DNA from: a bacterium
GTDB lineage: Bacteria; Planctomycetota; Planctomycetia; Planctomycetales; Planctomycetaceae
NCBI GenBank assembly: GCA_016124895.1
Contig: WGMU01000014.1
Location: forward strand, 1-64,000
Reading direction: 5' to 3'
Length of the DNA stretch: 64,000 nucleotides
The stretch's first letter is position 1. Each line of letters opens with the position of its first letter. The notes beneath the pieces are model-generated. The model was not told the DNA's origin, made no database searches, and saw only the letters and a program-made list of their open reading frames with translations. The translations under genes and the position numbers were made by a program. Positions 1 to 64,000 of this stretch are shown piece after piece.

Positions 1-123
1 CATGTGGAGCGATTCTTTGGTCGCATCAAACAGTGCCGCCGCGTGGCGACACGCTATGAGAAAACAACAGAGAACTTTGCTGGATTCGTCTGGCTGGCAG
101 CACTCATCGTCGACGTCCTGTGA
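1..123 (+). mobile_element. C-terminal fragment of an IS5-family transposase
   Basis: Frame 1 is open from the first base to a TGA at 121-123 and encodes about 40 residues containing VERFFGRIKQCRRVATRYEK followed by an ENFAGFVWLAAL-like tail. This is the usual C-terminal end of IS5-family DDE transposases, in which the Glu of the V-E-R/N-x-F motif is the last acid of the DDE triad. The rest of the element lies before the window, so it cannot be said whether the copy is intact. The gene ends 57 bases before ribD and points the same way, so the element could influence ribD transcription. The family call rests on motif recognition. Confidence 0.75.
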
Positions 124-124
124 A

Positions 125-140
125 TGTCCACACGGCCTAG
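125..140. repeat. Candidate right terminal inverted repeat of the IS
   Basis: TGTCCACACGGCCTAG directly follows the transposase stop codon. It ends in CTAG, a common target and end motif for IS5-type elements. The matching left end is outside the window, so the boundary is an inference from position and composition only. Confidence 0.3.
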
Positions 141-180
141 ACGAGGTTCGCAGACCACCAGTTATTCGAGACTCAACGTC

Positions 181-1368
181 ATGTCCGAGCCGACTCAGTT
201 CGCTTCCGATGCCGACGCGATGCGTTATGCCGTCGAGCTTGCGCAGCGCGGCATAGGGCGAGTCGAGCCGAACCCGGCAGTCGGTGCCGTGCTGATCGAT
301 GAGCAGCGGCGTCTGGTGGCTGTCGGCTGGCACCAGCAGTTCGGTGAGGCACACGCCGAGATCAACGCGTTCCGCGACTTCGAGCGGCGGCATTCCGATC
401 CCATAGCGCGAGCCGAACTGTTGCGCAGTGCGACGCTGCTGGTCACTCTCGAACCGTGCTGTCATCACGGTAAGACACCTCCGTGTTCGGAATCCGTGGT
501 TGCGTCGGGAGTCCGCCGCGTCGTTGTCGGGCTGCGCGATCCGTCTCCGCATGTTGATGGCGGAGGATTGCGTCAGCTCGAAGCGGCGGGGCTCGATGTT
601 TCGTCGGGGCTGCTTGAAGATGAAGTCCGGCAGCTCAACGCGCCGTTTCTGATGCTCGTGCAGAACGGGCGGCCGTGGGTTCACGCCAAGTGGGCGATGA
701 CGCTCGACGGCCGCATTGCGACACGAACCGGCAGCTCGAAATGGATTTCGTGTGAAGCGTCGCGGGCGATCGTGCATGAACTGCGTGGCCGGATGGACGC
801 GGTGATTGTCGGCAGCGGAACAGTTCATGCGGATGATCCGCTGCTCACCGCTCGTCCGCCGGGACCGCGCACGCCGGTTCGGATCGTTGTCGATTCGCGC
901 GCTGAGCTGTCACTCGACTCGCAGCTCGTCCACACTGCAGGCGACGTTCCCGTAATGATTGCGACTCTGGATTCAGTGCCGGCAGAAAGGACCGAGGCAC
1001 TGACTGCAGCCGGCGTTGAAGTGCTTCGGCTGCCAGCATCCCCGGCATTGGCAGAAGCGGCTGATGATTGTTTCACCGCGGCACACGTTGATCTCGCCGG
1101 ACTGCTGCGGGAACTCGGACAACGGGTCATGACGAACGTGCTGGTTGAAGGTGGCGGCGGATTGCTCGGCAGCCTGTTCGATCGGCAGTTTGTCGACGAA
1201 GCGCACGTGTTCCTCGCGCCGAAATTCTGCGGCGGAGTCAATGCGGTTTCACCTGTCGGCGGACTCGGCGTCGAGACGATTCCGCAGCAGTCGCAACTCG
1301 ATCCGTGCGTCGTCACGCAGGTCGGGCAGGATGTTTATCTCCGCGGTCACGTTCGGCGGGCGTTGTGA
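181..1368 (+). CDS. ribD: Bifunctional riboflavin biosynthesis deaminase/reductase RibD
   Basis: RibD catalyses two early steps of riboflavin synthesis in the cytoplasm: deamination of the GTP-derived diaminopyrimidine and NADPH-dependent reduction of the ribose side chain. The product is 395 residues, normal for the family. The deaminase zinc site is visible as H-A-E (His58, Glu60) and P-C-C-x4-TPP-C (Cys93, Cys102, nine apart as in known RibD). The reductase half starts near residue 165 with HAKWAMTLDGRIAT and includes the GGG loop in VLVEGGGGLLGSL. An in-frame ATG at 124 abuts the transposase stop and would add 19 unrelated residues, so the ATG at 181 is preferred. The stop overlaps the start of the next gene as TGATG, suggesting translational coupling. 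No other riboflavin gene is adjacent. Confidence 0.93.
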   Translation: MSEPTQFASDADAMRYAVELAQRGIGRVEPNPAVGAVLIDEQRRLVAVGWHQQFGEAHAEINAFRDFERRHSDPIARAELLRSATLLVTLEPCCHHGKTPPCSESVVASGVRRVVVGLRDPSPHVDGGGLRQLEAAGLDVSSGLLEDEVRQLNAPFLMLVQNGRPWVHAKWAMTLDGRIATRTGSSKWISCEASRAIVHELRGRMDAVIVGSGTVHADDPLLTARPPGPRTPVRIVVDSRAELSLDSQLVHTAGDVPVMIATLDSVPAERTEALTAAGVEVLRLPASPALAEAADDCFTAAHVDLAGLLRELGQRVMTNVLVEGGGGLLGSLFDRQFVDEAHVFLAPKFCGGVNAVSPVGGLGVETIPQQSQLDPCVVTQVGQDVYLRGHVRRAL

Positions 1369-2609
1369 TGCGCGTCGCTGTCGTGTTCGAGTACCCAACC
1401 GTCAACGGTGGTGAGAATTCGATGTTCGCCGTCCTGGAGTGGCTGCTCGCCGATTCCAGTGGCCGCGATCTTGAGGTCGTCGCGTTGTGTCCGGCGGCTG
1501 GAGCGGTTCGCGAACGAATCGATGCGCTGAGCATTGAAGTCGTCGAATTTGACCGGCACGCGGGAGGCGAACGAGCAGCGAACAGCGAGCAGCGGACAGG
1601 GAAAGAACTGCCGAATGTCTGTGCGACATTTGCAACGGGTCGGAGCAAGGGGCAATGCCCAACATCTCGCGAGTTGCAGATCATATCATTGCATTCCGCC
1701 GTCAAAATCGCTCGGCCGGACGTTCTGCACGCGAACAGTCTGGCGATGGGGCGATTGCTCGGCGCGGCAGCGACGCAGGTGCCGTGTCCGACAACGGCGC
1801 ATCTGCGCGACATTCTTAAACTGAGCAAGGCGGCAATTTGCGATCTCAATCAGAACGCTCGGCTGATCGCCGTATCGGAGGCGACTCGCGCATTTCACAT
1901 CGCTCAGGGTCTGACGGTCGAACGCAGTTGCGTCATCCCGAACGGCGTCGCCGAACCGCCAGAAGCCGAACCACGATCCGAGACGCGCGAGCGAATCAGC
2001 AGCGAACTCGGAATCCCGGTCGACTCTGTTGTACTTCTCACCGTCGGGCAGATTGGTCTGCGAAAGGGACTCGACACGCTGGCCGCAGCGGCTGTCCAAC
2101 TCGCCCGGCAAGGCCGTGGGCTGCACTGGTTGATCGCTGGCGAACGCTTCTCACAGAAACAGGAAAGCGTCGACTTCGAACAGCAGGTCTTCGCAACGTT
2201 TCAACAGGCATCACCGCTCGTGACGACACACTGGCTCGGATATCGAAGCGACGTTGCGGATCTGATGCGAGCGTCCGACCTGCTGGTTCACGGCGCGCGA
2301 CAGGAACCGCTTGGTCGTGTGCTGCTGGAAGCAGCGTCGTTAAGGCTGCCGATCGTGGCGACCGACGTTGGCGGGACACGCGATATTCTGGAAGACGGCG
2401 TCAGCGGATTGCTCGTTCCTGCCGACGATCCGAGGGCAATGGCTGCAGCAATCAAACGGCTGCTGGATGACTCAGCCAAGTGGCCGCAGTTCGCCAGCGC
2501 CGCAGCATTGCGGGTCGCTCAGCACTTCAGCGTCGGGCGTTCGGCGCAACAGTTGATCGACCTCTGGCAATCGGTGTGCGCAAAAAAAGAGAGTCGGCCG
2601 GAAGCATAG
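1368..2609 (+). CDS. Glycosyltransferase family 4 (group 1) protein
   Basis: A 413-residue GT-B fold glycosyltransferase that probably transfers a sugar from an activated donor to a cell-envelope or exopolysaccharide acceptor; the substrate cannot be told. The N-terminal half begins MRVAVVFEYP with a glycine-rich loop (NGGENSM). The C-terminal half has the GT4 donor-binding signature: SDLLVHGARQEPLGRVLLEA, then LPIVATDVGGTRDIL and the GLLVP segment, with the E-x7-E type motif in QEPLGRVLLEA. The ATG overlaps the ribD stop by one base. Around residues 65-100 there is a polar stretch rich in E, Q, R and S, unlike other GT4 proteins, encoded by AGCGAACAGCGAGCAG-type repeat DNA (see the repeat entry); it looks like an insertion in a surface loop. 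Confidence 0.85.
   Translation: MRVAVVFEYPTVNGGENSMFAVLEWLLADSSGRDLEVVALCPAAGAVRERIDALSIEVVEFDRHAGGERAANSEQRTGKELPNVCATFATGRSKGQCPTSRELQIISLHSAVKIARPDVLHANSLAMGRLLGAAATQVPCPTTAHLRDILKLSKAAICDLNQNARLIAVSEATRAFHIAQGLTVERSCVIPNGVAEPPEAEPRSETRERISSELGIPVDSVVLLTVGQIGLRKGLDTLAAAAVQLARQGRGLHWLIAGERFSQKQESVDFEQQVFATFQQASPLVTTHWLGYRSDVADLMRASDLLVHGARQEPLGRVLLEAASLRLPIVATDVGGTRDILEDGVSGLLVPADDPRAMAAAIKRLLDDSAKWPQFASAAALRVAQHFSVGRSAQQLIDLWQSVCAKKESRPEA
1561..1602 (+). repeat. Purine-rich GAACAGCGAGCAG repeat inside the glycosyltransferase
   Basis: The coding strand carries GCGAACGAGCAG, GCGAACAGCGAGCAG and GCGGACAGG in series, encoding the segment GERAANSEQRTGKE. A related word set (GGGAACAGGGAGCAACGAACAGGG on the minus strand) lies in the tadC/lctP spacer near 31.1 kb, where nothing is encoded. 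The in-frame copy therefore looks like an intergenic-type repeat that has entered a gene. Confidence 0.5.
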
Positions 2610-2831
2610 GCGCTCGTCCGAGACAGGCCCAACACAGGCCGCCTCGGCTATACTTCCAGCCGACGCGACAACGAAGAAAGCAAGCCGTGTGCCAGTCCGT
2701 GTTCACGTTTTTGAGGCGCCTTGAAACGCAGAGTCTCACGGGAAACGAACGACTGCGGACGAATCCCTCGAACAAACGCCGAGGCAGAGCATTGCGTAAG
2801 ACGCGGGCATCGGGGTCGAAAGGGCGGGCAG

Positions 2832-3842
2832 TTGATTCCGACGAATGAAACAGCTTCTGAGCCGCTCGCCGGGAATTCGTTCCGCTGGAAGGATCGCTGG
2901 TCGCACGCTTGCTTCTGGATACTGACCGCCGGCCCGCTGTTCGTCTGGGGGCTCGGGACGTTTCTGCGATTGACGGTTCGCGACCGTTACGCCATTCCGT
3001 TTTCCGGTGCGATCTTTTACGCGACTCCACTGCCACTGCTGTTTCTGCTGGCGGTGTTTCTTGTCTTGCGAACCCGCCGCACTGGTTGGCGCTGCATCTC
3101 GCTGCTTCTGGCAGTCAGCGGGCTTGTGCAGCTCGTCACCTGGTCGCTGACGGTTTACCAGAAAACCCGCCCCGAGCCGCCCGCCCGGTCTCTCCGCATC
3201 GCCTTCTGGAATGTCTCGCACGGCAACTTCAGTTACGACGCCGTCGCCCGTCAGATTCTGGCGATGGATGCGGACGTAGTCGCGCTGACCGAGGCCATCG
3301 AGAATGGGCAGTCACGCGAGTTCTGGAAGCAGCGCTGCCCGGACTACGCAGCTCTCACGCCCGGCGCAGGCATCACGCTGCTCGTTCGAGGCGACGCGAC
3401 TCTGCTGGAGCGAGGCCGAGCCGGCAATATCTGCGACTGGCGGATCGCCGACGTCACGACAAAAAGTGTCGCGTTCAAAGTCGGAGTCGTCGACTTTGCC
3501 GCCCGGCCCAGCAGATATCGCAAGCCAGGCTTTGAGGCGATGCGCGAACTGTTCGACCGATTTGCGAACGAGCCGTTTCTTCTGGCGGGGGATTTCAACA
3601 CGCCTCCCGACTCCGTCTTCATGGACCTGCTGCGCGAATCCGGCTCGAACGCGTTTGAGTCGGCCGGCGAGGGCTTTCGAGAAACCTGGCCGGTCTACCT
3701 GCCCCTGCTGACTCTCGACCAGCTCTGGGGCAACCGCCGGATCAACTGGCACCGTTGCCGCCACCTCTGGTCCCTGCGCTCCGACCACCGCCCCGTCGTC
3801 GCCGAGTTTGAGATCAGGCCCTCGTTACCCAGTGAGAAGTAG
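2832..3842 (+). CDS. Membrane-anchored endonuclease/exonuclease/phosphatase family protein
   Basis: The protein has three hydrophobic segments near the N-terminus (about residues 22-40, 55-75 and 85-105) followed by an EEP-fold domain facing the periplasm or exterior. EEP landmarks are RIAFWNVSHGN (Asn of the first motif), DADVVALTE (catalytic Glu), LLAGDFNTPP (Asp and Asn of GDFN) and RSDHRPVVAEF (SDH). The set is complete, so hydrolase activity on a phosphodiester or phosphate ester is likely, but the substrate is unknown. The start is uncertain: a TTG at 2832 after GGGCGGG gives 336 residues, while a TTG at 2721 would add 37 basic residues that look non-native. A 222-base spacer separates it from the glycosyltransferase gene. 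Confidence 0.75.
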   Translation: MIPTNETASEPLAGNSFRWKDRWSHACFWILTAGPLFVWGLGTFLRLTVRDRYAIPFSGAIFYATPLPLLFLLAVFLVLRTRRTGWRCISLLLAVSGLVQLVTWSLTVYQKTRPEPPARSLRIAFWNVSHGNFSYDAVARQILAMDADVVALTEAIENGQSREFWKQRCPDYAALTPGAGITLLVRGDATLLERGRAGNICDWRIADVTTKSVAFKVGVVDFAARPSRYRKPGFEAMRELFDRFANEPFLLAGDFNTPPDSVFMDLLRESGSNAFESAGEGFRETWPVYLPLLTLDQLWGNRRINWHRCRHLWSLRSDHRPVVAEFEIRPSLPSEK

Positions 3843-4035
3843 CCGCCGCAGTCGAGCCAGTCACTTTCAGTGATACGATCCAGACGTCTGCCGCCCTCGT
3901 TCGCCGGGCGGTGACGGCCATTGAATTCCTGTCCTCGACTGGAATCATTGTCTGTTAGACTCGGCGACCCAGGCCATTGGCCCCTTCTGTCATCCCGGCC
4001 CGAGGGCATCTCGCCAGAACGGACTCATCCAGAAT

Positions 4036-5583
4036 ATGAGTGCTCTTCGAAAACGAATCCGACTGCCGCTGTTTCTGTCTGTCGCAGTTTTGCTCGGTTT
4101 GCGCGTTGCTTGTCCGACGGTCGCGACTGCTCAGGCAACGAGGCGTGACGATGCTCTGCGGCAGCAGCGGGACCGACTGGTCGAGGCGTTTCATGCTGAC
4201 ATCAATACGAAGATCAAAGAACTCCGGGAAGAAGGTCTGACGGACGGACTGCCGGAACTGACAGTCTGGCTCGAACCGGTCAACCACGAGTTGCTGACGC
4301 AGCGTTCGCTGCCCCGCGCCAGGCAGCCGGAGATTCCGTTTGATCTGCCCGCGGCTCAACGCGAATGGCGGGTATGGTTGAGGAAGCGCCGCGAGGACCT
4401 GGCAGCCGATCTGTATGTTTTGTCGCGGCGCGCTGTGCGGACGCAGTCGCCGGGATTCGCCTGGGAGCTGATTCACGAAGTCGTCTGGTTCGATCCCGAT
4501 CATCAGAACGCGCGGCATCTGCTGGGTGATCAGGAGTTCGAGAACGAATGGGTGACGCCGTTTGAGGCTCAGATGAGACGCAGCAATCCGCCGCGTGTCT
4601 GGCATGATCGATTCGGCTGGCTGCCGGTCAATCACGTCGAGCGGTACGAAAACGGCGAGCGGCAGTTCAACTCGCGCTGGCTGCCGGCCGATCTCGAAGC
4701 CGAACGCCGCCACGATTTCCGGTATGCGTGGGAAGTCGAAACCGACCACTTCCTCATCAAGACCAACGTCAGCCAGGAACGTGGCGTCGAGCTGGCTGGG
4801 GCGCTCGAACATTTTCACGACTGGTTTCAGCGGTCGTTTCCCGAACTTTTCACCAGCCCGGGGCAACTCAACGAAGCTCTGCAGCGCGGCACGTCACGCC
4901 GCGGTCCGCGTCGACGGCCGCCGTTTGTCGTGCATTTTTATCGAACGAAAGAGGACTACGTTTCGCGGCTGATCAAAAAGAATCCGTCGATCGAAATCAC
5001 CAACGGAATCTATATGCCGGACGAGCGGATCGCGCACTTCTACTTCGATCCGGACAACGATACGGAGTCCTCGCTCTACCACGAGGCGACACATCAGATC
5101 CTGTTCGAGCTGCAGGCTGTCCCACACGACGTCGGTCTCGATGCGAACTTCTGGGTCATCGAGGGTTTCGCGTGCTACATGGAATCGTTTCGGCAGAAGA
5201 ACGGGCAGACAATCATCGGGACTCCGTCGAATCCGCGCTTCTACTGGGCGAAGCACCGGCTGGTTGACGAGAATTTTTTCGTGCCACTGGAGCAACTTTC
5301 ACGGCTTGGGCGGCAGCCGTTCCAGGCGGCTGGGACGCTGCGGCAACTCTACAGCCAGTCGTCAGGACTCGCGCATTTCTTCCTGCACTACCAGGACGGT
5401 CTCTACCGCGACGCACTGATTGACTACATCGCCGCGATTTACGGCCCCGAGTCACGCCGCGGCACGATTCCGGGACTCGATCACCTGACCGGCGTCGCGT
5501 ATCGTGACCTCGATCAGCAGTACCGCAGCTACATCACCGAGCTGGACACTGAAGACAGGACGACACCGGTTGAGTCACAGTAG
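4036..5583 (+). CDS. Secreted DUF1570 metalloprotease-like protein
   Basis: A 515-residue protein with an N-terminal signal peptide (RKRIRLPLFLSVAVLLGL, cleavage near ATAQA). The C-terminal half has the DUF1570 layout typical of planctomycetes: a gluzincin-like HEATH motif (His349, Glu350, His353) and about 25 residues later WVIEGFACYMES, whose Glu would be the third zinc ligand. The N-terminal half is charged and probably helical. A role in processing secreted or wall proteins is an inference from the zinc motif. The gene is convergent with the symporter at 5606, with only 22 bases between the stops, and nothing resembling a terminator with a T tract is visible there. Confidence 0.75.
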   Translation: MSALRKRIRLPLFLSVAVLLGLRVACPTVATAQATRRDDALRQQRDRLVEAFHADINTKIKELREEGLTDGLPELTVWLEPVNHELLTQRSLPRARQPEIPFDLPAAQREWRVWLRKRREDLAADLYVLSRRAVRTQSPGFAWELIHEVVWFDPDHQNARHLLGDQEFENEWVTPFEAQMRRSNPPRVWHDRFGWLPVNHVERYENGERQFNSRWLPADLEAERRHDFRYAWEVETDHFLIKTNVSQERGVELAGALEHFHDWFQRSFPELFTSPGQLNEALQRGTSRRGPRRRPPFVVHFYRTKEDYVSRLIKKNPSIEITNGIYMPDERIAHFYFDPDNDTESSLYHEATHQILFELQAVPHDVGLDANFWVIEGFACYMESFRQKNGQTIIGTPSNPRFYWAKHRLVDENFFVPLEQLSRLGRQPFQAAGTLRQLYSQSSGLAHFFLHYQDGLYRDALIDYIAAIYGPESRRGTIPGLDHLTGVAYRDLDQQYRSYITELDTEDRTTPVESQ

Positions 5584-5605
5584 CCATCCCGGCGGAGCGA
5601 GATGG

Positions 5606-7069
5606 TTACTTCGAGTTGTCGACGGCCAGAGACTCCGGCTCGTCGTTTCGTCCGCCAAATGCCAGGCTGACGATCCAGACCGCGAATGACGCGAGCATCC
5701 CCGGCAGCAGTTTGAAGACGTCACCGTCGTAGCCGATGGCATTCCAGACGACGACTGTGCCGACTCCGGCAGTCATCATCAGGGCAACCGTCAGCGACGA
5801 CAGCGGTACGTGGAACAGACGCAGAATCAAGGCCGGTCCGATGCCGGCCCCCAGCGCCGACCAGGCAATCAGAACCAGCGAGAAGACTCCCTGCCCGGCA
5901 AACAGGGCGACAAATAATGCCAGCGCCGTGACGGCCAGTGTCGCCAGCTTCGAGACGAGGTACGACTCCTTCCAGCGCGGGAAAATGTCCTGCGTGACGG
6001 CTCCCGAGCAGACCAGAATCTGCGAGTCCGCTGTCGACATTGTCGCCGCGAACAGGCCGGCCAGCGTCAGGCCGATCAACACGTCGGGCAACAGGCGGCG
6101 AGCCATCTCGGGCATAGCCAGTTCGGTGGCCTGCGAGGCGCTCATGCCGGCGGTCAGCGGGATATCCAGCAGGTCCGGCATCAGCGCTCGGGCATAAAGG
6201 CCGACGGTGATGCTCGCGATGAAAAATGGAATGAACCACAGAAAGTAAACCTGCCGCGCCCGATGAATCTCGTCGACCGAGCGGATCGCCATGAAGCGAA
6301 CCAGAATGTGCGGCTGTCCGACGGCACCGAAACCACCGAACGTCATCCCCAACAGATACATGGCGAAGCCGAATTCGAGGTTCCGCGGAAACCACTCGAC
6401 CAGCGACAGATCCTGAGCCTTGAGATTCGCCCAGACGTCCGCCGGGCTGCCAAGCTCAAAGCTGGCGGCAGCAAGCAGCGTCACCATCGCGACGATCATG
6501 ACGAATGACTGCGCGGCGTCGGTCCAGATTGACGCGCGAATGCCACCCGAGAAGCAGTACACGACGACAATCACCGCTCCGATGATCGCCCCGACACGCG
6601 GATCCCAGCCGAACAGCGTCTGCAGTGCCGTGCTGCCCGCCTTGAGCTGCGCCGCCGCATAAACACCAAGCAGGACGAACGTCAGCAGGCCAGCCAGGAC
6701 GACGATGACGCGTCGCGGACCGTCGCGGTGGCTGCCCAGCAGGGCGGGAATCGTCGCCGCGCCGACGGCTTCCGAATGCCTGCGAACTCGTGGATGCACG
6801 AAGATCCAGGCGACGAAATCTCCGACAACCCAGCCGACCATCATCCAGACAGACTCGATACCGACCCGGTACGAATAGGCGATCTGGCCGATGAACATAA
6901 AGCCGCTGTTGTTTGTTGCGACTGCCGAAAGCGCCGCCAGCCAGGGTGCGACTGAGCGGCCCGCCACGAGATAATCGTCGGTCGTATTGCGGGCCTTCAG
7001 GGACGAAGCGACGCCGATCGCCATGAAGACTCCCAGAAAGACGAGAAAGCTGGCGATGACGGTCGTCAT
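5606..7069 (-). CDS. Sodium:solute symporter (SSS family)
   Basis: A 487-residue integral membrane protein with about 13 hydrophobic segments. The start has the SSS signature (DDYLVAGRSVAPWLAALSAVATNNSGF) and the core has GMTFGGFGAVGQPHILVRFMA, close to the PutP (proline) subgroup. It would use the sodium gradient to import a small solute. The gene is divergent from ectA with a shared spacer of about 215 bases, so uptake of a compatible solute such as proline or an ectoine is a reasonable guess from context, not from specificity residues. The ATG at 7069 is used; a poly-hydrophobic first helix follows at once, as expected for the family. Confidence 0.88.
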   Translation of the reverse strand: MTTVIASFLVFLGVFMAIGVASSLKARNTTDDYLVAGRSVAPWLAALSAVATNNSGFMFIGQIAYSYRVGIESVWMMVGWVVGDFVAWIFVHPRVRRHSEAVGAATIPALLGSHRDGPRRVIVVLAGLLTFVLLGVYAAAQLKAGSTALQTLFGWDPRVGAIIGAVIVVVYCFSGGIRASIWTDAAQSFVMIVAMVTLLAAASFELGSPADVWANLKAQDLSLVEWFPRNLEFGFAMYLLGMTFGGFGAVGQPHILVRFMAIRSVDEIHRARQVYFLWFIPFFIASITVGLYARALMPDLLDIPLTAGMSASQATELAMPEMARRLLPDVLIGLTLAGLFAATMSTADSQILVCSGAVTQDIFPRWKESYLVSKLATLAVTALALFVALFAGQGVFSLVLIAWSALGAGIGPALILRLFHVPLSSLTVALMMTAGVGTVVVWNAIGYDGDVFKLLPGMLASFAVWIVSLAFGGRNDEPESLAVDNSK

Positions 7070-7151
7070 GGTTTCTGCTCAGTACCTTTGGCATTAACTC
7101 AATAATTGAAAATGGGTTGCGTTTTCTGGACGGGATCGCCGGGAAGTCGAC

Positions 7152-7179
7152 TTGAACCTCAACGCAGTTCTCTTATGGT
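7152..7179 (+). promoter_or_regulatory. Candidate sigma-70-like promoter of the ect genes
   Basis: TTGAAC (7152-7157) and TATGGT (7174-7179) are separated by 16 bases, in the symporter/ectA spacer about 108 bases before the ectA ATG. Each box matches four of six consensus bases. It is the best match seen in this spacer, but a match of this quality can occur by chance. Confidence 0.35.
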
Positions 7180-7199
7180 TCGTGCCTGTGAAGTATTTG

Positions 7200-7214
7200 C
7201 AATGCTAAATATTG
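7200..7214. promoter_or_regulatory. Imperfect palindrome, possible MarR-type operator
   Basis: CAATGCTAAATATTG is a 15-base imperfect palindrome with CAAT/ATTG arms. It lies 20 bases after the candidate -10 box and before ectA. MarR proteins bind AT-rich pseudo-palindromes of this size, and the convergent gene at 10957 encodes a MarR protein. Binding is inferred. Confidence 0.35.
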
Positions 7215-7286
7215 TTGTCGCAGGAGTCGATTCGGTCAGCAGGGCCGGACACTGCGTTCGCGAGCCTCAAACTCGATCCCGAGACC

Positions 7287-7799
7287 ATGCAGGAGCCGGT
7301 CAGCCAGGAGTTCACGCTCCGTCCCCCGACAATTGACGATGCCGCCGCCATCTGGCAGCTCGTCCGCGATTCGGGTGTGCTCGATGAGAACTCGGCCTAC
7401 GCCTACCTGTTGCTGTGCCGGGACTTCGCGCGGACGAGTCTCGTGGCTGAAAGCGAATCGCAGGTTGCGGGCTTCGTCACGGCGTATCGGCCCCCGTTGC
7501 GACCGCAGGTGCTTTTCGTCTGGCAGATTGGTGTCAGCCCGTCAGCCCGTCGGCAGGGACTCGGTGTGAGGTTGCTTCTGGAACTGGTGTCGCGTTCACG
7601 TAAGGACGGTCCCGCCATCGACTTCGTTGAAGCAACCGTCGCTGCATCGAACGTGGCATCAAGCCGGCTGTTCGACGCCTTGGCGAAGACGCTTGCAGTC
7701 CCGCTCACGAAGGTCGAGGGCTTCACTGAGGCGCACTTTCCGCCCGGCGGGCACGAAGCGGAGCCGTTGATCCGGATTGGGCCACTGCCTGGCTTATGA
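7287..7799 (+). CDS. ectA: L-2,4-diaminobutyrate N-gamma-acetyltransferase EctA
   Basis: EctA acetylates L-2,4-diaminobutyrate with acetyl-CoA, the second step of ectoine synthesis in the cytoplasm. The 170-residue product has the EctA opening FTLRPPTIDDAAAIWQLVRD, then GVLDENSAYAYLLLCRDFA (the substrate-binding LDxNSxY segment), and the GNAT acetyl-CoA loop VSPSARRQGLGVRLL. The length fits the family. The ATG at 7287 follows GAGA and is preferred to a TTG at 7212, which would add 25 residues without an RBS. The first enzyme supplying aspartate semialdehyde (ask_ect) is not in the cluster. A spacer of 211 bases before ectB holds a 72-codon frame that overlaps both neighbours (see findings). 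Confidence 0.93.
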   Translation: MQEPVSQEFTLRPPTIDDAAAIWQLVRDSGVLDENSAYAYLLLCRDFARTSLVAESESQVAGFVTAYRPPLRPQVLFVWQIGVSPSARRQGLGVRLLLELVSRSRKDGPAIDFVEATVAASNVASSRLFDALAKTLAVPLTKVEGFTEAHFPPGGHEAEPLIRIGPLPGL

Positions 7800-8010
7800 C
7801 GCGGCTGCGGTTCCAATGCGACGGTCGAAGAACGGCCGTTGAGACGCCGCGGCCTGAGGAAGCGCGGGCAACTCGAAAACCCAGGAGTTCGGCGATGTCA
7901 GTACGAACTCCGCTTGCCAGTCGAAATTTCTCACAACGACTCACGAACCGAAACTTCGCGTTGAAACCCAGTCGTCTGGAACCTCAACGCCTCAAACAGG
8001 ACCAGCCACA

Positions 8011-9309
8011 ATGACGACCACGAAAACATCAGGGAGCGTGTTTGACCGCCTCGAATCCAACGTTCGAGGTTACTGCCGCTCATTCCCGACAACCTTTTCG
8101 ACAGCTCAGAACGCGATCCTCACCGACACCGACGGCAACGAGTACATCGACTTCCTCGCCGGAGCCGGCACGCTCAATTACGGGCACAACAACGAGCACC
8201 TCAAACAGCCGATGCTCGACTATCTGGAATCCGATGGCGTGCTGCACGGACTCGATATGCACACCGAAGCGAAGGAACGCTTTCTCGAATCGTTTGAACG
8301 CCGCGTCCTCTGGCCGCTGGAGCTTGACTACAAGGTGCAGTTCACCGGACCGACCGGAACGAACGCCGTCGAGGCCGCTTTCAAGCTCGCCCGCAATGTC
8401 ACCGGCCGAACAAATATCGTGTCGTTCACGAACGGCTTTCACGGCGTGAGTCTCGGATCGGTCGCGGCCACGGCAAACAGCCACTTCCGTAATGCAACCG
8501 GCGTTCCGCTCGACAACGTTACATTCATGCCGTACGCCGGTTATCTGGGCGACGAGATCGATTCGCTGTCCCTGTTTGAAACGATGCTCGCCGACAGCAG
8601 CAGCGGACTGGACCAACCGGCGGCCGTCGTCGTTGAAACCGTGCAGGGCGAGGGCGGCATCAACGCGGCCAGCTACGAGTGGCTGCAGCGGCTGGAATCG
8701 CTCTGTCAGGCGAACGGGATTCTGCTGATCGTCGATGACATTCAGGCGGGGTGTGGTCGCACCGGGACGTTCTTCAGCTTCGAACGAGCCGGCATCGTTC
8801 CGGACATCGTGACGCTCTCGAAGTCCCTCAGCGGGTATGGTCTGCCGATGTCCGTGGTCCTGATGAAATCGGAACTCGATCAATGGAAACCCGGCGAGCA
8901 CAATGGCACGTTTCGCGGCAATAACCTCGCGTTCGTGACTGCAACCGCCGCTCTGGAGCACTACTGGAAGAAACGCTCGTTTACACATGAGATCGACCGT
9001 AAAGCCGGCGTCGTCCGCGACCGGTTCAATGCGATCGCCGAGCGTTTTGCTGATGACGTTTCGCTGGAACCCAAAGGCCGCGGCATGATGCGTGGCCTGG
9101 CCTGCCGAGACTTTCCGCAGCTTGCCGACGCCGTCGTCGCGGAAGCGTTTCAGCGCGGACTGGTCATCGAAACCAGCGGGACTGACAGCCACGTCCTGAA
9201 GTTCCTCGGCCCGTTAACAGTCGAAGACGAAACTCTCGAAAGTGGACTCGACATCATTGAGGAATCGTACGAGGCCGTGATTGGCGACAAGCGGTATCTC
9301 GACGATTGA
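8011..9309 (+). CDS. ectB: Diaminobutyrate-2-oxoglutarate aminotransferase EctB
   Basis: EctB is a class III PLP aminotransferase that converts L-aspartate-4-semialdehyde to L-2,4-diaminobutyrate with glutamate as donor, the first committed ectoine step. The product is 432 residues. Visible landmarks are FTGPTGTNAVEAAFKLAR (phosphate loop), FTNGFHGVSLGS, VVVETVQGEGGIN, LLIVDDIQAGCGRTG (the Asp pairing with the PLP ring nitrogen) and the Schiff-base Lys271 in TLSKSLSG. It starts at an ATG that overlaps the stop of the preceding 72-codon frame as ATGA. A 169-base spacer separates it from ectC, longer than in typical compact ect operons. Confidence 0.95.
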   Translation: MTTTKTSGSVFDRLESNVRGYCRSFPTTFSTAQNAILTDTDGNEYIDFLAGAGTLNYGHNNEHLKQPMLDYLESDGVLHGLDMHTEAKERFLESFERRVLWPLELDYKVQFTGPTGTNAVEAAFKLARNVTGRTNIVSFTNGFHGVSLGSVAATANSHFRNATGVPLDNVTFMPYAGYLGDEIDSLSLFETMLADSSSGLDQPAAVVVETVQGEGGINAASYEWLQRLESLCQANGILLIVDDIQAGCGRTGTFFSFERAGIVPDIVTLSKSLSGYGLPMSVVLMKSELDQWKPGEHNGTFRGNNLAFVTATAALEHYWKKRSFTHEIDRKAGVVRDRFNAIAERFADDVSLEPKGRGMMRGLACRDFPQLADAVVAEAFQRGLVIETSGTDSHVLKFLGPLTVEDETLESGLDIIEESYEAVIGDKRYLDD

Positions 9310-9478
9310 GTCTGCAGACCGTGTGGTTGCTCGCAGCGAATCTCGCGCAGACGTTCGGCAGATGTGTTGAGCCGAAACGCCTGACGAGCTTCGCTGCGGG
9401 AACCGCAGAGTTGGAACAAATCCCACCAACAGTCAGTCGCCCGGCTGTCCCCCCCTCGCCCTCGCTGAAGAGACCACG

Positions 9479-9880
9479 ATGAAGATCGTCCGACTCGACG
9501 AAATCAAAGGTACGGATCAGGAAGTCGTCAGCCCCGATGGCTGGACGAGCTACCGGTTTCTGCTGGCCCGTGATGGCATGGGCTTCTCCATGCATGAGAC
9601 CATTTTTCCTGCCGGTCTTGAATTTCCGATGTGGTACAAGCACCACCTCGAAGCCGTGTACTGCTACTCGGGCACTGGCGTCATCACGGACCTCGCGACG
9701 GGCGAGCAGCACGAGATCGCTCCCGGCACCCTGTACGCTCTCGACAAGCATGACCGCCACATCCTGAAAGCGCATACGGAACTGCGGCTTGTGTGCACGT
9801 TCAACCCGCCGGTGACCGGTCGCGAAATTCACGACGAAGATGGAGCGTACGCCTTGCCAGCTGACCAGACCGCGACGTGA
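9479..9880 (+). CDS. ectC: Ectoine synthase EctC
   Basis: EctC is a small cupin that cyclises N-gamma-acetyl-diaminobutyrate to ectoine, using an iron bound by Glu, Tyr and His. The 133-residue product matches the family along its length: [12 protein letters not shown] at the start, then [20 protein letters not shown], and the metal residues Glu58 ([13 protein letters not shown]), Tyr86 ([12 protein letters not shown]) and His94. The length equals that of known EctC proteins. A 39-base gap leads to ectD, so ectC and ectD are very likely co-transcribed. The spacer before ectC contains only a short CTGCGG/CCGCAG hairpin at 9394-9408. Confidence 0.95.
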
Positions 9881-9919
9881 GCCAGACCGCGACGTTCGAC
9901 TGTCAACTTACCAGGAACA

Positions 9920-10810
9920 ATGAGCGCTGCAACTGTGACGGACCCGTACTATTCGCGGGTCTCAGAGAACTGGGAATCGATTCTTCGGCAGGACCCCGTC
10001 GTCTGGGGTGACGATTCCGGACCGCTGAGCTCCAGCGAAATCGACGCCTACCGGCAGGATGGGTTTCTGTTTTTTCCGGGGCTGATCTCGGACGACGAAG
10101 TCGAAACGCTTTTGAAAGCAGCGAAGTCGCTCGCTGCCGAATGGCCCAGCGATCGCTCGGGGCTCGTTCGTGAGCCTGACTCTGACGTTGTGAGATCGAT
10201 TTTCCGCTTGCATCGGCTCAGCGCTCAGTTTGCCGGGTTCTTTGCGGACCCTCGACTTGCCGGCCGCGCGAAGCAGTTGCTCGGCTCGGACGTCTGCATT
10301 CATCAGTCGCGGATTAACTACAAGCCGGCGCTCGATGGAAAAGAGTTCTTCTGGCACTCGGACTTTGAAACGTGGCATGTGGAAGATGGAATGCCACGAA
10401 TGCGTGCCGTCAGCGTATCGGTGTTTCTGACCGCCAGTCATGAATTCAACGGTCCGCTGATGGTCATTCAAGGCTCACACGAAACTTACATTCGCTGCGC
10501 CGGCGAGACTCCTGCAAGACACTATGAAAAGTCACTCCGTCGACAGGACCACGGTGTTCCGTCGCGCGAGGCACTGGATCGGCTCATCAGAAACTGTGGG
10601 GACATCACTGCCCCGAAAGGTCGGGCGGGGTCGGTGCTCTTTTTTGACTGTAACCTGATGCACGGATCCGGCGGCAACCTGAGTCCGTATCCGCGAACGA
10701 ATCTGTTCGCCGTCTACAACAGCGTTGAGAACCCTCTGGCCGCGCCGTTCTGCAGTCGCCCTCCGCGTCCAGAGTTTCTGGCAGAACGCGAAGTCGTTCC
10801 GATTGGTTGA
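9920..10810 (+). CDS. ectD: Ectoine 5-hydroxylase EctD
   Basis: EctD is a non-haem Fe(II)/2-oxoglutarate dioxygenase that converts ectoine to 5-hydroxyectoine, which protects better under heat and drying. The 296-residue product shows the iron triad His146, Asp148 (FFWHSDFETWH) and His248 (DCNLMHGSGGN). The FFWHSDFETWHVEDGMP stretch is the most diagnostic EctD segment, and NLFAVYNS contains the region of the 2-oxoglutarate Arg (RTNLFAVYN). Having ectD directly after ectC indicates that the cell makes both solutes. A spacer of 146 bases separates it from the convergent MarR gene; it has a GATCGG/CCGATC hairpin near 10888-10915 but no T tract. Confidence 0.94.
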   Translation: MSAATVTDPYYSRVSENWESILRQDPVVWGDDSGPLSSSEIDAYRQDGFLFFPGLISDDEVETLLKAAKSLAAEWPSDRSGLVREPDSDVVRSIFRLHRLSAQFAGFFADPRLAGRAKQLLGSDVCIHQSRINYKPALDGKEFFWHSDFETWHVEDGMPRMRAVSVSVFLTASHEFNGPLMVIQGSHETYIRCAGETPARHYEKSLRRQDHGVPSREALDRLIRNCGDITAPKGRAGSVLFFDCNLMHGSGGNLSPYPRTNLFAVYNSVENPLAAPFCSRPPRPEFLAEREVVPIG

Positions 10811-10956
10811 ATGGCGACCTGTGCCGCTGGCCGTTTCGAAAGTGACCGTCAGCGCTAAGGCGCCTGTGTCATGGAAGGCCGCTCGATCGGGAGAAGCTGC
10901 GACGCTCCGATCGCAATGACTGGCTGACGACGGGCGTGTCTGTCGTGCAGCATCGC

Positions 10957-11520
10957 TCAATCTTCGCGACGCGTTTCCGGTGACTGCGTGACGACAGTGT
11001 CAGGGCCGACATCAAGCTCCGGAATGAGCATGGGTGACGCATCAAGCCCTTCGGCATCCATCAGCTCGACGATTCGCTCCAGCGCCTTCAGCAGACCGAG
11101 TCGTTCGACGGGATCGAGCCTATCGAGCCGTTCGAGAAACTGTTCGTGCAACGGCGTCGGCAGATCATCGAGCCTCTGCTGTCCGGCATCTGTCAGTGAC
11201 AGGCAGACTTTGCGGCGATCTGTGCTGCGACGCTCGCGAAGAATCAGCCCGCCGTTTTCCAGCCGGTCGAGGATCCTCGAAACGGTGGCTGCGGAAAGCT
11301 GAACGGCGTTGGCCACCATGACGACGGTGACCTCGGCGTCCGTCGGGAAGTCGGCAATCGCTTTGAGGCACAGCATCTGAGGCACGCTGACGCCGCTCCG
11401 CTTTCCGACATTGCGCGAATGCTCGGACGTGCGGCGAATGATCCGCCGAATGGCCCGCAGAATCTGAAAACCTGGTGACTCTTGGTGCTGCAACGACCTG
11501 CTCCGCAGAGGGAAGTCCAC
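10957..11520 (-). CDS. MarR-family regulator, probably EctR-like
   Basis: A 187-residue winged-helix regulator. The MarR core runs from about residue 20 to 150: a dimerisation helix, then VTVVMVANAVQLSAATVSRI as the recognition helix-turn-helix, and the wing LENGGLILRERRSTDRRKVC with the D-R-R motif, then LTDAGQQRL. Other bacteria place a MarR repressor (EctR) beside ect genes, so control of ectABCD by osmotic stress is likely but inferred. Here the gene follows ectD in convergent orientation instead of lying upstream. The start is the GTG at 11520, since no ATG is available before the conserved core. The C-terminal 35 residues beyond the core are acidic and without a recognised domain. Confidence 0.82.
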   Translation of the reverse strand: MDFPLRSRSLQHQESPGFQILRAIRRIIRRTSEHSRNVGKRSGVSVPQMLCLKAIADFPTDAEVTVVMVANAVQLSAATVSRILDRLENGGLILRERRSTDRRKVCLSLTDAGQQRLDDLPTPLHEQFLERLDRLDPVERLGLLKALERIVELMDAEGLDASPMLIPELDVGPDTVVTQSPETRRED

Positions 11521-11522
11521 AA

Positions 11523-11571
11523 TGGCTGACAGCGAAGTATCGCGAATCGTCTGAAGAAATTAAGTCAGCCA
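11523..11571. promoter_or_regulatory. Inverted repeat just upstream of the marR start
   Basis: TGGCTGAC (11523-11530) and GTCAGCCA (11564-11571) form perfect 8-base arms 33 bases apart, with the first arm two bases before the marR GTG. It could be an autoregulatory operator pair or a leader hairpin. A weak -10-like GATACT (minus strand) lies between the arms. Confidence 0.3.
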
Positions 11572-11613
11572 GTCTGTCACCGGGATGCCCGGTTGCCCCT
11601 TGATCGCATACGG

Positions 11614-12810
11614 CTAATCGAGCTGTTGTCGCGCTGCGGACATTTGCCCTGCGGCCAGGGATTCAGCAATCCGATCGAGCCGTTGCGACTCGTCGGGCGA
11701 GTCAGCTTTGCGGCGGAGTTCGAGCAGCCGTGTTGGCAATCGCAAATCGCTGGCATTGAACTCCGCGGGCAGTTCGTCTCGGGATCGTCGCAACGACTGG
11801 ATCAGCTGCAGGTCGCGATAGCCGAACTCGATGCTGGGTTCGATGATCGTGCCTTCGCCCCAGTCATTCCACGTGGCAATCTGAACGAGGTTCGCCTTTG
11901 AGTTCATGGTTCGCCGCAGAGAGGTGCGAAATGTCTGACCGCGGTCATCGTCGATACGGCCATAGCCGTCGTGCAGCCCGGCCTCTTTGTAGACGTCCAC
12001 GAAGCGAGGGAAGGCGGTTGGAATTGAGTGAGGCCAGTCTGCTGCCGCCTTCTGAAACTTTTCGGTCGCAATGAGTCCCTGCGATGGGATCGGCCAGTCG
12101 AACGCTCCGGTTGCCCGGCGGCGACGTGAGTGCTCGCTGAAGTACGCAACGGGAACCTGCAGTCGGTCGAGACACTGCGACCATTCGTCGTCGGTCAGGC
12201 CGGCGTGGCCGAACGACAGGAGAACCGGCTTTCCGTCGAGGCACACGTAGCTCGGCGACTTGAACCAGTACTTGTCCAGCCACTCGAGTTCACTGACCGC
12301 GTGCGAGACTGGGTCATTTGCAGCGAGACGTCCGCCTTTGACGAGTGCCGGGATCGTCTGATCTTCGTAACAGATGACGAACTTCATCTTCAGCCGCTCA
12401 CACTCCTGCAGGACTCGCGTTGTATTGCGGTGCAGAGTTGCGTAGTCGCGGAAATCCGTCAGGCCGTACCAGTCGACAATAACGCCATCGATCCCGGCCA
12501 GCTTCATTGTCAGCAGATGACACTCAATGACGTCTCGATCGCCGGAATCGTAGGGGCCAATCAGCGGATAGAAGTGCGAAGCGATCGCGCGCCGGCCATT
12601 GGTTTGCTGCTCGGGATCAAAATGGTTCATCGTCCAATGCCATCCCCAGACGTCGCTGAACGGCTTCGCGACGTACCAGGGCATGTAGTGCGCCAGAAGG
12701 AGCTTCCTGGCGGGGATGTCAGCGGCTTGTTCCTGCGCACGCACTGGCGAAACTTGCGAGATGAGAACAGCGGCAAGTAACAGATAGACGGTGAGAGCGT
12801 ATTTCTTCAT
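11614..12810 (-). CDS. Secreted glycoside hydrolase of the GH71/GH99-like type
   Basis: A 398-residue protein with a signal peptide ([20 protein letters not shown], cleavage near VRAQE). The mature part starts [12 protein letters not shown], the opening strand of GH99 and GH71-like barrels. It continues with [11 protein letters not shown] (strand with Asp) and FVICYEDQT (Glu-Asp), and later [20 protein letters not shown], a conserved active-site strand of this group. GH99 enzymes cleave alpha-mannosidic linkages and GH71 cleaves alpha-1,3-glucan; which applies here cannot be told. The ATG at 12810 is chosen over one at 12834 because it starts directly with the signal peptide. The next gene upstream on the same strand is another secreted glycosidase, so the pair probably degrades a shared polysaccharide. 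Confidence 0.75.
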
Positions 12811-12891
12811 GGGCACTGCGGGGCGATCAAGCATTCGATAGTGTCAGGTCGTCCGGGTTTCCGGCAGGTGCCGGCATCGCTTCAGACGCGG

Positions 12892-14694
12892 CTACTTCAC
12901 GTAGCGGATATTGTCCAGATAAAACGTGACTGGCTGGCCCTGACCGGCAAGGGACCATCCGAAGCCTGTCTTGATGCGGGTGAGGTCGCGTCCGTCGAGC
13001 GGGATGCGCAGCGTCTGCCACTCAGGGGTTAGACGAACGTCTTTGAGTTCGGCCTTCGCGGTGTCGCGATAAGGATGGTTTCCGTCGACGACGCCGAGCA
13101 TGAACGAGACAACTTCGCCGCCGCGTGCTCCGCGAACGCTGAACTCAACTTCCCGAGCACCGGTGAGATTCAGGCCGCCCGGCTTTGAACCATCCCAGTC
13201 CTGCGGCGGAGACTGCCAGAGGACGCCGCCCCAGTTGTCGCCAGCTCTGTACTCCACCTTCAGGCACGTTTGGCCCGAGTGCGGTTTCTCTTCGCAGTCG
13301 AGGGTCTGCGCGATCGCTGATGTATTGCCCATATAGCCGGAGGGAACGTAAGGCGCGCCGTCCGACTCGTCCGAGTACAGCGCGAAGGGCAGGTTTGCTT
13401 TCGGTGACTCAACCGGCCTGATCGGTGCGTCGATGAAAAACGGGACGTTGGCGACCGCCGCGCCGCCGTGGCCATCGAACACGTAGCCGAACAGCCGATA
13501 GCCGCCGCCACCATCGGGTACGGTCACCGTTGCCGAGGCACCGTTGGCAGCGACAGCGTCAGCAAACGGCGTCTCTTCTGCCTGAAAATCTCCGCCAACG
13601 CCAACAGTGCCCGAGTCCTGCCGCAGGACCCACTTGATCGTCAACGCGTCGTTTTCCGGATCGCTTGCCACCAGCTTCGCAGTGAGTTTCCGGCCCGGCT
13701 TGAGATTGTCGGTGCGGTCGAGTGCCAGCGACTCGATCCGCGGACAGCGATTCGCGGGCGGCTTGCCGGTCCAGGCGAACGTCATCGCGTCGGCGGCGCC
13801 CAGTCGCGAACCATCCGGCAGGAGCATTCCAAACCAGGTTGCCGTTGTCTCCTGCTTGTGCCCCCACAAAAAGGCGTACGATCCCAGGCACAGCCCTGGC
13901 TGCCCGGCGACCGTCAGCCGGTAACCATCGGCATACTTGTCTGCCTTCCCGGTACTGGTTGCTTCGACTGGCGAGCCCCATCGGGTTTTGCCGACTTCCC
14001 AGGGGCCGAGTGGCCCATGTTCGGTGACGATGTACGGCTTCGAGCCGCCAGCCTCTCGATACCGCTCGGCCAGCGTCGAGATACCGCCGTACGAGTTCAC
14101 GCCGACGATGTCGATGTTCGGGCAGAAGCGCTCGATACTCTGCAGCTTGTGGTCGCCAAGTTCGGCAATGACCGTCATTGTCGGGTGATCGGGATCGATG
14201 CGTTTGGTCTCTCGCGCGATATGGTCAATCGCGTACCAGACCGCAGGGTTCGTTCCGTCGCCCTCCATCTCGTTGCCAATCCCCCACAGCAGCACCGCGG
14301 GATGGTCTTTGTACTTCTTCACAGCGGCGAGGCACTGATCGAGCTGTCCGAGCACGGCGGATTCGTCCTGATAGTTGAACCCGTGCCGCTCATGTCCGAG
14401 CCACAGTCCGACGCAGACCGTCAGTCCATTCTGCTGAGCTTCGTCGAGCAGACGATCGATCTTGTCGACGCTCCAGGTTCGAATGGAGTTGCCCCCCGCC
14501 GCCGCAAGTGTTGTCAGATGCGAGTCCCCACCGACGCCCTTGATGGAGTACGGCTGGCCGTTTCGCAGCAGTTGGAAATCGTCGCCACTGCGGTCGAGCG
14601 TCACTCGAACCGGGTCTGCCGCGGACGTCAGGTTGCCGGGTGAGACTGACAGCAAACCGATCAACATCAGTAAAAGTGACACGTAAACTCGCAT
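12892..14694 (-). CDS. Secreted glycoside hydrolase with TIM-barrel and C-terminal carbohydrate-binding-like domain
   Basis: A 600-residue exported protein. After the signal peptide (VYVSLLLMLIGLLSVSPG) comes a GH-A clan (beta/alpha)8 domain: the acid/base Glu142 in LLWGIGNEMEGDG and the probable nucleophile Glu225 in KPYIVTEHGPLG, close to GH2 catalytic domains without the flanking sandwich domains. A middle Ig-like segment (LKPGRKLTAKLVASDPENDAL) is followed by a C-terminal jelly-roll-like domain ending WSLAGQGQPVTFYLDNIRYV, like a family of carbohydrate-binding modules that ends in FYLDNIR. The ATG at 14694 is preceded by GAGGAG, which is a strong RBS; the TTG at 14706 is not needed. It is probably co-transcribed with the GH99-like gene 81 bases downstream. 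Confidence 0.75.
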   Translation of the reverse strand: MRVYVSLLLMLIGLLSVSPGNLTSAADPVRVTLDRSGDDFQLLRNGQPYSIKGVGGDSHLTTLAAAGGNSIRTWSVDKIDRLLDEAQQNGLTVCVGLWLGHERHGFNYQDESAVLGQLDQCLAAVKKYKDHPAVLLWGIGNEMEGDGTNPAVWYAIDHIARETKRIDPDHPTMTVIAELGDHKLQSIERFCPNIDIVGVNSYGGISTLAERYREAGGSKPYIVTEHGPLGPWEVGKTRWGSPVEATSTGKADKYADGYRLTVAGQPGLCLGSYAFLWGHKQETTATWFGMLLPDGSRLGAADAMTFAWTGKPPANRCPRIESLALDRTDNLKPGRKLTAKLVASDPENDALTIKWVLRQDSGTVGVGGDFQAEETPFADAVAANGASATVTVPDGGGGYRLFGYVFDGHGGAAVANVPFFIDAPIRPVESPKANLPFALYSDESDGAPYVPSGYMGNTSAIAQTLDCEEKPHSGQTCLKVEYRAGDNWGGVLWQSPPQDWDGSKPGGLNLTGAREVEFSVRGARGGEVVSFMLGVVDGNHPYRDTAKAELKDVRLTPEWQTLRIPLDGRDLTRIKTGFGWSLAGQGQPVTFYLDNIRYVK

Positions 14695-15018
14695 GGGACT
14701 CCTCAATCAGGGACGACGTGGGAGGGCGGTTCGCCTTTGGTGGATGTCGGGAGAAACGCGGTCGTCGTGCGAGCGCTACCGCGAATCTTGCAACAATCGA
14801 CCGGAAGTTTCGACGGGGCGCGGACCAGGTCGTCTGAAGTCTGTTTCACGGGGTGTGTCCGAGCGGTTCTCGCCGGAATTCCGCAACAATCAACTGGGAA
14901 CATTGCGTCAACGATGGACGCGCGGCGACAGACAGAACTGTGCTGAAAACTTTGCGCGTGATGAATTCGAAGTCGGACGTGGGAACGCGGTTCAACAGCA
15001 CCGTCCGTCTGAGATGTG
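14695..15018 (-). promoter_or_regulatory. 324-base spacer with two diverged 25-base direct repeats
   Basis: No gene is supported here. Two related 25-base blocks, 14783-14807 and 14876-14900, share 18 positions including an identical GCAACAATC core and differ only by transitions; they are exactly 93 bases apart. The spacer lies upstream of the glycosidase gene, so these may be binding sites for a regulator, or an old duplication. No convincing -35/-10 pair is evident. Confidence 0.35.
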
Positions 15019-15888
15019 TCAGTTGCCGGTCGCTCGCTCGCCGATGTTCGCCAGAACTGTCTGCAGAAATGTGGCGACCTGATGGCCGAGAAACTCGTTG
15101 CCTGGTCCTGAGAAGTGGACATCGTTGGGATTCTGCAGTTCGGCCAGTCGCGGCGAGATGGCAGCGAACAGGTCGTCGACCGCCACGCCGTGCTTCTGCA
15201 TGACTGCGAGTGCTGCCGCATTTCGCTCGACGATAGACGCAGCCGAGTACTTCTTATCCGGCACGTCCGGAATGGGCGTCGTGGTTGCCCAGCAGACCGT
15301 CGCACCCGTCTGTTGCATGCGATTGACGAGTTCTTCGAGTCTTGCTGTGTAGTCCGCGATGGGTGTCGCCCGGTCGTGAATGCCGAAGTTGAAATGGATC
15401 ACGTCCCATTTTCCGTCGCCCAGCCAGACATCAAGCTTCTTGAGCCCTGTCGCCGTCGGTCCGCAGTTGGCCGGGGCACGATGTACGTTCGCTTTGCCGG
15501 CGAGGTCCTTTCGCACAGTCTGCGTGTACGCTCGCGAGACCGAGTCTCCAATCAGCAGCACGCGTGGTAACTCGGGATCATCGGTAACAAAGTCCCACGC
15601 GTTGGATCGCCCGGCGACCTTTTCACGCTTGTGAATCGGCAGGTAAAAGCTGCCGAGTTCGGCCTGCAGCGTTTTCTCCCAGGCCTGTTGCTCTGGCGTG
15701 AGCGATGCCACCCACGCCTGATATTTCTCGTCCAGTTCAGCTGCCTGGCGAGCTTCCTGCGCCGCCGCTTCACTCGCATTGGTAGGTTCTGTTGCTGCGG
15801 GTGTGCCGGCATCTTGAGCAAACGCCGACGCCGCGGTTCCAATCAGGACAGAAAGTAGAACGAGTTGCATTTTCAACTGTGAGGCCAT
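15019..15888 (-). CDS. Secreted GDSL/SGNH-family hydrolase
   Basis: A 289-residue protein with a signal peptide (KMQLVLLSVLIGTAASAFAQ). Residues about 40-80 are alanine- and glutamate-rich and probably helical. The SGNH hydrolase domain starts with LPRVLLIGDSVSRAYT (block I, nucleophile Ser in GDS), continues with a block III-like HFNFGIHD, and ends with NPNDVHFSGPGNEFLG, which supplies the catalytic Asp and His in D-V-H. Such enzymes often remove acetyl or other ester groups from polysaccharides, which fits the two glycosidases directly downstream on the same strand. The substrate is not determined. Confidence 0.8.
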   Translation of the reverse strand: MASQLKMQLVLLSVLIGTAASAFAQDAGTPAATEPTNASEAAAQEARQAAELDEKYQAWVASLTPEQQAWEKTLQAELGSFYLPIHKREKVAGRSNAWDFVTDDPELPRVLLIGDSVSRAYTQTVRKDLAGKANVHRAPANCGPTATGLKKLDVWLGDGKWDVIHFNFGIHDRATPIADYTARLEELVNRMQQTGATVCWATTTPIPDVPDKKYSAASIVERNAAALAVMQKHGVAVDDLFAAISPRLAELQNPNDVHFSGPGNEFLGHQVATFLQTVLANIGERATGN

Positions 15889-16200
15889 CGGGATCAGTCT
15901 CTGCGGATGAGGAGTCGGGGCGAACTCACGTAAGAGAACGGGTTCGACTCGAAGTTACCAGACAGCGCAGATGCAGCAACGAGTTTGAAGCAACTCCCCA
16001 TTTTTCTCGTCGGAACTTCTGCTGATCGTTTGTCGTACGGTCGCTGCGCTCAACAGCTCTCTTCGTTGTTCCCGCAGGGACAGAAACACAGAGGGCTGGA
16101 GAGAGTCGACGTGAGATAGCCTCAGGTCTCGCATGTCAACTTCGCGGATTGCTGGGCAGTCCCTGCCGTAGAAGCGTCGAGAGCGGCGGTTGGTCCCGCG
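15889..16200. other. 312-base spacer without a supported gene
   Basis: This stretch separates the SGNH hydrolase start from the DUF1501 stop, both on the minus strand. It should contain the hydrolase promoter and the end of the DUF1501 transcript, but no clear terminator, promoter pair or repeat is visible. Confidence 0.5.
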
Positions 16201-17649
16201 TCAGACGATCAAATCCTGAACGATGTTCGCCGGCAGGACTCCGGTCAGACGCTGATCAAGGCCCTGGAACTTGTACGTCAGGCGTTCGTGGTCGAAGCCC
16301 AGCAGGTGCAGCACAGTGGCGTGGAAATCGCGGATGTGCAGCGGGTCGCGAACGATGTTGTACGAGAACTCGTCGGTCTCGCCGTAAATCGTTCCGCCCT
16401 TCGTTCCGCCGCCAGCCATCCACATGCTGAAGCAGCGCGGGTGATGGTCGCGGCCGTAGTTCTCTTTCGACAGGCCGCCCTGCGAGTAGATCGTGCGACC
16501 GAATTCGCCACCCCAGATGATCAGTGTCTCGTCGAGCATTCCCCGCTGCTTGAGATCCTCCAGCAGAGCGAAACACGGCTGATCAACGTCTTTGCATTGC
16601 GACGGCATTCGACCGCCGACGTTGCTGTGGTGGTCCCAGTTGTTGTGGTAAACCTGAATGAAGCGGACGCCGCGTTCGGCCAGTCGCCGCGTCATTAGAG
16701 CTGTGTTCGCGAACGTGCCCGGCTTCTTCGCGTCCTCGCCGTAGAGCTTGAAGATGTGGTCCGGCTCCTGGCCGATGTCGGTCAGCTCGGGAACGCTCGA
16801 CTGCATCCGGAACGCCATTTCGTACTGCTGAATCCGTGTCTGGATTTCCGGATCGCCGAGCGCGTTGTAGTTCAGTTCGTTGAGCGCGTTCAGGCCGTCG
16901 ATCGTTCGCTTACGGATGGCACTCGGAACGCCCGGAGGATTGTTGATATAGAGGATCGGGTCGCCCTGGCTGCGGAACGAAACACCGGAGTGCTCGCCCG
17001 GCAGATAACCGGCACTCCACAGCCGCGAGGAAATCGCCTGCTCCTGCTCGCGGTTTGAGGGGACAGCGACCAGCACGACGAATGCGGGCAGGTTCTCGTT
17101 GTCCGAACCCAGACCGTAAGACGCCCAGGAACCCAGGCACGGTCGGCCGGGAACCTCATTGCCGGTCTGCATGGCGGCGATGGCCGGCTCGTGATTGATC
17201 GCTTCCGTGCTGAGGCTGCGCATCCAGCAGATGTCGTCTGCCTTCTTCGCGAGGTTTGGCAGCAGCTCCGTGTTCATCCACATGCCGCATTCGCCGGTGG
17301 GGCTGAACTTGAACTTCGACGGAGCGATCGGGAACCGTGCCTGGCCGCTGGTCATCGTCGTCAGCCGCTGCCCCATGCGAACGGAGTCCGGCAGGTCCTT
17401 GTCGTACCACTCCTGCATGACCGGCTTGTAATCGAACAGGTCCATCTGCGCGGGTCCTCCGACCATGTGCAGGTAGATCACGCGCTTCGCCTTGCCTGGA
17501 TAGTGGCTGCCGAGCGGCACATGCCCGCTTGCCGCGGCCTCCGTCTGTCCGAGCAGCGACGCCAGAGCGGCCCCGCCAAGCAGGTGCTTGCCGCGGCTGA
17601 AGAAGTGGCGACGTGTTTCCAACTGACGGGTTTCTTCGAAGATGTTCAT
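16201..17649 (-). CDS. DUF1501 (sulfatase-fold) secreted protein with Tat-type signal
   Basis: A 482-residue protein that begins with a twin-arginine region (ETRRHFFSRGKHLLGGAALASLLG). DUF1501 proteins have an alkaline-phosphatase/sulfatase-like fold, are abundant in planctomycetes and are usually encoded next to a PSCyt1/DUF1549/DUF1553 gene, as here. Landmarks are VIYLHMVGGPAQMDLFDYKP, LIIWGGEFGRT and GRDHHPRCFSMWMAGGG. The protein has no formylglycine Cys motif, so sulfatase activity should not be assumed. The gene lies 140 bases after the DUF1549/1553 gene on the same strand and is probably in its operon. Confidence 0.88.
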   Translation of the reverse strand: MNIFEETRQLETRRHFFSRGKHLLGGAALASLLGQTEAAASGHVPLGSHYPGKAKRVIYLHMVGGPAQMDLFDYKPVMQEWYDKDLPDSVRMGQRLTTMTSGQARFPIAPSKFKFSPTGECGMWMNTELLPNLAKKADDICWMRSLSTEAINHEPAIAAMQTGNEVPGRPCLGSWASYGLGSDNENLPAFVVLVAVPSNREQEQAISSRLWSAGYLPGEHSGVSFRSQGDPILYINNPPGVPSAIRKRTIDGLNALNELNYNALGDPEIQTRIQQYEMAFRMQSSVPELTDIGQEPDHIFKLYGEDAKKPGTFANTALMTRRLAERGVRFIQVYHNNWDHHSNVGGRMPSQCKDVDQPCFALLEDLKQRGMLDETLIIWGGEFGRTIYSQGGLSKENYGRDHHPRCFSMWMAGGGTKGGTIYGETDEFSYNIVRDPLHIRDFHATVLHLLGFDHERLTYKFQGLDQRLTGVLPANIVQDLIV

Positions 17650-17789
17650 GCTGACTGTCTCCGAGTGATGAGCGTCGCGTAGTCGATCGTTTCACGACGC
17701 GGCGTTGGCGATTTCAGATGACAAATCTCAGATCGTGAAATTCAAATTTCGGAAGTGCTTGCGTTCCAGGCGGCAGTGTTCCGCGTCCC

Positions 17790-20700
17790 TTATTTGTTAA
17801 GCACCTCATCCAGGTTCATGAGTTCGTTGATGAGCATCGTCCAGGCGGCGAGCGTTTTCCGGTCGACGTCTCCGCTCACCGTTGCTTCGCCGACGGCATC
17901 GAGCAGCTTCGCGTCGTCTTCGTGCTCGCTGTAGTAAGCCGTCAGATCGTTGAACGATGCCTGAGCGACCGTGACCTCTTCCGGTTTCAAGTCGCGAGCC
18001 AGCAGTCGCCGGGACACGAACTGCAGTCGCGGAGTGAACTCGCTGCCGCCGTGCAGCAGCGTCAGTTCGGCCAGGTGCCGGGCGGCCTCGACGAACTGCG
18101 GATCGTTCAGCGTGACCAGCGCCTGCAGCGGCGTGTTGGTCCGCTCGCGGCGCACCGTGCAGACTTCCCGGCTGGGAGCGTTGAAGGCTTCCAGGTTGGG
18201 CGGAGGAGCCATCCGTTTCCAGAAGTCGTACAGTGATCGTCGATAAAGATTCTCGCCTTTGTCCTGCACGTAGTTTCGCGTGTTGCCGCCAGGCAGGCCG
18301 ACAATGTCCCAGATCCCTTCCGGCTGATACGGCCGCGTTCCGGGACCGTACATTTTTGAGGACAACAGACCGCTTACCGCCAGCGCGTAGTCCCGCACCA
18401 TTTCGGCATCCATCCGGAAACGAGGACCGCGCGAGAGCAGCCTGTTGTCGCGGTCCTGTTCCAGTTTTTCAGGAGTGACCTGCGATGACTGCCGGTAAGT
18501 CGCACTCATCAGCATCAGCTTGAACAGCCGGCGGACGTCCCAGCCCGACGATTGAAACTCGACCGCCAGCCAGTCCAGCAGTTCCGGATGAGTCGGTGCG
18601 GCGCCGGACACTCCCAGATCCTCGGTCGTCGCCACGATCCCCGTCCCGAACACCTGCTGCCAGAACCGGTTGACCGTCGTGCGAGCCGTCAGCGGATTAC
18701 GGGGATCGATGACCCACTCAGCCAGACCGAGCCGGTTGGCCGGGGCGCCTGGCGGCATTGGATGCAGGGCGGCAGGCGTCGCGGCGGACACGTCCGCGAT
18801 CGGCCTGTCATACTCGCCGCGCATCAGAATCTGAGCCATCGCCGGCGAGTTCGGCTTCTCCTGCTGAATATGAGTCACCGGGCTGCGACCACGGATGGCT
18901 TCGCGTTCGGCTTCCAGACGGGCCACTTCGGCAGCGAGTTGCGGATACTCCGTGTCGACGTGATTGAGGAAATGGTCGAACAACTGATTCGTCTGCTGCG
19001 GCGTTCGCGCGGACGCGTCGACCGCCAGCAGTGACTGCAGCGACGCACTGCCGGCAATGGCCGCGACGTCGGCACTGCTGAGCAACCGACTGTAAAGACG
19101 GACGTCCTGAACAGCACCGCCATCGAACACGGCGCTCTGGCTGCGCTGGCCGATCCGCAACGGAGTCTTCGTCCGGATCGAGGCGTCCGGTTTGAGCGTG
19201 TCTCGCTCGGCCCGCGTCGGCTGCTCGCGTCCATCAACAAAGATTTTCACGCCGGCGGGCTTTCCAGAACCGTCATAGGTCACGAAGACGTGCTGCCACT
19301 TGCCGGCGGTCACAACGTTGTTCTGCGTGACAACTTTCATTCCGTTGTCGGGCCAGGCGTCGATGATGTGCGTGCCGAACGCCGCTCCGTTCTGCCACAG
19401 ATCCCAGCCGCGGTGCTGCGCCTGCTCGTCCATCCGGGCGATGATGCCGGCCTGTGCGTTGCCCTTCGCAGTTTTGACCCATGCACCGAAGCTGAAGGCC
19501 GAGTCGCGTTCAAAGTCGCCTGCCTCGCCAACGTCCAGCGTCGCGTTCGGCTTGAAGACGGGAGCCGCTCCGGCCGGCCCGCCCGGAACCCAGGCAAGTG
19601 CGTTGTCGAGCGAACGTGGCCGGGCCGCTTCAAGCACCTGAATCTTCTGCCCCGCGCCTTCGTTGAGCGGCAGATGCAGACTCAGGCCGTCGGCCGGAAT
19701 GTCCTTGCCGATCTGTTCCGGAGTGACCGTTGCGAGCCAGTTGTCAAACGCCGGTCGCGCTGCTTTCTTTCGGCTGTCGCGAAGCGACGCGGCAGCGGCG
19801 ATCTCTTCGGGCAGCGCTTCCCAGCGGGGGCGGTCCGCGTCAGAAGGCACCGCCAGCACCGGTCCGCGGCCATCAGCCACATTACCGTCCTTCGGCCCCT
19901 GAGTCGTGTTTCGGAAGAAAGCGGCCAGCGAATAGAAGTCCCGCGTCGAAAACTGATCGAACTTGTGGTCGTGACACTGGCCGCAGTTCGTCGTCATCCC
20001 GAGCAGCACCCAGCCGAATGTCTGCACTCGATCGACCGCGTAGTTCGCCAGATTCTCCTCATCGATCGTGCCGCCTTCGTTAGTCGTGATGTTGCAGCGT
20101 TGAAAACCGGTGGCGATCAACTGGTCGTCAGTCGGATTCGGCAGCAGGTCGCCAGCAAGCTGCTCAACGATGAACTGATGAAACGGCTGATTGGCGTTGA
20201 ACGCTCGAATGACCCAGTCGCGGTAGGGCCACATCTCGCGGTAATTGTCGAAGTGCAGACCGTGCGTGTCGCCATAGCGGGCGGCGTCCAGCCAGTAGCG
20301 TGCCCGATGCTCACCCCAGGCAGGCGTCTGCATCAGGCGGTCGATCCAGTCCGACAGAGCGGCGTCTTTTCGAGCCGCGTAATCGTCGACGAAATTCGCC
20401 ACATCCTCCGGCGTCGGAGGCAGACCGGTTACGTCGAGGTGCAGTCGCCGGAACAGAGTTCGTGAATCGGCCTCAGCAGCGGGTCTCAGCCCATTCGCTT
20501 CCAGCTCGGCCAGCACGAAGCGATCGATCGGGTTCTTTGGCCAGCCTGTGTTCTGAACGGCGGGCAGGTCCGCTTTCTGAGGCACGATCAGCGACCAGTG
20601 CGGCTGGTAGGCGGCTCCGGTCGCAACCCAGCGTTTGAGCAACTCTTTCTCATCGTTTGAGAGCGACTTCTTCGTCGCGGGAGGCGGCATCAGGAGTTCC

Positions 20701-21002
20701 GGATCGTCCGTCAGGATCCGGGCGATCAGTTCGCTGTCGTCCGGTTTCCGTTCGACGATCGCGCCGGCCTCGATGGCCGCGTCACGCTGATCGAGCCGCA
20801 GGTCAGCCTTGCGGGCGGCACTGTCCGGGCCGTGACACGCGAAGCAGTACTCTGCCAGAATCGGTCGCACGTCGCGGTTGTACTGAAGCTGCTCGGCGGC
20901 GCGGACTGGCCAGCTCAAAAGCAATAGCAGGCACAGGCTGCCAGTTATCGACGCGAAACGGAAGCCGCCACCTGCTGCAAAGCGTTTCTGTCTGCTGATC
21001 AT
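17790..21002 (-). CDS. PSCyt1-DUF1549-LamG-DUF1553 planctomycete protein
   Basis: A 1070-residue secreted protein. Order: signal peptide (residues about 17-36), PSCyt1 cytochrome-c-like domain with the haem motif C53-F-A-C56-H57, DUF1549/PSCyt2 (about 140-350, including RYWLDAARYGDTHGLHFDNY and FQRCNITTNEGGTIDEEN), a LamG/concanavalin-like domain (about 450-640, FGAWVKT to GAVQDVRLYSRLL), and DUF1553/PSD1 (about 750-1040, NPLTARTTVNRFWQQVFG and the RRSLYDFWKRM segment). The molecular role of this family is not established; a link to degradation of complex polysaccharides has been proposed. The LamG domain supports glycan binding, and the neighbours are glycosidases. The ATG at 21002 is preferred to one at 21041 because it leads directly into the signal peptide. 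Confidence 0.92.
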   Translation of the reverse strand: MISRQKRFAAGGGFRFASITGSLCLLLLLSWPVRAAEQLQYNRDVRPILAEYCFACHGPDSAARKADLRLDQRDAAIEAGAIVERKPDDSELIARILTDDPELLMPPPATKKSLSNDEKELLKRWVATGAAYQPHWSLIVPQKADLPAVQNTGWPKNPIDRFVLAELEANGLRPAAEADSRTLFRRLHLDVTGLPPTPEDVANFVDDYAARKDAALSDWIDRLMQTPAWGEHRARYWLDAARYGDTHGLHFDNYREMWPYRDWVIRAFNANQPFHQFIVEQLAGDLLPNPTDDQLIATGFQRCNITTNEGGTIDEENLANYAVDRVQTFGWVLLGMTTNCGQCHDHKFDQFSTRDFYSLAAFFRNTTQGPKDGNVADGRGPVLAVPSDADRPRWEALPEEIAAAASLRDSRKKAARPAFDNWLATVTPEQIGKDIPADGLSLHLPLNEGAGQKIQVLEAARPRSLDNALAWVPGGPAGAAPVFKPNATLDVGEAGDFERDSAFSFGAWVKTAKGNAQAGIIARMDEQAQHRGWDLWQNGAAFGTHIIDAWPDNGMKVVTQNNVVTAGKWQHVFVTYDGSGKPAGVKIFVDGREQPTRAERDTLKPDASIRTKTPLRIGQRSQSAVFDGGAVQDVRLYSRLLSSADVAAIAGSASLQSLLAVDASARTPQQTNQLFDHFLNHVDTEYPQLAAEVARLEAEREAIRGRSPVTHIQQEKPNSPAMAQILMRGEYDRPIADVSAATPAALHPMPPGAPANRLGLAEWVIDPRNPLTARTTVNRFWQQVFGTGIVATTEDLGVSGAAPTHPELLDWLAVEFQSSGWDVRRLFKLMLMSATYRQSSQVTPEKLEQDRDNRLLSRGPRFRMDAEMVRDYALAVSGLLSSKMYGPGTRPYQPEGIWDIVGLPGGNTRNYVQDKGENLYRRSLYDFWKRMAPPPNLEAFNAPSREVCTVRRERTNTPLQALVTLNDPQFVEAARHLAELTLLHGGSEFTPRLQFVSRRLLARDLKPEEVTVAQASFNDLTAYYSEHEDDAKLLDAVGEATVSGDVDRKTLAAWTMLINELMNLDEVLNK

Positions 21003-21092
21003 GGAAGAGCCTCGATTCCGTGCCGGGAAAGCCCGGTACAAAACATGATTTCAGCGACGCACGACGTTGACCCCACGCGCGTCGTACCTTGT

Positions 21093-21923
21093 CTATCTGG
21101 GGAGTCCGCGACTCCAGTATTTGACGCCCGATCGAATGTGGCAGGACATGGCTCGCGACGCGGCCTTCCGATCCCCTGTGAGCAGTGCTTCGACAATGGC
21201 CAGGTGCTCGCGAGCCTCCTCGGCAAACCGCGCGAGGTCGCTGTCCGACGATCGCTGATCCCAGGCCACATCACGAAAGCTGCGAAACAGCAGCTTCAGT
21301 CGGCCCAGCTCCTTCTTGAGAAACCGGTTCCCGCACGACTCGGCGATCAGATCATGCAGTCGGCTGTCGAGTTCCCGGGCCGAGTCAATTGCCTTTCTGA
21401 CGCTCCGCCTGTCGCCACTGCGAGGTTTGCCATGACCGGCTTTTCCGCTGCGAGTCCTGCTGTTGCGGCCTGACGCAGAAAAGCTGACCTCGGCTGCTGA
21501 CCGAAAGGCGTCGGCCAGTTGCTGCAGCTCGCCGAGATCCGTCCGGCCACAGGCCAGTCGGACGGCGGCACATTCCAGAGCCCGGCGCACCTGGCAGACT
21601 TCCCGCACATCCGCCTCGGTCACCCGTCGCACGACAGCTCCGCAGTTCGGTTCGATGTCGACAATCCCGACTCCTTCGAGTGACACCAGCGCCTCGCGGA
21701 TTGGCGACTGGCTGACGCCGAAACGGTCTGCCAGTGTGGTGATGACCAGTCGCTCTCCGGCATGCAACCGCCCCTGAAAGATGTCTGTCAGCAACTGCTC
21801 GACAATCACCTTCCGCCGCTGACCGTGATCAATACCGACTCGCCCCGCTGACGTCGACTCGCGTCGCGTCGCGTTTCCTGTCGTTGCTGCGGCCTTTCGC
21901 GATTTGCGAACGGTGGCGGTCAT
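21093..21923 (-). CDS. GntR-family regulator with FCD domain
   Basis: A 276-residue transcription factor. The winged helix is at about residues 35-100 (VIVEQLLTDIFQGRLHAGER, then LADRFGVSQSPIREALVSLE), followed by the FCD effector domain (VREVCQVRRALECAAVRLAC to FRDVAW and HLAIVEALLTGDRKAASRAM). FCD regulators usually sense small organic acids or sugars through a metal held by Asp/His residues. A 27-residue basic stretch rich in R, S, G and K (about 152-178) interrupts the FCD helices and looks like a loop insertion. The GTG at 21926 is directly followed by the ATG at 21923, which is taken as the start. A perfect 16-base palindrome lies 45 bases upstream. It may control itself and the PSCyt1/DUF1501 genes downstream, which begin 91 bases after its stop. 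Confidence 0.87.
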   Translation of the reverse strand: MTATVRKSRKAAATTGNATRRESTSAGRVGIDHGQRRKVIVEQLLTDIFQGRLHAGERLVITTLADRFGVSQSPIREALVSLEGVGIVDIEPNCGAVVRRVTEADVREVCQVRRALECAAVRLACGRTDLGELQQLADAFRSAAEVSFSASGRNSRTRSGKAGHGKPRSGDRRSVRKAIDSARELDSRLHDLIAESCGNRFLKKELGRLKLLFRSFRDVAWDQRSSDSDLARFAEEAREHLAIVEALLTGDRKAASRAMSCHIRSGVKYWSRGLPR

Positions 21924-21967
21924 CACTGCTTCTCCAGAGCTTCGCAGAATAATCTACGATTGCAGCC

Positions 21968-21983
21968 ACATTATCGATAATGT
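21968..21983. promoter_or_regulatory. Perfect 16-base palindrome, likely GntR operator
   Basis: ACATTATCGATAATGT reads identically on both strands and sits 45 bases before the gntR start. GntR/FCD dimers bind short palindromes of this size with AT-rich arms. It is the cleanest operator-like site in the window, and autoregulation is the simplest reading. Confidence 0.6.
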
Positions 21984-22088
21984 TACCGGGCATCAAGGGA
22001 CACCATTGGATCACTGGAGATTCTGCCGGAAAGTCGAACCTGATGGCTCGCGGCCGGCGTTCGATTCCCGGTTCAACCAGGCTGGGGG

Positions 22089-23381
22089 CTACTCGGCAGC
22101 CACGCAGAAGAGGTGCTTTTCGCCGCGGAACAGAATCCGGTTACCGACGGGAACTGGCGAGGCGATGACGGATTCAGCCATGTCGTTTTCAGCGAGCAGT
22201 TCGAGTTTTCCGTTTGCGATGCTGGCGACGAAAACAGTTCCGTCTTCGCGCGGAGCGAACAGCTTGCCGCCAGCGACCAGCGGCGAGGCGTAATAGTTCG
22301 AGCGATGTTTCGGGAACGCTCCTTCCCAGATCGTCTGGCCGGTCGCCGGGTCAATCGCGGCCACTTCGCCGCGGTCGCGAACGAGAATCACCTGCCCTTT
22401 GTAAGCGATCGGTGTCGGCACGAAGGTGCCCACGTCGTCCCGCTGCCAGACGTGGTTTGTCGCCGTCACGTCACCGCTGCCTGCGAGCCGCACTCCATAC
22501 AGGCGCGGAATGCCGCGATCATTCCGGCCGTACGCGATGACGGCGGTCTCTCCAACGATGACGGGCGTCGCGATCGCGGGCCACAGCTTGTTGCCGTCCG
22601 GGTTGAAGTTGCCGCACGACCACGAGACCAGGCCGTCAGAGGCGTTGTGAATCGTCAGGTGCTGCGCTCCCCAGACGAGAATCGACTCCCACCCCGCGTG
22701 CTCAATAACCAGCGGTGTCGTGTAGCCGTGATCGCATTCAACCGGCGTTTCGTAGTTGCGGTCGACTTTCCAGACGATATCGCCGCTGGCCTTGTCGAAC
22801 GCGGCCAGCCAGGACTCGCCGTTGTGCATTCGTGCCATAATGACGTGCTTCGCCGTCAGGACTGGCGAGGTGCCGTGGTCCCAGAACAGCGTCTCCTTGC
22901 CGAAGCGTTCGACCAAGTCGGTCTTCCACCGTACGGAACCGTCAAGTTCGACGGCAGCGAACGTGCCGCTTTTGAAGTAAACAAAAACGGCCTCGCCATC
23001 GGTCACCGGTGACGCATTGCTGCCGGAGCCGTTGCGATGCTTGCCCGCGTCCTCGGGACCGAAGACAACCCGCCACTGCTCTTTGCCGTCGAAATCGAAG
23101 CAGAGCAGCCCGTCCTTTCCTTCGACCGGACACGTCAGATAGAGCCGACCATCCAGCACAATCGGAGTCGAGCAGCCTTTGCCCGGCAGTTCCGTTCGCC
23201 ACAGACAGTGCTCCGCATCAAACTTATGCGGGAAGTGGCCCTGTTCGATGCTGCCGTTGCTGTGCGGCCCGCGCCAGGCACGCCAGTCCTGAATCTCAGC
23301 CGCCTGGCCTGAAGTTCCTGCGAGTACGAACCCGGCAACGAGAACAGCAAACGCAACGGCAGTCGGTTTCCGGGAAGACAT
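22089..23381 (-). CDS. Secreted PQQ-like beta-propeller protein
   Basis: A 430-residue protein with a signal peptide (PTAVAFAVLVAGFVLAGTSG, cleavage near GQAAE). It has repeated WD40/PQQ-type blades such as VVLDGRLYLTCPVEGKDGLLCFD, DKASGDIVWKVDR and IDPATGQTIWEGAF, the pattern of quinoprotein dehydrogenase-like propellers and BamB. The usual catalytic residues of quinoprotein alcohol dehydrogenases are not visible, so a binding or scaffold role outside the cytoplasm is more likely than redox catalysis. The opening WRAWRGPHSNG is typical of the planctomycete members. The ATG has a strong RBS (AAAGGAG) nine bases upstream. Confidence 0.85.
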   Translation of the reverse strand: MSSRKPTAVAFAVLVAGFVLAGTSGQAAEIQDWRAWRGPHSNGSIEQGHFPHKFDAEHCLWRTELPGKGCSTPIVLDGRLYLTCPVEGKDGLLCFDFDGKEQWRVVFGPEDAGKHRNGSGSNASPVTDGEAVFVYFKSGTFAAVELDGSVRWKTDLVERFGKETLFWDHGTSPVLTAKHVIMARMHNGESWLAAFDKASGDIVWKVDRNYETPVECDHGYTTPLVIEHAGWESILVWGAQHLTIHNASDGLVSWSCGNFNPDGNKLWPAIATPVIVGETAVIAYGRNDRGIPRLYGVRLAGSGDVTATNHVWQRDDVGTFVPTPIAYKGQVILVRDRGEVAAIDPATGQTIWEGAFPKHRSNYYASPLVAGGKLFAPREDGTVFVASIANGKLELLAENDMAESVIASPVPVGNRILFRGEKHLFCVAAE

Positions 23382-23525
23382 GGTCGCTCAGCTCCTTTGA
23401 GTTCGTGGAAGCAAATCGTTCGTCGGGACGGCAGAGCTTTGCCATTCGGTCTGGCAATCTCAATCGATAGGACGAGAGTCAACCAGCAGTCTGCCTCGCT
23501 ACATCCGGGCACGGGATGTTTCTTA

Positions 23526-23567
23526 ACGCAGAGTTTTACACGCAGAGTTTGCTGAGGACTCGCAGAG
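23526..23567. repeat. Three CGCAGAG direct repeats
   Basis: CGCAGAG occurs at 23527-23533, 23541-23547 and 23561-23567, with AGTTT following the first two. The cluster lies in the non-coding spacer after the ABC permease gene. It resembles short intergenic repeats and has no assigned role. Confidence 0.45.
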
Positions 23568-23584
23568 AAAACGGGAAACATTCT

Positions 23585-23603
23585 GTGGTTTCTGCGAAAC
23601 CAC
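23585..23603 (-). terminator. Hairpin after the ABC permease gene
   Basis: GTGGTTTC and GAAACCAC form a perfect 8-base stem with a 3-base loop, 48 bases after the permease stop on the minus strand. A T-rich stretch (TGTTTCCCGTTTTC) follows in the direction of transcription, but no strict T run, so it is a probable terminator only. Confidence 0.45.
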
Positions 23604-23650
23604 GGCGTTGGCAGCGGTTAAGTGCCCTCTTGCGTCGCCGGAGCGAAAGC

Positions 23651-24964
23651 TCACTCGTGACGCAATGCTTCGATTGGATCGAGATGGGCAGCTTTCCGAG
23701 CAGGATAGACGCCGAACAGAATGCCGACACCCAGCGAGATGACGACGGAGAGAACCACTGACCAGGGGGCGATTCGCGGTTCCAGCGAGTGGACGACTTC
23801 GGGAATCGCATCCGGCCGGGCCATCGTCAGGAGTGACCGCAAGGCACGAAACAGAGGGCCGCACAGCAGGCCGAACAGAACTCCCAGCAGACCGCCAGCT
23901 CCAGTCAACAGGATTGTCTCCGTCAGAAACTGCTCGACGATATGCTGCCGTTTGGCGCCGAGTGCCCGCCGCACGCCGATCTCGCGTGTTCGCTCGGTTA
24001 CCGTGGCCAGCATGATATTCATGATGCCGATACCGCCAACCAGCAGCGAGATGCCGGCGATTACAACCAGCAGGAAGTTAAACGTCGCACGCGTTCGCTC
24101 GGCCTGCCGCAACAGCTCTTTCGGGACGACGACAGCGTAGTCCGCTTTGCCGTGGTACTTCCTGAGCAGCATTTCAATAACGCGAGCGGTCTGATCCACG
24201 GTGTCGATATCGCCGACTGTTACTGTGATCTGACTGAGTTCGACCAGCTCACCCGTCAGGTTGCCATTCACGCGCCGCATGATCAGATCGCCCATCCGGC
24301 GGTGCAGAGTTTCCAGCGGAACATAGGCGTCGGTGTTGTACTCGCGCGACTCCAGGCTGCCGCCAATAGCCGCGGATGCCGTCCGCGGCCGGGTCTGCCC
24401 GATCACGACATAAAAGTCGCTGCCGCACCAGATGGCTTTGCCAATCGGATTCTCGTACGGAAACAGCCGCTGAGCCGTTTCGTGAGCCAGCACGACGACG
24501 TTTTCACCTTTGTCGCGTTCATTGAGCCAGCGTCCGCGCGCAATCTCCAGCCGGTTAAGTTGCAGGTACTCCTCGGTGCAGCCGACAAGCTTTGATTCAG
24601 CCGTGCGGTCCTCCACTCGCAGGTCGAACTGCAATTCGCGAATCGGGACAGCGCGGAGGATGCTGGTAATGTTTGAGACGATGCGTTTGTAGTCGTCGCG
24701 GAGCAGGCCATAGGTACTGACTCGGCTGCGGACTGACTGAGTCTCTTCCTGCGTCGGCATCACACTGCGAACGATGATGTTCGTCGCACCAAGTTCCTTG
24801 ATCTGCTGCTGTGCCTGATAACTGACGCCCTCGCCCATCGCAACGAGCCAGATGACCGTAGCTGTTCCGATAAAGATACCGAGCGCAGCCAGACCTGCCC
24901 GCATCTTCTGCAGCAGCAGGCTTTTCAGCCCAAGCTCTACGGTACGCAGCAGCGAGTTCGTCAC
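23651..24964 (-). CDS. MacB-like ABC transporter permease (FtsX domain)
   Basis: A 437-residue inner-membrane protein. A first membrane helix (AGLAALGIFIGTATVIWLVA) is followed by a periplasmic MacB-PCD-like domain of about 230 residues, then three helices of the FtsX domain (FNFLLVVIAGISLLVGGIGI with MNIMLATVTERTREIGVRRALGA, then ILLTGAGGLLGVLFGLLCG and SVVLSVVISLGVGILFGVYP). The ERTREIGVRRALGA segment is the conserved coupling region that contacts the ATPase. In MacB the ATPase is fused at the N-terminus; here that domain is absent, and no separate ATPase gene is adjacent. The adaptor gene lies 102 bases upstream on the same strand. The start codon is GTG. The substrate is unknown. Confidence 0.87.
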   Translation of the reverse strand: MTNSLLRTVELGLKSLLLQKMRAGLAALGIFIGTATVIWLVAMGEGVSYQAQQQIKELGATNIIVRSVMPTQEETQSVRSRVSTYGLLRDDYKRIVSNITSILRAVPIRELQFDLRVEDRTAESKLVGCTEEYLQLNRLEIARGRWLNERDKGENVVVLAHETAQRLFPYENPIGKAIWCGSDFYVVIGQTRPRTASAAIGGSLESREYNTDAYVPLETLHRRMGDLIMRRVNGNLTGELVELSQITVTVGDIDTVDQTARVIEMLLRKYHGKADYAVVVPKELLRQAERTRATFNFLLVVIAGISLLVGGIGIMNIMLATVTERTREIGVRRALGAKRQHIVEQFLTETILLTGAGGLLGVLFGLLCGPLFRALRSLLTMARPDAIPEVVHSLEPRIAPWSVVLSVVISLGVGILFGVYPARKAAHLDPIEALRHE

Positions 24965-25066
24965 GGCGGTCTCAGGTTCACCTGAAAAGAAAAAGAACGT
25001 CAGAGGCTGACTGTGCTTCCGGCCGTCCCACCATTACGCAGGTTGCCTGCCGGTACTGGCGAGCGT

Positions 25067-26542
25067 CTATTCCGTCGAATTCACGCCCGAATCCAGAGCG
25101 ACCGGTTTCAATGATTCCTCACTCGCTTCCTCGACAGTGTCGCGGGGATTCAGAATGACTTCATCGCCCTCGCTCAACCCCGACTTAACGACGATGAACT
25201 GGTCGTTGGTATCTCCCAGTTCCAGCGTTCTGCGCTGTGGCCCGTTGGAAGTCTGCACCCAGCAGAAGAAGCCACCTGCGAGATCAAGGACTGCGGCCAC
25301 GGGCACGGTCAGAACATCGTGATACTCGGCCAGCACGACTTCGACTTCGGACGTCATTCCCGGCTTCAGACTCAAGCTGTGGCCAGGATCAAGCTTCACG
25401 ATCGTGTCGTACTCGACAACGTTGCCATTCCACCAGCCGGTCGGCTTTGTGACAGACGCGACCGAGTCGACCGCTCCTTGCAGGATGGTGTCCTGCAACA
25501 TGACCAGTGCCTTCATTCCCTGCTTCACCCGGTCAATCTTTGATTCGTGAACGCCAACCTTGACCTGCATTTTGCCGAGGTCAGGAATCAACAGCAGAAC
25601 CTGGTCCTCTCGGACACTTGCACCTTCGACGATGTCAGGCTGATCACGCCACTGCGCGGCCGACGGGTGAATCACGATGCCGCTGGATGGAGCCTTGATG
25701 ACACAGAGTTCGAGCTGTTCCTTCGCTCGATTCAGCCGCCGCTCTTCCAGTTCCAGGGCGGCCTGGTCGGACGCCATCAATGCTTCTGCGGCCTGCTTCG
25801 TACTTTTCAGTTCTTCAAGCTGCCGTGTCTTCGTGAAGTTCTCAAGAACGTCGATCTCAGTCTGTTTGACGTCCAGCTCAAGCTGCGCCTGCTCAACCAG
25901 AAACTCGCTGCTTTCAACTTCCAGTGCCGACGAGTACCCCTTGCGGTACATCTTCTGCGAGTGATTAAGCACATTCGTCGCAGACCGCAAATTCGCCTCA
26001 GCAATGGCCCGGTCCTTCTGCAGCGTCTTCATCTCCGCGCGGAACGTGCCTTTTTCGTATTCGTCGATCGCGATCGTTGCGATGGACACTGCCGTCTTTG
26101 ACTGAGCATAAGCGCCAAGTGCCTTCTGATACGCAATCTCCTGCTGGTTGATCGTTTCTTCGATCGTTGACGTGTCGAGGCGGACGAGTTCGTCGCCGGG
26201 CTGTACTTCTGAGCCGGTCGCGATCACCCAGAGAACCGTGCTGCCACCTCGGACCCGGCACTTGATCTCGGTATTGCTGGAACTTTCCATTGTGCCCTGT
26301 TCCGTCACGCTCACAATCAGATCACCATGAGCAATTGTGTGCGTGAGCAGCGGGCCGAGTGCCGACTTCTCCGACGTTCCGGACCAGACCAGCGCAGCAG
26401 TCGCGGGCAGCACGAGGACCACAACAGCGATCACGCCCCACTTCAGCAGACGAGCGATCGACCAGGCTCGTTCTGATCCTGCAGTTTTCTGCGGTACAAC
26501 CACCGCAGCGGTACCTGATTCCTCAGGCGCGTCACTGATCAT
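25067..26542 (-). CDS. HlyD/MacA-family periplasmic adaptor protein
   Basis: A 491-residue membrane-fusion protein: one N-terminal membrane helix (WGVIAVVVLVLPATAALVW), a lipoyl/barrel-sandwich half (GDLIVSVTEQGTMESSSNTE, VLWVIATGSEVQPGDELVRL), a long helical hairpin (about residues 150-290, very rich in E, Q, A and K), the second lipoyl half (CVIKAPSSGIVIHPSAA) and a beta-barrel domain ending near VVKSGLSEGDEVILNPRD. It would link the MacB-like permease to the outer membrane for export of a lipid, peptide or drug. The hairpin is longer than in most MacA proteins. The ATG follows GGAGAAG. The 24 acidic C-terminal residues are probably disordered. Confidence 0.87.
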   Translation of the reverse strand: MISDAPEESGTAAVVVPQKTAGSERAWSIARLLKWGVIAVVVLVLPATAALVWSGTSEKSALGPLLTHTIAHGDLIVSVTEQGTMESSSNTEIKCRVRGGSTVLWVIATGSEVQPGDELVRLDTSTIEETINQQEIAYQKALGAYAQSKTAVSIATIAIDEYEKGTFRAEMKTLQKDRAIAEANLRSATNVLNHSQKMYRKGYSSALEVESSEFLVEQAQLELDVKQTEIDVLENFTKTRQLEELKSTKQAAEALMASDQAALELEERRLNRAKEQLELCVIKAPSSGIVIHPSAAQWRDQPDIVEGASVREDQVLLLIPDLGKMQVKVGVHESKIDRVKQGMKALVMLQDTILQGAVDSVASVTKPTGWWNGNVVEYDTIVKLDPGHSLSLKPGMTSEVEVVLAEYHDVLTVPVAAVLDLAGGFFCWVQTSNGPQRRTLELGDTNDQFIVVKSGLSEGDEVILNPRDTVEEASEESLKPVALDSGVNSTE

Positions 26543-26975
26543 TCAGCTTCTCCGTCAGGCGGCAGAAATCGAGACACCAGGCCAGGACGTCCACCACGTA
26601 AATCGTAGTCCGGCACCTTAATTCGGACGTCAGGAGGCCGCTATCACTGCAGATTGCCCCTGCGCGTCCGATGTCGATTCGATGGGCTTGTCAGCCGGGA
26701 TGTCAGGTTGCAGGGAAGGTGCCGAAATCGAATCAAACGCCGACATCTGATCTATCAGGACTGCTGCAGTCAGCAGTTCGCGACAAACATCCGCTACAGA
26801 ACTCTGTATCGCCAGACGCGTCCAGAAGACCGGTTCTCCACCGGGATTCGTGCCTTCAATCTGTCCACGATGACAGAAATCAGTCTGCTGTCGTCGGCCG
26901 CCTCTTCTGGACAGTGCCGCGCTGATCTGCGAGAACTGCCGCGTCAGAAATCACTCCAGCTCTGAAAGACGGATC
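26543..26975. promoter_or_regulatory. 433-base divergent spacer between adaptor and PDZ genes
   Basis: Promoters for both divergent genes should lie here, but no clear -35/-10 pair stands out. A 7-base inverted repeat with a 4-base loop, ACTGCTG-CAGT-CAGCAGT, is at 26760-26777 and could be an operator or hairpin. No coding region is supported. Confidence 0.35.
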
Positions 26976-29018
26976 ATGCGGAGCGTTCAGTTCCTGCCTC
27001 GAATTCTTCTAACCGTTTTCCTCAGTCTGACGACTCTGTCGCCAGATGGGCCGGCACTGGCACAGGTCAACCGTGCCGCCCTGGAACTCGCTGAAGAGCA
27101 GGCTTTTAAAGAGGCAACGGTCGCGGCCAGTCCGTCGATTGTCCGCATCGATACCGTTGGCGGACTCGACATGATCGGGCGGCAACTGACGAGTACCGCG
27201 TCGACGACGGGGCTGATCGTCGAGGCTGACGGGTTTATTGTCTCGAGCGCGTTCAACTTCATCTCGAAGCCGACATCGATCCTTGTCACGCTGCCCGATG
27301 GTCGCCGCTTTCCAGCAAAGATTGTCGCGACCGACCGACTGCGAATGATCACGCTGCTCAAGATCGAAGCCTCCGGACTGAAGACGCCGCAGCTCTCTCT
27401 AAAATCCGAGCATCGCGTCGGTCAGTGGTCGATCGCGCTCGGCCGAACGTATGACACGACACTGCCGAGTGTTTCCGTCGGTCTGATCAGCGCGCTCAAC
27501 CGTGTCTGGGGCAAGGCCATTCAGACGGACGCAAAGGTCTCGCCGGTTAACTACGGCGGTCCGCTGGTCGATATCCGCGGCCGGGTGATGGGTGTGCTGG
27601 TTCCACTGTCGCCGCAGGCGGATTCCGAAGCGGCGGGTGTTGAATGGTACGATTCGGGTATCGGTTTCGCAGTTCCGCTCGACGATATCCTGCGCGTGCT
27701 GCCGCGGCTGAAAGAGGGCCAGGACCTGCGTCCCGGTCTGGCCGGAGTGACGTTCAAGACGCGCGATCCGAACGCGACGCTGCCGGCCATCGACCGCGTG
27801 CGGTATGACTCGCCCGCCTGGAAAGCGGAACTCAAATCCGGCGATCAGATCGTGCAGGTCAACGGGCAACCGATCGAACGCATGGCTCATCTGATGTATG
27901 TCCTCAAGAGCCGCCTCGAAGGCGAGACGCTGACAGTCACCGTGAAGCGTGGCGACGAAGAGCTGACCCGCTCGCTGACGCTGGTCGCCGAAGTGCCGGC
28001 GTACGAATCCGGCTTCCTCGGCGTCCTGCCCGAACGGACAACCGGTGCGGCTGGCGGCGTGCGTGTTCGCTTCGTCTTTCCGGACAGTCCCGCGGCAAAG
28101 GCTCAACTGGAAAGCGGTGATCGGATCGTGTCGCTCAATAACGACGCGATGCCGACGGCGACCGCACTACTCGACCGCGTCAGCCGTCTGCGTCCCGCCG
28201 AGAAGGTCGAGCTGGCAGTCGAACGTGACGGCAAGTCGCGCACAGTGAGCCTCGAACTGAGTTCGATTCCCGAAACGATTCCGGAAAACCTGCCAGCCGC
28301 AACCGTCGCAAAGCCCGAGCAACCGGCCGACGGCAAAACCGAGCAAGCGGCCGACGCAAAGGCCAGGACACCAGCGAACGCCGACGGCGAGAAGCCGAAG
28401 ATCGGTCGCTTTGCCGCGAAGCTCGACGGCTATGACCAGGAGCACTGGGCTTACGTGCCGGACGACTGGTCACCCGACCGCACCTGGAGTCTGCTTGTCT
28501 GGATTCACCCGACGGCGACGTCAATGGAAGCAACGATTTTCAATCGCTGGAAATCCATCTGCGATCATCGCGGCATTCTGCTGCTGGCTCCGAAGTCGAA
28601 GTCTGGCCGCAACTGGACGCCGAACGAGACTGAGTATGTCCGTGACGTCGTCCGCGATTTCTCCGCCACATACAAGGTCGCCGTCAACCGGATCGCGATT
28701 CACGGCTTCGATGACGGCGGCGTCTTTGCCGCACAGGTCGCGTTCGAGCATCGCGAACTGTTTTCCGGAATCATTCTGGCCGGCACTGGACTGCGGGAAG
28801 CGCCGCCGGAAAACCTCCCCGACTTCCGCCAGCAACTGCTGCTCGTCTCCGGGATTAACGACCCGGCCACCCGTCTTGTCGGCCTGACCGCCGACGCCAT
28901 TCGAGCCCTCAGGTTTCCGGTCACGCAGCTCGAACTCGACGACCTCGGCCACGAATACCCGAAGGACGAGTCCATCGACCAACTCGCGCGCTGGCTCGAC
29001 AGCCTCGACCGGATTTGA
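26976..29018 (+). CDS. Secreted PDZ protein with apparently inactive protease and hydrolase domains
   Basis: A 680-residue exported protein (signal peptide about 1-29, cleavage after ALA-Q). Residues 40-220 align with HtrA/DegP proteases, but the triad positions are replaced: His by Phe93 (IVSSAFNF for IVTNNHVV), Asp by Met124 (RLRMITLLKI for RTDIAVLKI) and Ser by Tyr193 (VNYGGPLVD for GNSGGPLVD). Two PDZ domains follow (about 245-335 and 345-430), then an alanine/lysine/proline-rich linker (about 435-480), then an alpha/beta-hydrolase domain (490-678) in which the nucleophile Ser of G-x-S-x-G is Asp579 (HGFDDGG), while an acid and a His (LGHEYP) remain. Binding of unfolded or wall proteins without cleavage is the likely role, by inference. 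Confidence 0.8.
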   Translation: MRSVQFLPRILLTVFLSLTTLSPDGPALAQVNRAALELAEEQAFKEATVAASPSIVRIDTVGGLDMIGRQLTSTASTTGLIVEADGFIVSSAFNFISKPTSILVTLPDGRRFPAKIVATDRLRMITLLKIEASGLKTPQLSLKSEHRVGQWSIALGRTYDTTLPSVSVGLISALNRVWGKAIQTDAKVSPVNYGGPLVDIRGRVMGVLVPLSPQADSEAAGVEWYDSGIGFAVPLDDILRVLPRLKEGQDLRPGLAGVTFKTRDPNATLPAIDRVRYDSPAWKAELKSGDQIVQVNGQPIERMAHLMYVLKSRLEGETLTVTVKRGDEELTRSLTLVAEVPAYESGFLGVLPERTTGAAGGVRVRFVFPDSPAAKAQLESGDRIVSLNNDAMPTATALLDRVSRLRPAEKVELAVERDGKSRTVSLELSSIPETIPENLPAATVAKPEQPADGKTEQAADAKARTPANADGEKPKIGRFAAKLDGYDQEHWAYVPDDWSPDRTWSLLVWIHPTATSMEATIFNRWKSICDHRGILLLAPKSKSGRNWTPNETEYVRDVVRDFSATYKVAVNRIAIHGFDDGGVFAAQVAFEHRELFSGIILAGTGLREAPPENLPDFRQQLLLVSGINDPATRLVGLTADAIRALRFPVTQLELDDLGHEYPKDESIDQLARWLDSLDRI

Positions 29019-29044
29019 TTCGGTGCGCGAACCTCAAAGTTGAG

Positions 29045-29118
29045 CCCACGGATCGAACAGGGATGAAACACGGATTCTGAGATCGGCTATCCGTGTTTGG
29101 TCCGCGTTTCATCCGTGG
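29045..29118. terminator. Nested inverted repeats between convergent genes
   Basis: AAACACGGAT (29066-29075) and ATCCGTGTTT (29089-29098) form a perfect 10-base stem around a 13-base loop, and CCACGGAT (29046-29053) with ATCCGTGG (29111-29118) frame it. It lies between the PDZ and lactate permease genes and overlaps the permease stop codon, so it could act as a bidirectional transcript end. The T tract is short (TTT). Confidence 0.5.
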
Positions 29119-30964
29119 CCAGAATCCTTTCGGTCCGGCCGGCTCGGCTTTGAATGACGGCGAAGGCGAGCAGGCTGGCGAGAGTCGCCGCGAACAGGAC
29201 CGAGCCGGCGTTGAGCCAGCCGGTCTGGCTGCTCCAGACAATGGCATAACCGAGACTGCCGGGCAGCAGAGCGTAGTAGCAGAAGACCGGCAGTGTGCGG
29301 CGGATGACCAGGCCTTCGCGACCGACGAGTCCGACGACGGCCGACGCGGCAACGACGTTGTGGACGCAGATCGTGTTGCCTGCCGCTCCGCCGACGGCCT
29401 GCAGAGCAACGACCCAGTCTGGAGCGACGCCGATGCGCTGGCCGACTCCAAACTGAAATTCAGAGAACATCATATTGCTGACTGTATTACTGCCGGCGAC
29501 GAACGCTCCAAAGCCGCCGACAAACGGAGCGAGCAGCGGCCAGGCATTTCCCGCCAGAGCAGCAACTCCGTTCGCCAGGGCAATCGGCATCCGCTCGAAG
29601 CCTTCCGAGCCGCCGCCCGTATTCAGAAAGACCTGGACCATCGGCACGGTAAAGACGAGGGCAACTGACGCTCGCAGCATTGTGTACGAGGAACTCTTCC
29701 ACGCGGCGGCGTATGCTCGACTGTTCATCCTGTGCAGCGAGAATGTCAGGAGTGAGATGACGATGAAGATCGAGCCGGGCAGATACAGCGGCTGCACTTC
29801 CGTTGGTTTGATGCCTGTCGCGCTGGGTGAGTCAGCAGGCACGCCACGCAGGTGATCCCAGTCGATTTTGATCGTGACGCTGTTGTGCGTGAGCAGCGGC
29901 TTGATGTGAGCTTCAGGAACTCGTGTCGCCACCAGGAGCACGGCGACCAGCACGTATGGCAGCCAGGCCAGAGCGATGTTCATCCCGGCAGGTTCAGCAT
30001 CCGAATCCTTCTCGCTGCTGAAGCCAATCCAGTCACTGCTCCATTGTTCGCGCGGTGCGAAGTTCCAGACGTCGTCGCTCGGCGTGAGAAAACCCGCTCG
30101 GGCTGCACTCACAACAATGCCCAGACCAACGAGCCCGCCGATCAGCGACGGGAACTCCGGACCGAGAAAGTACGCGACAGCCAGATACGGCAACGTCATC
30201 GACAGTGCCGCGAAGACGGCGAACTTCCAGACCCGCAAACCTTCGGCGAATGATCGATTCGGTCCAAAGTAGCGAGTGATCACCGTCACGACGAACAGCG
30301 GAATCAGCGTGCCCGTGATGCAGTGCAGCAGCGCGACCTTAAATCCGATCGCTGCGAGAAAGCCCGAACTGACGAGATCGAACGAGCCCTCTGTCAGCGG
30401 ATAACCGGCCTGCTTCGCGAACTCGGCGACGGCACTGGAACCCTCCAGGCCGGTCTTCACGCCGACGAGAATCGGTGTTCCGAGCGCTCCAAAGGAAACC
30501 GGAGTGCTCTGAATGATCATGCCGGAAACAACAGCGGCCATCGGAGGAAACCCAAGCCCGACAAGCAGTGGCACGGCAACGGCGGCCGGTGTCCCGAAGC
30601 CTGCCGCCCCTTCAATAAACGATCCGAACAGCCAGGCAATCACGATGACCTGGACGCGCCGGTCTGGTGAGATGTCGGTAAAGCCGCGGCGAATTCGAGC
30701 AACGGCGCGGCTCTCTTTCAGTGTGTTCAGGAGCAGAATCGCGCCAAAGACGATGTACAGCAGCGTGCCCGCAACGATCAGGCCGTGGATGCTCGCAACG
30801 CCGACTTTGATCAGCGGAACTTTCCACACAGCCAGCGCCAGCGCGACGACAGTCGCATAGGACAGCGGCATCGCGCGGCTCGCCGGCCAGCGCAGCAGAA
30901 CCAGAAAAACGCCGACGACGACAATTGGCAGAAACGCGAGGCAGGCCAGCACAGCATCAGACAT
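29087..30964 (-). CDS. L-lactate permease (LctP family)
   Basis: A 625-residue inner-membrane protein with about 13-15 hydrophobic segments. Family landmarks are [36 protein letters not shown] (substrate-site region), [12 protein letters not shown] and [20 protein letters not shown] near the C-terminus, followed by [20 protein letters not shown]. LctP proteins import L- and D-lactate and glycolate with protons. No lactate dehydrogenase gene is adjacent. The ATG at 30964 is used. The last ten residues ([10 protein letters not shown]) are encoded by repeat DNA that forms the intergenic hairpin, suggesting the gene end has been extended or replaced by a repeat. Confidence 0.88.
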
Positions 30965-31055
30965 CAAGAGAGTCCCACTTCGAGGTTCAGTGCTGATGGA
31001 CGTTCAACACCGGGGACTCACAGTCTTCAGCCTCACGCCTGATTTGCAACTGAGG

Positions 31056-31155
31056 GAACAGGGAACAGTGACTGAGCACTGAAAACTCCGAGCAACTTCC
31101 GATCGAACGCATAGCCGCAGATTGCGGTTCCCTGTTCGTTGCTCCCTGTTCCCCC
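31056..31155. repeat. GAACAGGGAAC repeats after tadC
   Basis: GAACAGGGAAC (31056-31066) and its exact complement GTTCCCTGTTC (31127-31137) form an 11-base inverted repeat around a 60-base loop, and another partial copy (CTCCCTGTTCCCC) is at 31142-31154. It lies in the spacer between the tadC stop and the lactate permease start on the minus strand and may form a transcript-end hairpin, although no T run follows. Confidence 0.55.
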
Positions 31156-31156
31156 C

Positions 31157-32101
31157 TCACTCAATAAACAGATTCTTGAGCATCATGATCGCGGCAGGTC
31201 CGACGAGGACGACGCCGACACTCGGGAAGATGAACAGGACCAGCGGGATGAGCATCTTCACTGACGTCTGTTGTGCCCGTTCTTCCGCCATCTGACGCCG
31301 CTTGACGCGCATCGTGTCAGATTGAACGCGTAACGCCTGAGCGACAGACGAACCGAACTTGTCGGCCTGAATCAGCACAGCGGCGAGGGCTCGCACGTCG
31401 TCGACTCCGGTGCGCAGTCCCAGATCGCGGAGTACGTCGCGACGTTTGCGCCCCATCTGCAACTGCATGTTGCACATGCTGAATTCAAACGCGATGTCTG
31501 GGGCGCTGTCGGACAACTCTTCCGAGACGCGGCGCATACCGGCATCGAGACCCAGACCAGCTTCCACACAGACGACCATCAGGTCCAGCGCGTCCGGCAG
31601 CGACAGGAAGATGCGTTCCATCCGGCCTTTGCGCACCATCCACAGCCAGATTTCGGGACCGTAAAAACCGATGCCCCCGGCGACACCCATCGTGACCAGA
31701 CCGCTCGAATTCAACCCGTACTTCACGAGTCCGATCGCGCTGCCGATGACCAGACACAGCAATCCCAGACCGGCTTTCGCTCCCCAGAACATCTGACTGG
31801 CGTTGGGCGCGTTGAAGCCCGCGTTGGCCAGCCGCAGTCTGGCGTCGTTCTTTTCGAGGTCCGTCTTTGGTTCCAGTGCTTTCGACAGTGTGGGCGCGGC
31901 CTTTTCGAGGACGTTCATCGCAGCGTTGCTCTTGCCTTCGCTGCCGATGTCGCTGCCAGGATTCCTCAACCGCGGATCACGCAATTCGTCCAACCGCTCG
32001 GTCGCTCGATTCTTATCGCCCGAGAAGAACATGAACATCGCCCACAGCATGGCCGTGATCGCGCCGAAGATGATCCACGGGATGATCTGCGAGAATTCCA
32101 T
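31157..32101 (-). CDS. tadC: Tight-adherence pilus platform protein TadC
   Basis: A 314-residue inner-membrane protein of the type II secretion F family. The N-terminal helix (IIPWIIFGAITAMLWAMFMF) is followed by a soluble segment, two helices (about 105-150), the T2SSF domain (about 170-300) with LPDALDLMVVCVEAGLGLDAGM and ALRVQSDTMRVKRRQMAEER, and two C-terminal helices ending in LVLFIFPSVGVVLVGPAAIM. TadB and TadC form the membrane platform on which the TadA ATPase drives Flp pilin assembly. The gene lies 94 bases after tadB on the same strand. The pilin, prepilin peptidase, secretin and tadZ are not in this window. Confidence 0.9.
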   Translation of the reverse strand: MEFSQIIPWIIFGAITAMLWAMFMFFSGDKNRATERLDELRDPRLRNPGSDIGSEGKSNAAMNVLEKAAPTLSKALEPKTDLEKNDARLRLANAGFNAPNASQMFWGAKAGLGLLCLVIGSAIGLVKYGLNSSGLVTMGVAGGIGFYGPEIWLWMVRKGRMERIFLSLPDALDLMVVCVEAGLGLDAGMRRVSEELSDSAPDIAFEFSMCNMQLQMGRKRRDVLRDLGLRTGVDDVRALAAVLIQADKFGSSVAQALRVQSDTMRVKRRQMAEERAQQTSVKMLIPLVLFIFPSVGVVLVGPAAIMMLKNLFIE

Positions 32102-32195
32102 TGGTTCAATCCTGACTCGCGTGTTTTCTTCCGAACGATTTGAAGAACCGCTGGCCGCTCGAAACTGTCGCTCGGCGGGTCACTGAGACGTGCGC

Positions 32196-33161
32196 TCAGA
32201 TTTTGATGTTGACGATTTTCTTGATCACAATGGCTCCGATGATCTGCATCGTGATCGCATACAGCAGCATCTGCTTCCCGAGTTCTTCCTGAAACAGGAT
32301 CATCACGTAGTCGGGATTCATGTAGTAGATGACCGCGAACAGGAGCGGCGGCATGGCCTGCAGCGCGATACCGCTCATGCGGCCTTCGCCGGTCAGGGCC
32401 TGTACCTGCCCCATGATCTTGAAGCGTTCGCGGATGATGTAGCCGATCTTGTCGAGGATCTCGGCGAGGTCGCCGCCCGCCTGCTTCTGAATCGCGACGG
32501 CCGTGACGAAGAACTTGAGGTCCATATTCGGCATCCGCTTGAGCATCCCTTTCAGAGCTTTTTCAATCGGGACGCCGAGATTCTGTTCCTCGTAAGCGAG
32601 CATGAATTCCGTTGCGATCGGCGCCGGCATTTCATCCACGACAACGTGAATTCCGGAGTTCAGCGAATGGCCGGATCGCAACGCCCGGGCAATCAGTTCC
32701 ATCGCGTCGGGCATCTGTTTGGCGAACGATTTGAAGCGGCCACGGCGACGAAACCACAGCCAGAGCAGTGGAAACAGCGCCAGCAGAATCCCGGTCACCG
32801 GCCACAGTGGCATTGGTGCGCGACTGGCCCAGCCGAAGAAGACACCGGCCCCCAGACAGCCAAACGTCAGTAAAAAGAACTGCTCCGGCCGGACTGGCGA
32901 ATCCGCCTGCTCGAAGAACAGAGCCAGGTTCTCGACGCTTTTGAACATCCTCCCGAACATCGCGCCGAAGCCGCCTGCTCCTTCCAGATCATCCTTCATG
33001 ATGCTCTGCTCGTCCGACTCGGCGCGTTTCTGGCCGGTCAGAACTTCGAGCCGCTCCTCGGTCGACGAATCGCCAAAGTCCTTGAATACAAAGATGATCG
33101 CGGCAACGAGTACCGTGACGGCCACAAAGACGGCGACCAGAATGAGAGGTGACGCTTCCAT
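32196..33161 (-). CDS. tadB: Tight-adherence pilus platform protein TadB
   Basis: A 321-residue inner-membrane protein of the T2SSF family and partner of TadC. An N-terminal helix (LILVAVFVAVTVLVAAIIFV) is followed by an acidic soluble stretch, two helices (about 100-140), then the T2SSF domain with MPDAMELIARALRSGHSLNS and FFVTAVAIQKQAGGDLAEIL, the motif that separates TadB from TadC. A terminal helix pair follows. The gene lies between tadA (100 bases upstream) and tadC (94 bases downstream) on the same strand, in the standard order A-B-C. These spacers are wider than in many tad operons, where the genes often overlap. Confidence 0.9.
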   Translation of the reverse strand: MEASPLILVAVFVAVTVLVAAIIFVFKDFGDSSTEERLEVLTGQKRAESDEQSIMKDDLEGAGGFGAMFGRMFKSVENLALFFEQADSPVRPEQFFLLTFGCLGAGVFFGWASRAPMPLWPVTGILLALFPLLWLWFRRRGRFKSFAKQMPDAMELIARALRSGHSLNSGIHVVVDEMPAPIATEFMLAYEEQNLGVPIEKALKGMLKRMPNMDLKFFVTAVAIQKQAGGDLAEILDKIGYIIRERFKIMGQVQALTGEGRMSGIALQAMPPLLFAVIYYMNPDYVMILFQEELGKQMLLYAITMQIIGAIVIKKIVNIKI

Positions 33162-33261
33162 TGTCGTTTACCGTTTGTCGTACAGGACGTCCGGGGAGAG
33201 TGCCCATCACTGGAGAAATCAAAGTGACGGCGTTTCAGACGCCGCAAACCAGATGCTCAGG

Positions 33262-34581
<1,320 letters not shown>

Positions 34582-34931
34582 CTTCCTGGACCTCAGGCTG
34601 ACTCTCGAAAATGCACCTGGAAACCATTTCCCGATGCGGCCGTTTCGCCCGGCGTCCGCGGCATCGTGGTCCGCAGAGACTTCCCCGGATGAAGACGTTC
34701 GAGGCAAACATAGGTCAGGAAAACGCGGCGTGTTGTCTCAGATTGTCGCCAGTCGGCTCCAACGCCACGGAGTTTGATTTCGATGGCACCGATTCAACTG
34801 ACACAACCGGCGACACAGTTACAGACTGCCCAGGCTGGCAATGTTTCAGCCGCGAAATGGCGTTAGGTGACAGCCTGGGGTTCGTGCCGCAGACTGTCAC
34901 TGTTCACGGCTTTGCGGATCACTGATGCCGG
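34582..34931. other. 350-base spacer between the sulfatase end and tadA
   Basis: It should hold the end of the sulfatase transcript and the tad promoter. A hairpin with arms GTGACAG (34867-34873) and CTGTCAC (34894-34900) is a weak terminator candidate for the sulfatase. A plus-strand frame of 78 codons from 34689 has no RBS and no recognisable similarity and is not called. Confidence 0.35.
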
Positions 34932-36548
34932 TCACTTCTTCGCCGCTTTCTTCTTCGCCGGCTGACGGCGCTGCGGCTTGAAGTTCGGATGCAGGCTCGG
35001 CGGATCTTTCGGAACGGAGCCCTGATCGTCCGGAACCTGATAGACCTCTTGCAGGCGATGCACCTCATCCGTCAGTTCTTTGACGACGCTGGAATAGGCC
35101 GGATCGGAATAGACGCTGCGCATTTCGTGCGGGTCTTTGCCCAGGTCGTACAGCTCCCACTCGTCGAGATTGTAGAAGTGGATCAGCTTGTACTGCGGCG
35201 TGCGGACACCGTAGTGGCGGCGGACCATGTGAGCGGCCCGCTGGTTCCCGTAGAACTCGTAGTACTGGTAGTAAAGGCTCTGCCGCCAGTCAGCCGGAGT
35301 CTGGCCGGAAAGCAGTGGTTTCAGACTGGCACCCTGCATGTCGCGAGGGATCTCGACGCCAGCGATGTCGAGGAAGGTTTCGGCGAAATCGAGATTGGAC
35401 GTCAGGTCCCTGTTTCTCGAACCCGGCCGGATGACTCCCGGCCAGCGAACCAGCAGCGGCATCCGGTACGATTCTTCGTACATGAACCGCTTGTCGAACC
35501 ACCCGTGATCACCGAGGTAGAAGCCCTGGTCGGACGAGTAAATCACGACGGTGTTTTCTGCGAGGCCCGCCTCGTCAAGGTAATCGAGCACGCGGCCGAT
35601 GTTGTCATCGACCGACTGGACACAACGCAGATAGTCCTTGATGTAGCGCTGGTATTTCCAGCGGATCAGGTCTTTACCGGTGAGATTGGCTTTGCGGAAC
35701 GCCTCGTTCTTCGGCTCGTAAGCGGCGTCCCAGACGGCCCGCTGTTCCGGCGTCAGATTGCCGGGGGCGGTCAGCTTCAGATCGGCGGCGGTCAGCGTAT
35801 GCTCGACCGTCATGTCCTGCTGCTTCGCTGCTGAACCGCGGCCTTCGTAATCGTCGAACAGGTTGACCGGTTCAGGAATCTCGACATCGTCGAACATCGT
35901 CAGGTACTTCGGGCCGGGCTGCCAGTTTCGGTGCGGCGCCTTGTGCTGATACATCAGCATGAAGGGCTTGTCTTTGTCGCGGTCGTTCTTCAGCCAGTCG
36001 AGAGCGAGGTCCGTAATAATGTCCGTTGTATAGCCGGTGTACTTCGTGGCCTTGCCGTTGCGGATCATGGGCGGGTTGTAGTAAGGCCCCTGACCCTGCA
36101 GGACTTCCCAGTAGTCGAAGCCCTGCGGATCGCTGTTGCCTCCGTGTCCCAGATGCCACTTGCCGATCATCGCTGTGTTGTAACCGGCCTGCTGCAGCAG
36201 ACGCGAAAAGATCTGCTGGCTGGCGTCGAAGCGATTGCCGTTCTGCCGGAAGCCGTTCAGATGACTGTGCTTGCCGGTAAGAATGACTGCCCGGCTGGGA
36301 CCGCAGATCGAGTTGGTGCAGAAGCAGTTTTCAAACAGCATTCCCTCGTTGGCGATTCGGTCCAGATTCGGCGTCTGATTGATCTTCGAGCCGTAAGCGC
36401 TGATGGCGTGAGCGGCGTGATCGTCGGAAAAGATAAACAGGATATTCGGCCGTTTGTCGGCCGCTGCCAGCGTCCCCGCGCAGCTCAGAATGGCGACAGC
36501 AGCAAATGCAGCAACGACAAGTTGGCGAACCGATTGCAAGTGGGGCAT
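34932..36548 (-). CDS. Secreted type I sulfatase
   Basis: A 538-residue sulfatase with a signal peptide (about residues 7-31, ending LAAADK). The formylglycine motif C82-G-P-S-R is intact, so the enzyme should be activated by a sulfatase-maturing enzyme. Metal residues are in [12 protein letters not shown] (Asp-Asp-His) and in [17 protein letters not shown] (Asp, Gln/His). The substrate is probably a sulfated polysaccharide, as for most planctomycete sulfatases, but the residues seen do not define it. The C-terminus ends in a lysine/arginine-rich tail ([15 protein letters not shown]), unusual for the family and perhaps a surface-binding extension. The ATG at 36548 is preferred to a GTG at 36551. 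Confidence 0.92.
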
Positions 36549-36991
36549 CACAGAAACTTCCTCCAGCTCTGAGGACGGTCAATGAACCACCAGCAAACTT
36601 CGACCGTCGGAACGTATTGAGAATGCCGATGGAACTCGGGCGGGGAGAATTCAAGGAGCAGCTTAATGAAGACTGCTCAGTCCGACACCCAGGCGACCGT
36701 TGCGGCAGACGCAGGCAGGAGGCCGGGCGGTCGTATGTACCTGGAACTCCGGGCGGTTTCTGAATGTCAAATCGGTCTGCCACGCAGGCAGTCCTGTTGA
36801 GCTTCGCCGGTCGTCGCAAGACTCAGCTTGCTGATTGCAAGTCTCTGTCTTCTGTAAGGATACGGAGAGAATGATGCAGCCTGCCGAGGCTAACGGCACA
36901 CATGTTGCTGATATCTGGCGAATCTGGCTGGGCAACTTCTGTCCGGGCAGCTCGTAATTGGGGAATCTTCAAGGGGGGGAGGGTCTGACTC
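36549..36991. promoter_or_regulatory. 443-base divergent spacer with a small leader-like frame
   Basis: This region lies between the divergent sulfatase and TPR genes and should hold both promoters; none is clear. It also contains a short frame at 36871-36957 with a good RBS, listed separately. Nothing else is supported. Confidence 0.35.
36871..36957 (+). CDS. Possible 28-residue leader peptide or small protein
   Basis: An ATG-ATG start is preceded by GGAGAG at a good distance, and the frame encodes 28 residues (MMQPAEANGTHVADIWRIWL then GNFCPGSS) ending in TAA, 34 bases before the TPR gene. The amphipathic WRIWL core and the RBS favour translation, but the frame is short enough to be chance. 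It matches no small protein known to me. Confidence 0.3.
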   Translation: MMQPAEANGTHVADIWRIWLGNFCPGSS

Positions 36992-37453
36992 ATGGCAACC
37001 AGGCCGGTTAAACCGGTTAATCAGATCATCAGGCGTTTGACGTCTGCAGAAGGATACCTCGAACTGGATCTGCCTGAACTTGCTCTCGACGAGCTGGCTC
37101 GGGTGAAGGAGCCAGGACCATTTTCGGTCCCGGTCATGTGGATGACGGCGGAGGCGTTAAAAGCGCAGGGCCGTTTCGATGAAGCAATCGCCCCGTTGCG
37201 TCATGTCGCCCGATCCGTACCTCGGGAACTCCGTCGACAGGCTTGGGAGTCTTTGAGCGAATGTCTCAAAAATGCGGGAAGGACAGCAGCAGCCAGTGAC
37301 GCAATTGCGGCGTCAACTCAGTTTTCGGTTGACAACTCTGAAGAATCTCCGACAACTCACGTTCTTCGCTTCACTCTGCCGCAGATTGGCAAGCTGGATG
37401 TCAGCATCGTGTTCGACAATGGCCTGACCATTTCGGTGAAGAAAGTGGAGTAA
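36992..37453 (+). CDS. Small TPR-like protein
   Basis: A 153-residue cytoplasmic protein without a signal peptide. Two or three TPR-like helical pairs are visible: SAEGYLELDLPELALDELARV, MWMTAEALKAQGRFDEAIAP (with the W/L/G/A/P pattern) and AWESLSECLKNAGRTAAASD. A C-terminal beta-rich end (VLRFTLPQIGKLDVSIVFDNGLTISVKKVE) is not TPR. TPR proteins mediate protein contacts, but the partner is unknown. The RBS is an extended G-rich stretch (GGGGGGAGGG) about 10 bases before the ATG. A strong intrinsic terminator follows 51 bases after the stop, so this is a monocistronic unit, or the end of one with the small frame upstream. Confidence 0.7.
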   Translation: MATRPVKPVNQIIRRLTSAEGYLELDLPELALDELARVKEPGPFSVPVMWMTAEALKAQGRFDEAIAPLRHVARSVPRELRRQAWESLSECLKNAGRTAAASDAIAASTQFSVDNSEESPTTHVLRFTLPQIGKLDVSIVFDNGLTISVKKVE

Positions 37454-37785
37454 GGCTCAAGAGACACACGCGTAAGTTTCGGCTCGATTCGTCGAGCCGA
37501 TTCCGCCCCGCAGGGTCTGGCCCGACCTGCGGGGCACTTTTTTGCGCAGACGTTTTCTGCGCTGGTGGTGTGGCGATCGCTTCTGACTGGCTCAATGACG
37601 CTGGCGCAGTGTTGAGAAATTCGCTTCAGGCGCATCGTGGACGCGCTGTGAAGTCCGCTGCTTGAGCACCTTATAGGCCTCTGCCATACTCCGCGCGCAG
37701 TGACTCAAGTTCAGACGATCGAATTACGAGTTCCCTGAAGCGGATACGGCCATCGTCGTCTTCCGCCCTGGGCAGGAAGACAGAC
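37454..37785. other. 332-base spacer holding a terminator and the M16 promoter region
   Basis: The first 90 bases contain the terminator of the TPR gene, listed separately. The remaining 240 bases before the M16 gene contain no supported gene and no clear promoter boxes. Confidence 0.45.
37505..37543 (+). terminator. Intrinsic terminator after the TPR gene
   Basis: GCCCCGCAGG (37505-37514) and CCTGCGGGGC (37526-37535) form a perfect 10-base GC-rich stem with an 11-base loop, followed by CAC and six T residues (37538-37543). This is a textbook Rho-independent terminator for the plus strand. Confidence 0.92.
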
Positions 37786-39024
37786 ATGGAGCAGCAGAAC
37801 GTCCACACGCACGAGTTCGATAACGGCCTGACGCTGATTGTCGAACAGATGAAGGACGTGCAATCTGCCGCGTTCTCCTTCATGGTTCCAGCCGGGTGCA
37901 TTTACGATCCCGACGACAAAAACGGCACGGCGGCAATGCTCGCCGACTGGATTACCCGCGGCGCCGGAAGCCTCAACAGCCGCGATCTCTTTACGACGCT
38001 CGACAATCTCGGGCTGCAGCGTGCTGAGTCCGCCGGCGCGAATCACATCACATTTTCCGGAGCGTCTGTCGCGGATCAACTTGGCGAAGCGCTCTGTATT
38101 TATGGCGACATTCTGCTGCGCCCGACGTTGCCTGAAGATCAGTTTGAAGCGGTGCTCCTCGGGGCCGAACAGTCACTGCTGGCGATCGAGGACGAGCCAC
38201 AGCGTCGCGTTATGGTTGAGTTGCGTCGTCGCACGTTTCGAGCCCCCTGGGGACGATCGTCCGACGGGTGCCTCGACCATCTTCCGAACATCACACCGCA
38301 GAGCGTGCGGGCGCATTATGAAACGCATTTCCGGCCGAACGGCTCAATCATCGGAATTGCCGGCAACGTCGACGTCGACGCGACCATCGGGCTGATCAGC
38401 GACGTTTTCGGAAGCTGGCAGACAAAGCCTGCAACGACAATCGAACCGGGTGACCGAGGTCTCGCGCGCGATTTCATTGAGTTCGACTCGGCGCAGACGC
38501 ACATCGGGGTTGCCTATGACAGCGTTCCGTTTGACGATCCGGACTACTATACGGCCTGGGCCGCGACAAGTGTTCTGAGCGGGGGAATGAGCGCTCGACT
38601 GTTTACTGAAGTGCGGGAACGTCGCGGGCTGTGCTACTCGATCTACGCCAGTCAGGCGTCCATGAAACATGAAGGCCGCGTTCTCTGTTATGCAGGAACG
38701 AGCAACGAGCGAGCACAGGAAACGCTCGATGTCACACTGCAGGAACTGAAAAAACTTGGCGACGGCATTGAGGAATCGGAACTGGCTCGCTGTAAAGCAC
38801 GGGCGAAAAGCTCGCTCGTCATGCAGCAGGAATCGTCGCGCGGCCGGGCTGGCTCGCTGGCTCGCAACTGGTTCCTGCTCGGCCGTGTCCGCACGCTCGA
38901 AGAAGTCCGCGACAGGATCGACGCTCTGACCGTCTCCGACGTTGTCGACTTTGTGCGGCGACACCCGGCCCGTGACTTCACCGTTCTCACGGTCGGACCG
39001 AAACCGCTCAACATTAACGATTGA
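37786..39024 (+). CDS. M16-family peptidase homologue lacking the zinc motif
   Basis: A 412-residue protein with the two-domain M16 fold: HEFDNGLTLIVEQMKDVQSA opens the first domain, and MSARLFTEVRERRGLCYSIYASQ (the R/Y pair of the second domain) is clear. The catalytic H-x-x-E-H expected after the first strand is replaced by NGTAAMLADWITRGAGS, so no zinc can be held. Such inactive subunits pair with an active one, as in mitochondrial processing peptidase and bacterial heterodimers. The active partner is encoded 119 bases downstream on the same strand. It has no signal peptide, so the pair is likely cytoplasmic. The substrates are unknown. Confidence 0.88.
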   Translation: MEQQNVHTHEFDNGLTLIVEQMKDVQSAAFSFMVPAGCIYDPDDKNGTAAMLADWITRGAGSLNSRDLFTTLDNLGLQRAESAGANHITFSGASVADQLGEALCIYGDILLRPTLPEDQFEAVLLGAEQSLLAIEDEPQRRVMVELRRRTFRAPWGRSSDGCLDHLPNITPQSVRAHYETHFRPNGSIIGIAGNVDVDATIGLISDVFGSWQTKPATTIEPGDRGLARDFIEFDSAQTHIGVAYDSVPFDDPDYYTAWAATSVLSGGMSARLFTEVRERRGLCYSIYASQASMKHEGRVLCYAGTSNERAQETLDVTLQELKKLGDGIEESELARCKARAKSSLVMQQESSRGRAGSLARNWFLLGRVRTLEEVRDRIDALTVSDVVDFVRRHPARDFTVLTVGPKPLNIND

Positions 39025-39060
39025 TCGACGGCTGTTTTGACGACAGCGCCTGCAGCAGGA

Positions 39061-39105
39061 TTCGCAGGAATTCAGTTGTTCCAGGATGGCCTGAATTCCT
39101 GCGAA
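39061..39105. repeat. Perfect 15-base inverted repeat between the M16 genes
   Basis: TTCGCAGGAATTCAG (39061-39075) and CTGAATTCCTGCGAA (39091-39105) are exact complements around a 15-base loop. In mRNA this is a very stable hairpin between two genes meant to act together. There is no T run, so it is not a standard terminator; partial attenuation, RNA processing or a repeat element are alternatives. Confidence 0.75.
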
Positions 39106-39143
39106 GCCGGCTCCCTCTGCAGCCCCTCAAGGCGACCTTCAAC

Positions 39144-40376
39144 ATGCAGTTCCACGAAACGACACTCGACAACGGACTGAAAGTCATCGGCGAACTCAAC
39201 GGCAGCGTTCACAGCGTGGCCGTCGGGTTCTTTGTTCGCACGGGAGCCCGTGACGAATCGCCCGATGTCAACGGCGTCAGCCACTTCCTCGAGCACATGG
39301 CGTTCAAGGGAAATGAGAAGCACTCGGCCGACGACGTCAACCGCGTATTCGACGAAATCGGTGCCGAGTACAACGCCCAGACCGGCGAGGAAGCGACACT
39401 GTACTACGCCGCAATTCTGCCGGAGTATCTGCCAATCGCGTTCGAGATGCTCTCCGGTCTGCTGACTCCGTCGCTGCGCGAAGAGGATTTCAACACCGAG
39501 AAACAGGTGATTCTCGAAGAAATCAGCATGTACCAGGATCAGCCTATGCACGTGGCCTATGACCACGCGATGCAGACACACTTCAAAGGACACGCACTGG
39601 GGAAGAGCATTCTCGGTCCGTATGAAGGTATTGAAGCTCTGACGGTCGATCAGATGCGCAACTACCATGCGACGCATTACCGCGGTGGAAATATTACGCT
39701 GGCGGTTGCAGGAAACACCAACTGGGATCAGATCGTCAAACTGGCCGAGCAGTCCTGCAGGGCCGTCCCGGCTGGCTCAATCGAACGGTCGATTGTCGAA
39801 CCCCACTCGCAGGGCGGCCTGTCTGTTGTTCCTCAGGACAGCCGAGTGCAGCAGAACGTCGTGCAGATGACCGCAGCTCCGTCTGCTCAGAGCGAACTGC
39901 GATTCGCAGCCGAACTGCTGACGGTCATCGTTGGCGACGACGGCGGCAGTCGCATCTACTGGGAACTGGTCGACCCAGGTCTCGTCGAATTTGCTGAGCT
40001 GGGCTATTACGACTACGACGGAGCGGGCCTCTTCACGACCTGGCTTGGCTGCCAGCCAGACAAAACGAAAGACATCCTCGCCCGCATTCAGGGAATTTAT
40101 CAGCAGGTCAATCTCGACGGCGTGACGGTTGAGGAACTCGAACAGGCCCGCAACAAAGTCGCTTCCCGCGTCGTTCTACGCAGTGAACGTCCGATGGGAC
40201 GGCTGTCGTCGCTCGGCGGCAACTGGATCTCACGGCAGGAGTACCGCAGCGTCGCCGACGATCTCGCGACTCTGCGAGCCCTCACTGTCGAAGACATCCG
40301 CCGCGTCCTCGACGAATTCCCGCTCGGAGCCCTGACGACCTCGACCGTCGGCCCACTGAAGAGCCTCGACCTGTGA
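39144..40376 (+). CDS. M16-family zinc peptidase (active subunit)
   Basis: A 410-residue M16B peptidase. The inverted zinc motif is intact in GVSHFLEHMAFKG (His-x-x-Glu-His), with the third ligand expected about 75 residues later in NTEKQVILEEISMYQDQP, the family motif. The second domain has GSRIYWELVDPGL. It degrades or processes peptides, likely as a heterodimer with the inactive homologue encoded just upstream. The ATG at 39144 is chosen; an upstream TTG would add 41 residues encoded partly by the inter-gene hairpin. The stop overlaps a GTG that could start the sulfatase gene downstream. Confidence 0.92.
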   Translation: MQFHETTLDNGLKVIGELNGSVHSVAVGFFVRTGARDESPDVNGVSHFLEHMAFKGNEKHSADDVNRVFDEIGAEYNAQTGEEATLYYAAILPEYLPIAFEMLSGLLTPSLREEDFNTEKQVILEEISMYQDQPMHVAYDHAMQTHFKGHALGKSILGPYEGIEALTVDQMRNYHATHYRGGNITLAVAGNTNWDQIVKLAEQSCRAVPAGSIERSIVEPHSQGGLSVVPQDSRVQQNVVQMTAAPSAQSELRFAAELLTVIVGDDGGSRIYWELVDPGLVEFAELGYYDYDGAGLFTTWLGCQPDKTKDILARIQGIYQQVNLDGVTVEELEQARNKVASRVVLRSERPMGRLSSLGGNWISRQEYRSVADDLATLRALTVEDIRRVLDEFPLGALTTSTVGPLKSLDL

Positions 40377-40441
40377 TTTCCCGGAAACATCAGATCATCA
40401 AATTGCCGCCGCAGCCTGATGCGAACGACGAGAAAGCACGG

Positions 40442-41869
40442 ATGACCGACACACCGAACATCATCTTTATCATCACTGACCAGCAGCGTTACGACACAAT
40501 TAACGCACTGGGCTTTGACTTTATGGACACGCCGCATCTTGACCGGCTGGTGCGGGAGGGTATCCATTTTACGCAGTGTCATGTGACGGCCGGGTCGTGT
40601 GCTCCGGCACGGGCGAGCCTCTTCAAGGGTTACTTTCCGCACACGACGGGCATTCTGAAGAACGCCGATCTGTGGCGGCGGTCGTGGGTCGAACTGCTCA
40701 ACGATGCCGGCTACCACTGCACGAACATCGGCAAAATGCACACCTGGCCGTTCAATTCCTCGGTCGGGTTTCACGAACGCTACGTCGTCGAGAACAAAGA
40801 CCGGTACCTCGAAGGCCGCTACTACTTCGACGAGTGGGACAAGGCGCTGCGTTTTCGAGGACTGGTCAAGCAGCAGCGCGAGCTGTATCGCAAGTTGCCG
40901 GACTACCGGGAGCGGCTTGGTGCGTTCGAGTGGGAACTGCCGGAAGACGCTCACCCGGACAACTTCGTCGGCGATCTCGCATCGTGGTGGATCCGCAACA
41001 GCCCGAAGCGGGATCGCCTGTTTCTGCAGATCGGCTTTCCAGGACCGCACCCGCCGTACGATCCCGTGCCGCGCTATGCCGAGCCTTACCTGAAGAAAGA
41101 CCTGCCGCTGATGGAGGTCACGCAGGAAGAACTCGACGGTCAGCCGCCCGCTTTCAAGGAGCTGCGGCAGCACAACGTCGAGATCGATCACGACTCGGTC
41201 GTCCATCAGCTCGATCCGTCGCACGAGGCGCGGCACCGGCAGAGGGCCTACTACTGCGCCAATGTGACGATGATTGACGAGAAGGTCGGTGAGATCGTCC
41301 AGGCTCTTGAAGACACGGGTTACCTCGATAACTCGGTTATCATCTTCACGTCGGATCACGGCGACGCGTTGACCGATCACGGCCACAGTCAGAAGTGGAC
41401 GATGTACGACGTCATCACTCGCGTGCCGTTGATTGTCTGGTCGCCAGGCCGGTTCGATGCGGGCAAGGTCGTCGACGCGCTCGTCCATCAGATGGATCTC
41501 GGGCCGTCGATTCTTGAACTGGCTGGCTGCCAGGTTCCGCCGACGCTCGAAGCGAGAACGCTGCTGCCGGCTCTCGAAGGCAAGCCGTTCGACGGTCGCG
41601 ATTACCTGTTCGCCGAGCAGGCCAGGGACGGAATTCTGACCGGCTGCGAGTTCATGACGATGGTCCGCGGTCATGACTGGAAGCTGGTCCATTTTCTCGA
41701 CGAGCCGCACGGGCAGCTTTTTGATCTGGTCAACGATCCCGATGAAATCAGAAACCTGTGGGACGATCCAGCCTTCGCCGACCGCAAACAGGAACTGCTC
41801 GCCGTGCTGCGGGAATGGCGCATCCGCAGTCAGTACGAAACCGCCGACTGGTGCGCTGAGTGGCGGTAG
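40442..41869 (+). CDS. Sulfatase without signal peptide
   Basis: A 475-residue sulfatase-family enzyme. The formylglycine motif is C53-A-P-A-R, with Ala at the fourth position instead of the usual Ser; CxPxR still fits the core consensus. Metal residues lie in NIIFIITDQQRYD (Asp-Gln) and SVIIFTSDHGDALTDHGH. The active-site architecture and the DQQRYDTI start match sulfatases and choline-sulfatase-like enzymes. The protein lacks a secretion signal, unlike the sulfatase at 34932, so it would act in the cytoplasm, perhaps on imported sulfated oligosaccharides or sulfate esters. A GTG at 40373 overlapping the M16 stop would add 23 residues. A HEAT-repeat gene follows 125 bases downstream. Confidence 0.88.
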   Translation: MTDTPNIIFIITDQQRYDTINALGFDFMDTPHLDRLVREGIHFTQCHVTAGSCAPARASLFKGYFPHTTGILKNADLWRRSWVELLNDAGYHCTNIGKMHTWPFNSSVGFHERYVVENKDRYLEGRYYFDEWDKALRFRGLVKQQRELYRKLPDYRERLGAFEWELPEDAHPDNFVGDLASWWIRNSPKRDRLFLQIGFPGPHPPYDPVPRYAEPYLKKDLPLMEVTQEELDGQPPAFKELRQHNVEIDHDSVVHQLDPSHEARHRQRAYYCANVTMIDEKVGEIVQALEDTGYLDNSVIIFTSDHGDALTDHGHSQKWTMYDVITRVPLIVWSPGRFDAGKVVDALVHQMDLGPSILELAGCQVPPTLEARTLLPALEGKPFDGRDYLFAEQARDGILTGCEFMTMVRGHDWKLVHFLDEPHGQLFDLVNDPDEIRNLWDDPAFADRKQELLAVLREWRIRSQYETADWCAEWR

Positions 41870-41884
41870 TCACTCAAGAATTCG

Positions 41885-41940
41885 GACAGGCATCCTGCCT
41901 GTCATCTGACACCGAGCCGTAATCAGAGACTCTGACAGGC
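41885..41940 (+). terminator. GACAGGC inverted and direct repeats after the sulfatase
   Basis: GACAGGC (41885-41891) and GCCTGTC (41897-41903) form a 7-base stem with a 5-base loop, 15 bases after the sulfatase stop, and a second direct copy of GACAGGC is at 41934-41940, able to pair with the same arm. No T run follows, so it is a weak terminator or a short repeat element. Confidence 0.45.
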
Positions 41941-41994
41941 AGAGGTCCGATCCCACGGAGGCTTGTCATACCATCACTTCTGAGGCCGTCCGCC

Positions 41995-42864
41995 ATGAAG
42001 AACTGTCTGCTGCTGATCGCCGGGGTTGCTGCCTGTCTTTCACTCGGAGTGCCTGCAGCCGCGGCTGAGCCGACAATCGAAATCGACGCAGCGACACGCG
42101 AGCGTTGCCTGGTCGTGTTGCGAAACGGGCTGCATGGTGATGACTTCTGGCCTGCGATCCACGCGGCCGAGGGCCTGACGCTCGGTGGATACGGTGCAGA
42201 AGTGCGGCAGTGTCTGGAGCCGAAGCTCGCGACAGAACAGGACGATCAGCGTCGATGTGGCATCGCACGCGAGCTGGTTCGCGCGGGAGACCGGTCGAAG
42301 TCGAGCGTGCTGCTGGGCATTCTGTCGAGCGACAACGACCACGGTCACGTGCATGCGGCTGAGAGTCTTTACAAGCTGAATGAGCTTGGCGACGGGCAAG
42401 CGATCCGTCTGGGGTTCGCTCACACGGACAACCTGCGATTGCGACTGATGGCGGCTGCGGCGCTGGGGCGAGCGGGCAGTCCGGCGGCTCTGCAGGTTTT
42501 GCGCGAGACGCTCAACGACAGCGATCCGGAAGTCGCGCGTCTGGCCGCGTGGGTTCTCGGCCGGATCGGCGATCCGTCGGACATCGCGAGGCTGAAACTG
42601 CGGCTCAGCAACAGTGATGACCGGTTGGCTCGGGCATTTTTCGAGCATTCGCTGGCGGCTCTCGGCGATGAGTCCGGGCAGCAGGCTCTGACCAGGAACC
42701 TGACAAGTGACGACGCGACGATTCGAACATTCGCCGCAACGTTTGCTGGCGACGCCCGGATGACAGACGCCGCGTCTCAGCTCAAAAAGATGCTCGACGA
42801 TCCACACCCGGACGCAGCCATTCGCGCCGCACAATCACTGCTGTGGATGGCGCGGAAAGACTGA
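41995..42864 (+). CDS. Secreted HEAT-repeat protein
   Basis: A 289-residue protein with a signal peptide (MKNCLLLIAGVAACLSLG, cleavage near AAAAEP). The mature part consists of HEAT/PBS-lyase-like repeats of about 31 residues: LRLRLMAAAALGRAGSPAAL, EVARLAAWVLGRIGDPSDIA, DRLARAFFEHSLAALGDES and DAAIRAAQSLLWMARKD. Such solenoids bind other proteins; the PBS-lyase name does not imply phycobilin chemistry here. The gene follows a sulfatase on the same strand, and HEAT proteins are often placed beside sulfatases in planctomycetes, so the two may be used together. The exact role is unknown. Confidence 0.82.
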   Translation: MKNCLLLIAGVAACLSLGVPAAAAEPTIEIDAATRERCLVVLRNGLHGDDFWPAIHAAEGLTLGGYGAEVRQCLEPKLATEQDDQRRCGIARELVRAGDRSKSSVLLGILSSDNDHGHVHAAESLYKLNELGDGQAIRLGFAHTDNLRLRLMAAAALGRAGSPAALQVLRETLNDSDPEVARLAAWVLGRIGDPSDIARLKLRLSNSDDRLARAFFEHSLAALGDESGQQALTRNLTSDDATIRTFAATFAGDARMTDAASQLKKMLDDPHPDAAIRAAQSLLWMARKD

Positions 42865-43115
42865 CGTCATCTGCCGCTCAACTGACACCGTCGACGCACG
42901 TCGTACAATCGTTGTCGCAGGCCCCCGTTTACCAGAGTGCGCGGTCGGAGGCCTTCGCGATTTGTTCAAGTCGCCTCGGCTTACGGTCATGGATCGGGAT
43001 CGCAGTGGAGTTATACTCGCGGCGGCGCGTTTGAACGGCGAATGCGCTGACGGAACGGATTCCCGAATCAACAGCAAGGGACGGCAATCCCGCAAGCTGT
43101 GAGCATCCGGTCGCA

Positions 43116-46100
43116 ATGACCTTCCGTCCGCTTTCTGTGCGCTGGCTGTGCCTCTTTGTCGTCGTGATTGAGTTGCAGGCAGCAACGCTCGTGGTTGCAG
43201 AGCCGCCGGTTCTGCGACCGTCGGACGGTGCGCCGGGAGAAGGCGGGCCGTTCCAGGTCGATCAGTTTGCTCAGCAGAAGAAGGACATTTCCGAGCAGGC
43301 TGAGCCCGCGCAGCGGGAAAACGCAAGTCCTGCGGATCTGCCGGATCATGCCGAGGCAGCACCGAGTGACGATGACGATGCCAGCGGGGGGGTGTCGATT
43401 GCGCTCGACGCAACCGATCACCTGGCTCCGGTCGACAAGGCCTGGCAATCCGCCTGGCAGCGAGCTATTCAGGCAAGTCGGCAGCGGAACTGGCCGCGAG
43501 TCGTGCAGCAGCTTGTTCCGATCATTGGACGTCCAGACGGTTCGCCGACGGAAGACGCCATGATTCGACTGCCGGACGGAACGCTGCGTTCAGCCGGTCT
43601 CGAAGCGGCCAGGCTGTTGCTGCAACTGCCGATGGACGTGCGGGCGGAACGCGGGCGGGAACTCAAAGCGGCAGGTTCAGCGGCAACCGAACAGGCCATC
43701 AGGTCCGGCGACCTGCGAGAACTGCAGCGAATCGCCATTCATTATGCCGGGACACCCGTCGGCGAGGCGGCAGCCGATCAACTGATCGCCCTGCTGGTCG
43801 ACCGCGGACACTTCGGTCTCGCTGCCGCATGGTCAACGCTGCTGGCCACCTCTCAATCGGCTGTTTCTGAGACTGAACACGGGAAACGCCGCCATGAACT
43901 GATTGAGCAGGTTCTCGCGCGTTCGGAGCACCACCGGCCGGGGCACAGCAAAAGCGATCGCGGAAAGTCTGACACATCGATGCGACAACTCGCCCGCACC
44001 CTGACTCCGGAAACACCGGAAGCGTTGTCGGAATGGTTGCTGGTCGGCGGCAACGCGCGACGGCACGCGGTCGCAGTGGCGGGGATACCGACTCTTGTAC
44101 GGCGCTGGTCGGCCGTGTCGACCTCGGACCCGCAACTCGCCGGACGGATCGATCGGATGATTGATGATCTGACTTACGATGGTCGCTCGTCAGTACCGGT
44201 CGGAGTTCCATTGTTTGTCAACGGTCAAGTTGCACTGCGGACGCTGCGCGGCATTGAGGTTCGTGACGTTGAAACCGGTCAACTGTTCTGGATGGCGGGG
44301 CAGCGGCGTTCGCTCGAAGGTCTACTGAGTGGAACTGATTCGAGTGACGGTGAGTTCTCGTTCGACCATTTCGACGATGGCGGGTTCGCCGCCAGCGAGT
44401 TGCCGGTTCGGTTTCAGGCATCGGATCCGACGGGCGGAGCGCTCGGGCAGGCGCTCTATCAGAACGCAACGTACGGATTTCTAAGCAGCGATGGCGAGCG
44501 ACTGTTTGCAATCTCGGACGACCCGGTTTACTCGCTCGGCCGCACATCGATCCGCAATCGCAAGGGCCGCGAATTCAGTCCTGAGCCCGGCTCGGCGTCG
44601 GCCAATCAGCTCGAAGCGTTTGATCTCGCGAACGGCCATCTGTTGTGGCGGCTTGGCGGACCGGCGACGGATGAACCTGCGACGCCGCCCTTGAGTGGCT
44701 GGTTCTTTCTCGGCGTACCACTCGTCACGGACGATGGGCTGTTCGTCATCGCGCAGAACTCGGAGACGATCCGGTTGTTCTGCCTGGATGCGGCCACCGC
44801 GCGAGTGCGCTGGTCGCAGCGCATCGGTTGGTCCGACGATCGACTCGACCGGGATCTGAATCGACGTCTGTGGGCGGCGTTGCCGGCGCTGGCGCATGGA
44901 GTCCTCGTCTGTCCGACAAGCGCCGGCTGGGTGATCGGCGTTGACAGTGCGACAGGGACACTGCTGTGGGGACACCGCTTTTCGACGCGGACGCCGGAAA
45001 GCGGCAACGGCACGCCGGGGCTGTTTCTACGCAACCGCGGAATGCTGGAAGTCGCCAATCGCCGCGTCGACTCTCACTGGGTCGCGGCTCCACCGGTCAT
45101 TGCCGGAACCAGCGTGCTGCTGACTCCGCCGGAAACGAAAGACGCCAACGATCCGTCGACGGGGATCATTGTCTGCCTCGATCTGTTTACCGGCCGACGA
45201 CTTTGGGAACTGCCGCGTCGCGACGCGAATCAACTCGTCGCTGTGACAGAGAGCCTCGCGATTCTGGCGGGCTCGCGTTCGATCGACGCGCTGTCGCTCG
45301 ATGGGCGTGAAGCCTGGCAGTTCAAGCTGCCGGACGAAGTGGCGCAGATTGACGGCCGCGTCCTGGCGTCGGAAGACACGCTTCTGGTGCCGACGCAAAG
45401 TGGTGACGTCTTCGCGGTCAGCGTCGATGACGGAAAGCTGCGGCAGCGGTGGTCGCAATCCGGACGGCAGCGACCGCCGGGCAGCCTGTATTCGTACCGC
45501 GGCCTGCTGATTTCCGTACATCCGGCCGAAGTCTCAGCGTACGAACTGCAAAACACGCTCGAACAGAAACTGCAGCAGTCAGCGGCGGGTGACGGTTCTC
45601 TGCAGTTGACGATTCAGCGTGCCGAGCTGGCGCTCGCTCGCGGTAACACAGACGAAGCGCGGCACGTCCTGCAGGGGCGGCAAGTCGGAGCGGTATCGGA
45701 AGCTGACCGTGCCGCGTTTGACGCTGCCGTGTTAAAAACCGCAGGCAGCATCCAGACGATGGGACCGGACATCGCATTGCAGTTCCTGGAAATGACACCG
45801 CAACTGTCCGACTCGGTCGATGTTGCCGGGCAGCGGGCACTGCTGCAGATTCAAACTCTGCATCGTTTGCAGCGGCGCAGTGAAGCATTCCGCGAACTGA
45901 TCCGGATTGCGGCGTCGCCGGAATATTCGCATCGGCAGATTCCGCAACCGGACGCTCCGCGCGTTGAAGTCTCAATGCTGAGCTGGGCTCAATCGAAGCT
46001 CTCCGAACTGTGGGGCGACTTGAACGAAGATGAGCGGCAGCAGGTCGACTCGGAAATCCGCCGACTGCTGACGCCGCAAATACTGACGGTTCAAAGCCGT

Positions 46101-47861
46101 TCGAAAGAAACGTCTCGCGACGCAGCGGCGAGGGAGCGGACCGCTCGACTGGCAACGACGTTTGCGTTTCACCCGTCCGGTCAGACGCTGCTGGTCGAAC
46201 TGGCACAAGCTGCCGGGCGCGATGAGCAGTCCGCTGAAGCAGCTCTATGGTGGCAGGCGGTCAGCCGAACTGCGACCGAGCCGAAGCTTGTAGTGGAAGC
46301 TCAACTGCAGGCGGCTCTGCGTGAGTTTCCGCTGCTGACGGCCCGCGGTCGAGCCTGGCAGTTGTCGACGATTGAAAAGCGGATGACCGAGCACGGGCTG
46401 ACGTCGAACGCAACGCTGAGCAAGCTGCTGGAAGCGGTGGCGACTCTGCATCGCGAAGAAGTCGCTCGAACGCACCCAGCCAGGCAGGCTGGCGTGGGAG
46501 AGCCGCGTCCGCCGACGGTCTCGCTGCAGCGACTGGCGGGCAGTGAGTATGAATCGAAGGCGGTGTTCCTGACGAACGAATCCGGCGAGCCGGTCGCCGG
46601 ACAGCGTTTTCCATCCGTGTTTGTGTCACGCGATTTCGAAGAGAACCGACTGAATGTGAGGGACCGGGAGGACGATGGGCTCACGTGGAGCATTCAACTC
46701 GGCAGTGCGTATCCGCGAGGTGTCCAGCCAGTGGTGCGACGCGTCGGTTCGCTGCTGATCACACTGCTGGAAAACCGCCTGACAGGCCTGTCCGTACTGG
46801 ATCGACGGATCCTCTGGTCGCGACAACTGCCCGGCGAACCGTGGCGAGGACGAGGTCAGAATCCATTCCAGCAGGCCATGGCCAGTGGAGACGAGTGGCT
46901 CGCTCAGCTCGAACAGGACGAATCGATTGCTGTCAGCTCGGGTACGGGTGAATTCCTTTGCTGCCGCTCGGCTCGCCAGATTGTGGTGCTCGAAACACGA
47001 ACCGGCCGGTTGTGCTGGTCGCGTGACGGGCTGCTTGATTCGCAACGGGTGCGTGCCGATCGCGAAGCGGTTTACGTGCTCAACTCGCGAGGCAAATCAG
47101 TGGCTGGTTACCGGCTTGCCGACGGAAAACCGTTATCTGCGGAATTGCTGGCGCTTGATCGGCTGCCTGTGTTGCGACGCGACCAGTGGGGCTTCGTGAC
47201 GGCGGAGCTTGCTGGCGACGAGGTCATCGTGCAGCGTGTCGATTCGGGGCAGACCGTCTGGGAACGGCGTTTCCCGGCAGACTCCCGGTTCCGGCAGATT
47301 GGCGATACGGACCTCGCCGTGATGAAGTCGCGCGGTCACTTTGAAACACTCGATCTGCGAACCGGTGAAGTCTCCGACTTCCCAAGAATTCCTGCGGATC
47401 GCCGCGTCAGAAAAGATCGAGTCATCGTGCTGCCTGACAGTGAACGCTGGATTCTGCTGCTGCAGGGCGAACAGGTTGGGACGCCCGAGATCGGCGGTGT
47501 CCGGGGATTGAATGCGCAGGGAACGCTGGTTGGTTTTCAACGCGGCAATGCAACGGCGGAGCCGTGGTTTTACGACTCGGGCGAGTCTGGTCTGCCGCTC
47601 GACGAGTTCTCTCGAATGCCGTTTCTGATCCTGCTGCGCGAATCGGGCTCACCCCTGGTGCCACTCGCGAAAACGCGACACCTGACGCTGCTCGACCGCC
47701 GCACGGGACAACCGGTCCTCGATCCATCCGGCAAACAGATCGACGATCTGACCATGCCCGGCGGCGCCAGCCTGACGACCGTCAACGTTCCGGACGACGA
47801 GAGGTACATCGAACTCTGGTCCAGCACCGAACGTCTGCGTCTGTCCGTCCAGCAGCAGTAA
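43116..47861 (+). CDS. Very large exported PQQ/WD40-like propeller protein
   Basis: A 1581-residue protein with a signal peptide (SVRWLCLFVVVIELQAATLV). After an acidic linker (about 30-110) there is a helical segment (about 110-310), a first beta-propeller (about 350-820) with blades such as VRDVETGQLFWMAGQ, VLVCPTSAGWVIGVDSATGT and IVCLDLFTGRRLWELPRRD, a helical middle (about 830-1130, TPR-like, ELALARGNTDEARHVLQGRQ), and a second propeller (about 1190-1540; LLITLLENRLTGLSVLDRRI, QIVVLETRTGRLCWSRDG). The blade pattern is that of PQQ-binding-like repeats of BamB-type scaffolds. No catalytic residues are recognised. Export and size suggest a structural or adhesive periplasmic role, by inference. 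Confidence 0.85.
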   Translation: MTFRPLSVRWLCLFVVVIELQAATLVVAEPPVLRPSDGAPGEGGPFQVDQFAQQKKDISEQAEPAQRENASPADLPDHAEAAPSDDDDASGGVSIALDATDHLAPVDKAWQSAWQRAIQASRQRNWPRVVQQLVPIIGRPDGSPTEDAMIRLPDGTLRSAGLEAARLLLQLPMDVRAERGRELKAAGSAATEQAIRSGDLRELQRIAIHYAGTPVGEAAADQLIALLVDRGHFGLAAAWSTLLATSQSAVSETEHGKRRHELIEQVLARSEHHRPGHSKSDRGKSDTSMRQLARTLTPETPEALSEWLLVGGNARRHAVAVAGIPTLVRRWSAVSTSDPQLAGRIDRMIDDLTYDGRSSVPVGVPLFVNGQVALRTLRGIEVRDVETGQLFWMAGQRRSLEGLLSGTDSSDGEFSFDHFDDGGFAASELPVRFQASDPTGGALGQALYQNATYGFLSSDGERLFAISDDPVYSLGRTSIRNRKGREFSPEPGSASANQLEAFDLANGHLLWRLGGPATDEPATPPLSGWFFLGVPLVTDDGLFVIAQNSETIRLFCLDAATARVRWSQRIGWSDDRLDRDLNRRLWAALPALAHGVLVCPTSAGWVIGVDSATGTLLWGHRFSTRTPESGNGTPGLFLRNRGMLEVANRRVDSHWVAAPPVIAGTSVLLTPPETKDANDPSTGIIVCLDLFTGRRLWELPRRDANQLVAVTESLAILAGSRSIDALSLDGREAWQFKLPDEVAQIDGRVLASEDTLLVPTQSGDVFAVSVDDGKLRQRWSQSGRQRPPGSLYSYRGLLISVHPAEVSAYELQNTLEQKLQQSAAGDGSLQLTIQRAELALARGNTDEARHVLQGRQVGAVSEADRAAFDAAVLKTAGSIQTMGPDIALQFLEMTPQLSDSVDVAGQRALLQIQTLHRLQRRSEAFRELIRIAASPEYSHRQIPQPDAPRVEVSMLSWAQSKLSELWGDLNEDERQQVDSEIRRLLTPQILTVQSRSKETSRDAAARERTARLATTFAFHPSGQTLLVELAQAAGRDEQSAEAALWWQAVSRTATEPKLVVEAQLQAALREFPLLTARGRAWQLSTIEKRMTEHGLTSNATLSKLLEAVATLHREEVARTHPARQAGVGEPRPPTVSLQRLAGSEYESKAVFLTNESGEPVAGQRFPSVFVSRDFEENRLNVRDREDDGLTWSIQLGSAYPRGVQPVVRRVGSLLITLLENRLTGLSVLDRRILWSRQLPGEPWRGRGQNPFQQAMASGDEWLAQLEQDESIAVSSGTGEFLCCRSARQIVVLETRTGRLCWSRDGLLDSQRVRADREAVYVLNSRGKSVAGYRLADGKPLSAELLALDRLPVLRRDQWGFVTAELAGDEVIVQRVDSGQTVWERRFPADSRFRQIGDTDLAVMKSRGHFETLDLRTGEVSDFPRIPADRRVRKDRVIVLPDSERWILLLQGEQVGTPEIGGVRGLNAQGTLVGFQRGNATAEPWFYDSGESGLPLDEFSRMPFLILLRESGSPLVPLAKTRHLTLLDRRTGQPVLDPSGKQIDDLTMPGGASLTTVNVPDDERYIELWSSTERLRLSVQQQ

Positions 47862-47970
47862 TACCGTTTCGTTCAAACGAGACTGACGACAACCTTGCCG
47901 GCTGAAACCATCGGAAATCTCATCGCACTGTTTCTGACTTCGTGCGAGTCAAACACGGCGGTTGTTTCGA

Positions 47971-48906
47971 TCACGCTTCACAACGCTGGACCGGTTCTTC
48001 AAAGTCCTGCGGTTCGATCTGGATCGTCACGTGGTCGATGTTGCAACGCTCGTGAACCAGTTCGCGGAGCTGGCTCAGCAGTTCGCCGTACGGTCGCGAG
48101 CCGTCACTGACGACGTGGCACGAGACCGAATCCAGTCCACTGCTAATCGTCCAGACGTGCAGATCGTGAATCTCGATGACGCCCTCCGGTTCAGTCAGAG
48201 CGGCTTTCAGCTTCGCGACATCGACACTGGCCGGTGCTGTCTCCATCAGCACGCCGACAGCTTCCGCGAGCAGATGCCACGACGAGTAGAGAATCAGCAG
48301 TCCGATCACGACCGAGATCAGCGGGTCCGCCCAGAACCAGTCGAAAAAGTAGATCGCCAGACCGGACGAGATCGCGGCCACGCTGCCCAGCGCATCCGAG
48401 AGGACGTGCAGCCACGCACCGCGAACGTTGAGGTTCTCCTCACGACCACCATGCAGAATGAACAGCCCGGCAAGGTTCACCAGCAGACCGCCGATTGCGA
48501 TGCTCATCATCAGCCCGCCACGCACTTCCGGCGGTGACTGAAAACGCTCCCACGCTTCTTTGAAGATGAACAGCGACACGGCGACGAGTGTCGTGGCATT
48601 GATCAGTGCCGCCAGAATCTCGGCGCGATGAAAGCCGTACGTGCGCTGACTGCCCGACGGCTGCCGCGCCAGCCAGACAGCGAACGCACTGAGCCCCAGC
48701 GAGGCGACGTCGGAAAACATGTGCCCGGCGTCGGCCAGTAGCGCCAGCGAGTTACTGAGCAGACCACCGACGATCTCGGCGATCAAATACGCGCTGGCCA
48801 GCAGCAGCGTCAGCAGCAGTCGCTGTTGATTGCCGTTGCCGCGCGCGTGGCCGCCGGCTCCGTGCGCATGTGCGTGGTCATGGTGAGAGTGACTGTGTCC
48901 GGCCAT
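47971..48906 (-). CDS. Cation diffusion facilitator (CzcD/ZitB-like) metal exporter
   Basis: A 311-residue inner-membrane protein that exchanges Zn2+ or another divalent metal for protons. A His-rich N-terminus (MAGHSHSHHDHAHAHGAGGH) precedes six helices. Metal-site residues are visible in LALLADAGHMFSDVASLGLS (H-x3-D) and LHVLSDALGSVAAI (H-x3-D), the tetrahedral site of Zn transporters. The cytoplasmic C-terminal domain (IHDLHVWTISSG, HVTIQIEP) is also present. The site is typical of zinc members. The gene is convergent with the large propeller gene, which ends 109 bases away, and no terminator with a T run lies between them. Confidence 0.92.
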   Translation of the reverse strand: MAGHSHSHHDHAHAHGAGGHARGNGNQQRLLLTLLLASAYLIAEIVGGLLSNSLALLADAGHMFSDVASLGLSAFAVWLARQPSGSQRTYGFHRAEILAALINATTLVAVSLFIFKEAWERFQSPPEVRGGLMMSIAIGGLLVNLAGLFILHGGREENLNVRGAWLHVLSDALGSVAAISSGLAIYFFDWFWADPLISVVIGLLILYSSWHLLAEAVGVLMETAPASVDVAKLKAALTEPEGVIEIHDLHVWTISSGLDSVSCHVVSDGSRPYGELLSQLRELVHERCNIDHVTIQIEPQDFEEPVQRCEA

Positions 48907-48921
48907 ACGTGATTCCGTCTT

Positions 48922-49090
48922 AGGAATGCGTCAGAAACAACTTCCCGAGAATTCCAGGACATCCAGCTTGTCGTTGCAGCGCAAAGGCGCGAAGTCGCAA
49001 AGATTCGCGAAGGCTTTGCGTTCCTTTGAGTCTTCGCGTCTTTGCGCTGCAGTCAGCAGGAAAAAGGGAAGTTATTTCAGACACGTTCCT
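48922..49090. mobile_element. MITE-like element with 25-base terminal inverted repeats
   Basis: The ends 48922-48946 and 49066-49090 are inverted repeats that match at 21 of 25 positions (AGGAA-G-GTC-GAAA-AACTTCCC). Inside is a second inverted repeat, GCAGCGCAAAGGCGCGAAG (48976-48994) against 49032-49050, matching at 18 of 19. A TA lies at or beside each outer end, which is the target of mariner/IS630-type elements. The 169-base size, the lack of coding capacity and the position between two genes are typical of a non-autonomous miniature element. Confidence 0.65.
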
Positions 49091-49101
49091 TAACGTCCTG
49101 G

Positions 49102-51051
49102 TTAATCCGCCATTGCAGCAATTTCGGACGCAGTCAGCGCACGGTCAATGGCAGGCCCGGCGGATCGAGTATCGCCATCGCGTCGCGTGACGCCGATCTC
49201 GTCGAAGTACTCGCACAACGGCACCGCGTGCTTGCGCGTCACTCCCCAGGCGTCGCGAAGCTGCGCCATCGTAACCGGGCCGAATTCGCTGATGGCATCC
49301 TTCGTTTTCAGCCGGGCTGCTTCGAGCGCCTGCGGCGTCAGATACAGCCCGTCGGCCACGCGCAGCAGCAATCCGTCCTCGACGGCCAGATTCAAAAGCT
49401 GTTCGGCATCGCCGACTTTTAAACCGGCATCGGCCGCCAGCTCTTTCGACAGCGGCGGCGCGAGCTGTCCGACGGCGATCCGGTCAAGCATCGCGTCGCG
49501 TGCCTTGCGCTGGGCCTTCGTGAGCTGAACCTGCAGGTCTGCCGGCCCGAGATTCTCGCCAATGCGCACGAGCTGTCTGTCCGTGACCAAGTGCTCGATC
49601 ACGCCTTCGAGCAGTCCGGAGGCGGCAATCTCCCGGCACGCGGTCAGCAGCGTCGGCTTCGGCAGCGACCGTCGCGGTTGATGTCGCAGCACTTCATTGC
49701 GGATTGTTCGCAGTACGGACTTCGCGAGCGCGGCCAGCCGGCACTGATGAATCTCGAATCGCCGTTCACCGGAGCCGACCGCCACAATCTTGCCGGACGA
49801 ACGCAGGTCGCTGAGTAATCGCTGCAGCTCGTCTGGCATCACGCCGATCGAACTGGCAAGACTGAGGTCGCTTCCGTCGATCGAATCCCGCTGAGTGAGT
49901 CGCACTGCGAGTCGTTCCGCCGGCGAATCACTCTGCAGCGCCGTGCCGAGCGCCACGATATCGCGCACACGCAGCGTGTCCGGAATGGCTGGATCGAGAA
50001 CCCGACCACCGCCAATCGTCACGGCGGGCGATGTGCGACGCAGAATGAAATGCTGACCCCAGGCCGCGACAACCGGCTCCGCAAGTCTCAGTTCGGCAAT
50101 GCCGCGCTGCCCCGCCTCAAGCCGACGGCCTTTCAGGATGATACGGGCTGAGACCTCCCGCGTGCCCAGATGCAGACTGACTTCGATGCGGTCCTTGAGT
50201 ACCAGTGGCGAACTGCTCAACACGCGCAGGTCGACCAGCAGTCGACTCGTCGGCTTCAGGTATCCGGGCGTTGCCAGTTCGCAGCCGCGCGAAACCTCGT
50301 CCTGTTTCAGCCCGGCCAGATTGATCGCCGTACGCTGCCGACTGCCGGCTTCTTCAGACTTTTCTCCATGATGCTGGACGCTGCGGATGCGCACCTCACG
50401 ACCTGAGGGCCACAGTTCCAGTGTGCCTCCGACGTGGACTTCACCACTGAGCACCGACCCGGTCACAACGGTTCCGTGTCCGGTAATTGAGAACACTCGA
50501 TCGATCGCCATCCGGAAGACCGGCAGCGTTTGCGGCAACTCGATCTGCGTACAGAGTTCGGCAATTGCGGTTCTCAGTTCGTCGATGCCGGATCCTGTTT
50601 CCGACGAGACAGGTACGATGCGGCAACCTTCGAGAAACGTCCCGGACACACAGTCTTCAATATCGAGCTGCGCGAGTGCGACCATTTCCGGATCGACGAG
50701 GTCCGTCTTTGTCAGTGCGACCAGACCGGAGCGTATCCCCAGCAGGTCCATGATTTCCAGATGCTCGCGGGTCTGCGGCATCACGCCGTCATCAGCCGCA
50801 ACAACCAGCAGCGCGAGATTGATGCCCGTCGCTCCGGCGACCATGTTGCGAACAAACTTCTCGTGACCGGGCACGTCAACAACACCAAACCGAAACCCGC
50901 CCGCATCAAAGTGGGCGAAACCGAGATCGATCGAAATGCCGCGTGCCTTCTCCTCTGGCAGTCGATCTGTATCAACACCCGTTAGACGCCCGACGAGCCG
51001 CGTCTTGCCGTGATCAATATGCCCAGCGGTTCCAATGAGGATCGGCGTCAC
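49102..51051 (-). CDS. selB: Selenocysteine-specific elongation factor SelB
   Basis: SelB delivers selenocysteyl-tRNA to the ribosome at UGA codons marked by a SECIS hairpin. The 649-residue product has the GTPase motifs G1 GHIDHGKT (10-17), RGISIDLGFAHF, G3 DVPGHEKF and G4 TKTD. These are followed by EF-Tu-like domains 2 and 3 (FRMAIDRVFSITGHGTVVTG; RGIAELRLAEPVVA) and the C-terminal winged helices that bind SECIS (FGPVTMAQLRDAWGVTRKHA and CEYFDEIGVTRRDGD). The GHIDHGKT-R-L opening and the winged-helix tail set it apart from EF-Tu. Its ATG overlaps the stop of the upstream NHL gene by two bases, so the two are translationally coupled. selA, selC and selD are not in this window. Confidence 0.93.
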   Translation of the reverse strand: MTPILIGTAGHIDHGKTRLVGRLTGVDTDRLPEEKARGISIDLGFAHFDAGGFRFGVVDVPGHEKFVRNMVAGATGINLALLVVAADDGVMPQTREHLEIMDLLGIRSGLVALTKTDLVDPEMVALAQLDIEDCVSGTFLEGCRIVPVSSETGSGIDELRTAIAELCTQIELPQTLPVFRMAIDRVFSITGHGTVVTGSVLSGEVHVGGTLELWPSGREVRIRSVQHHGEKSEEAGSRQRTAINLAGLKQDEVSRGCELATPGYLKPTSRLLVDLRVLSSSPLVLKDRIEVSLHLGTREVSARIILKGRRLEAGQRGIAELRLAEPVVAAWGQHFILRRTSPAVTIGGGRVLDPAIPDTLRVRDIVALGTALQSDSPAERLAVRLTQRDSIDGSDLSLASSIGVMPDELQRLLSDLRSSGKIVAVGSGERRFEIHQCRLAALAKSVLRTIRNEVLRHQPRRSLPKPTLLTACREIAASGLLEGVIEHLVTDRQLVRIGENLGPADLQVQLTKAQRKARDAMLDRIAVGQLAPPLSKELAADAGLKVGDAEQLLNLAVEDGLLLRVADGLYLTPQALEAARLKTKDAISEFGPVTMAQLRDAWGVTRKHAVPLCEYFDEIGVTRRDGDTRSAGPAIDRALTASEIAAMAD

Positions 51052-53171
51052 TGCGGCAGGTCGGTCTTCAGGCGGATGACTGACTCGCCGGTTTCCGCCG
51101 CTTTGATTGGCAGCGTCCAGCGAGCCGTATGGATCTTGCAGAGCCCGCCCGTTCCGCCGCGGCAGTACGAGTACGTCACTGCGAGATTGAACGTCGCGGC
51201 ACCAGGCTTACCAGTCAGCCTGATGGGAATCCGAGCGACATTGTCTGTAACCGTCGCCTTCTGACTGCTCGATAATGATTCGACTGCAACGATTGGCTGC
51301 TCGCCATCGACGGTCAGCTTTGCCCGGACCGGAGCGAGATCGTTCAGCTTGTAGCTTTCCGGAATCAGCAGTGTCACCTCGACAATCACCTCTTTGCCGA
51401 CGGCAACCGCCTGCTCTGGAACCTCGATCATCGTTTTCTTTGAATCAGCACTGACGGCCGATTCTGACTCGCCCGCCGGTTTCGGCGGCGTCAGACCGTT
51501 GACCACGAACTCGCGTGCCTGCTTTGTTTCAAGGTTGTACTCAACAATGCGGCTGTTGTTGGTGTCGGCCACGAACAGTCTTTTTCCAGCGATTGCCATA
51601 CCGGCTGGCTCGCGGAGTTCAACCGGGTCAAGTCCCGACCCCGGTTTCCCGTTACCGAGCAGGGTCTCCGTCTGGCCCGTCTTCAGATCGACCGTTTTGA
51701 TTTTGTGGTTGTATGCGTCGGCGACGAACAGCGTCTGGCCGTCGAGCAGTACTCCCAGCGGATGCTGCAACCGGGCGTTGTATCCAAGCCCGTCCACATC
51801 TCCGAACGTGAACAGAGACCGGCCGTTCGGCAGATCATGCGAACCAACCAGCGTCATCACTTTGCCTCGAGGTGCCAGCGAGACAACTCGAACGGCTGAC
51901 CCCTCGCTGTCGGCGACGTACAGGAACTTTCCGTCGTTGACGATTCCCGATGGTTGAGCAAACGCCGCAGTGCCGAACGTTCCGTCGAGAATGTCTTCCC
52001 GTCCGGAACCTGCGTAGACACGGATCGAGCCGCTGCCGAGCCGATGCGCCCAGATCTGATGCGGGCCGGCCATCGCGACATAGAGCGTGTCATCGGCAAA
52101 CGTCAGGTCCCACGGACTGTTGAGCGGAGAGGTTTTGAGCCGCCCACCCGTCGCGTTAAATCGCCCCTGCTCTCCAGTGCCGGCCAGCGTACTGACCGTT
52201 CGGGCCTTCAGATCGACTTCCCGCAATAGATGATTTTCCGTGTCCGCAACGAACAGTGTGTCGCCGGACAGAGCCATCCCCTGCGGATGATCGAACTGGG
52301 CTTCGGCATACGATCCGTCTTTCGCACCGATGCGCCCGCTGCCGATCACGTCGATCAGATTTCCATCCAGCGACGAGATCACGATCCGGTTGTGATTACT
52401 GTCTGAGATGAACAGTCGACCGTTCACCGGATCGGCGAGCAGCTTACCGGGGTATCGCAGTGGACCGTCCGGCACTCGATCACGTTCGAGATCAAAACGC
52501 ACCGGGGTCGTATCCAGCGTGCCTTTGGCTTTGTGCCACGCGATCAGACGCGAAATGACGTTGTCCAGCAGTTCGCGATGCCCTTCCCCCGAAACGTAGC
52601 CGCAGAAGTTGCCCTCGGGATCGATCAGCACGATGGTCGGCCAGGACTGTGCGCCAAACTTCCGCCAGAGAACCATATCCGAGTCGTTGATGACAGGGTG
52701 CTCGATCTCGTACCGCACGATGGCCTGGCGGATTTCCTCTGTATCTTTTTCGTTATCGAACTTCGCCGAATGGCAGCCGATCACAACCAGTTCGTTCGGG
52801 TACTTCTGCTCCAGATACTTCAGGTCCGGCAGGATGTGCATGCAGTTGATGCAGCAGTATGTCCAGAAGTCGATGACAACAACCTTCCCGCGCAAATCTT
52901 TCAGCGTGATATCGCCAGATGTGTTGAGCCACCCGTGACCACCGTCAAGTTCCGGCGCGGGAAAACGCTTCGGAAATGGATTCTCAATCCGTCGGCCGTT
53001 TTCGCCGATGGCAACGTTTGGGTCAGCAGGCGGCTTTGCCGGTCCGTCTGTCTGTGCAGCCGCGGCCGGGTCTTCAGGTTTCTCCCCGACCGTATCGTCC
53101 TGGGCACGAACGTCGCAGGTCAGCACGGAAAGCAGCAGCAGAAAGATCACGCGAGCAGAACAGCCACCCAT
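51048..53171 (-). CDS. NHLRC2-like thioredoxin/NHL-repeat protein
   Basis: A 707-residue exported protein. After a signal peptide (VIFLLLLSVLTCDVRA) and an acidic linker comes a thioredoxin-like domain with DFWTYCCINCMHILPDL, the C-C-I-N-C motif (Cys106, Cys107, Cys110) that also marks animal NHLRC2, and ENDSD-like and SWPTIVLIDPEGN strands. A six-bladed NHL propeller follows (about 230-590; NGRLFISDSNHNRIVISSLD, MALSGDTLFVADTENHLLRE, MAIAGKRLFVADTNNSRIVE). The C-terminus (about 600-707) is a beta domain with a Cys pair (CRGGTGGLCKIHTARWTLPI). A periplasmic thiol redox role is likely. It overlaps selB, which suggests joint expression. The ATG at 53171 fits the signal peptide better than one at 53261. 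Confidence 0.88.
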   Translation of the reverse strand: MGGCSARVIFLLLLSVLTCDVRAQDDTVGEKPEDPAAAAQTDGPAKPPADPNVAIGENGRRIENPFPKRFPAPELDGGHGWLNTSGDITLKDLRGKVVVIDFWTYCCINCMHILPDLKYLEQKYPNELVVIGCHSAKFDNEKDTEEIRQAIVRYEIEHPVINDSDMVLWRKFGAQSWPTIVLIDPEGNFCGYVSGEGHRELLDNVISRLIAWHKAKGTLDTTPVRFDLERDRVPDGPLRYPGKLLADPVNGRLFISDSNHNRIVISSLDGNLIDVIGSGRIGAKDGSYAEAQFDHPQGMALSGDTLFVADTENHLLREVDLKARTVSTLAGTGEQGRFNATGGRLKTSPLNSPWDLTFADDTLYVAMAGPHQIWAHRLGSGSIRVYAGSGREDILDGTFGTAAFAQPSGIVNDGKFLYVADSEGSAVRVVSLAPRGKVMTLVGSHDLPNGRSLFTFGDVDGLGYNARLQHPLGVLLDGQTLFVADAYNHKIKTVDLKTGQTETLLGNGKPGSGLDPVELREPAGMAIAGKRLFVADTNNSRIVEYNLETKQAREFVVNGLTPPKPAGESESAVSADSKKTMIEVPEQAVAVGKEVIVEVTLLIPESYKLNDLAPVRAKLTVDGEQPIVAVESLSSSQKATVTDNVARIPIRLTGKPGAATFNLAVTYSYCRGGTGGLCKIHTARWTLPIKAAETGESVIRLKTDLPQ

Positions 53172-53401
53172 TGAGATCGCTGCTGGTCGCGTCAGATGTG
53201 TGCCGAAATCGGTAATCCCGTTTTCAATGATCTGGCAGGCAGCACAGAGAAAGCGATACATGCGAAACGCTCCGGAATACGAATGAATCGAGCGGCAAGC
53301 CGTAACGGATTCGGATCGTAAAAGACGCCGGGCGTTGCATCAAACTTTGTGAAGGGATCGGCGGCGACCAGCCTGCGGCAACCTGCAACTCTGCAAGGCC
53401 A

Positions 53402-53740
53402 TTAGAGCCCGAACAGCCAGCCCACGGGATCGATTTCCTGAGTACCCTGCGAACCAACCCTCAACCAGCCAAACGGGTCGAATGGTTCGAGCGGGAGCGT
53501 CGGATTGCAGCACGATCCACATGCGTCGCCGCAACCGCTGCCGGGCGAGACGACTTCTGGCGGAGACCACACCGGCCCCGAACCTCCGGGGCCGACGAAG
53601 ACCGGATCCCCGGGCAGCAGCGGCAGAGAGACGGATTTGTACTGAAGGCCGAGTTTCGGTACGCGGATCGGATAAGCGCAGCCACTCAGCCCGAACATCG
53701 CGATGAGCACAGCGGCGGATTTCGCCGGACGCCAATACAC
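53402..53740 (-). CDS. Small cysteine-containing lipoprotein
   Basis: A 112-residue protein whose start YWRPAKSAAVLIAMFGLSGC has a short basic n-region, a hydrophobic core and an L-S-G-C lipobox, so it is a candidate lipoprotein with the Cys lipidated. The mature part is rich in Pro and Gly and has a Cys cluster (GSGCGDACGSCC) followed by NPTLPLEPFDPFGWL and a repeated D-P-x-GWL motif. The start is the GTG at 53740, preceded by GGGAG at 8 bases; an ATG at 53806 would add 22 residues before the signal. The gene is divergent from the YTV cell-wall gene, so a wall or outer-membrane role is likely but unproven. No homologue is recognised. Confidence 0.6.
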   Translation of the reverse strand: MYWRPAKSAAVLIAMFGLSGCAYPIRVPKLGLQYKSVSLPLLPGDPVFVGPGGSGPVWSPPEVVSPGSGCGDACGSCCNPTLPLEPFDPFGWLRVGSQGTQEIDPVGWLFGL

Positions 53741-54365
53741 AGCCTGGACTCCCTGATCGTTACCGGAAGAAACGGCGCCTGTCGGCTGGCCAGCCGCGTT
53801 GCGCATCTGCCGGTTGAATCGGATGCCACGGAAACCCGCTTGATACCGCGTCCATCGCTCACAACGGTTCCACGGATTGTGCGTCTGAATTTGTCGCCTG
53901 ATTGAAATGCAACGCTCGCGGCAGTTCCGTGAAATGTTCTGTCTGACGGGATCAGTCTGAATGCGAAAGCTGTCCCGTCGCACAGATCGAATCGGTTTAA
54001 CCAGTTGTGCCGCCGAGTGCTGATTGCGGCGATGGGACGGATTGTTCGGCGGCTCGTCAAAGCTTCGCTCAGTCACCCAGTCAGCGTGACCGGTACAATC
54101 AGGCGTGCTCGAACCGGCGCGGGACTTCATTGGCTTTCTGGCCTGAGCGGGTTTTGCAACCTGCATCAGTGCGAGTCAATAATGAGCGTGGCAGTGGAAA
54201 CGCCGGTTGAGGAACTGCGCGAGACTCTGCCTGCTGTAGCGGATTCGCCGGCAACCGAAGGACCACGCCGACTCGCCAGGATGGCAGCCCGTCTGCGACG
54301 CACCGAACTGACATCCCGTGAGCAACCCTGCAACTTCAGAGCGTGAAACTTCGGAGACACCAGCC
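53741..54365. promoter_or_regulatory. 625-base divergent spacer before the YTV gene
   Basis: The region between the lipoprotein and YTV genes should contain both promoters; no clear boxes are visible. The plus strand holds a 54-codon frame at 54182-54346 just before the YTV gene (listed separately). An ORF of 254 codons spanning the lipoprotein gene is open only by chance upstream of 53806, judging from its Arg- and Ser-rich, feature-poor translation. Confidence 0.4.
54182..54346 (+). CDS. Possible 54-residue small protein upstream of YTV gene
   Basis: The frame starts with ATG, encodes MSVAVETPVEELRETLPAVA and a basic C-terminal half (RRLARMAARLRRTEL), and ends 20 bases before the YTV start. 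Codon use looks similar to the neighbouring genes and the acidic/basic split is protein-like, but no good RBS is present. It may be a small co-transcribed gene or chance. Confidence 0.35.
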   Translation: MSVAVETPVEELRETLPAVADSPATEGPRRLARMAARLRRTELTSREQPCNFRA

Positions 54366-55763
54366 ATGAGAAGGCTTCTTGCACTGGCCGTCCTGTGCTC
54401 GGCCGCCGCAACCAGTCAGTCGGCATTTGCCGGCAGTTACTGCGGCGCAGCCAGCTATAACTGCTGCCCGACAACAGCGTGCGCACCGACCGCCTGCTAC
54501 ACGACATGCAAAGTCGAACGGCAGACCTGCCGCAGGACGGTCATGGAAACGGTCTGGGAGCCGGAAGAGGTTACTTGCAATCGCACGGTCTACGAGACCG
54601 TCTGGGACGAACACGACCGCACCTGCTATCGCACAGTTCGCGAGACCGCGTATCGCGAATGCGAGTACGAAGTCAAAAAGCTGGTTCAGGAGTCATCCTG
54701 CCGCGAAGAGAAATACACGGTCTGCAAGCCGGTGTGGGAAACGTCCGAGCGGGAGTGCAGCTACACCGTGCGTAAGCCGGTCTGGGAGACGTCCGAACGT
54801 GAGTGCGTTCAGACCTGCTGGAAGCAGACCTGGGACACGGTTGATAAAGAATGCCGCCGCGTCGTCTGCAAACCGGTGACCGAAATCGTCGAACGGGAAG
54901 TCTGCGAGACCGTCATGAAGCCATGCACAACGGTCCGAACAGTCTGCGAAGATCAGGGCTCGTGGACATGCGAGAAGAAATGCCTGCCCGGTCTGCCGAT
55001 GCTCGCACTGCAGTGCAGCCCCTGTATGCCGCTGCCGCAGCTCGGCTGGGTGCAGACTCCTGGGCTGACCTGGTACAAGAAGAAGTGGTGCCCGAATGTC
55101 GTCACGCGACAGGTCGAATGCACAACGCTGGTGCCTGAAGTCGTGACCCGCAAATTGCAGCAGAAAGTCTGCCGCATGGAGTCCGAAGTGATCGTCGAGA
55201 AGGTGCCGGTCAAAGTCTGCCGCTGGGTCAGGGACGAAGTTGTCCAGAAGATCCCGGTTCGTACGTGCCGCTGGGTGACCGAAACCAAAACCGAGAAGGT
55301 TCCCGTCCGCACGTGCCGCATCGTGCAGGAAGAGCACGTTCGCAAAGTTCCCGTCACGAGTTGTCGCTGGGTCACGGAAACGAAGACTCAGAAAGTTCCG
55401 TACTGTGTCGAGAAGCAGGTGCCTTACACCGTGACGGAAAAGGTCGCCCGCTGCGTCCCCAAAGAAGTGCCGTACACGTACACGCGAATGGTCTGCCGTC
55501 AGGTGCCGCGCGAGATCGAGTACGAAGTCTGCCGGATGGTGCCGACGACAGTCTGCCCGACGATCAACGGCTGCAGTCCGTGCTCGCCAGGCAGCAGCAA
55601 CGCCGGTTCTGACACGACTGTGTTGAAGCCCGAGCCGGTTCCGGTGGAAGAAGACCACAGTGTGTTGAAGGTCCCGGTCGAGCCGATGGATCCTCCGCCG
55701 GCCCCGGAAAAAGCTCCGAGCACCGAAGCTGAACCACCACAGGCCGGCAGCGAAGATGCCTGA
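54366..55763 (+). CDS. YTV-repeat cysteine-rich planctomycete cell-wall protein
   Basis: A 465-residue secreted protein (signal peptide LLALAVLCSAAATSQSAFAG). The mature chain is built of repeating segments of the form Y/C-x-V-x-K-P-V-W-E-T-S-E-R-E-C: for example VCKPVWETSERECSYTVRKP, RTCYRTVRETAYRECEYEV, VCRWVRDEVVQKIPVRTCRW and CRWVTETKTEKVPVRTC. Some repeats are about 12-15 residues apart in the C-terminal part. The high Cys content and YTV-type repeats match proteins of the planctomycete cell wall that can be cross-linked by disulfides. The last 60 residues are Pro- and Glu-rich. The ATG at 54366 is used; a GTG at 54318 would add 16 residues without signal. A hairpin pair follows the stop. 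Confidence 0.9.
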   Translation: MRRLLALAVLCSAAATSQSAFAGSYCGAASYNCCPTTACAPTACYTTCKVERQTCRRTVMETVWEPEEVTCNRTVYETVWDEHDRTCYRTVRETAYRECEYEVKKLVQESSCREEKYTVCKPVWETSERECSYTVRKPVWETSERECVQTCWKQTWDTVDKECRRVVCKPVTEIVEREVCETVMKPCTTVRTVCEDQGSWTCEKKCLPGLPMLALQCSPCMPLPQLGWVQTPGLTWYKKKWCPNVVTRQVECTTLVPEVVTRKLQQKVCRMESEVIVEKVPVKVCRWVRDEVVQKIPVRTCRWVTETKTEKVPVRTCRIVQEEHVRKVPVTSCRWVTETKTQKVPYCVEKQVPYTVTEKVARCVPKEVPYTYTRMVCRQVPREIEYEVCRMVPTTVCPTINGCSPCSPGSSNAGSDTTVLKPEPVPVEEDHSVLKVPVEPMDPPPAPEKAPSTEAEPPQAGSEDA

Positions 55764-55784
55764 GCCGGATGTCAATCGTTTTGT

Positions 55785-55854
55785 CTGACGGATTCCGTCA
55801 GGCAATCGCGAGAACTTGAACGAGCCCGGATTCGAGATATCTCGAACCGGGCTC
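55785..55854 (+). terminator. Tandem hairpins after the YTV gene
   Basis: CTGACGGA/TCCGTCAG at 55785-55801 forms one short hairpin. At 55822-55854 GAGCCCGG and CCGGGCTC frame the palindrome TTCGAGATATCTCGAA, giving a 14-base stem with one bulged A. The second is strong and lies 59 bases after the stop, but only ATTTG follows, so termination may need a factor. Confidence 0.65.
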
Positions 55855-56022
55855 ATTTGCTGCGCGAATTCCGCCAGATGGAATCGCTGTGAGTCGCCAC
55901 AGCGTCGACACTCGGTGCAATGCGAAAGCGTCAGGTGACCCGTCATTGGAAGTTGATTGTGGCCGCCTCGCTGCGTTTCCCATGATGAGGTTGTTTGCGG
56001 AGACCTTCGCTGAGATCGTCGA

Positions 56023-59000
56023 ATGGACACGTTTCAACTCGACACGCTCGACTGGATTCGGCTGCAATGCGCGGCTTGCGGTCAGACTGTTGAGATTCTG
56101 CGTCTCGATCTCGAAGCGAGCGGTGGTGCGTCGATCTGCTCTCCCTGCTGCGGAGCGAAACTGATTCCGCTTGACGAGTCTGGATCGAAGCCACCAGGGC
56201 TCGGCCCGCAGCAGCCGGAATCACAAGTCGCCGAGTCGCCGGTATCCAACTCGCAAAGACGCGACTTGTCGCCAGTCGAGTCACCCAAGTGCGAATCCTC
56301 CGTGTCTGACTCCGCAGCGGCCAGCTCAGAGTTTGATTTCGACTTTGCAGAAGCACCTGCCGACGTGACCGGCTTGCCAAACGAGGTTGATGCGAATCGA
56401 AACGGCGAGACTCGTGTTTCAGCGCCGGTCGCCGGAGCGACAATTCGTTGTGCGGGCCTGACGATCTCAAACGTCTGCGTCGACGGCATCGAGCCCAGTC
56501 TCGATCTGCGCACAAACGTTTGGGGCGATCGGCGTAAAAACTCGGCCAGTATTGCAGTCAGTGTCGTCGTTCACGGCATTCTGCTGCTGCTGCTCGCGGC
56601 AATTGTTTTTCACCTGCCGCCGCGAGTCGCGACTGACGCACTCAACGCATCGTTCGAGACATCGACCGATGAATTCGCAGCCGATGGGGCCTCGACACTC
56701 GACTCTGCGGAATTCACGACGGCCGTTCCGTTGACGATCCCTTCTGGGACAGCAGGCGGAAACCCCGCCGAGGATCCCGCAGTGTCAGTAGTCGCCGTCG
56801 AGACTGTGGCGCCGGCGGCGGCAGCCGATGCCGGGACAACTGACTTCATTCCGTCGATCGCGACGGGCACGTCAACATCCGGCGCAAAAGTCACTGCGAA
56901 TACAGAATTCGGAGGCCAGGTCGGAGCTGGTGGCACTGCCGGCGGAGGCTCCGGTTCGTCTGCTGGTCCAGCCTCGACAGATGAATGGAGAATTCCGACC
57001 GGCCTTGGGTTCGACAGTCGACGTCCGGAGGTGCGGCGTCAGTTGGCGGCGCTGAGCGGGGCGACGCCCGCCAGTGAGGCCGCCGTTCGCGCGGGCCTCA
57101 AATGGCTGGCAGCTCATCAGCGGGCGGACGGTTCGTGGAGCCTGCAGCACACTCACCCGGAATGCGGTGACGCGTGCCTGCCGAATGGTTCGATGGACTG
57201 CCCGACAGCGGCAACAGCCCTCGCTCTGCTGTGCTTTCTCGGCGCGGGCCATTCGCACCAGGAAGGCGACTATCAGCAGGTGGTGAAGCACGGGCTCGAC
57301 TGGCTGGTTGCTCAGTCGCGCGACGGTGATTTACGGATGCCACTGACCTTGCAGAATCCTGAAGGTCGATCAGGCATGTATGCGCATGGAGCCGCCTCAA
57401 TGGCATTGTGTGAGGCGTACGGGATGACGCTCGACAGGACTCTGATTCAGCCGTGCGAAGAATCCATCGCATTCATTGCTGCATCGCAGGATCCCACCGG
57501 CGGCGGCTGGCGATACACGCCCCAGGAACCGGGCGATACATCCGTCGTCGGCTGGCAGGTCATGGCACTGGTCAGTGCCCGACTGTCCGGACTCGAAGTT
57601 CCGGACGGTGTGCGGGACAAGGTCGTCCGGTTTCTGAAGTCAGTCTATTCGCCGTCAAACGGCGAGTTCGGATACAAGGGAACGCGGCGTGCCACAGTCG
57701 CAACGACGGCGATTGGTGATCTGTGCAGCCTGTATCTGCACTCCACATTTGAGCGCGGCGATCTTGAGCGAGTCGCACGGACGCTCGGTGCGCAGAACTC
57801 ACGGCAGAATGACGAATATGCGAACTACTATGTCTCGCTGGTTCTGCACCAGCTTGGCGGCGAGCACTGGCGGAAGTGGAACGCGACCTGTCGTGACACA
57901 CTCGTCGCGACTCAGAAGCAGCAGGGGCACGCTCGTGGAAGCTGGGATCCAGCGGGACGCTGGGGACGTACGGGCGGCCGGCTGTATTCAACCAGCATGA
58001 ACGTGCTGACGCTTGAGGTCTATTACAGGCATCTGCCGCTGTATGCCGAGCACGCTTTCGAACTTGGACTGGCATCAAAGCCAACGACGAAGAAGCGAAA
58101 GCCGACGGGCAGGCAGCCTCGAAACACGAGCGGAAAAGACAACGTCGCGGCACTCGAATTCGTTCCCGTTACGATGACAGAGCCAATCTCGCCTCCGGCA
58201 GATAACGATGCCGTCATCGAAGCTGGCCAGTCGCCTCTGATCATCGAGCCGCTGCCGGAGCAACGTCCGCTCTTTCCGCATGCGACGCGGTTCTGTTCGC
58301 CGCTGCGGAACCTGTTTGAAGAAGCGACGCTTCGCTCTGTCGCTGATGGAAACGGTCGAAAATGGCGGCTGTATCCCGATGCCGGGTTCGGCATGCCGTT
58401 GCTCAAGCTCGGCGAACGATCGCTCATTCATACGGGCGGCGATTTCGGCTGGTTTCAGCCAGACGAACCTGTCTTCGCAGCGGCAGCCGGCATTGTGCGT
58501 TACTCCGGAGTTCCGGCAACTGATAATGCAGACGGTGGCGTTTCATCCGGCTGGGGCAACACGATCGTGATCGAACATCAGCTTCCTGATGGTGCCGTGC
58601 TAATGACTGTTTATGCCCATCTGGGAATTGATCGACAGGCTGAAGCCGGCGACGTTGTCGCAGCCGGTCAGTTGATCGGTTCGATTGGTCAGCAGAGCAG
58701 GTCAATCAATGGCGACTGCGTGCCGCACCTGTTTTTTGCGATCCGGCCCGGTATGCCGGACGGGGCCGAGACACCGCTCGCCGCCTTCGCCGCCGACGTA
58801 AACGACTGGCTCGACCCGATTGCGTTTCTGCGCGAGCAGAAGGCCGATGTGCTGCCAGCGATTCGTTTCTCACCAACTCCGAACCCGGCACCAGTGTCGG
58901 AGACTCCCGTTGTCGGCCAACCGGCTTCGTCATGGTCGATCGACGAGTGGCTGAGAGTGCCGTTGCAGGGGGAGCGCGAAGTGGCAGACATGAAAGGCAA

Positions 59001-59412
59001 AACGGTTTGCCTGGTCTGCGTGCAGTCGTCGTGCGAGGCGTCTCGCGTACTCGGCGGATTGCTGCTGCAACAACTTGCTGAACGTTATGAGAACTCGCCA
59101 GACGTTGTCCTGATTCTGCTGCAGACGGCCATGATCGACTTCAAACAGAACTCGGCAGCGGCGCTGCGCGGGACTGCAGCGACGTTGCCTGGAAACGTCG
59201 CGATTGGTCACTGCGGCTCGGCAAAGAATCGCCCGCTCATTCTGAATCGATACGGAATTCGAGCAACGCCGTGGACGATTCTGATTCGCCCTGACGGAAC
59301 CGTTGCCGGCAGCGGCATCATGGTCGATGGCTCGGAAGTCGGTCGTTTGATCGATTCGCTTCGCAACGGAACTGAAACCACCATCAAAGGTGGGACTGAA
59401 ACTTCACAGTAG
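56023..59412 (+). CDS. Five-part fusion: zinc ribbon, membrane helix, alpha/alpha toroid, degenerate LytM, thioredoxin-like
   Basis: A 1129-residue protein. Residues 14-45 form a zinc ribbon-like unit (C16-A-A-C19 and C39-S-P-C42-C43). After an acidic stretch one membrane helix follows (about 171-196, IAVSVVVHGILLLLLAAIVF), placing the rest outside the cytoplasm. A Gly/Ser/Thr-rich linker leads to an alpha/alpha toroid (about 340-680; AAVRAGLKWLAAHQRADGSW, CEESIAFIAASQDPTGGGWR), the fold of terpene cyclases and thioester-protein relatives. Then comes an M23/LytM-like domain with His803 and Asp807 (HTGGDFGW), while the final HxH is H902-L-F904, so a zinc ligand is missing. The last 140 residues are thioredoxin-like (YGIRATPWTILIRPDGTVAG) with CEAS in place of CxxC. 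Its role is unknown; wall binding is an inference. Confidence 0.8.
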   Translation: MDTFQLDTLDWIRLQCAACGQTVEILRLDLEASGGASICSPCCGAKLIPLDESGSKPPGLGPQQPESQVAESPVSNSQRRDLSPVESPKCESSVSDSAAASSEFDFDFAEAPADVTGLPNEVDANRNGETRVSAPVAGATIRCAGLTISNVCVDGIEPSLDLRTNVWGDRRKNSASIAVSVVVHGILLLLLAAIVFHLPPRVATDALNASFETSTDEFAADGASTLDSAEFTTAVPLTIPSGTAGGNPAEDPAVSVVAVETVAPAAAADAGTTDFIPSIATGTSTSGAKVTANTEFGGQVGAGGTAGGGSGSSAGPASTDEWRIPTGLGFDSRRPEVRRQLAALSGATPASEAAVRAGLKWLAAHQRADGSWSLQHTHPECGDACLPNGSMDCPTAATALALLCFLGAGHSHQEGDYQQVVKHGLDWLVAQSRDGDLRMPLTLQNPEGRSGMYAHGAASMALCEAYGMTLDRTLIQPCEESIAFIAASQDPTGGGWRYTPQEPGDTSVVGWQVMALVSARLSGLEVPDGVRDKVVRFLKSVYSPSNGEFGYKGTRRATVATTAIGDLCSLYLHSTFERGDLERVARTLGAQNSRQNDEYANYYVSLVLHQLGGEHWRKWNATCRDTLVATQKQQGHARGSWDPAGRWGRTGGRLYSTSMNVLTLEVYYRHLPLYAEHAFELGLASKPTTKKRKPTGRQPRNTSGKDNVAALEFVPVTMTEPISPPADNDAVIEAGQSPLIIEPLPEQRPLFPHATRFCSPLRNLFEEATLRSVADGNGRKWRLYPDAGFGMPLLKLGERSLIHTGGDFGWFQPDEPVFAAAAGIVRYSGVPATDNADGGVSSGWGNTIVIEHQLPDGAVLMTVYAHLGIDRQAEAGDVVAAGQLIGSIGQQSRSINGDCVPHLFFAIRPGMPDGAETPLAAFAADVNDWLDPIAFLREQKADVLPAIRFSPTPNPAPVSETPVVGQPASSWSIDEWLRVPLQGEREVADMKGKTVCLVCVQSSCEASRVLGGLLLQQLAERYENSPDVVLILLQTAMIDFKQNSAAALRGTAATLPGNVAIGHCGSAKNRPLILNRYGIRATPWTILIRPDGTVAGSGIMVDGSEVGRLIDSLRNGTETTIKGGTETSQ

Positions 59413-59456
59413 CCTCTCGACGGAACGCCCCGATCGTTCTCTGACTTCGCCGGTCG

Positions 59457-60404
59457 TTACTTCACCTGCTTGCCTCCCCTCTCGGATTTGTTCGACGCGG
59501 CAGGCAGCGGTCGGTCGGGAACCAGTTCCGTCCGTCGGCCTTCGTTCAGTGTGAAGCGGATGACGCGTCGCGGCTGGTCGAGCCGATACGTCTCGCTTTT
59601 GACCTGTTCGCTCTTTGAACCACGATAGCGAATCCAGGTGACACGAAACGACTTGCCGACAATGTTCCCATCGACGTGCTCGATCGTCGCGCGGTAGTCG
59701 CCTTTCTGGCCGCGAACGCAGACATATTCCTCGAAGCAGTTGTCCGGCTTCGGGCCGTAACCGTCGTGAGTAAATGCGCCGCCACCGGCTGTCTGTGGGT
59801 CGTGAGTCGAGCACTTCGTGCCACACGGTTCCTCGACGGTCAGATCAAGATCACCGTCGCCTGACCATTCGACGCGAACGATCAGGTCACGGCGTTTCGC
59901 CTCCTGCAGTGCCGCGGCCATTCGGTCGGCCTCAGCGTTGCGTCCTTCACGCCGGAGAACCTGCTGAGTATCCAGAGATGTATCTTCCGCATTCTTGTGC
60001 TGTCGCTCGAACCCGCGGCCCCAGACCTGTGTGAGAATCCCGCTACTGGCCCACTGAATTGCTTCGGCGTCCTTCAGCTTTGTCGCGAGCTTGAGTCCCT
60101 GGAGGTACGGCTCGGCCTGTGAGGGCGATAGTCGCACTGCTTCCTGGTAAACACTCAACGCTGCCGACGGCGCATCAAGTTGCGTCAGAAATCTCGCGGA
60201 GTAAAGCAGGCCGTCAATATCCGTTGGTGAAAGGTCAACGCGCGACATCAGGACGCGTTGAATCTCGTCCTGCGGGAAATCGGCCAGCCGCATACTCATG
60301 GCAAGGATGTCAAACATCCACGGTTCCGATTGCCCGTTCGCCAGCGCTGCCTGCAGGAAGGCGACGATCTGCTCATACTGCTTCCGTTCGAGCAGTTGAG
60401 ACAC
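59457..60404 (-). CDS. TPR protein with C-terminal beta domain; start uncertain
   Basis: From the GTG at 60404 the product has 315 residues: TPR-like repeats (about 1-140; DILAMSMRLADFPQDEIQRV, SVYQEAVRLSPSQAEPYLQG), a charged helix and a C-terminal beta domain (about 170-300; IVRVEWSGDGDLDLTVEEPC, GDYRATIEHVDGNIVGKSF) reminiscent of DUF2135. Coding-like sequence continues upstream of the GTG in the same frame (TFEVWFRYFKENQPASEDVR, then an Ala/Ser-rich linker), but up to the stop at 60861-60863 there is no in-frame ATG, GTG or TTG. A CTG at 60587 is the only plausible alternative after the upstream terminator. The frame is also -1 to the vWA gene at its A9 run. The protein is therefore N-terminally incomplete as annotated, and the true start needs checking. 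Confidence 0.6.
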   Translation of the reverse strand: MSQLLERKQYEQIVAFLQAALANGQSEPWMFDILAMSMRLADFPQDEIQRVLMSRVDLSPTDIDGLLYSARFLTQLDAPSAALSVYQEAVRLSPSQAEPYLQGLKLATKLKDAEAIQWASSGILTQVWGRGFERQHKNAEDTSLDTQQVLRREGRNAEADRMAAALQEAKRRDLIVRVEWSGDGDLDLTVEEPCGTKCSTHDPQTAGGGAFTHDGYGPKPDNCFEEYVCVRGQKGDYRATIEHVDGNIVGKSFRVTWIRYRGSKSEQVKSETYRLDQPRRVIRFTLNEGRRTELVPDRPLPAASNKSERGGKQVK

Positions 60405-60733
60405 CGTTCTGCGTACGTCTTCTGACGCGGGCTGATTCTCTTTGAAGTAGCGGAACCAGACTTCAAACGTCGACGGCTGATCCGCTCGCTGGCTGGCTGG
60501 AACTGGCGCTGCGGCCGACTCACTTCCGTCGCCGGAAGCCGCTCTGGACGCTGTTTCGTCAACTTGAGCAACGAGCCGGACACGCAGTCGGCCACGATGA
60601 CGCGGCCCGTCAGAAGCATCGTGTTCTGAGTCCGCCGAGGACTGCGCAAAAAGCAGGGGTCGCCGCCGTGTTTCGGCCTGCGACCCCTGCAGAGTTTCAC
60701 CAGTCCGGACGGATTGCCCGGCTTCCGGATGAG
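60405..60733 (-). other. 329-base region, open frame without a start codon
   Basis: This region carries the open continuation of the TPR frame described above and the terminator of the vWA gene. The translation includes an Ala/Ser/Pro-rich linker of planctomycete style. It probably contains the real N-terminus of the TPR protein or, with frameshifting, a bridge from the vWA protein. Confidence 0.5.
60648..60690 (-). terminator. Intrinsic terminator after the vWA gene
   Basis: On the minus strand GCAGGGGTCGC and GCGACCCCTGC (plus coordinates 60680-60690 and 60653-60663) form a perfect 11-base stem with a 16-base loop, followed by five T residues (60652-60648). It lies 43 bases after the vWA stop and is one of the two strongest terminators in the window. 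Confidence 0.9.
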
Positions 60734-63340
60734 CTACGGTTTTTTTTTCAGGCCCGGAACTGCACGTTCCGCAACTTGAGTGAACCCGCTGAACGAATTT
60801 ACTCCGATCGAAGCCGAGTCTTCGCCGAGGATTCCGTCGAGAATATTCCGCAGCTTCGGATCAGCCGGCGCTTCCGCCTTTGCCGGGGCCTTCTGCTGTT
60901 GCGGCTTGCTCATCGCCTTCGGAACTGCTGGGGAAGCGATATTGAACATCCCCATGCCGCCGCCCATGCCGCCCATGCCGCCGCCCATGCCACCCATGCC
61001 GCCGCCCATGCCGCCCATCATGCCGCCGCCCATGCCACCCATCATTCCGCCGCCCATCATTGATTGGGCATTGAGCTGAATGACCAGGTCACCGACGGGA
61101 TAGACACGAGTCGGCAGTTTTGTCGGGTCGTTGGCCACGTCGACCGTCGTGATCTTCATCACCTCGTCTTCGATGATGTAGGTCAGGTCGAGTTCTTCGA
61201 GCATGATCTTCAGCGCGCTGCGAAGCGTAATGTTCGACAGCGGGGGAACATTCAGCGGCTCGTCCGAAGTCAGGCCGGCTTCCTCAATGGCCAGCTTGTC
61301 GATGATGATCGGAATCTCGAACTGCTTCGACAGGAAGTCAACAGCATCCTGCAGCGGGTAATCCGGGACGAAGTTGAGTGACGTGGGCTGCTCCAGTGCT
61401 GCCTGGATCTTGACTTCCGACGGTGAGGGATCGTAGAGCGTCACCGACGCGTACTTGGCACGGCGCTCAGACAGTGCCTTCCAGACTTCCGGAGCCGGCC
61501 AGCGGATCGGCGGTTCATCCGGGAACGGGACGTGGGACCGTTCAACCTGTTCGAGCGTCGCCAGAAAACGGTCAGCTCGCAGATTCCGCAGGTAATACGC
61601 CGTGTAAAGCTGCCCGGCCGCTTCTGAACCAACGCGAGCGGCCGTTGCTGTCCCATTGCCCGGCCGCAGACGAATCGCTTCCTGAGCGACGGCTTCTGCT
61701 TCGGAGTAGGCTGCTGAGTTACCGCGTTCGGCTTCGTTGAGCAGCGAACGAACCCGGTCGATCAGTCGCTCAATGTGGTCGTCTTCAAGCTGGAGCTGCT
61801 CGATCAGACGTTTCTGAGCATCGATTGCAGCGACGGCTTCCTGAGCACGAATCTCACGCAATTCCTGAACTTCCTTCTGTCCTTTGACGTCCGCGATCAC
61901 TCCCTGCAGACGCTTGCCGAGGCTCACCCGAACATCCGGGTTGATGTCACCGGCATCTTTGACGGCTGCCATTGTCTTCTTCAGCAGACTCAGAGCAACA
62001 TCCGGGTCTTCGCCAGCGACCTGCCGGGCCTGCTGAATCGTTGAAGAAACAATCAATTGCAGACGGTCGGTCTTGATCTGCTCAATGACGAGCTGTTCGT
62101 TGATCAGGCTGCCTTCCTGCTGAGCAGTCGCTGCGTCGGCCGTCGGGGCGTTTGGATCATTCGCAGCCTGCAGCAGACTGACATTCGTCACTGCCGCGGC
62201 CTTCAACAGCCGACCGGCATTTGAGTTCTGCGGATCAACCTGCTGTATGGCCTTGCCGATTTCGGCGGCCCGCTGCAGATCGCGGTCAACCAAGGCGGCG
62301 TCGCCGAGAGCCGCAAGCTGGCCAAGCTGCGCCGAAACATTCTGACGTGCTGATTGAAGAAGCTGCTCACCGGCAAATGGCACATCCAGCGGATGACTTT
62401 CAGCTCGCTGAGCCAGCACCGCCAGATATGAGTTCTCACTGGCAGGCTCTTCAGAAGTCGTTGCCCAGCGGATTTCGTCCGATTCGGTCTGGCCGACGAC
62501 GGCATTCGCCACCGCGCCACGGCCCAGCAGGACAGTCTCCCGGTCAGGACGAACCGGCAGAACTTCAGTGGGCAGCAGAGTCGTCGCCGAGTCTGTCGTC
62601 AGCGACTTAAGCCACACGGGAGAAATCTGCGCAAGGTCGGCGAGTTCCCTGCCGGCGGTTTCTGCTGGAACGTCGGCGTCGTCAATCAGAACACGGCCGC
62701 CGGTCCAGTGACTGAGAACACCCAGAAGCTGCAGATCGCGACGCGGGCCAATCGCGATGCTGTTGACCGGAACGCGAATGCCACGCAGACGCGCGATGAG
62801 TTTCTGCAGATCATTCTGTGCGATGATTCGCAGACCGCTGACGCCATCTCCGAAGTAAACGATCGACGCATTCTGGTTTGCAGCCAGTGAGGCGGCGGTG
62901 TCGAGCGCCTGACCGAGATCGGTCGCTCCCAGCGGAGCCCGGCGTTCAAGCTTTGCCACGGCCTGTCGTGCAGCATCACTGCGAACGCCGACAAAGCTCG
63001 AAGTCAGTTCATTTGGAGCGACGTCGATCGCCAGCAGCCGAATCTCAGCGGAGTCCGGCAATGCGGCAAGGAAGCTGTTCAGCACTCCAAGTGCCTGCCG
63101 ACGGTGCTCGCCCGTCTGACTGGCCGACGTGTCGAACAGAACGACGTGCTTCTGCAGCTTCGAGTGGCTTAGATCTTCCGGAGCCTTGAGCTGGACGGCG
63201 TAAACGTTCTCGCCAGACTCGCTGCGATACTGAAGCACTCGGGCCGACGGGCCTTCCGCTGCAGACACTCGGCTGTGCTGGCTGAGTGCGACCGCGAGCG
63301 AAAGCCCGAACATCGCGAGGCGTGAAAATCGAGACGGCAT
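60734..63340 (-). CDS. vWA protein with STN-like C-terminal domain and Met/Gly tail
   Basis: An 868-residue exported protein (signal peptide LAMFGLSLAVALSQHSRVSA). A von Willebrand A domain follows with the MIDAS D70-T-S-A-S74 (HVVLFDTSASQ) and the later ATDLGQAL and VYFGDGVSG. Next is a long helical region (about 330-560, rich in Ala, Gln and Glu) and, near residues 650-760, a secretin/STN-like domain (LNFVPDYPLQDAVDFLSKQF, IPIIIDKLAI, LRSALKIMLEELDLTYIIED). A Met/Gly-rich stretch (about 785-825) precedes the tail, which ends GLKKKP-stop on an A9 run. vWA plus STN proteins of this type are common in planctomycetes; the function is unknown, perhaps assembly or scaffold outside the cytoplasm. 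A terminator follows 43 bases after the stop. Confidence 0.85.
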   Translation of the reverse strand: MPSRFSRLAMFGLSLAVALSQHSRVSAAEGPSARVLQYRSESGENVYAVQLKAPEDLSHSKLQKHVVLFDTSASQTGEHRRQALGVLNSFLAALPDSAEIRLLAIDVAPNELTSSFVGVRSDAARQAVAKLERRAPLGATDLGQALDTAASLAANQNASIVYFGDGVSGLRIIAQNDLQKLIARLRGIRVPVNSIAIGPRRDLQLLGVLSHWTGGRVLIDDADVPAETAGRELADLAQISPVWLKSLTTDSATTLLPTEVLPVRPDRETVLLGRGAVANAVVGQTESDEIRWATTSEEPASENSYLAVLAQRAESHPLDVPFAGEQLLQSARQNVSAQLGQLAALGDAALVDRDLQRAAEIGKAIQQVDPQNSNAGRLLKAAAVTNVSLLQAANDPNAPTADAATAQQEGSLINEQLVIEQIKTDRLQLIVSSTIQQARQVAGEDPDVALSLLKKTMAAVKDAGDINPDVRVSLGKRLQGVIADVKGQKEVQELREIRAQEAVAAIDAQKRLIEQLQLEDDHIERLIDRVRSLLNEAERGNSAAYSEAEAVAQEAIRLRPGNGTATAARVGSEAAGQLYTAYYLRNLRADRFLATLEQVERSHVPFPDEPPIRWPAPEVWKALSERRAKYASVTLYDPSPSEVKIQAALEQPTSLNFVPDYPLQDAVDFLSKQFEIPIIIDKLAIEEAGLTSDEPLNVPPLSNITLRSALKIMLEELDLTYIIEDEVMKITTVDVANDPTKLPTRVYPVGDLVIQLNAQSMMGGGMMGGMGGGMMGGMGGGMGGMGGGMGGMGGGMGMFNIASPAVPKAMSKPQQQKAPAKAEAPADPKLRNILDGILGEDSASIGVNSFSGFTQVAERAVPGLKKKP
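60949..61062 (-). repeat. Short tandem repeats encoding the Met/Gly stretch
   Basis: Units related to CCCATGCCGCCG (plus strand) repeat across about 110 bases inside the vWA gene and encode MMGGGMMGGMGGG-type sequence. The copy number may vary between strains and is a possible site of in-frame expansion. Confidence 0.75.
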
Positions 63341-63723
63341 CGTGTGTCTCCGTAATCGCAGGAGTTTTGAGAATCCCAGCCGGGACTTGCCTGCTCGGCA
63401 ATCTGACTTCGCACGCCAGCCCGGACAGTGTTAATCGCGAAGCGACAGGCTGTCGAGACAGGAGAGCGTACGCATGAAAACTGACGGTCAGATCGCGGGA
63501 ACAGTTCGACGAAAAGGAAGCCGGAACCGGCCAGTCTGGACAGGAAGCCGACGATCCTACTTCGGGACGGGAAGTCCGTGACAGGATTTTTTCCTCATTT
63601 CGGTCTGATTCCAATCCCTGCTCTCAGCCCGTCAGGAGATTGGTGGAGAGCGACGCCGGATTGGCAGGTCCCGCTTAACGGAACGGAGATTCCGGTTGCG
63701 GCGTCCGCCAGCGAAAGTGCCGG
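63341..63723. other. 383-base spacer upstream of the vWA gene
   Basis: The stretch lies between the vWA start and the L-2-hydroxyglutarate oxidase stop, both on the minus strand, and should hold the vWA promoter. The plus strand has a 35-codon frame at 63474-63581 (MKTDGQIAGTVRRKGSRNRP, basic) with an AGGAGAG box 8 bases upstream. The RBS is good but the product is arginine-rich and short, so it is noted without a gene call. Confidence 0.3.
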
Positions 63724-64000
63724 TCATCCCACTTTCGCGGCCAGTCTTGCAACGATCAGTCCGCCAATGTTCAACGCAGCGGTTGCAGCGGGTGACGGAG
63801 CATTGCCGAGATTGATGATCCGGTCGGTTTCCTGAATCAGAAAATCGTCGAGCAGCTTGCCGTCACGGCCGAGTGCCTGTGCGCGGACGCCTGACGGTGC
63901 GTGATGCAGATGCTCGCTGCGAATCTCTGGAATCAGCCGCTGCAGGGCATGCACGAACGCCCGCTTGCTGAACGACCGCCACATTTCCATGCAGCCTGTC
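63724..64000 (-). CDS. C-terminal end of L-2-hydroxyglutarate oxidase (LhgO-like), runs off the window
   Basis: About 92 C-terminal residues are visible. They read [13 protein letters not shown], then [40 protein letters not shown] and an end [15 protein letters not shown]. This is the FAD-binding C-terminal signature of LhgO and related DAO-family oxidases: a G-V-R-A-Q motif and a N-A-P-S-P-A-A-T-A segment that closes on the isoalloxazine ring. LhgO oxidises L-2-hydroxyglutarate to 2-oxoglutarate and passes electrons to the membrane quinone pool. The N-terminal FAD Rossmann motif lies beyond the window edge. Confidence 0.82.

Follow-up and report, generated by a model that had tools for sequence, protein, structure and literature searches.

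Architecture of the locus

The window, which means here the whole 64,000-nucleotide stretch of Planctomycetaceae DNA that was analysed, carries on its minus strand a vWA gene whose end, read directly, is ...CTG AAA AAA AAA CCG TAG (Table 1). The run of nine A's (A9) leads in the −1 frame into a TPR gene, as the first-pass annotation had claimed; its statement that no ATG, GTG or TTG lies between the upstream stop (60861-60863) and position 60404 also held. The −1 frame is open for 467 codons, from 60860 to the stop ending at 59457, and its earliest such codon is GTG at 60404, already within the conserved domain. When the possible transcript versions were translated, the one with ten A's (A10) gave 1,294 residues, which agrees with the fusion of about 1290 residues proposed earlier. 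The unslipped version gave 868 residues and an A8 version 880.

Table 1. Features of the vWA/TPR locus and their coordinates in the window
Feature	Position	Strand	Description
vWA gene	63340-60734	minus	ORF; signal-peptide-like N-terminus, vWA domain, STN/N0-like domain and Gly/Met-rich tail; 868 aa when unslipped
A9 run, proposed slippage site	60748-60740	minus	3 nt upstream of the vWA stop codon
vWA stop codon TAG	60736-60734	minus	direct reading; used by unslipped transcripts
Linker in the −1 frame (VAHPEAGQ...)	60738-60462	minus	stop-free; excess of third-position substitutions across relatives; contains the terminator-like hairpin
Terminator-like hairpin and T5 tail	60690-60648	minus	inside the −1 frame, 46 nt past the first base of the vWA stop codon
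TPR and beta-sandwich module	60461-59457	minus	profile match 60461-59520; AF2 model; TPR fold; strong purifying selection; C-terminal extension

No second run of this kind occurs in the window, in which 0.16 would be expected, and the A9 run is one of seven runs of at least nine A's in the 8.13-Mb genome. The other six are all inside or beside single ORFs, and none of them joins long frames. These six (G000 contigs C101, C135, C146, C161, C168 and C183; L321-L328) are mostly mid-way in long ORFs, where slippage would yield truncated products.

Two neighbouring features should be mentioned. A gene of 1,129 aa converges on the locus from the plus strand (56023-59412). It has squalene-hopene-cyclase-like repeats as well as an M23 peptidase domain, and 44 nt separate its end from the TPR stop. 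Upstream of the slip site, a Gly/Met-rich repeat (60950-61065), also seen in the orthologues, is highly variable in length and interrupts the frames in some draft assemblies (G093 and G191). The initial calls of a +1 frame in G093 and a 0 frame in G191 were rejected: frame breaks or N's are found in the Gly-rich region, and the true junctions are A9 with a −1 shift.

The vWA domain was identified by Pfam (VWA_3, 2.7e-14). The fold of the STN/N0-like domain was assigned from the AF2 model with Foldseek, by which PilQ N0, EscC and PupA were matched with weak E-values. The AF2 model of the TPR/beta module (pLDDT of 88.5) consists of TPR helices and a beta-sandwich; no name for this module was found in NCBIfam or Pfam beyond weak TPR matches. 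These domains and predicted folds suggest a protein that is exported, associated with the envelope and produced in two versions, one of which lacks the TPR/beta module, although this is an inference and the function is not known.

The junction in related genomes

Relatives of the vWA gene were found in all 59 of the genomes compared and the TPR module in 56 of them; within the family of the window the module was present in 158 of 170 genomes. The junction was extracted from 130 Planctomycetaceae genomes, of which 128 were split (51 genera, members including Gimesia, Schlesneria, Thalassoglobus neptunius and Planctomicrobium). Exactly nine A's were present in 123 of the 128, the remainder being A8G (three) and A10 (two). 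The run lies 0-42 nt upstream of the vWA stop, and in none of the 128 do these gene regions have another A-run longer than seven. In a second family, surveyed through G050, which we take to be Isosphaeraceae from its member G042 (Isosphaera pallida), A9 was present in all 39 readable split genomes. There it is located 5 or 7 nt upstream of the stop, in codon phase 1 (phase 2 in two genomes).

In Pirellulales (Blastopirellula marina and Aeoliella) and other families, one of which is probably Gemmataceae, the same domains are encoded in a single in-frame ORF without A9. The orthologues in the genomes read show either the A9 split or a single in-frame gene. Across both families the split state was observed in all but two of about 170 readable genomes. 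The exceptions, G164 (Planctomycetaceae) and G221 (Isosphaeraceae), have A10 and an in-frame ORF. It should be mentioned that the genomes in these counts are not phylogenetically independent. In the tree, each family forms one group. Because the deep branching is weakly supported (62%), a single origin with losses and two origins cannot be distinguished, and either is possible.

Two further observations were made during the survey. In one genome of another family (f6; G041, contig C165, L188) a frame change likewise separates the vWA frame from the TPR frame, with no A-run of seven or more; the junction may be of another type, or the sequence may be in error, either being possible. Two MAG records (L207 and L275), labelled as Candidatus Kuenenia and uncultured Anaerolineae, contain planctomycete vWA-TPR or TPR sequences, and their names or bins appear to be wrong.

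In Planctomycetaceae linkers, no stop was found among 8,082 codons of the TPR frame, compared with 139 of 7,954 and 375 of 7,954 in the other two frames. Between the vWA stop and the hairpin the corresponding values are 0 of 1,973, 35 of 1,933 and 153 of 1,903; therefore, reading of the TPR frame starts before the terminator. Of the linker substitutions, 53% fall on third positions of this frame, the bias being modest (42%) in the short stretch upstream of the hairpin. The TPR domain itself is under strong purifying selection (synonymous:nonsynonymous, 2635:297). Between the run and the TPR domain, 23 of the 128 genomes have no ATG, GTG or TTG and 107 have no ATG; 105 have some in-frame codon of the three, mostly GTG or TTG. 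No normal start codon for the TPR gene was conserved among the orthologues in the genomes read.

Two properties expected of a slippage gene are thus present: both frames are under coding selection and conserved in homologues, and a homopolymer of slippage-prone length lies at the frame junction. Since the linker is stop-free, selection acts on the TPR frame and conserved starts are lacking, the split gene is almost certainly expressed by recoding, so that a short protein of 868 aa is made alongside a fusion of 1,294 aa, though no wet-lab data support this at present. Of the options raised by the first-pass annotation, this comparative evidence strongly favours a fused product that arises through frameshifting or transcriptional slippage. 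Its option of a CTG start failed, because such a start explains neither A9 nor the open, weakly codon-biased frame upstream of the terminator. It had named as refuting observations reads with 8 or 10 A's, or orthologues with a normal start and no frame relation; neither was encountered in the genomes read.

The terminator-like hairpin and the proposed mode of slippage

The hairpin of the window (60690-60653) has a perfect 11-bp outer stem and a folding energy of −31.3 kcal/mol, and is followed by TTTTT (60652-60648). The earlier claim of a perfect terminator between the genes therefore held as a matter of sequence. A generic terminator scan of the window did not list this hairpin, probably owing to its loop limit of 3-8 nt. 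The linkers were scored with the d'Aubenton Carafa formula, with identical constants across all sets. In Planctomycetaceae the median score was −2.1 and 43% of linkers were above zero, compared with −53 and 1% for dinucleotide-shuffled controls. None of the flanking coding sequences or 24 in-frame fusion linkers scored above zero, and control medians ranged overall from −44 to −57. In Isosphaeraceae the median was −13 against −49 in shuffles, with 19% above zero and weaker tails. About a quarter of the linkers are weak as terminators, mostly owing to short T-tracts. A GC-rich hairpin with a T-tract above chance, as required of an intrinsic terminator, is thus present, some members having weak tails.

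The sequence of the hairpin varies among genera while its pairing is kept: in genus g73, 9 of 16 pairs have a compensatory change. The hairpins of distant genera often have a common GCGGAG...CTCCGC outer stem, which was seen in the linkers of many genera. The distance from the stop to the hairpin has a median of 53 nt and a minimum of 18. A terminator was found past the 3′ end of 9 of 14 in-frame fusion genes and past none of 65 Planctomycetaceae TPR 3′ ends. In G164 the hairpin is lost. In G221 it is kept; the near-identical sister of this genome, G222, has A9, and the A10 of G221 is possibly a recent change or an error. The first-pass annotation had regarded the terminator as making the arrangement odd; it turned out to be a conserved part of it.

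Programmed slippage at A9, by which one gene gives two products, is likely and is the best explanation overall, in the absence of transcript or peptide data. It also seems likely, again by inference without transcript data, that RNA polymerase rather than the ribosome slips. According to published work, A9/T9 runs are long enough to be prone to slippage (PMC1088944, PMC5009743). In many bacteria, A/T runs that would slip are visibly selected against once they reach nine (PMC1088944), and the A9 of Thermus dnaX slips efficiently (PMC5009743). In the planctomycete genes the run has nine A's whether it begins in codon phase 0, 1 or 2. In four genomes of three genera (G100, G101, G026 and G111), the TPR frame is at +1 and is reachable by A8 or A11, so that the shift is not always −1, whereas programmed −1 ribosomal frameshifting would require it to be. 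Upstream of the run no Shine-Dalgarno (SD) enrichment was detected: SD-like sequences were present in 3 of 128 genomes, below the 6% background. No strong stem is adjacent to the run, where 40 nt fold with −8.5 kcal/mol compared with −7.2 in shuffles. Polymerase slippage is favoured because the length is constant in three phases, +1 users exist and ribosomal stimulators are missing.

According to this model, RNA polymerase would slip at the A9 run while making some of the transcripts. One added A (A10) would lead the ribosome into the −1 frame, and the exported protein with its vWA, STN-like and Gly-rich parts would be extended by the TPR/beta module to 1,294 aa; unslipped transcripts would give the 868-aa vWA protein. 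The full reading includes the hairpin. On an unslipped transcript the ribosome would halt at least 18 nt (median 53) before the hairpin and leave it free to form; together with the T-tract it would end transcription, giving a short mRNA and the short protein. On a slipped transcript the ribosome would translate on through the hairpin region in the −1 frame and hinder termination, so that a long mRNA and the fusion protein would result. In other words, slippage would gate an attenuator-like terminator.

That the conserved hairpin acts as a terminator and is gated is inferred from sequence without transcript data, and might equally well be true or false. The same balance applies to the full reading of a slip-gated terminator conserved in two families, with slipped and unslipped messages differing in length; its ribosome-dependent readthrough is likewise inferred. 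The gating rests on the stop-hairpin geometry and on one lineage (G164), with G221 as a counter-example; this evidence is only suggestive.

Alternative explanations

The alternative that survives best overlaps with the best explanation and has about the same chance of being right as gating: slippage makes the fusion, and the terminator is ungated, lowering readthrough equally or giving the short mRNA a more stable 3′ end. For a terminator found where a gene ends, no simpler interpretation exists, and partial readthrough would be enough. Against it, two events independent of each other would be needed for the fusion, a coding linker retains the hairpin at a stop distance that frees it only on unslipped transcripts, and the hairpin is gone in G164; each of these points is no more than suggestive.

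Programmed −1 ribosomal frameshifting at A_AAA_AAA, with a faithful mRNA and the hairpin as a terminator or distant stimulator, is unlikely. In its favour, an A_AAA_AAA in the proper frame can be read within every A9, most junctions call for a −1 shift, A8G variants yield the classic ribosomal heptamer A_AAA_AAG, and long-range stimulators 44-104 nt away are known in some IS elements (PMC5009743). The slippery heptamer in the right phase is not discriminating, since A9 always contains it. Seven A's would suffice, yet nine are kept in all three phases; a +1 shift is needed in four genomes; and the rarity of SD-like sequences (3/128) and the lack of a strong stem at the usual spacing also speak against this model. 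The hairpin was rejected as a ribosomal stimulator because it is too distant (median 53 nt past the stop). Some contribution of ribosomal −1 slippage at A9 nevertheless remains possible. In L045, L133 and L170 (G035, G168 and G150), AAA AAA AAG replaces A9; a switch from polymerase to ribosome slippage in the A8G genomes is conceivable.

It is very unlikely that the two genes are separate, the vWA gene ending at its terminator and the TPR gene having a promoter of its own and starting internally or at a non-standard codon (CTG or GTG 60404). A terminator in between, the presence of GTG 60404 and the in-frame ATG/GTG/TTG codons in 105 of 128 genomes are consistent with this view. However, in all genomes the TPR frame can be followed back past the A-run without interruption, and no stops lie before the hairpin; start positions are not conserved, with SD-like sequences in 12 of 128; a start at GTG 60404 would remove the conserved W..YF first helix; and both A9 and the in-frame fusion of the outgroups are left unexplained. 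From the survey of start codons and SD sequences in 128 genomes, an internal TPR start was rejected as a general mechanism.

Phase variation, in which replication slippage at A9 would act as a mutational on/off switch of a fused gene, is all but excluded: A-runs are mutable and G164 and G221 have A10 with an in-frame ORF, but the split state is otherwise fixed, whereas a contingency locus should vary in tract length and frame between related genomes. An assembly or sequencing indel, another option of the first-pass annotation, was rejected, since the A9 junction was found again in about 165 other genomes, several of them single-contig.

Comparison with known systems

The slippage proposed here resembles that of Thermus thermophilus dnaX, in which A9 late in a cellular gene gives heterogeneous mRNA and a pair of proteins that share their N-terminus (PMC1088944, PMC5009743). 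However, slippage in dnaX truncates the standard product, whereas in the planctomycete gene it would lengthen the product by 427 residues, among them two folded domains, and the terminator within the extension is a feature of the latter. Slippage genes are also known from Citrobacter rodentium (tssM1) and Shigella (mxiE/spa). There, too, a poly-A run ahead of a stop allows two frames to be joined, with an efficiency of 15-55%, and both tssM1 products are needed (PMC4256274). Unlike the present case, tssM1 has A11 in an interrupted gene of one lineage and shifts in the other direction; no terminator is mentioned (PMC4256274). A conserved A-run between two ORFs is also found in IS elements and GeneTack poly-A frameshift clusters (PMC3711429, PMC1088944), whereas the planctomycete case is a cellular core gene in two families. 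Planctomycetes were represented by two species in the survey of such clusters, and a vWA/TPR gene is not mentioned in its main text.

In trp/tna attenuation, the position of the ribosome decides whether an intrinsic terminator forms. The proposed gate is similar in this control, but its switch would be the frame of the mRNA itself, set by polymerase slippage, and it lies at the end of a full gene rather than in a leader. No report of recoding coupled in this way to transcription termination was found in the literature searched. As far as that literature goes, the gene arrangement is unreported, programmed transcriptional slippage itself being known; what is new is its unusually wide conservation and the embedded terminator.

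Few cases of programmed transcriptional slippage in cellular genes are known, and most are lineage-restricted. The planctomycete slippage looks fixed in a core gene of two families (about 165 genomes of over 160 species), which ordinary gene finders show merely as two genes with a missing start. The nine A's in three phases, the +1 and −1 users, the A8G variants and the secondary in-frame fusions form a natural panel for the tuning of polymerase slippage. If the gate is true, it would be a way of coupling recoding to transcription termination that has no report in the literature searched.
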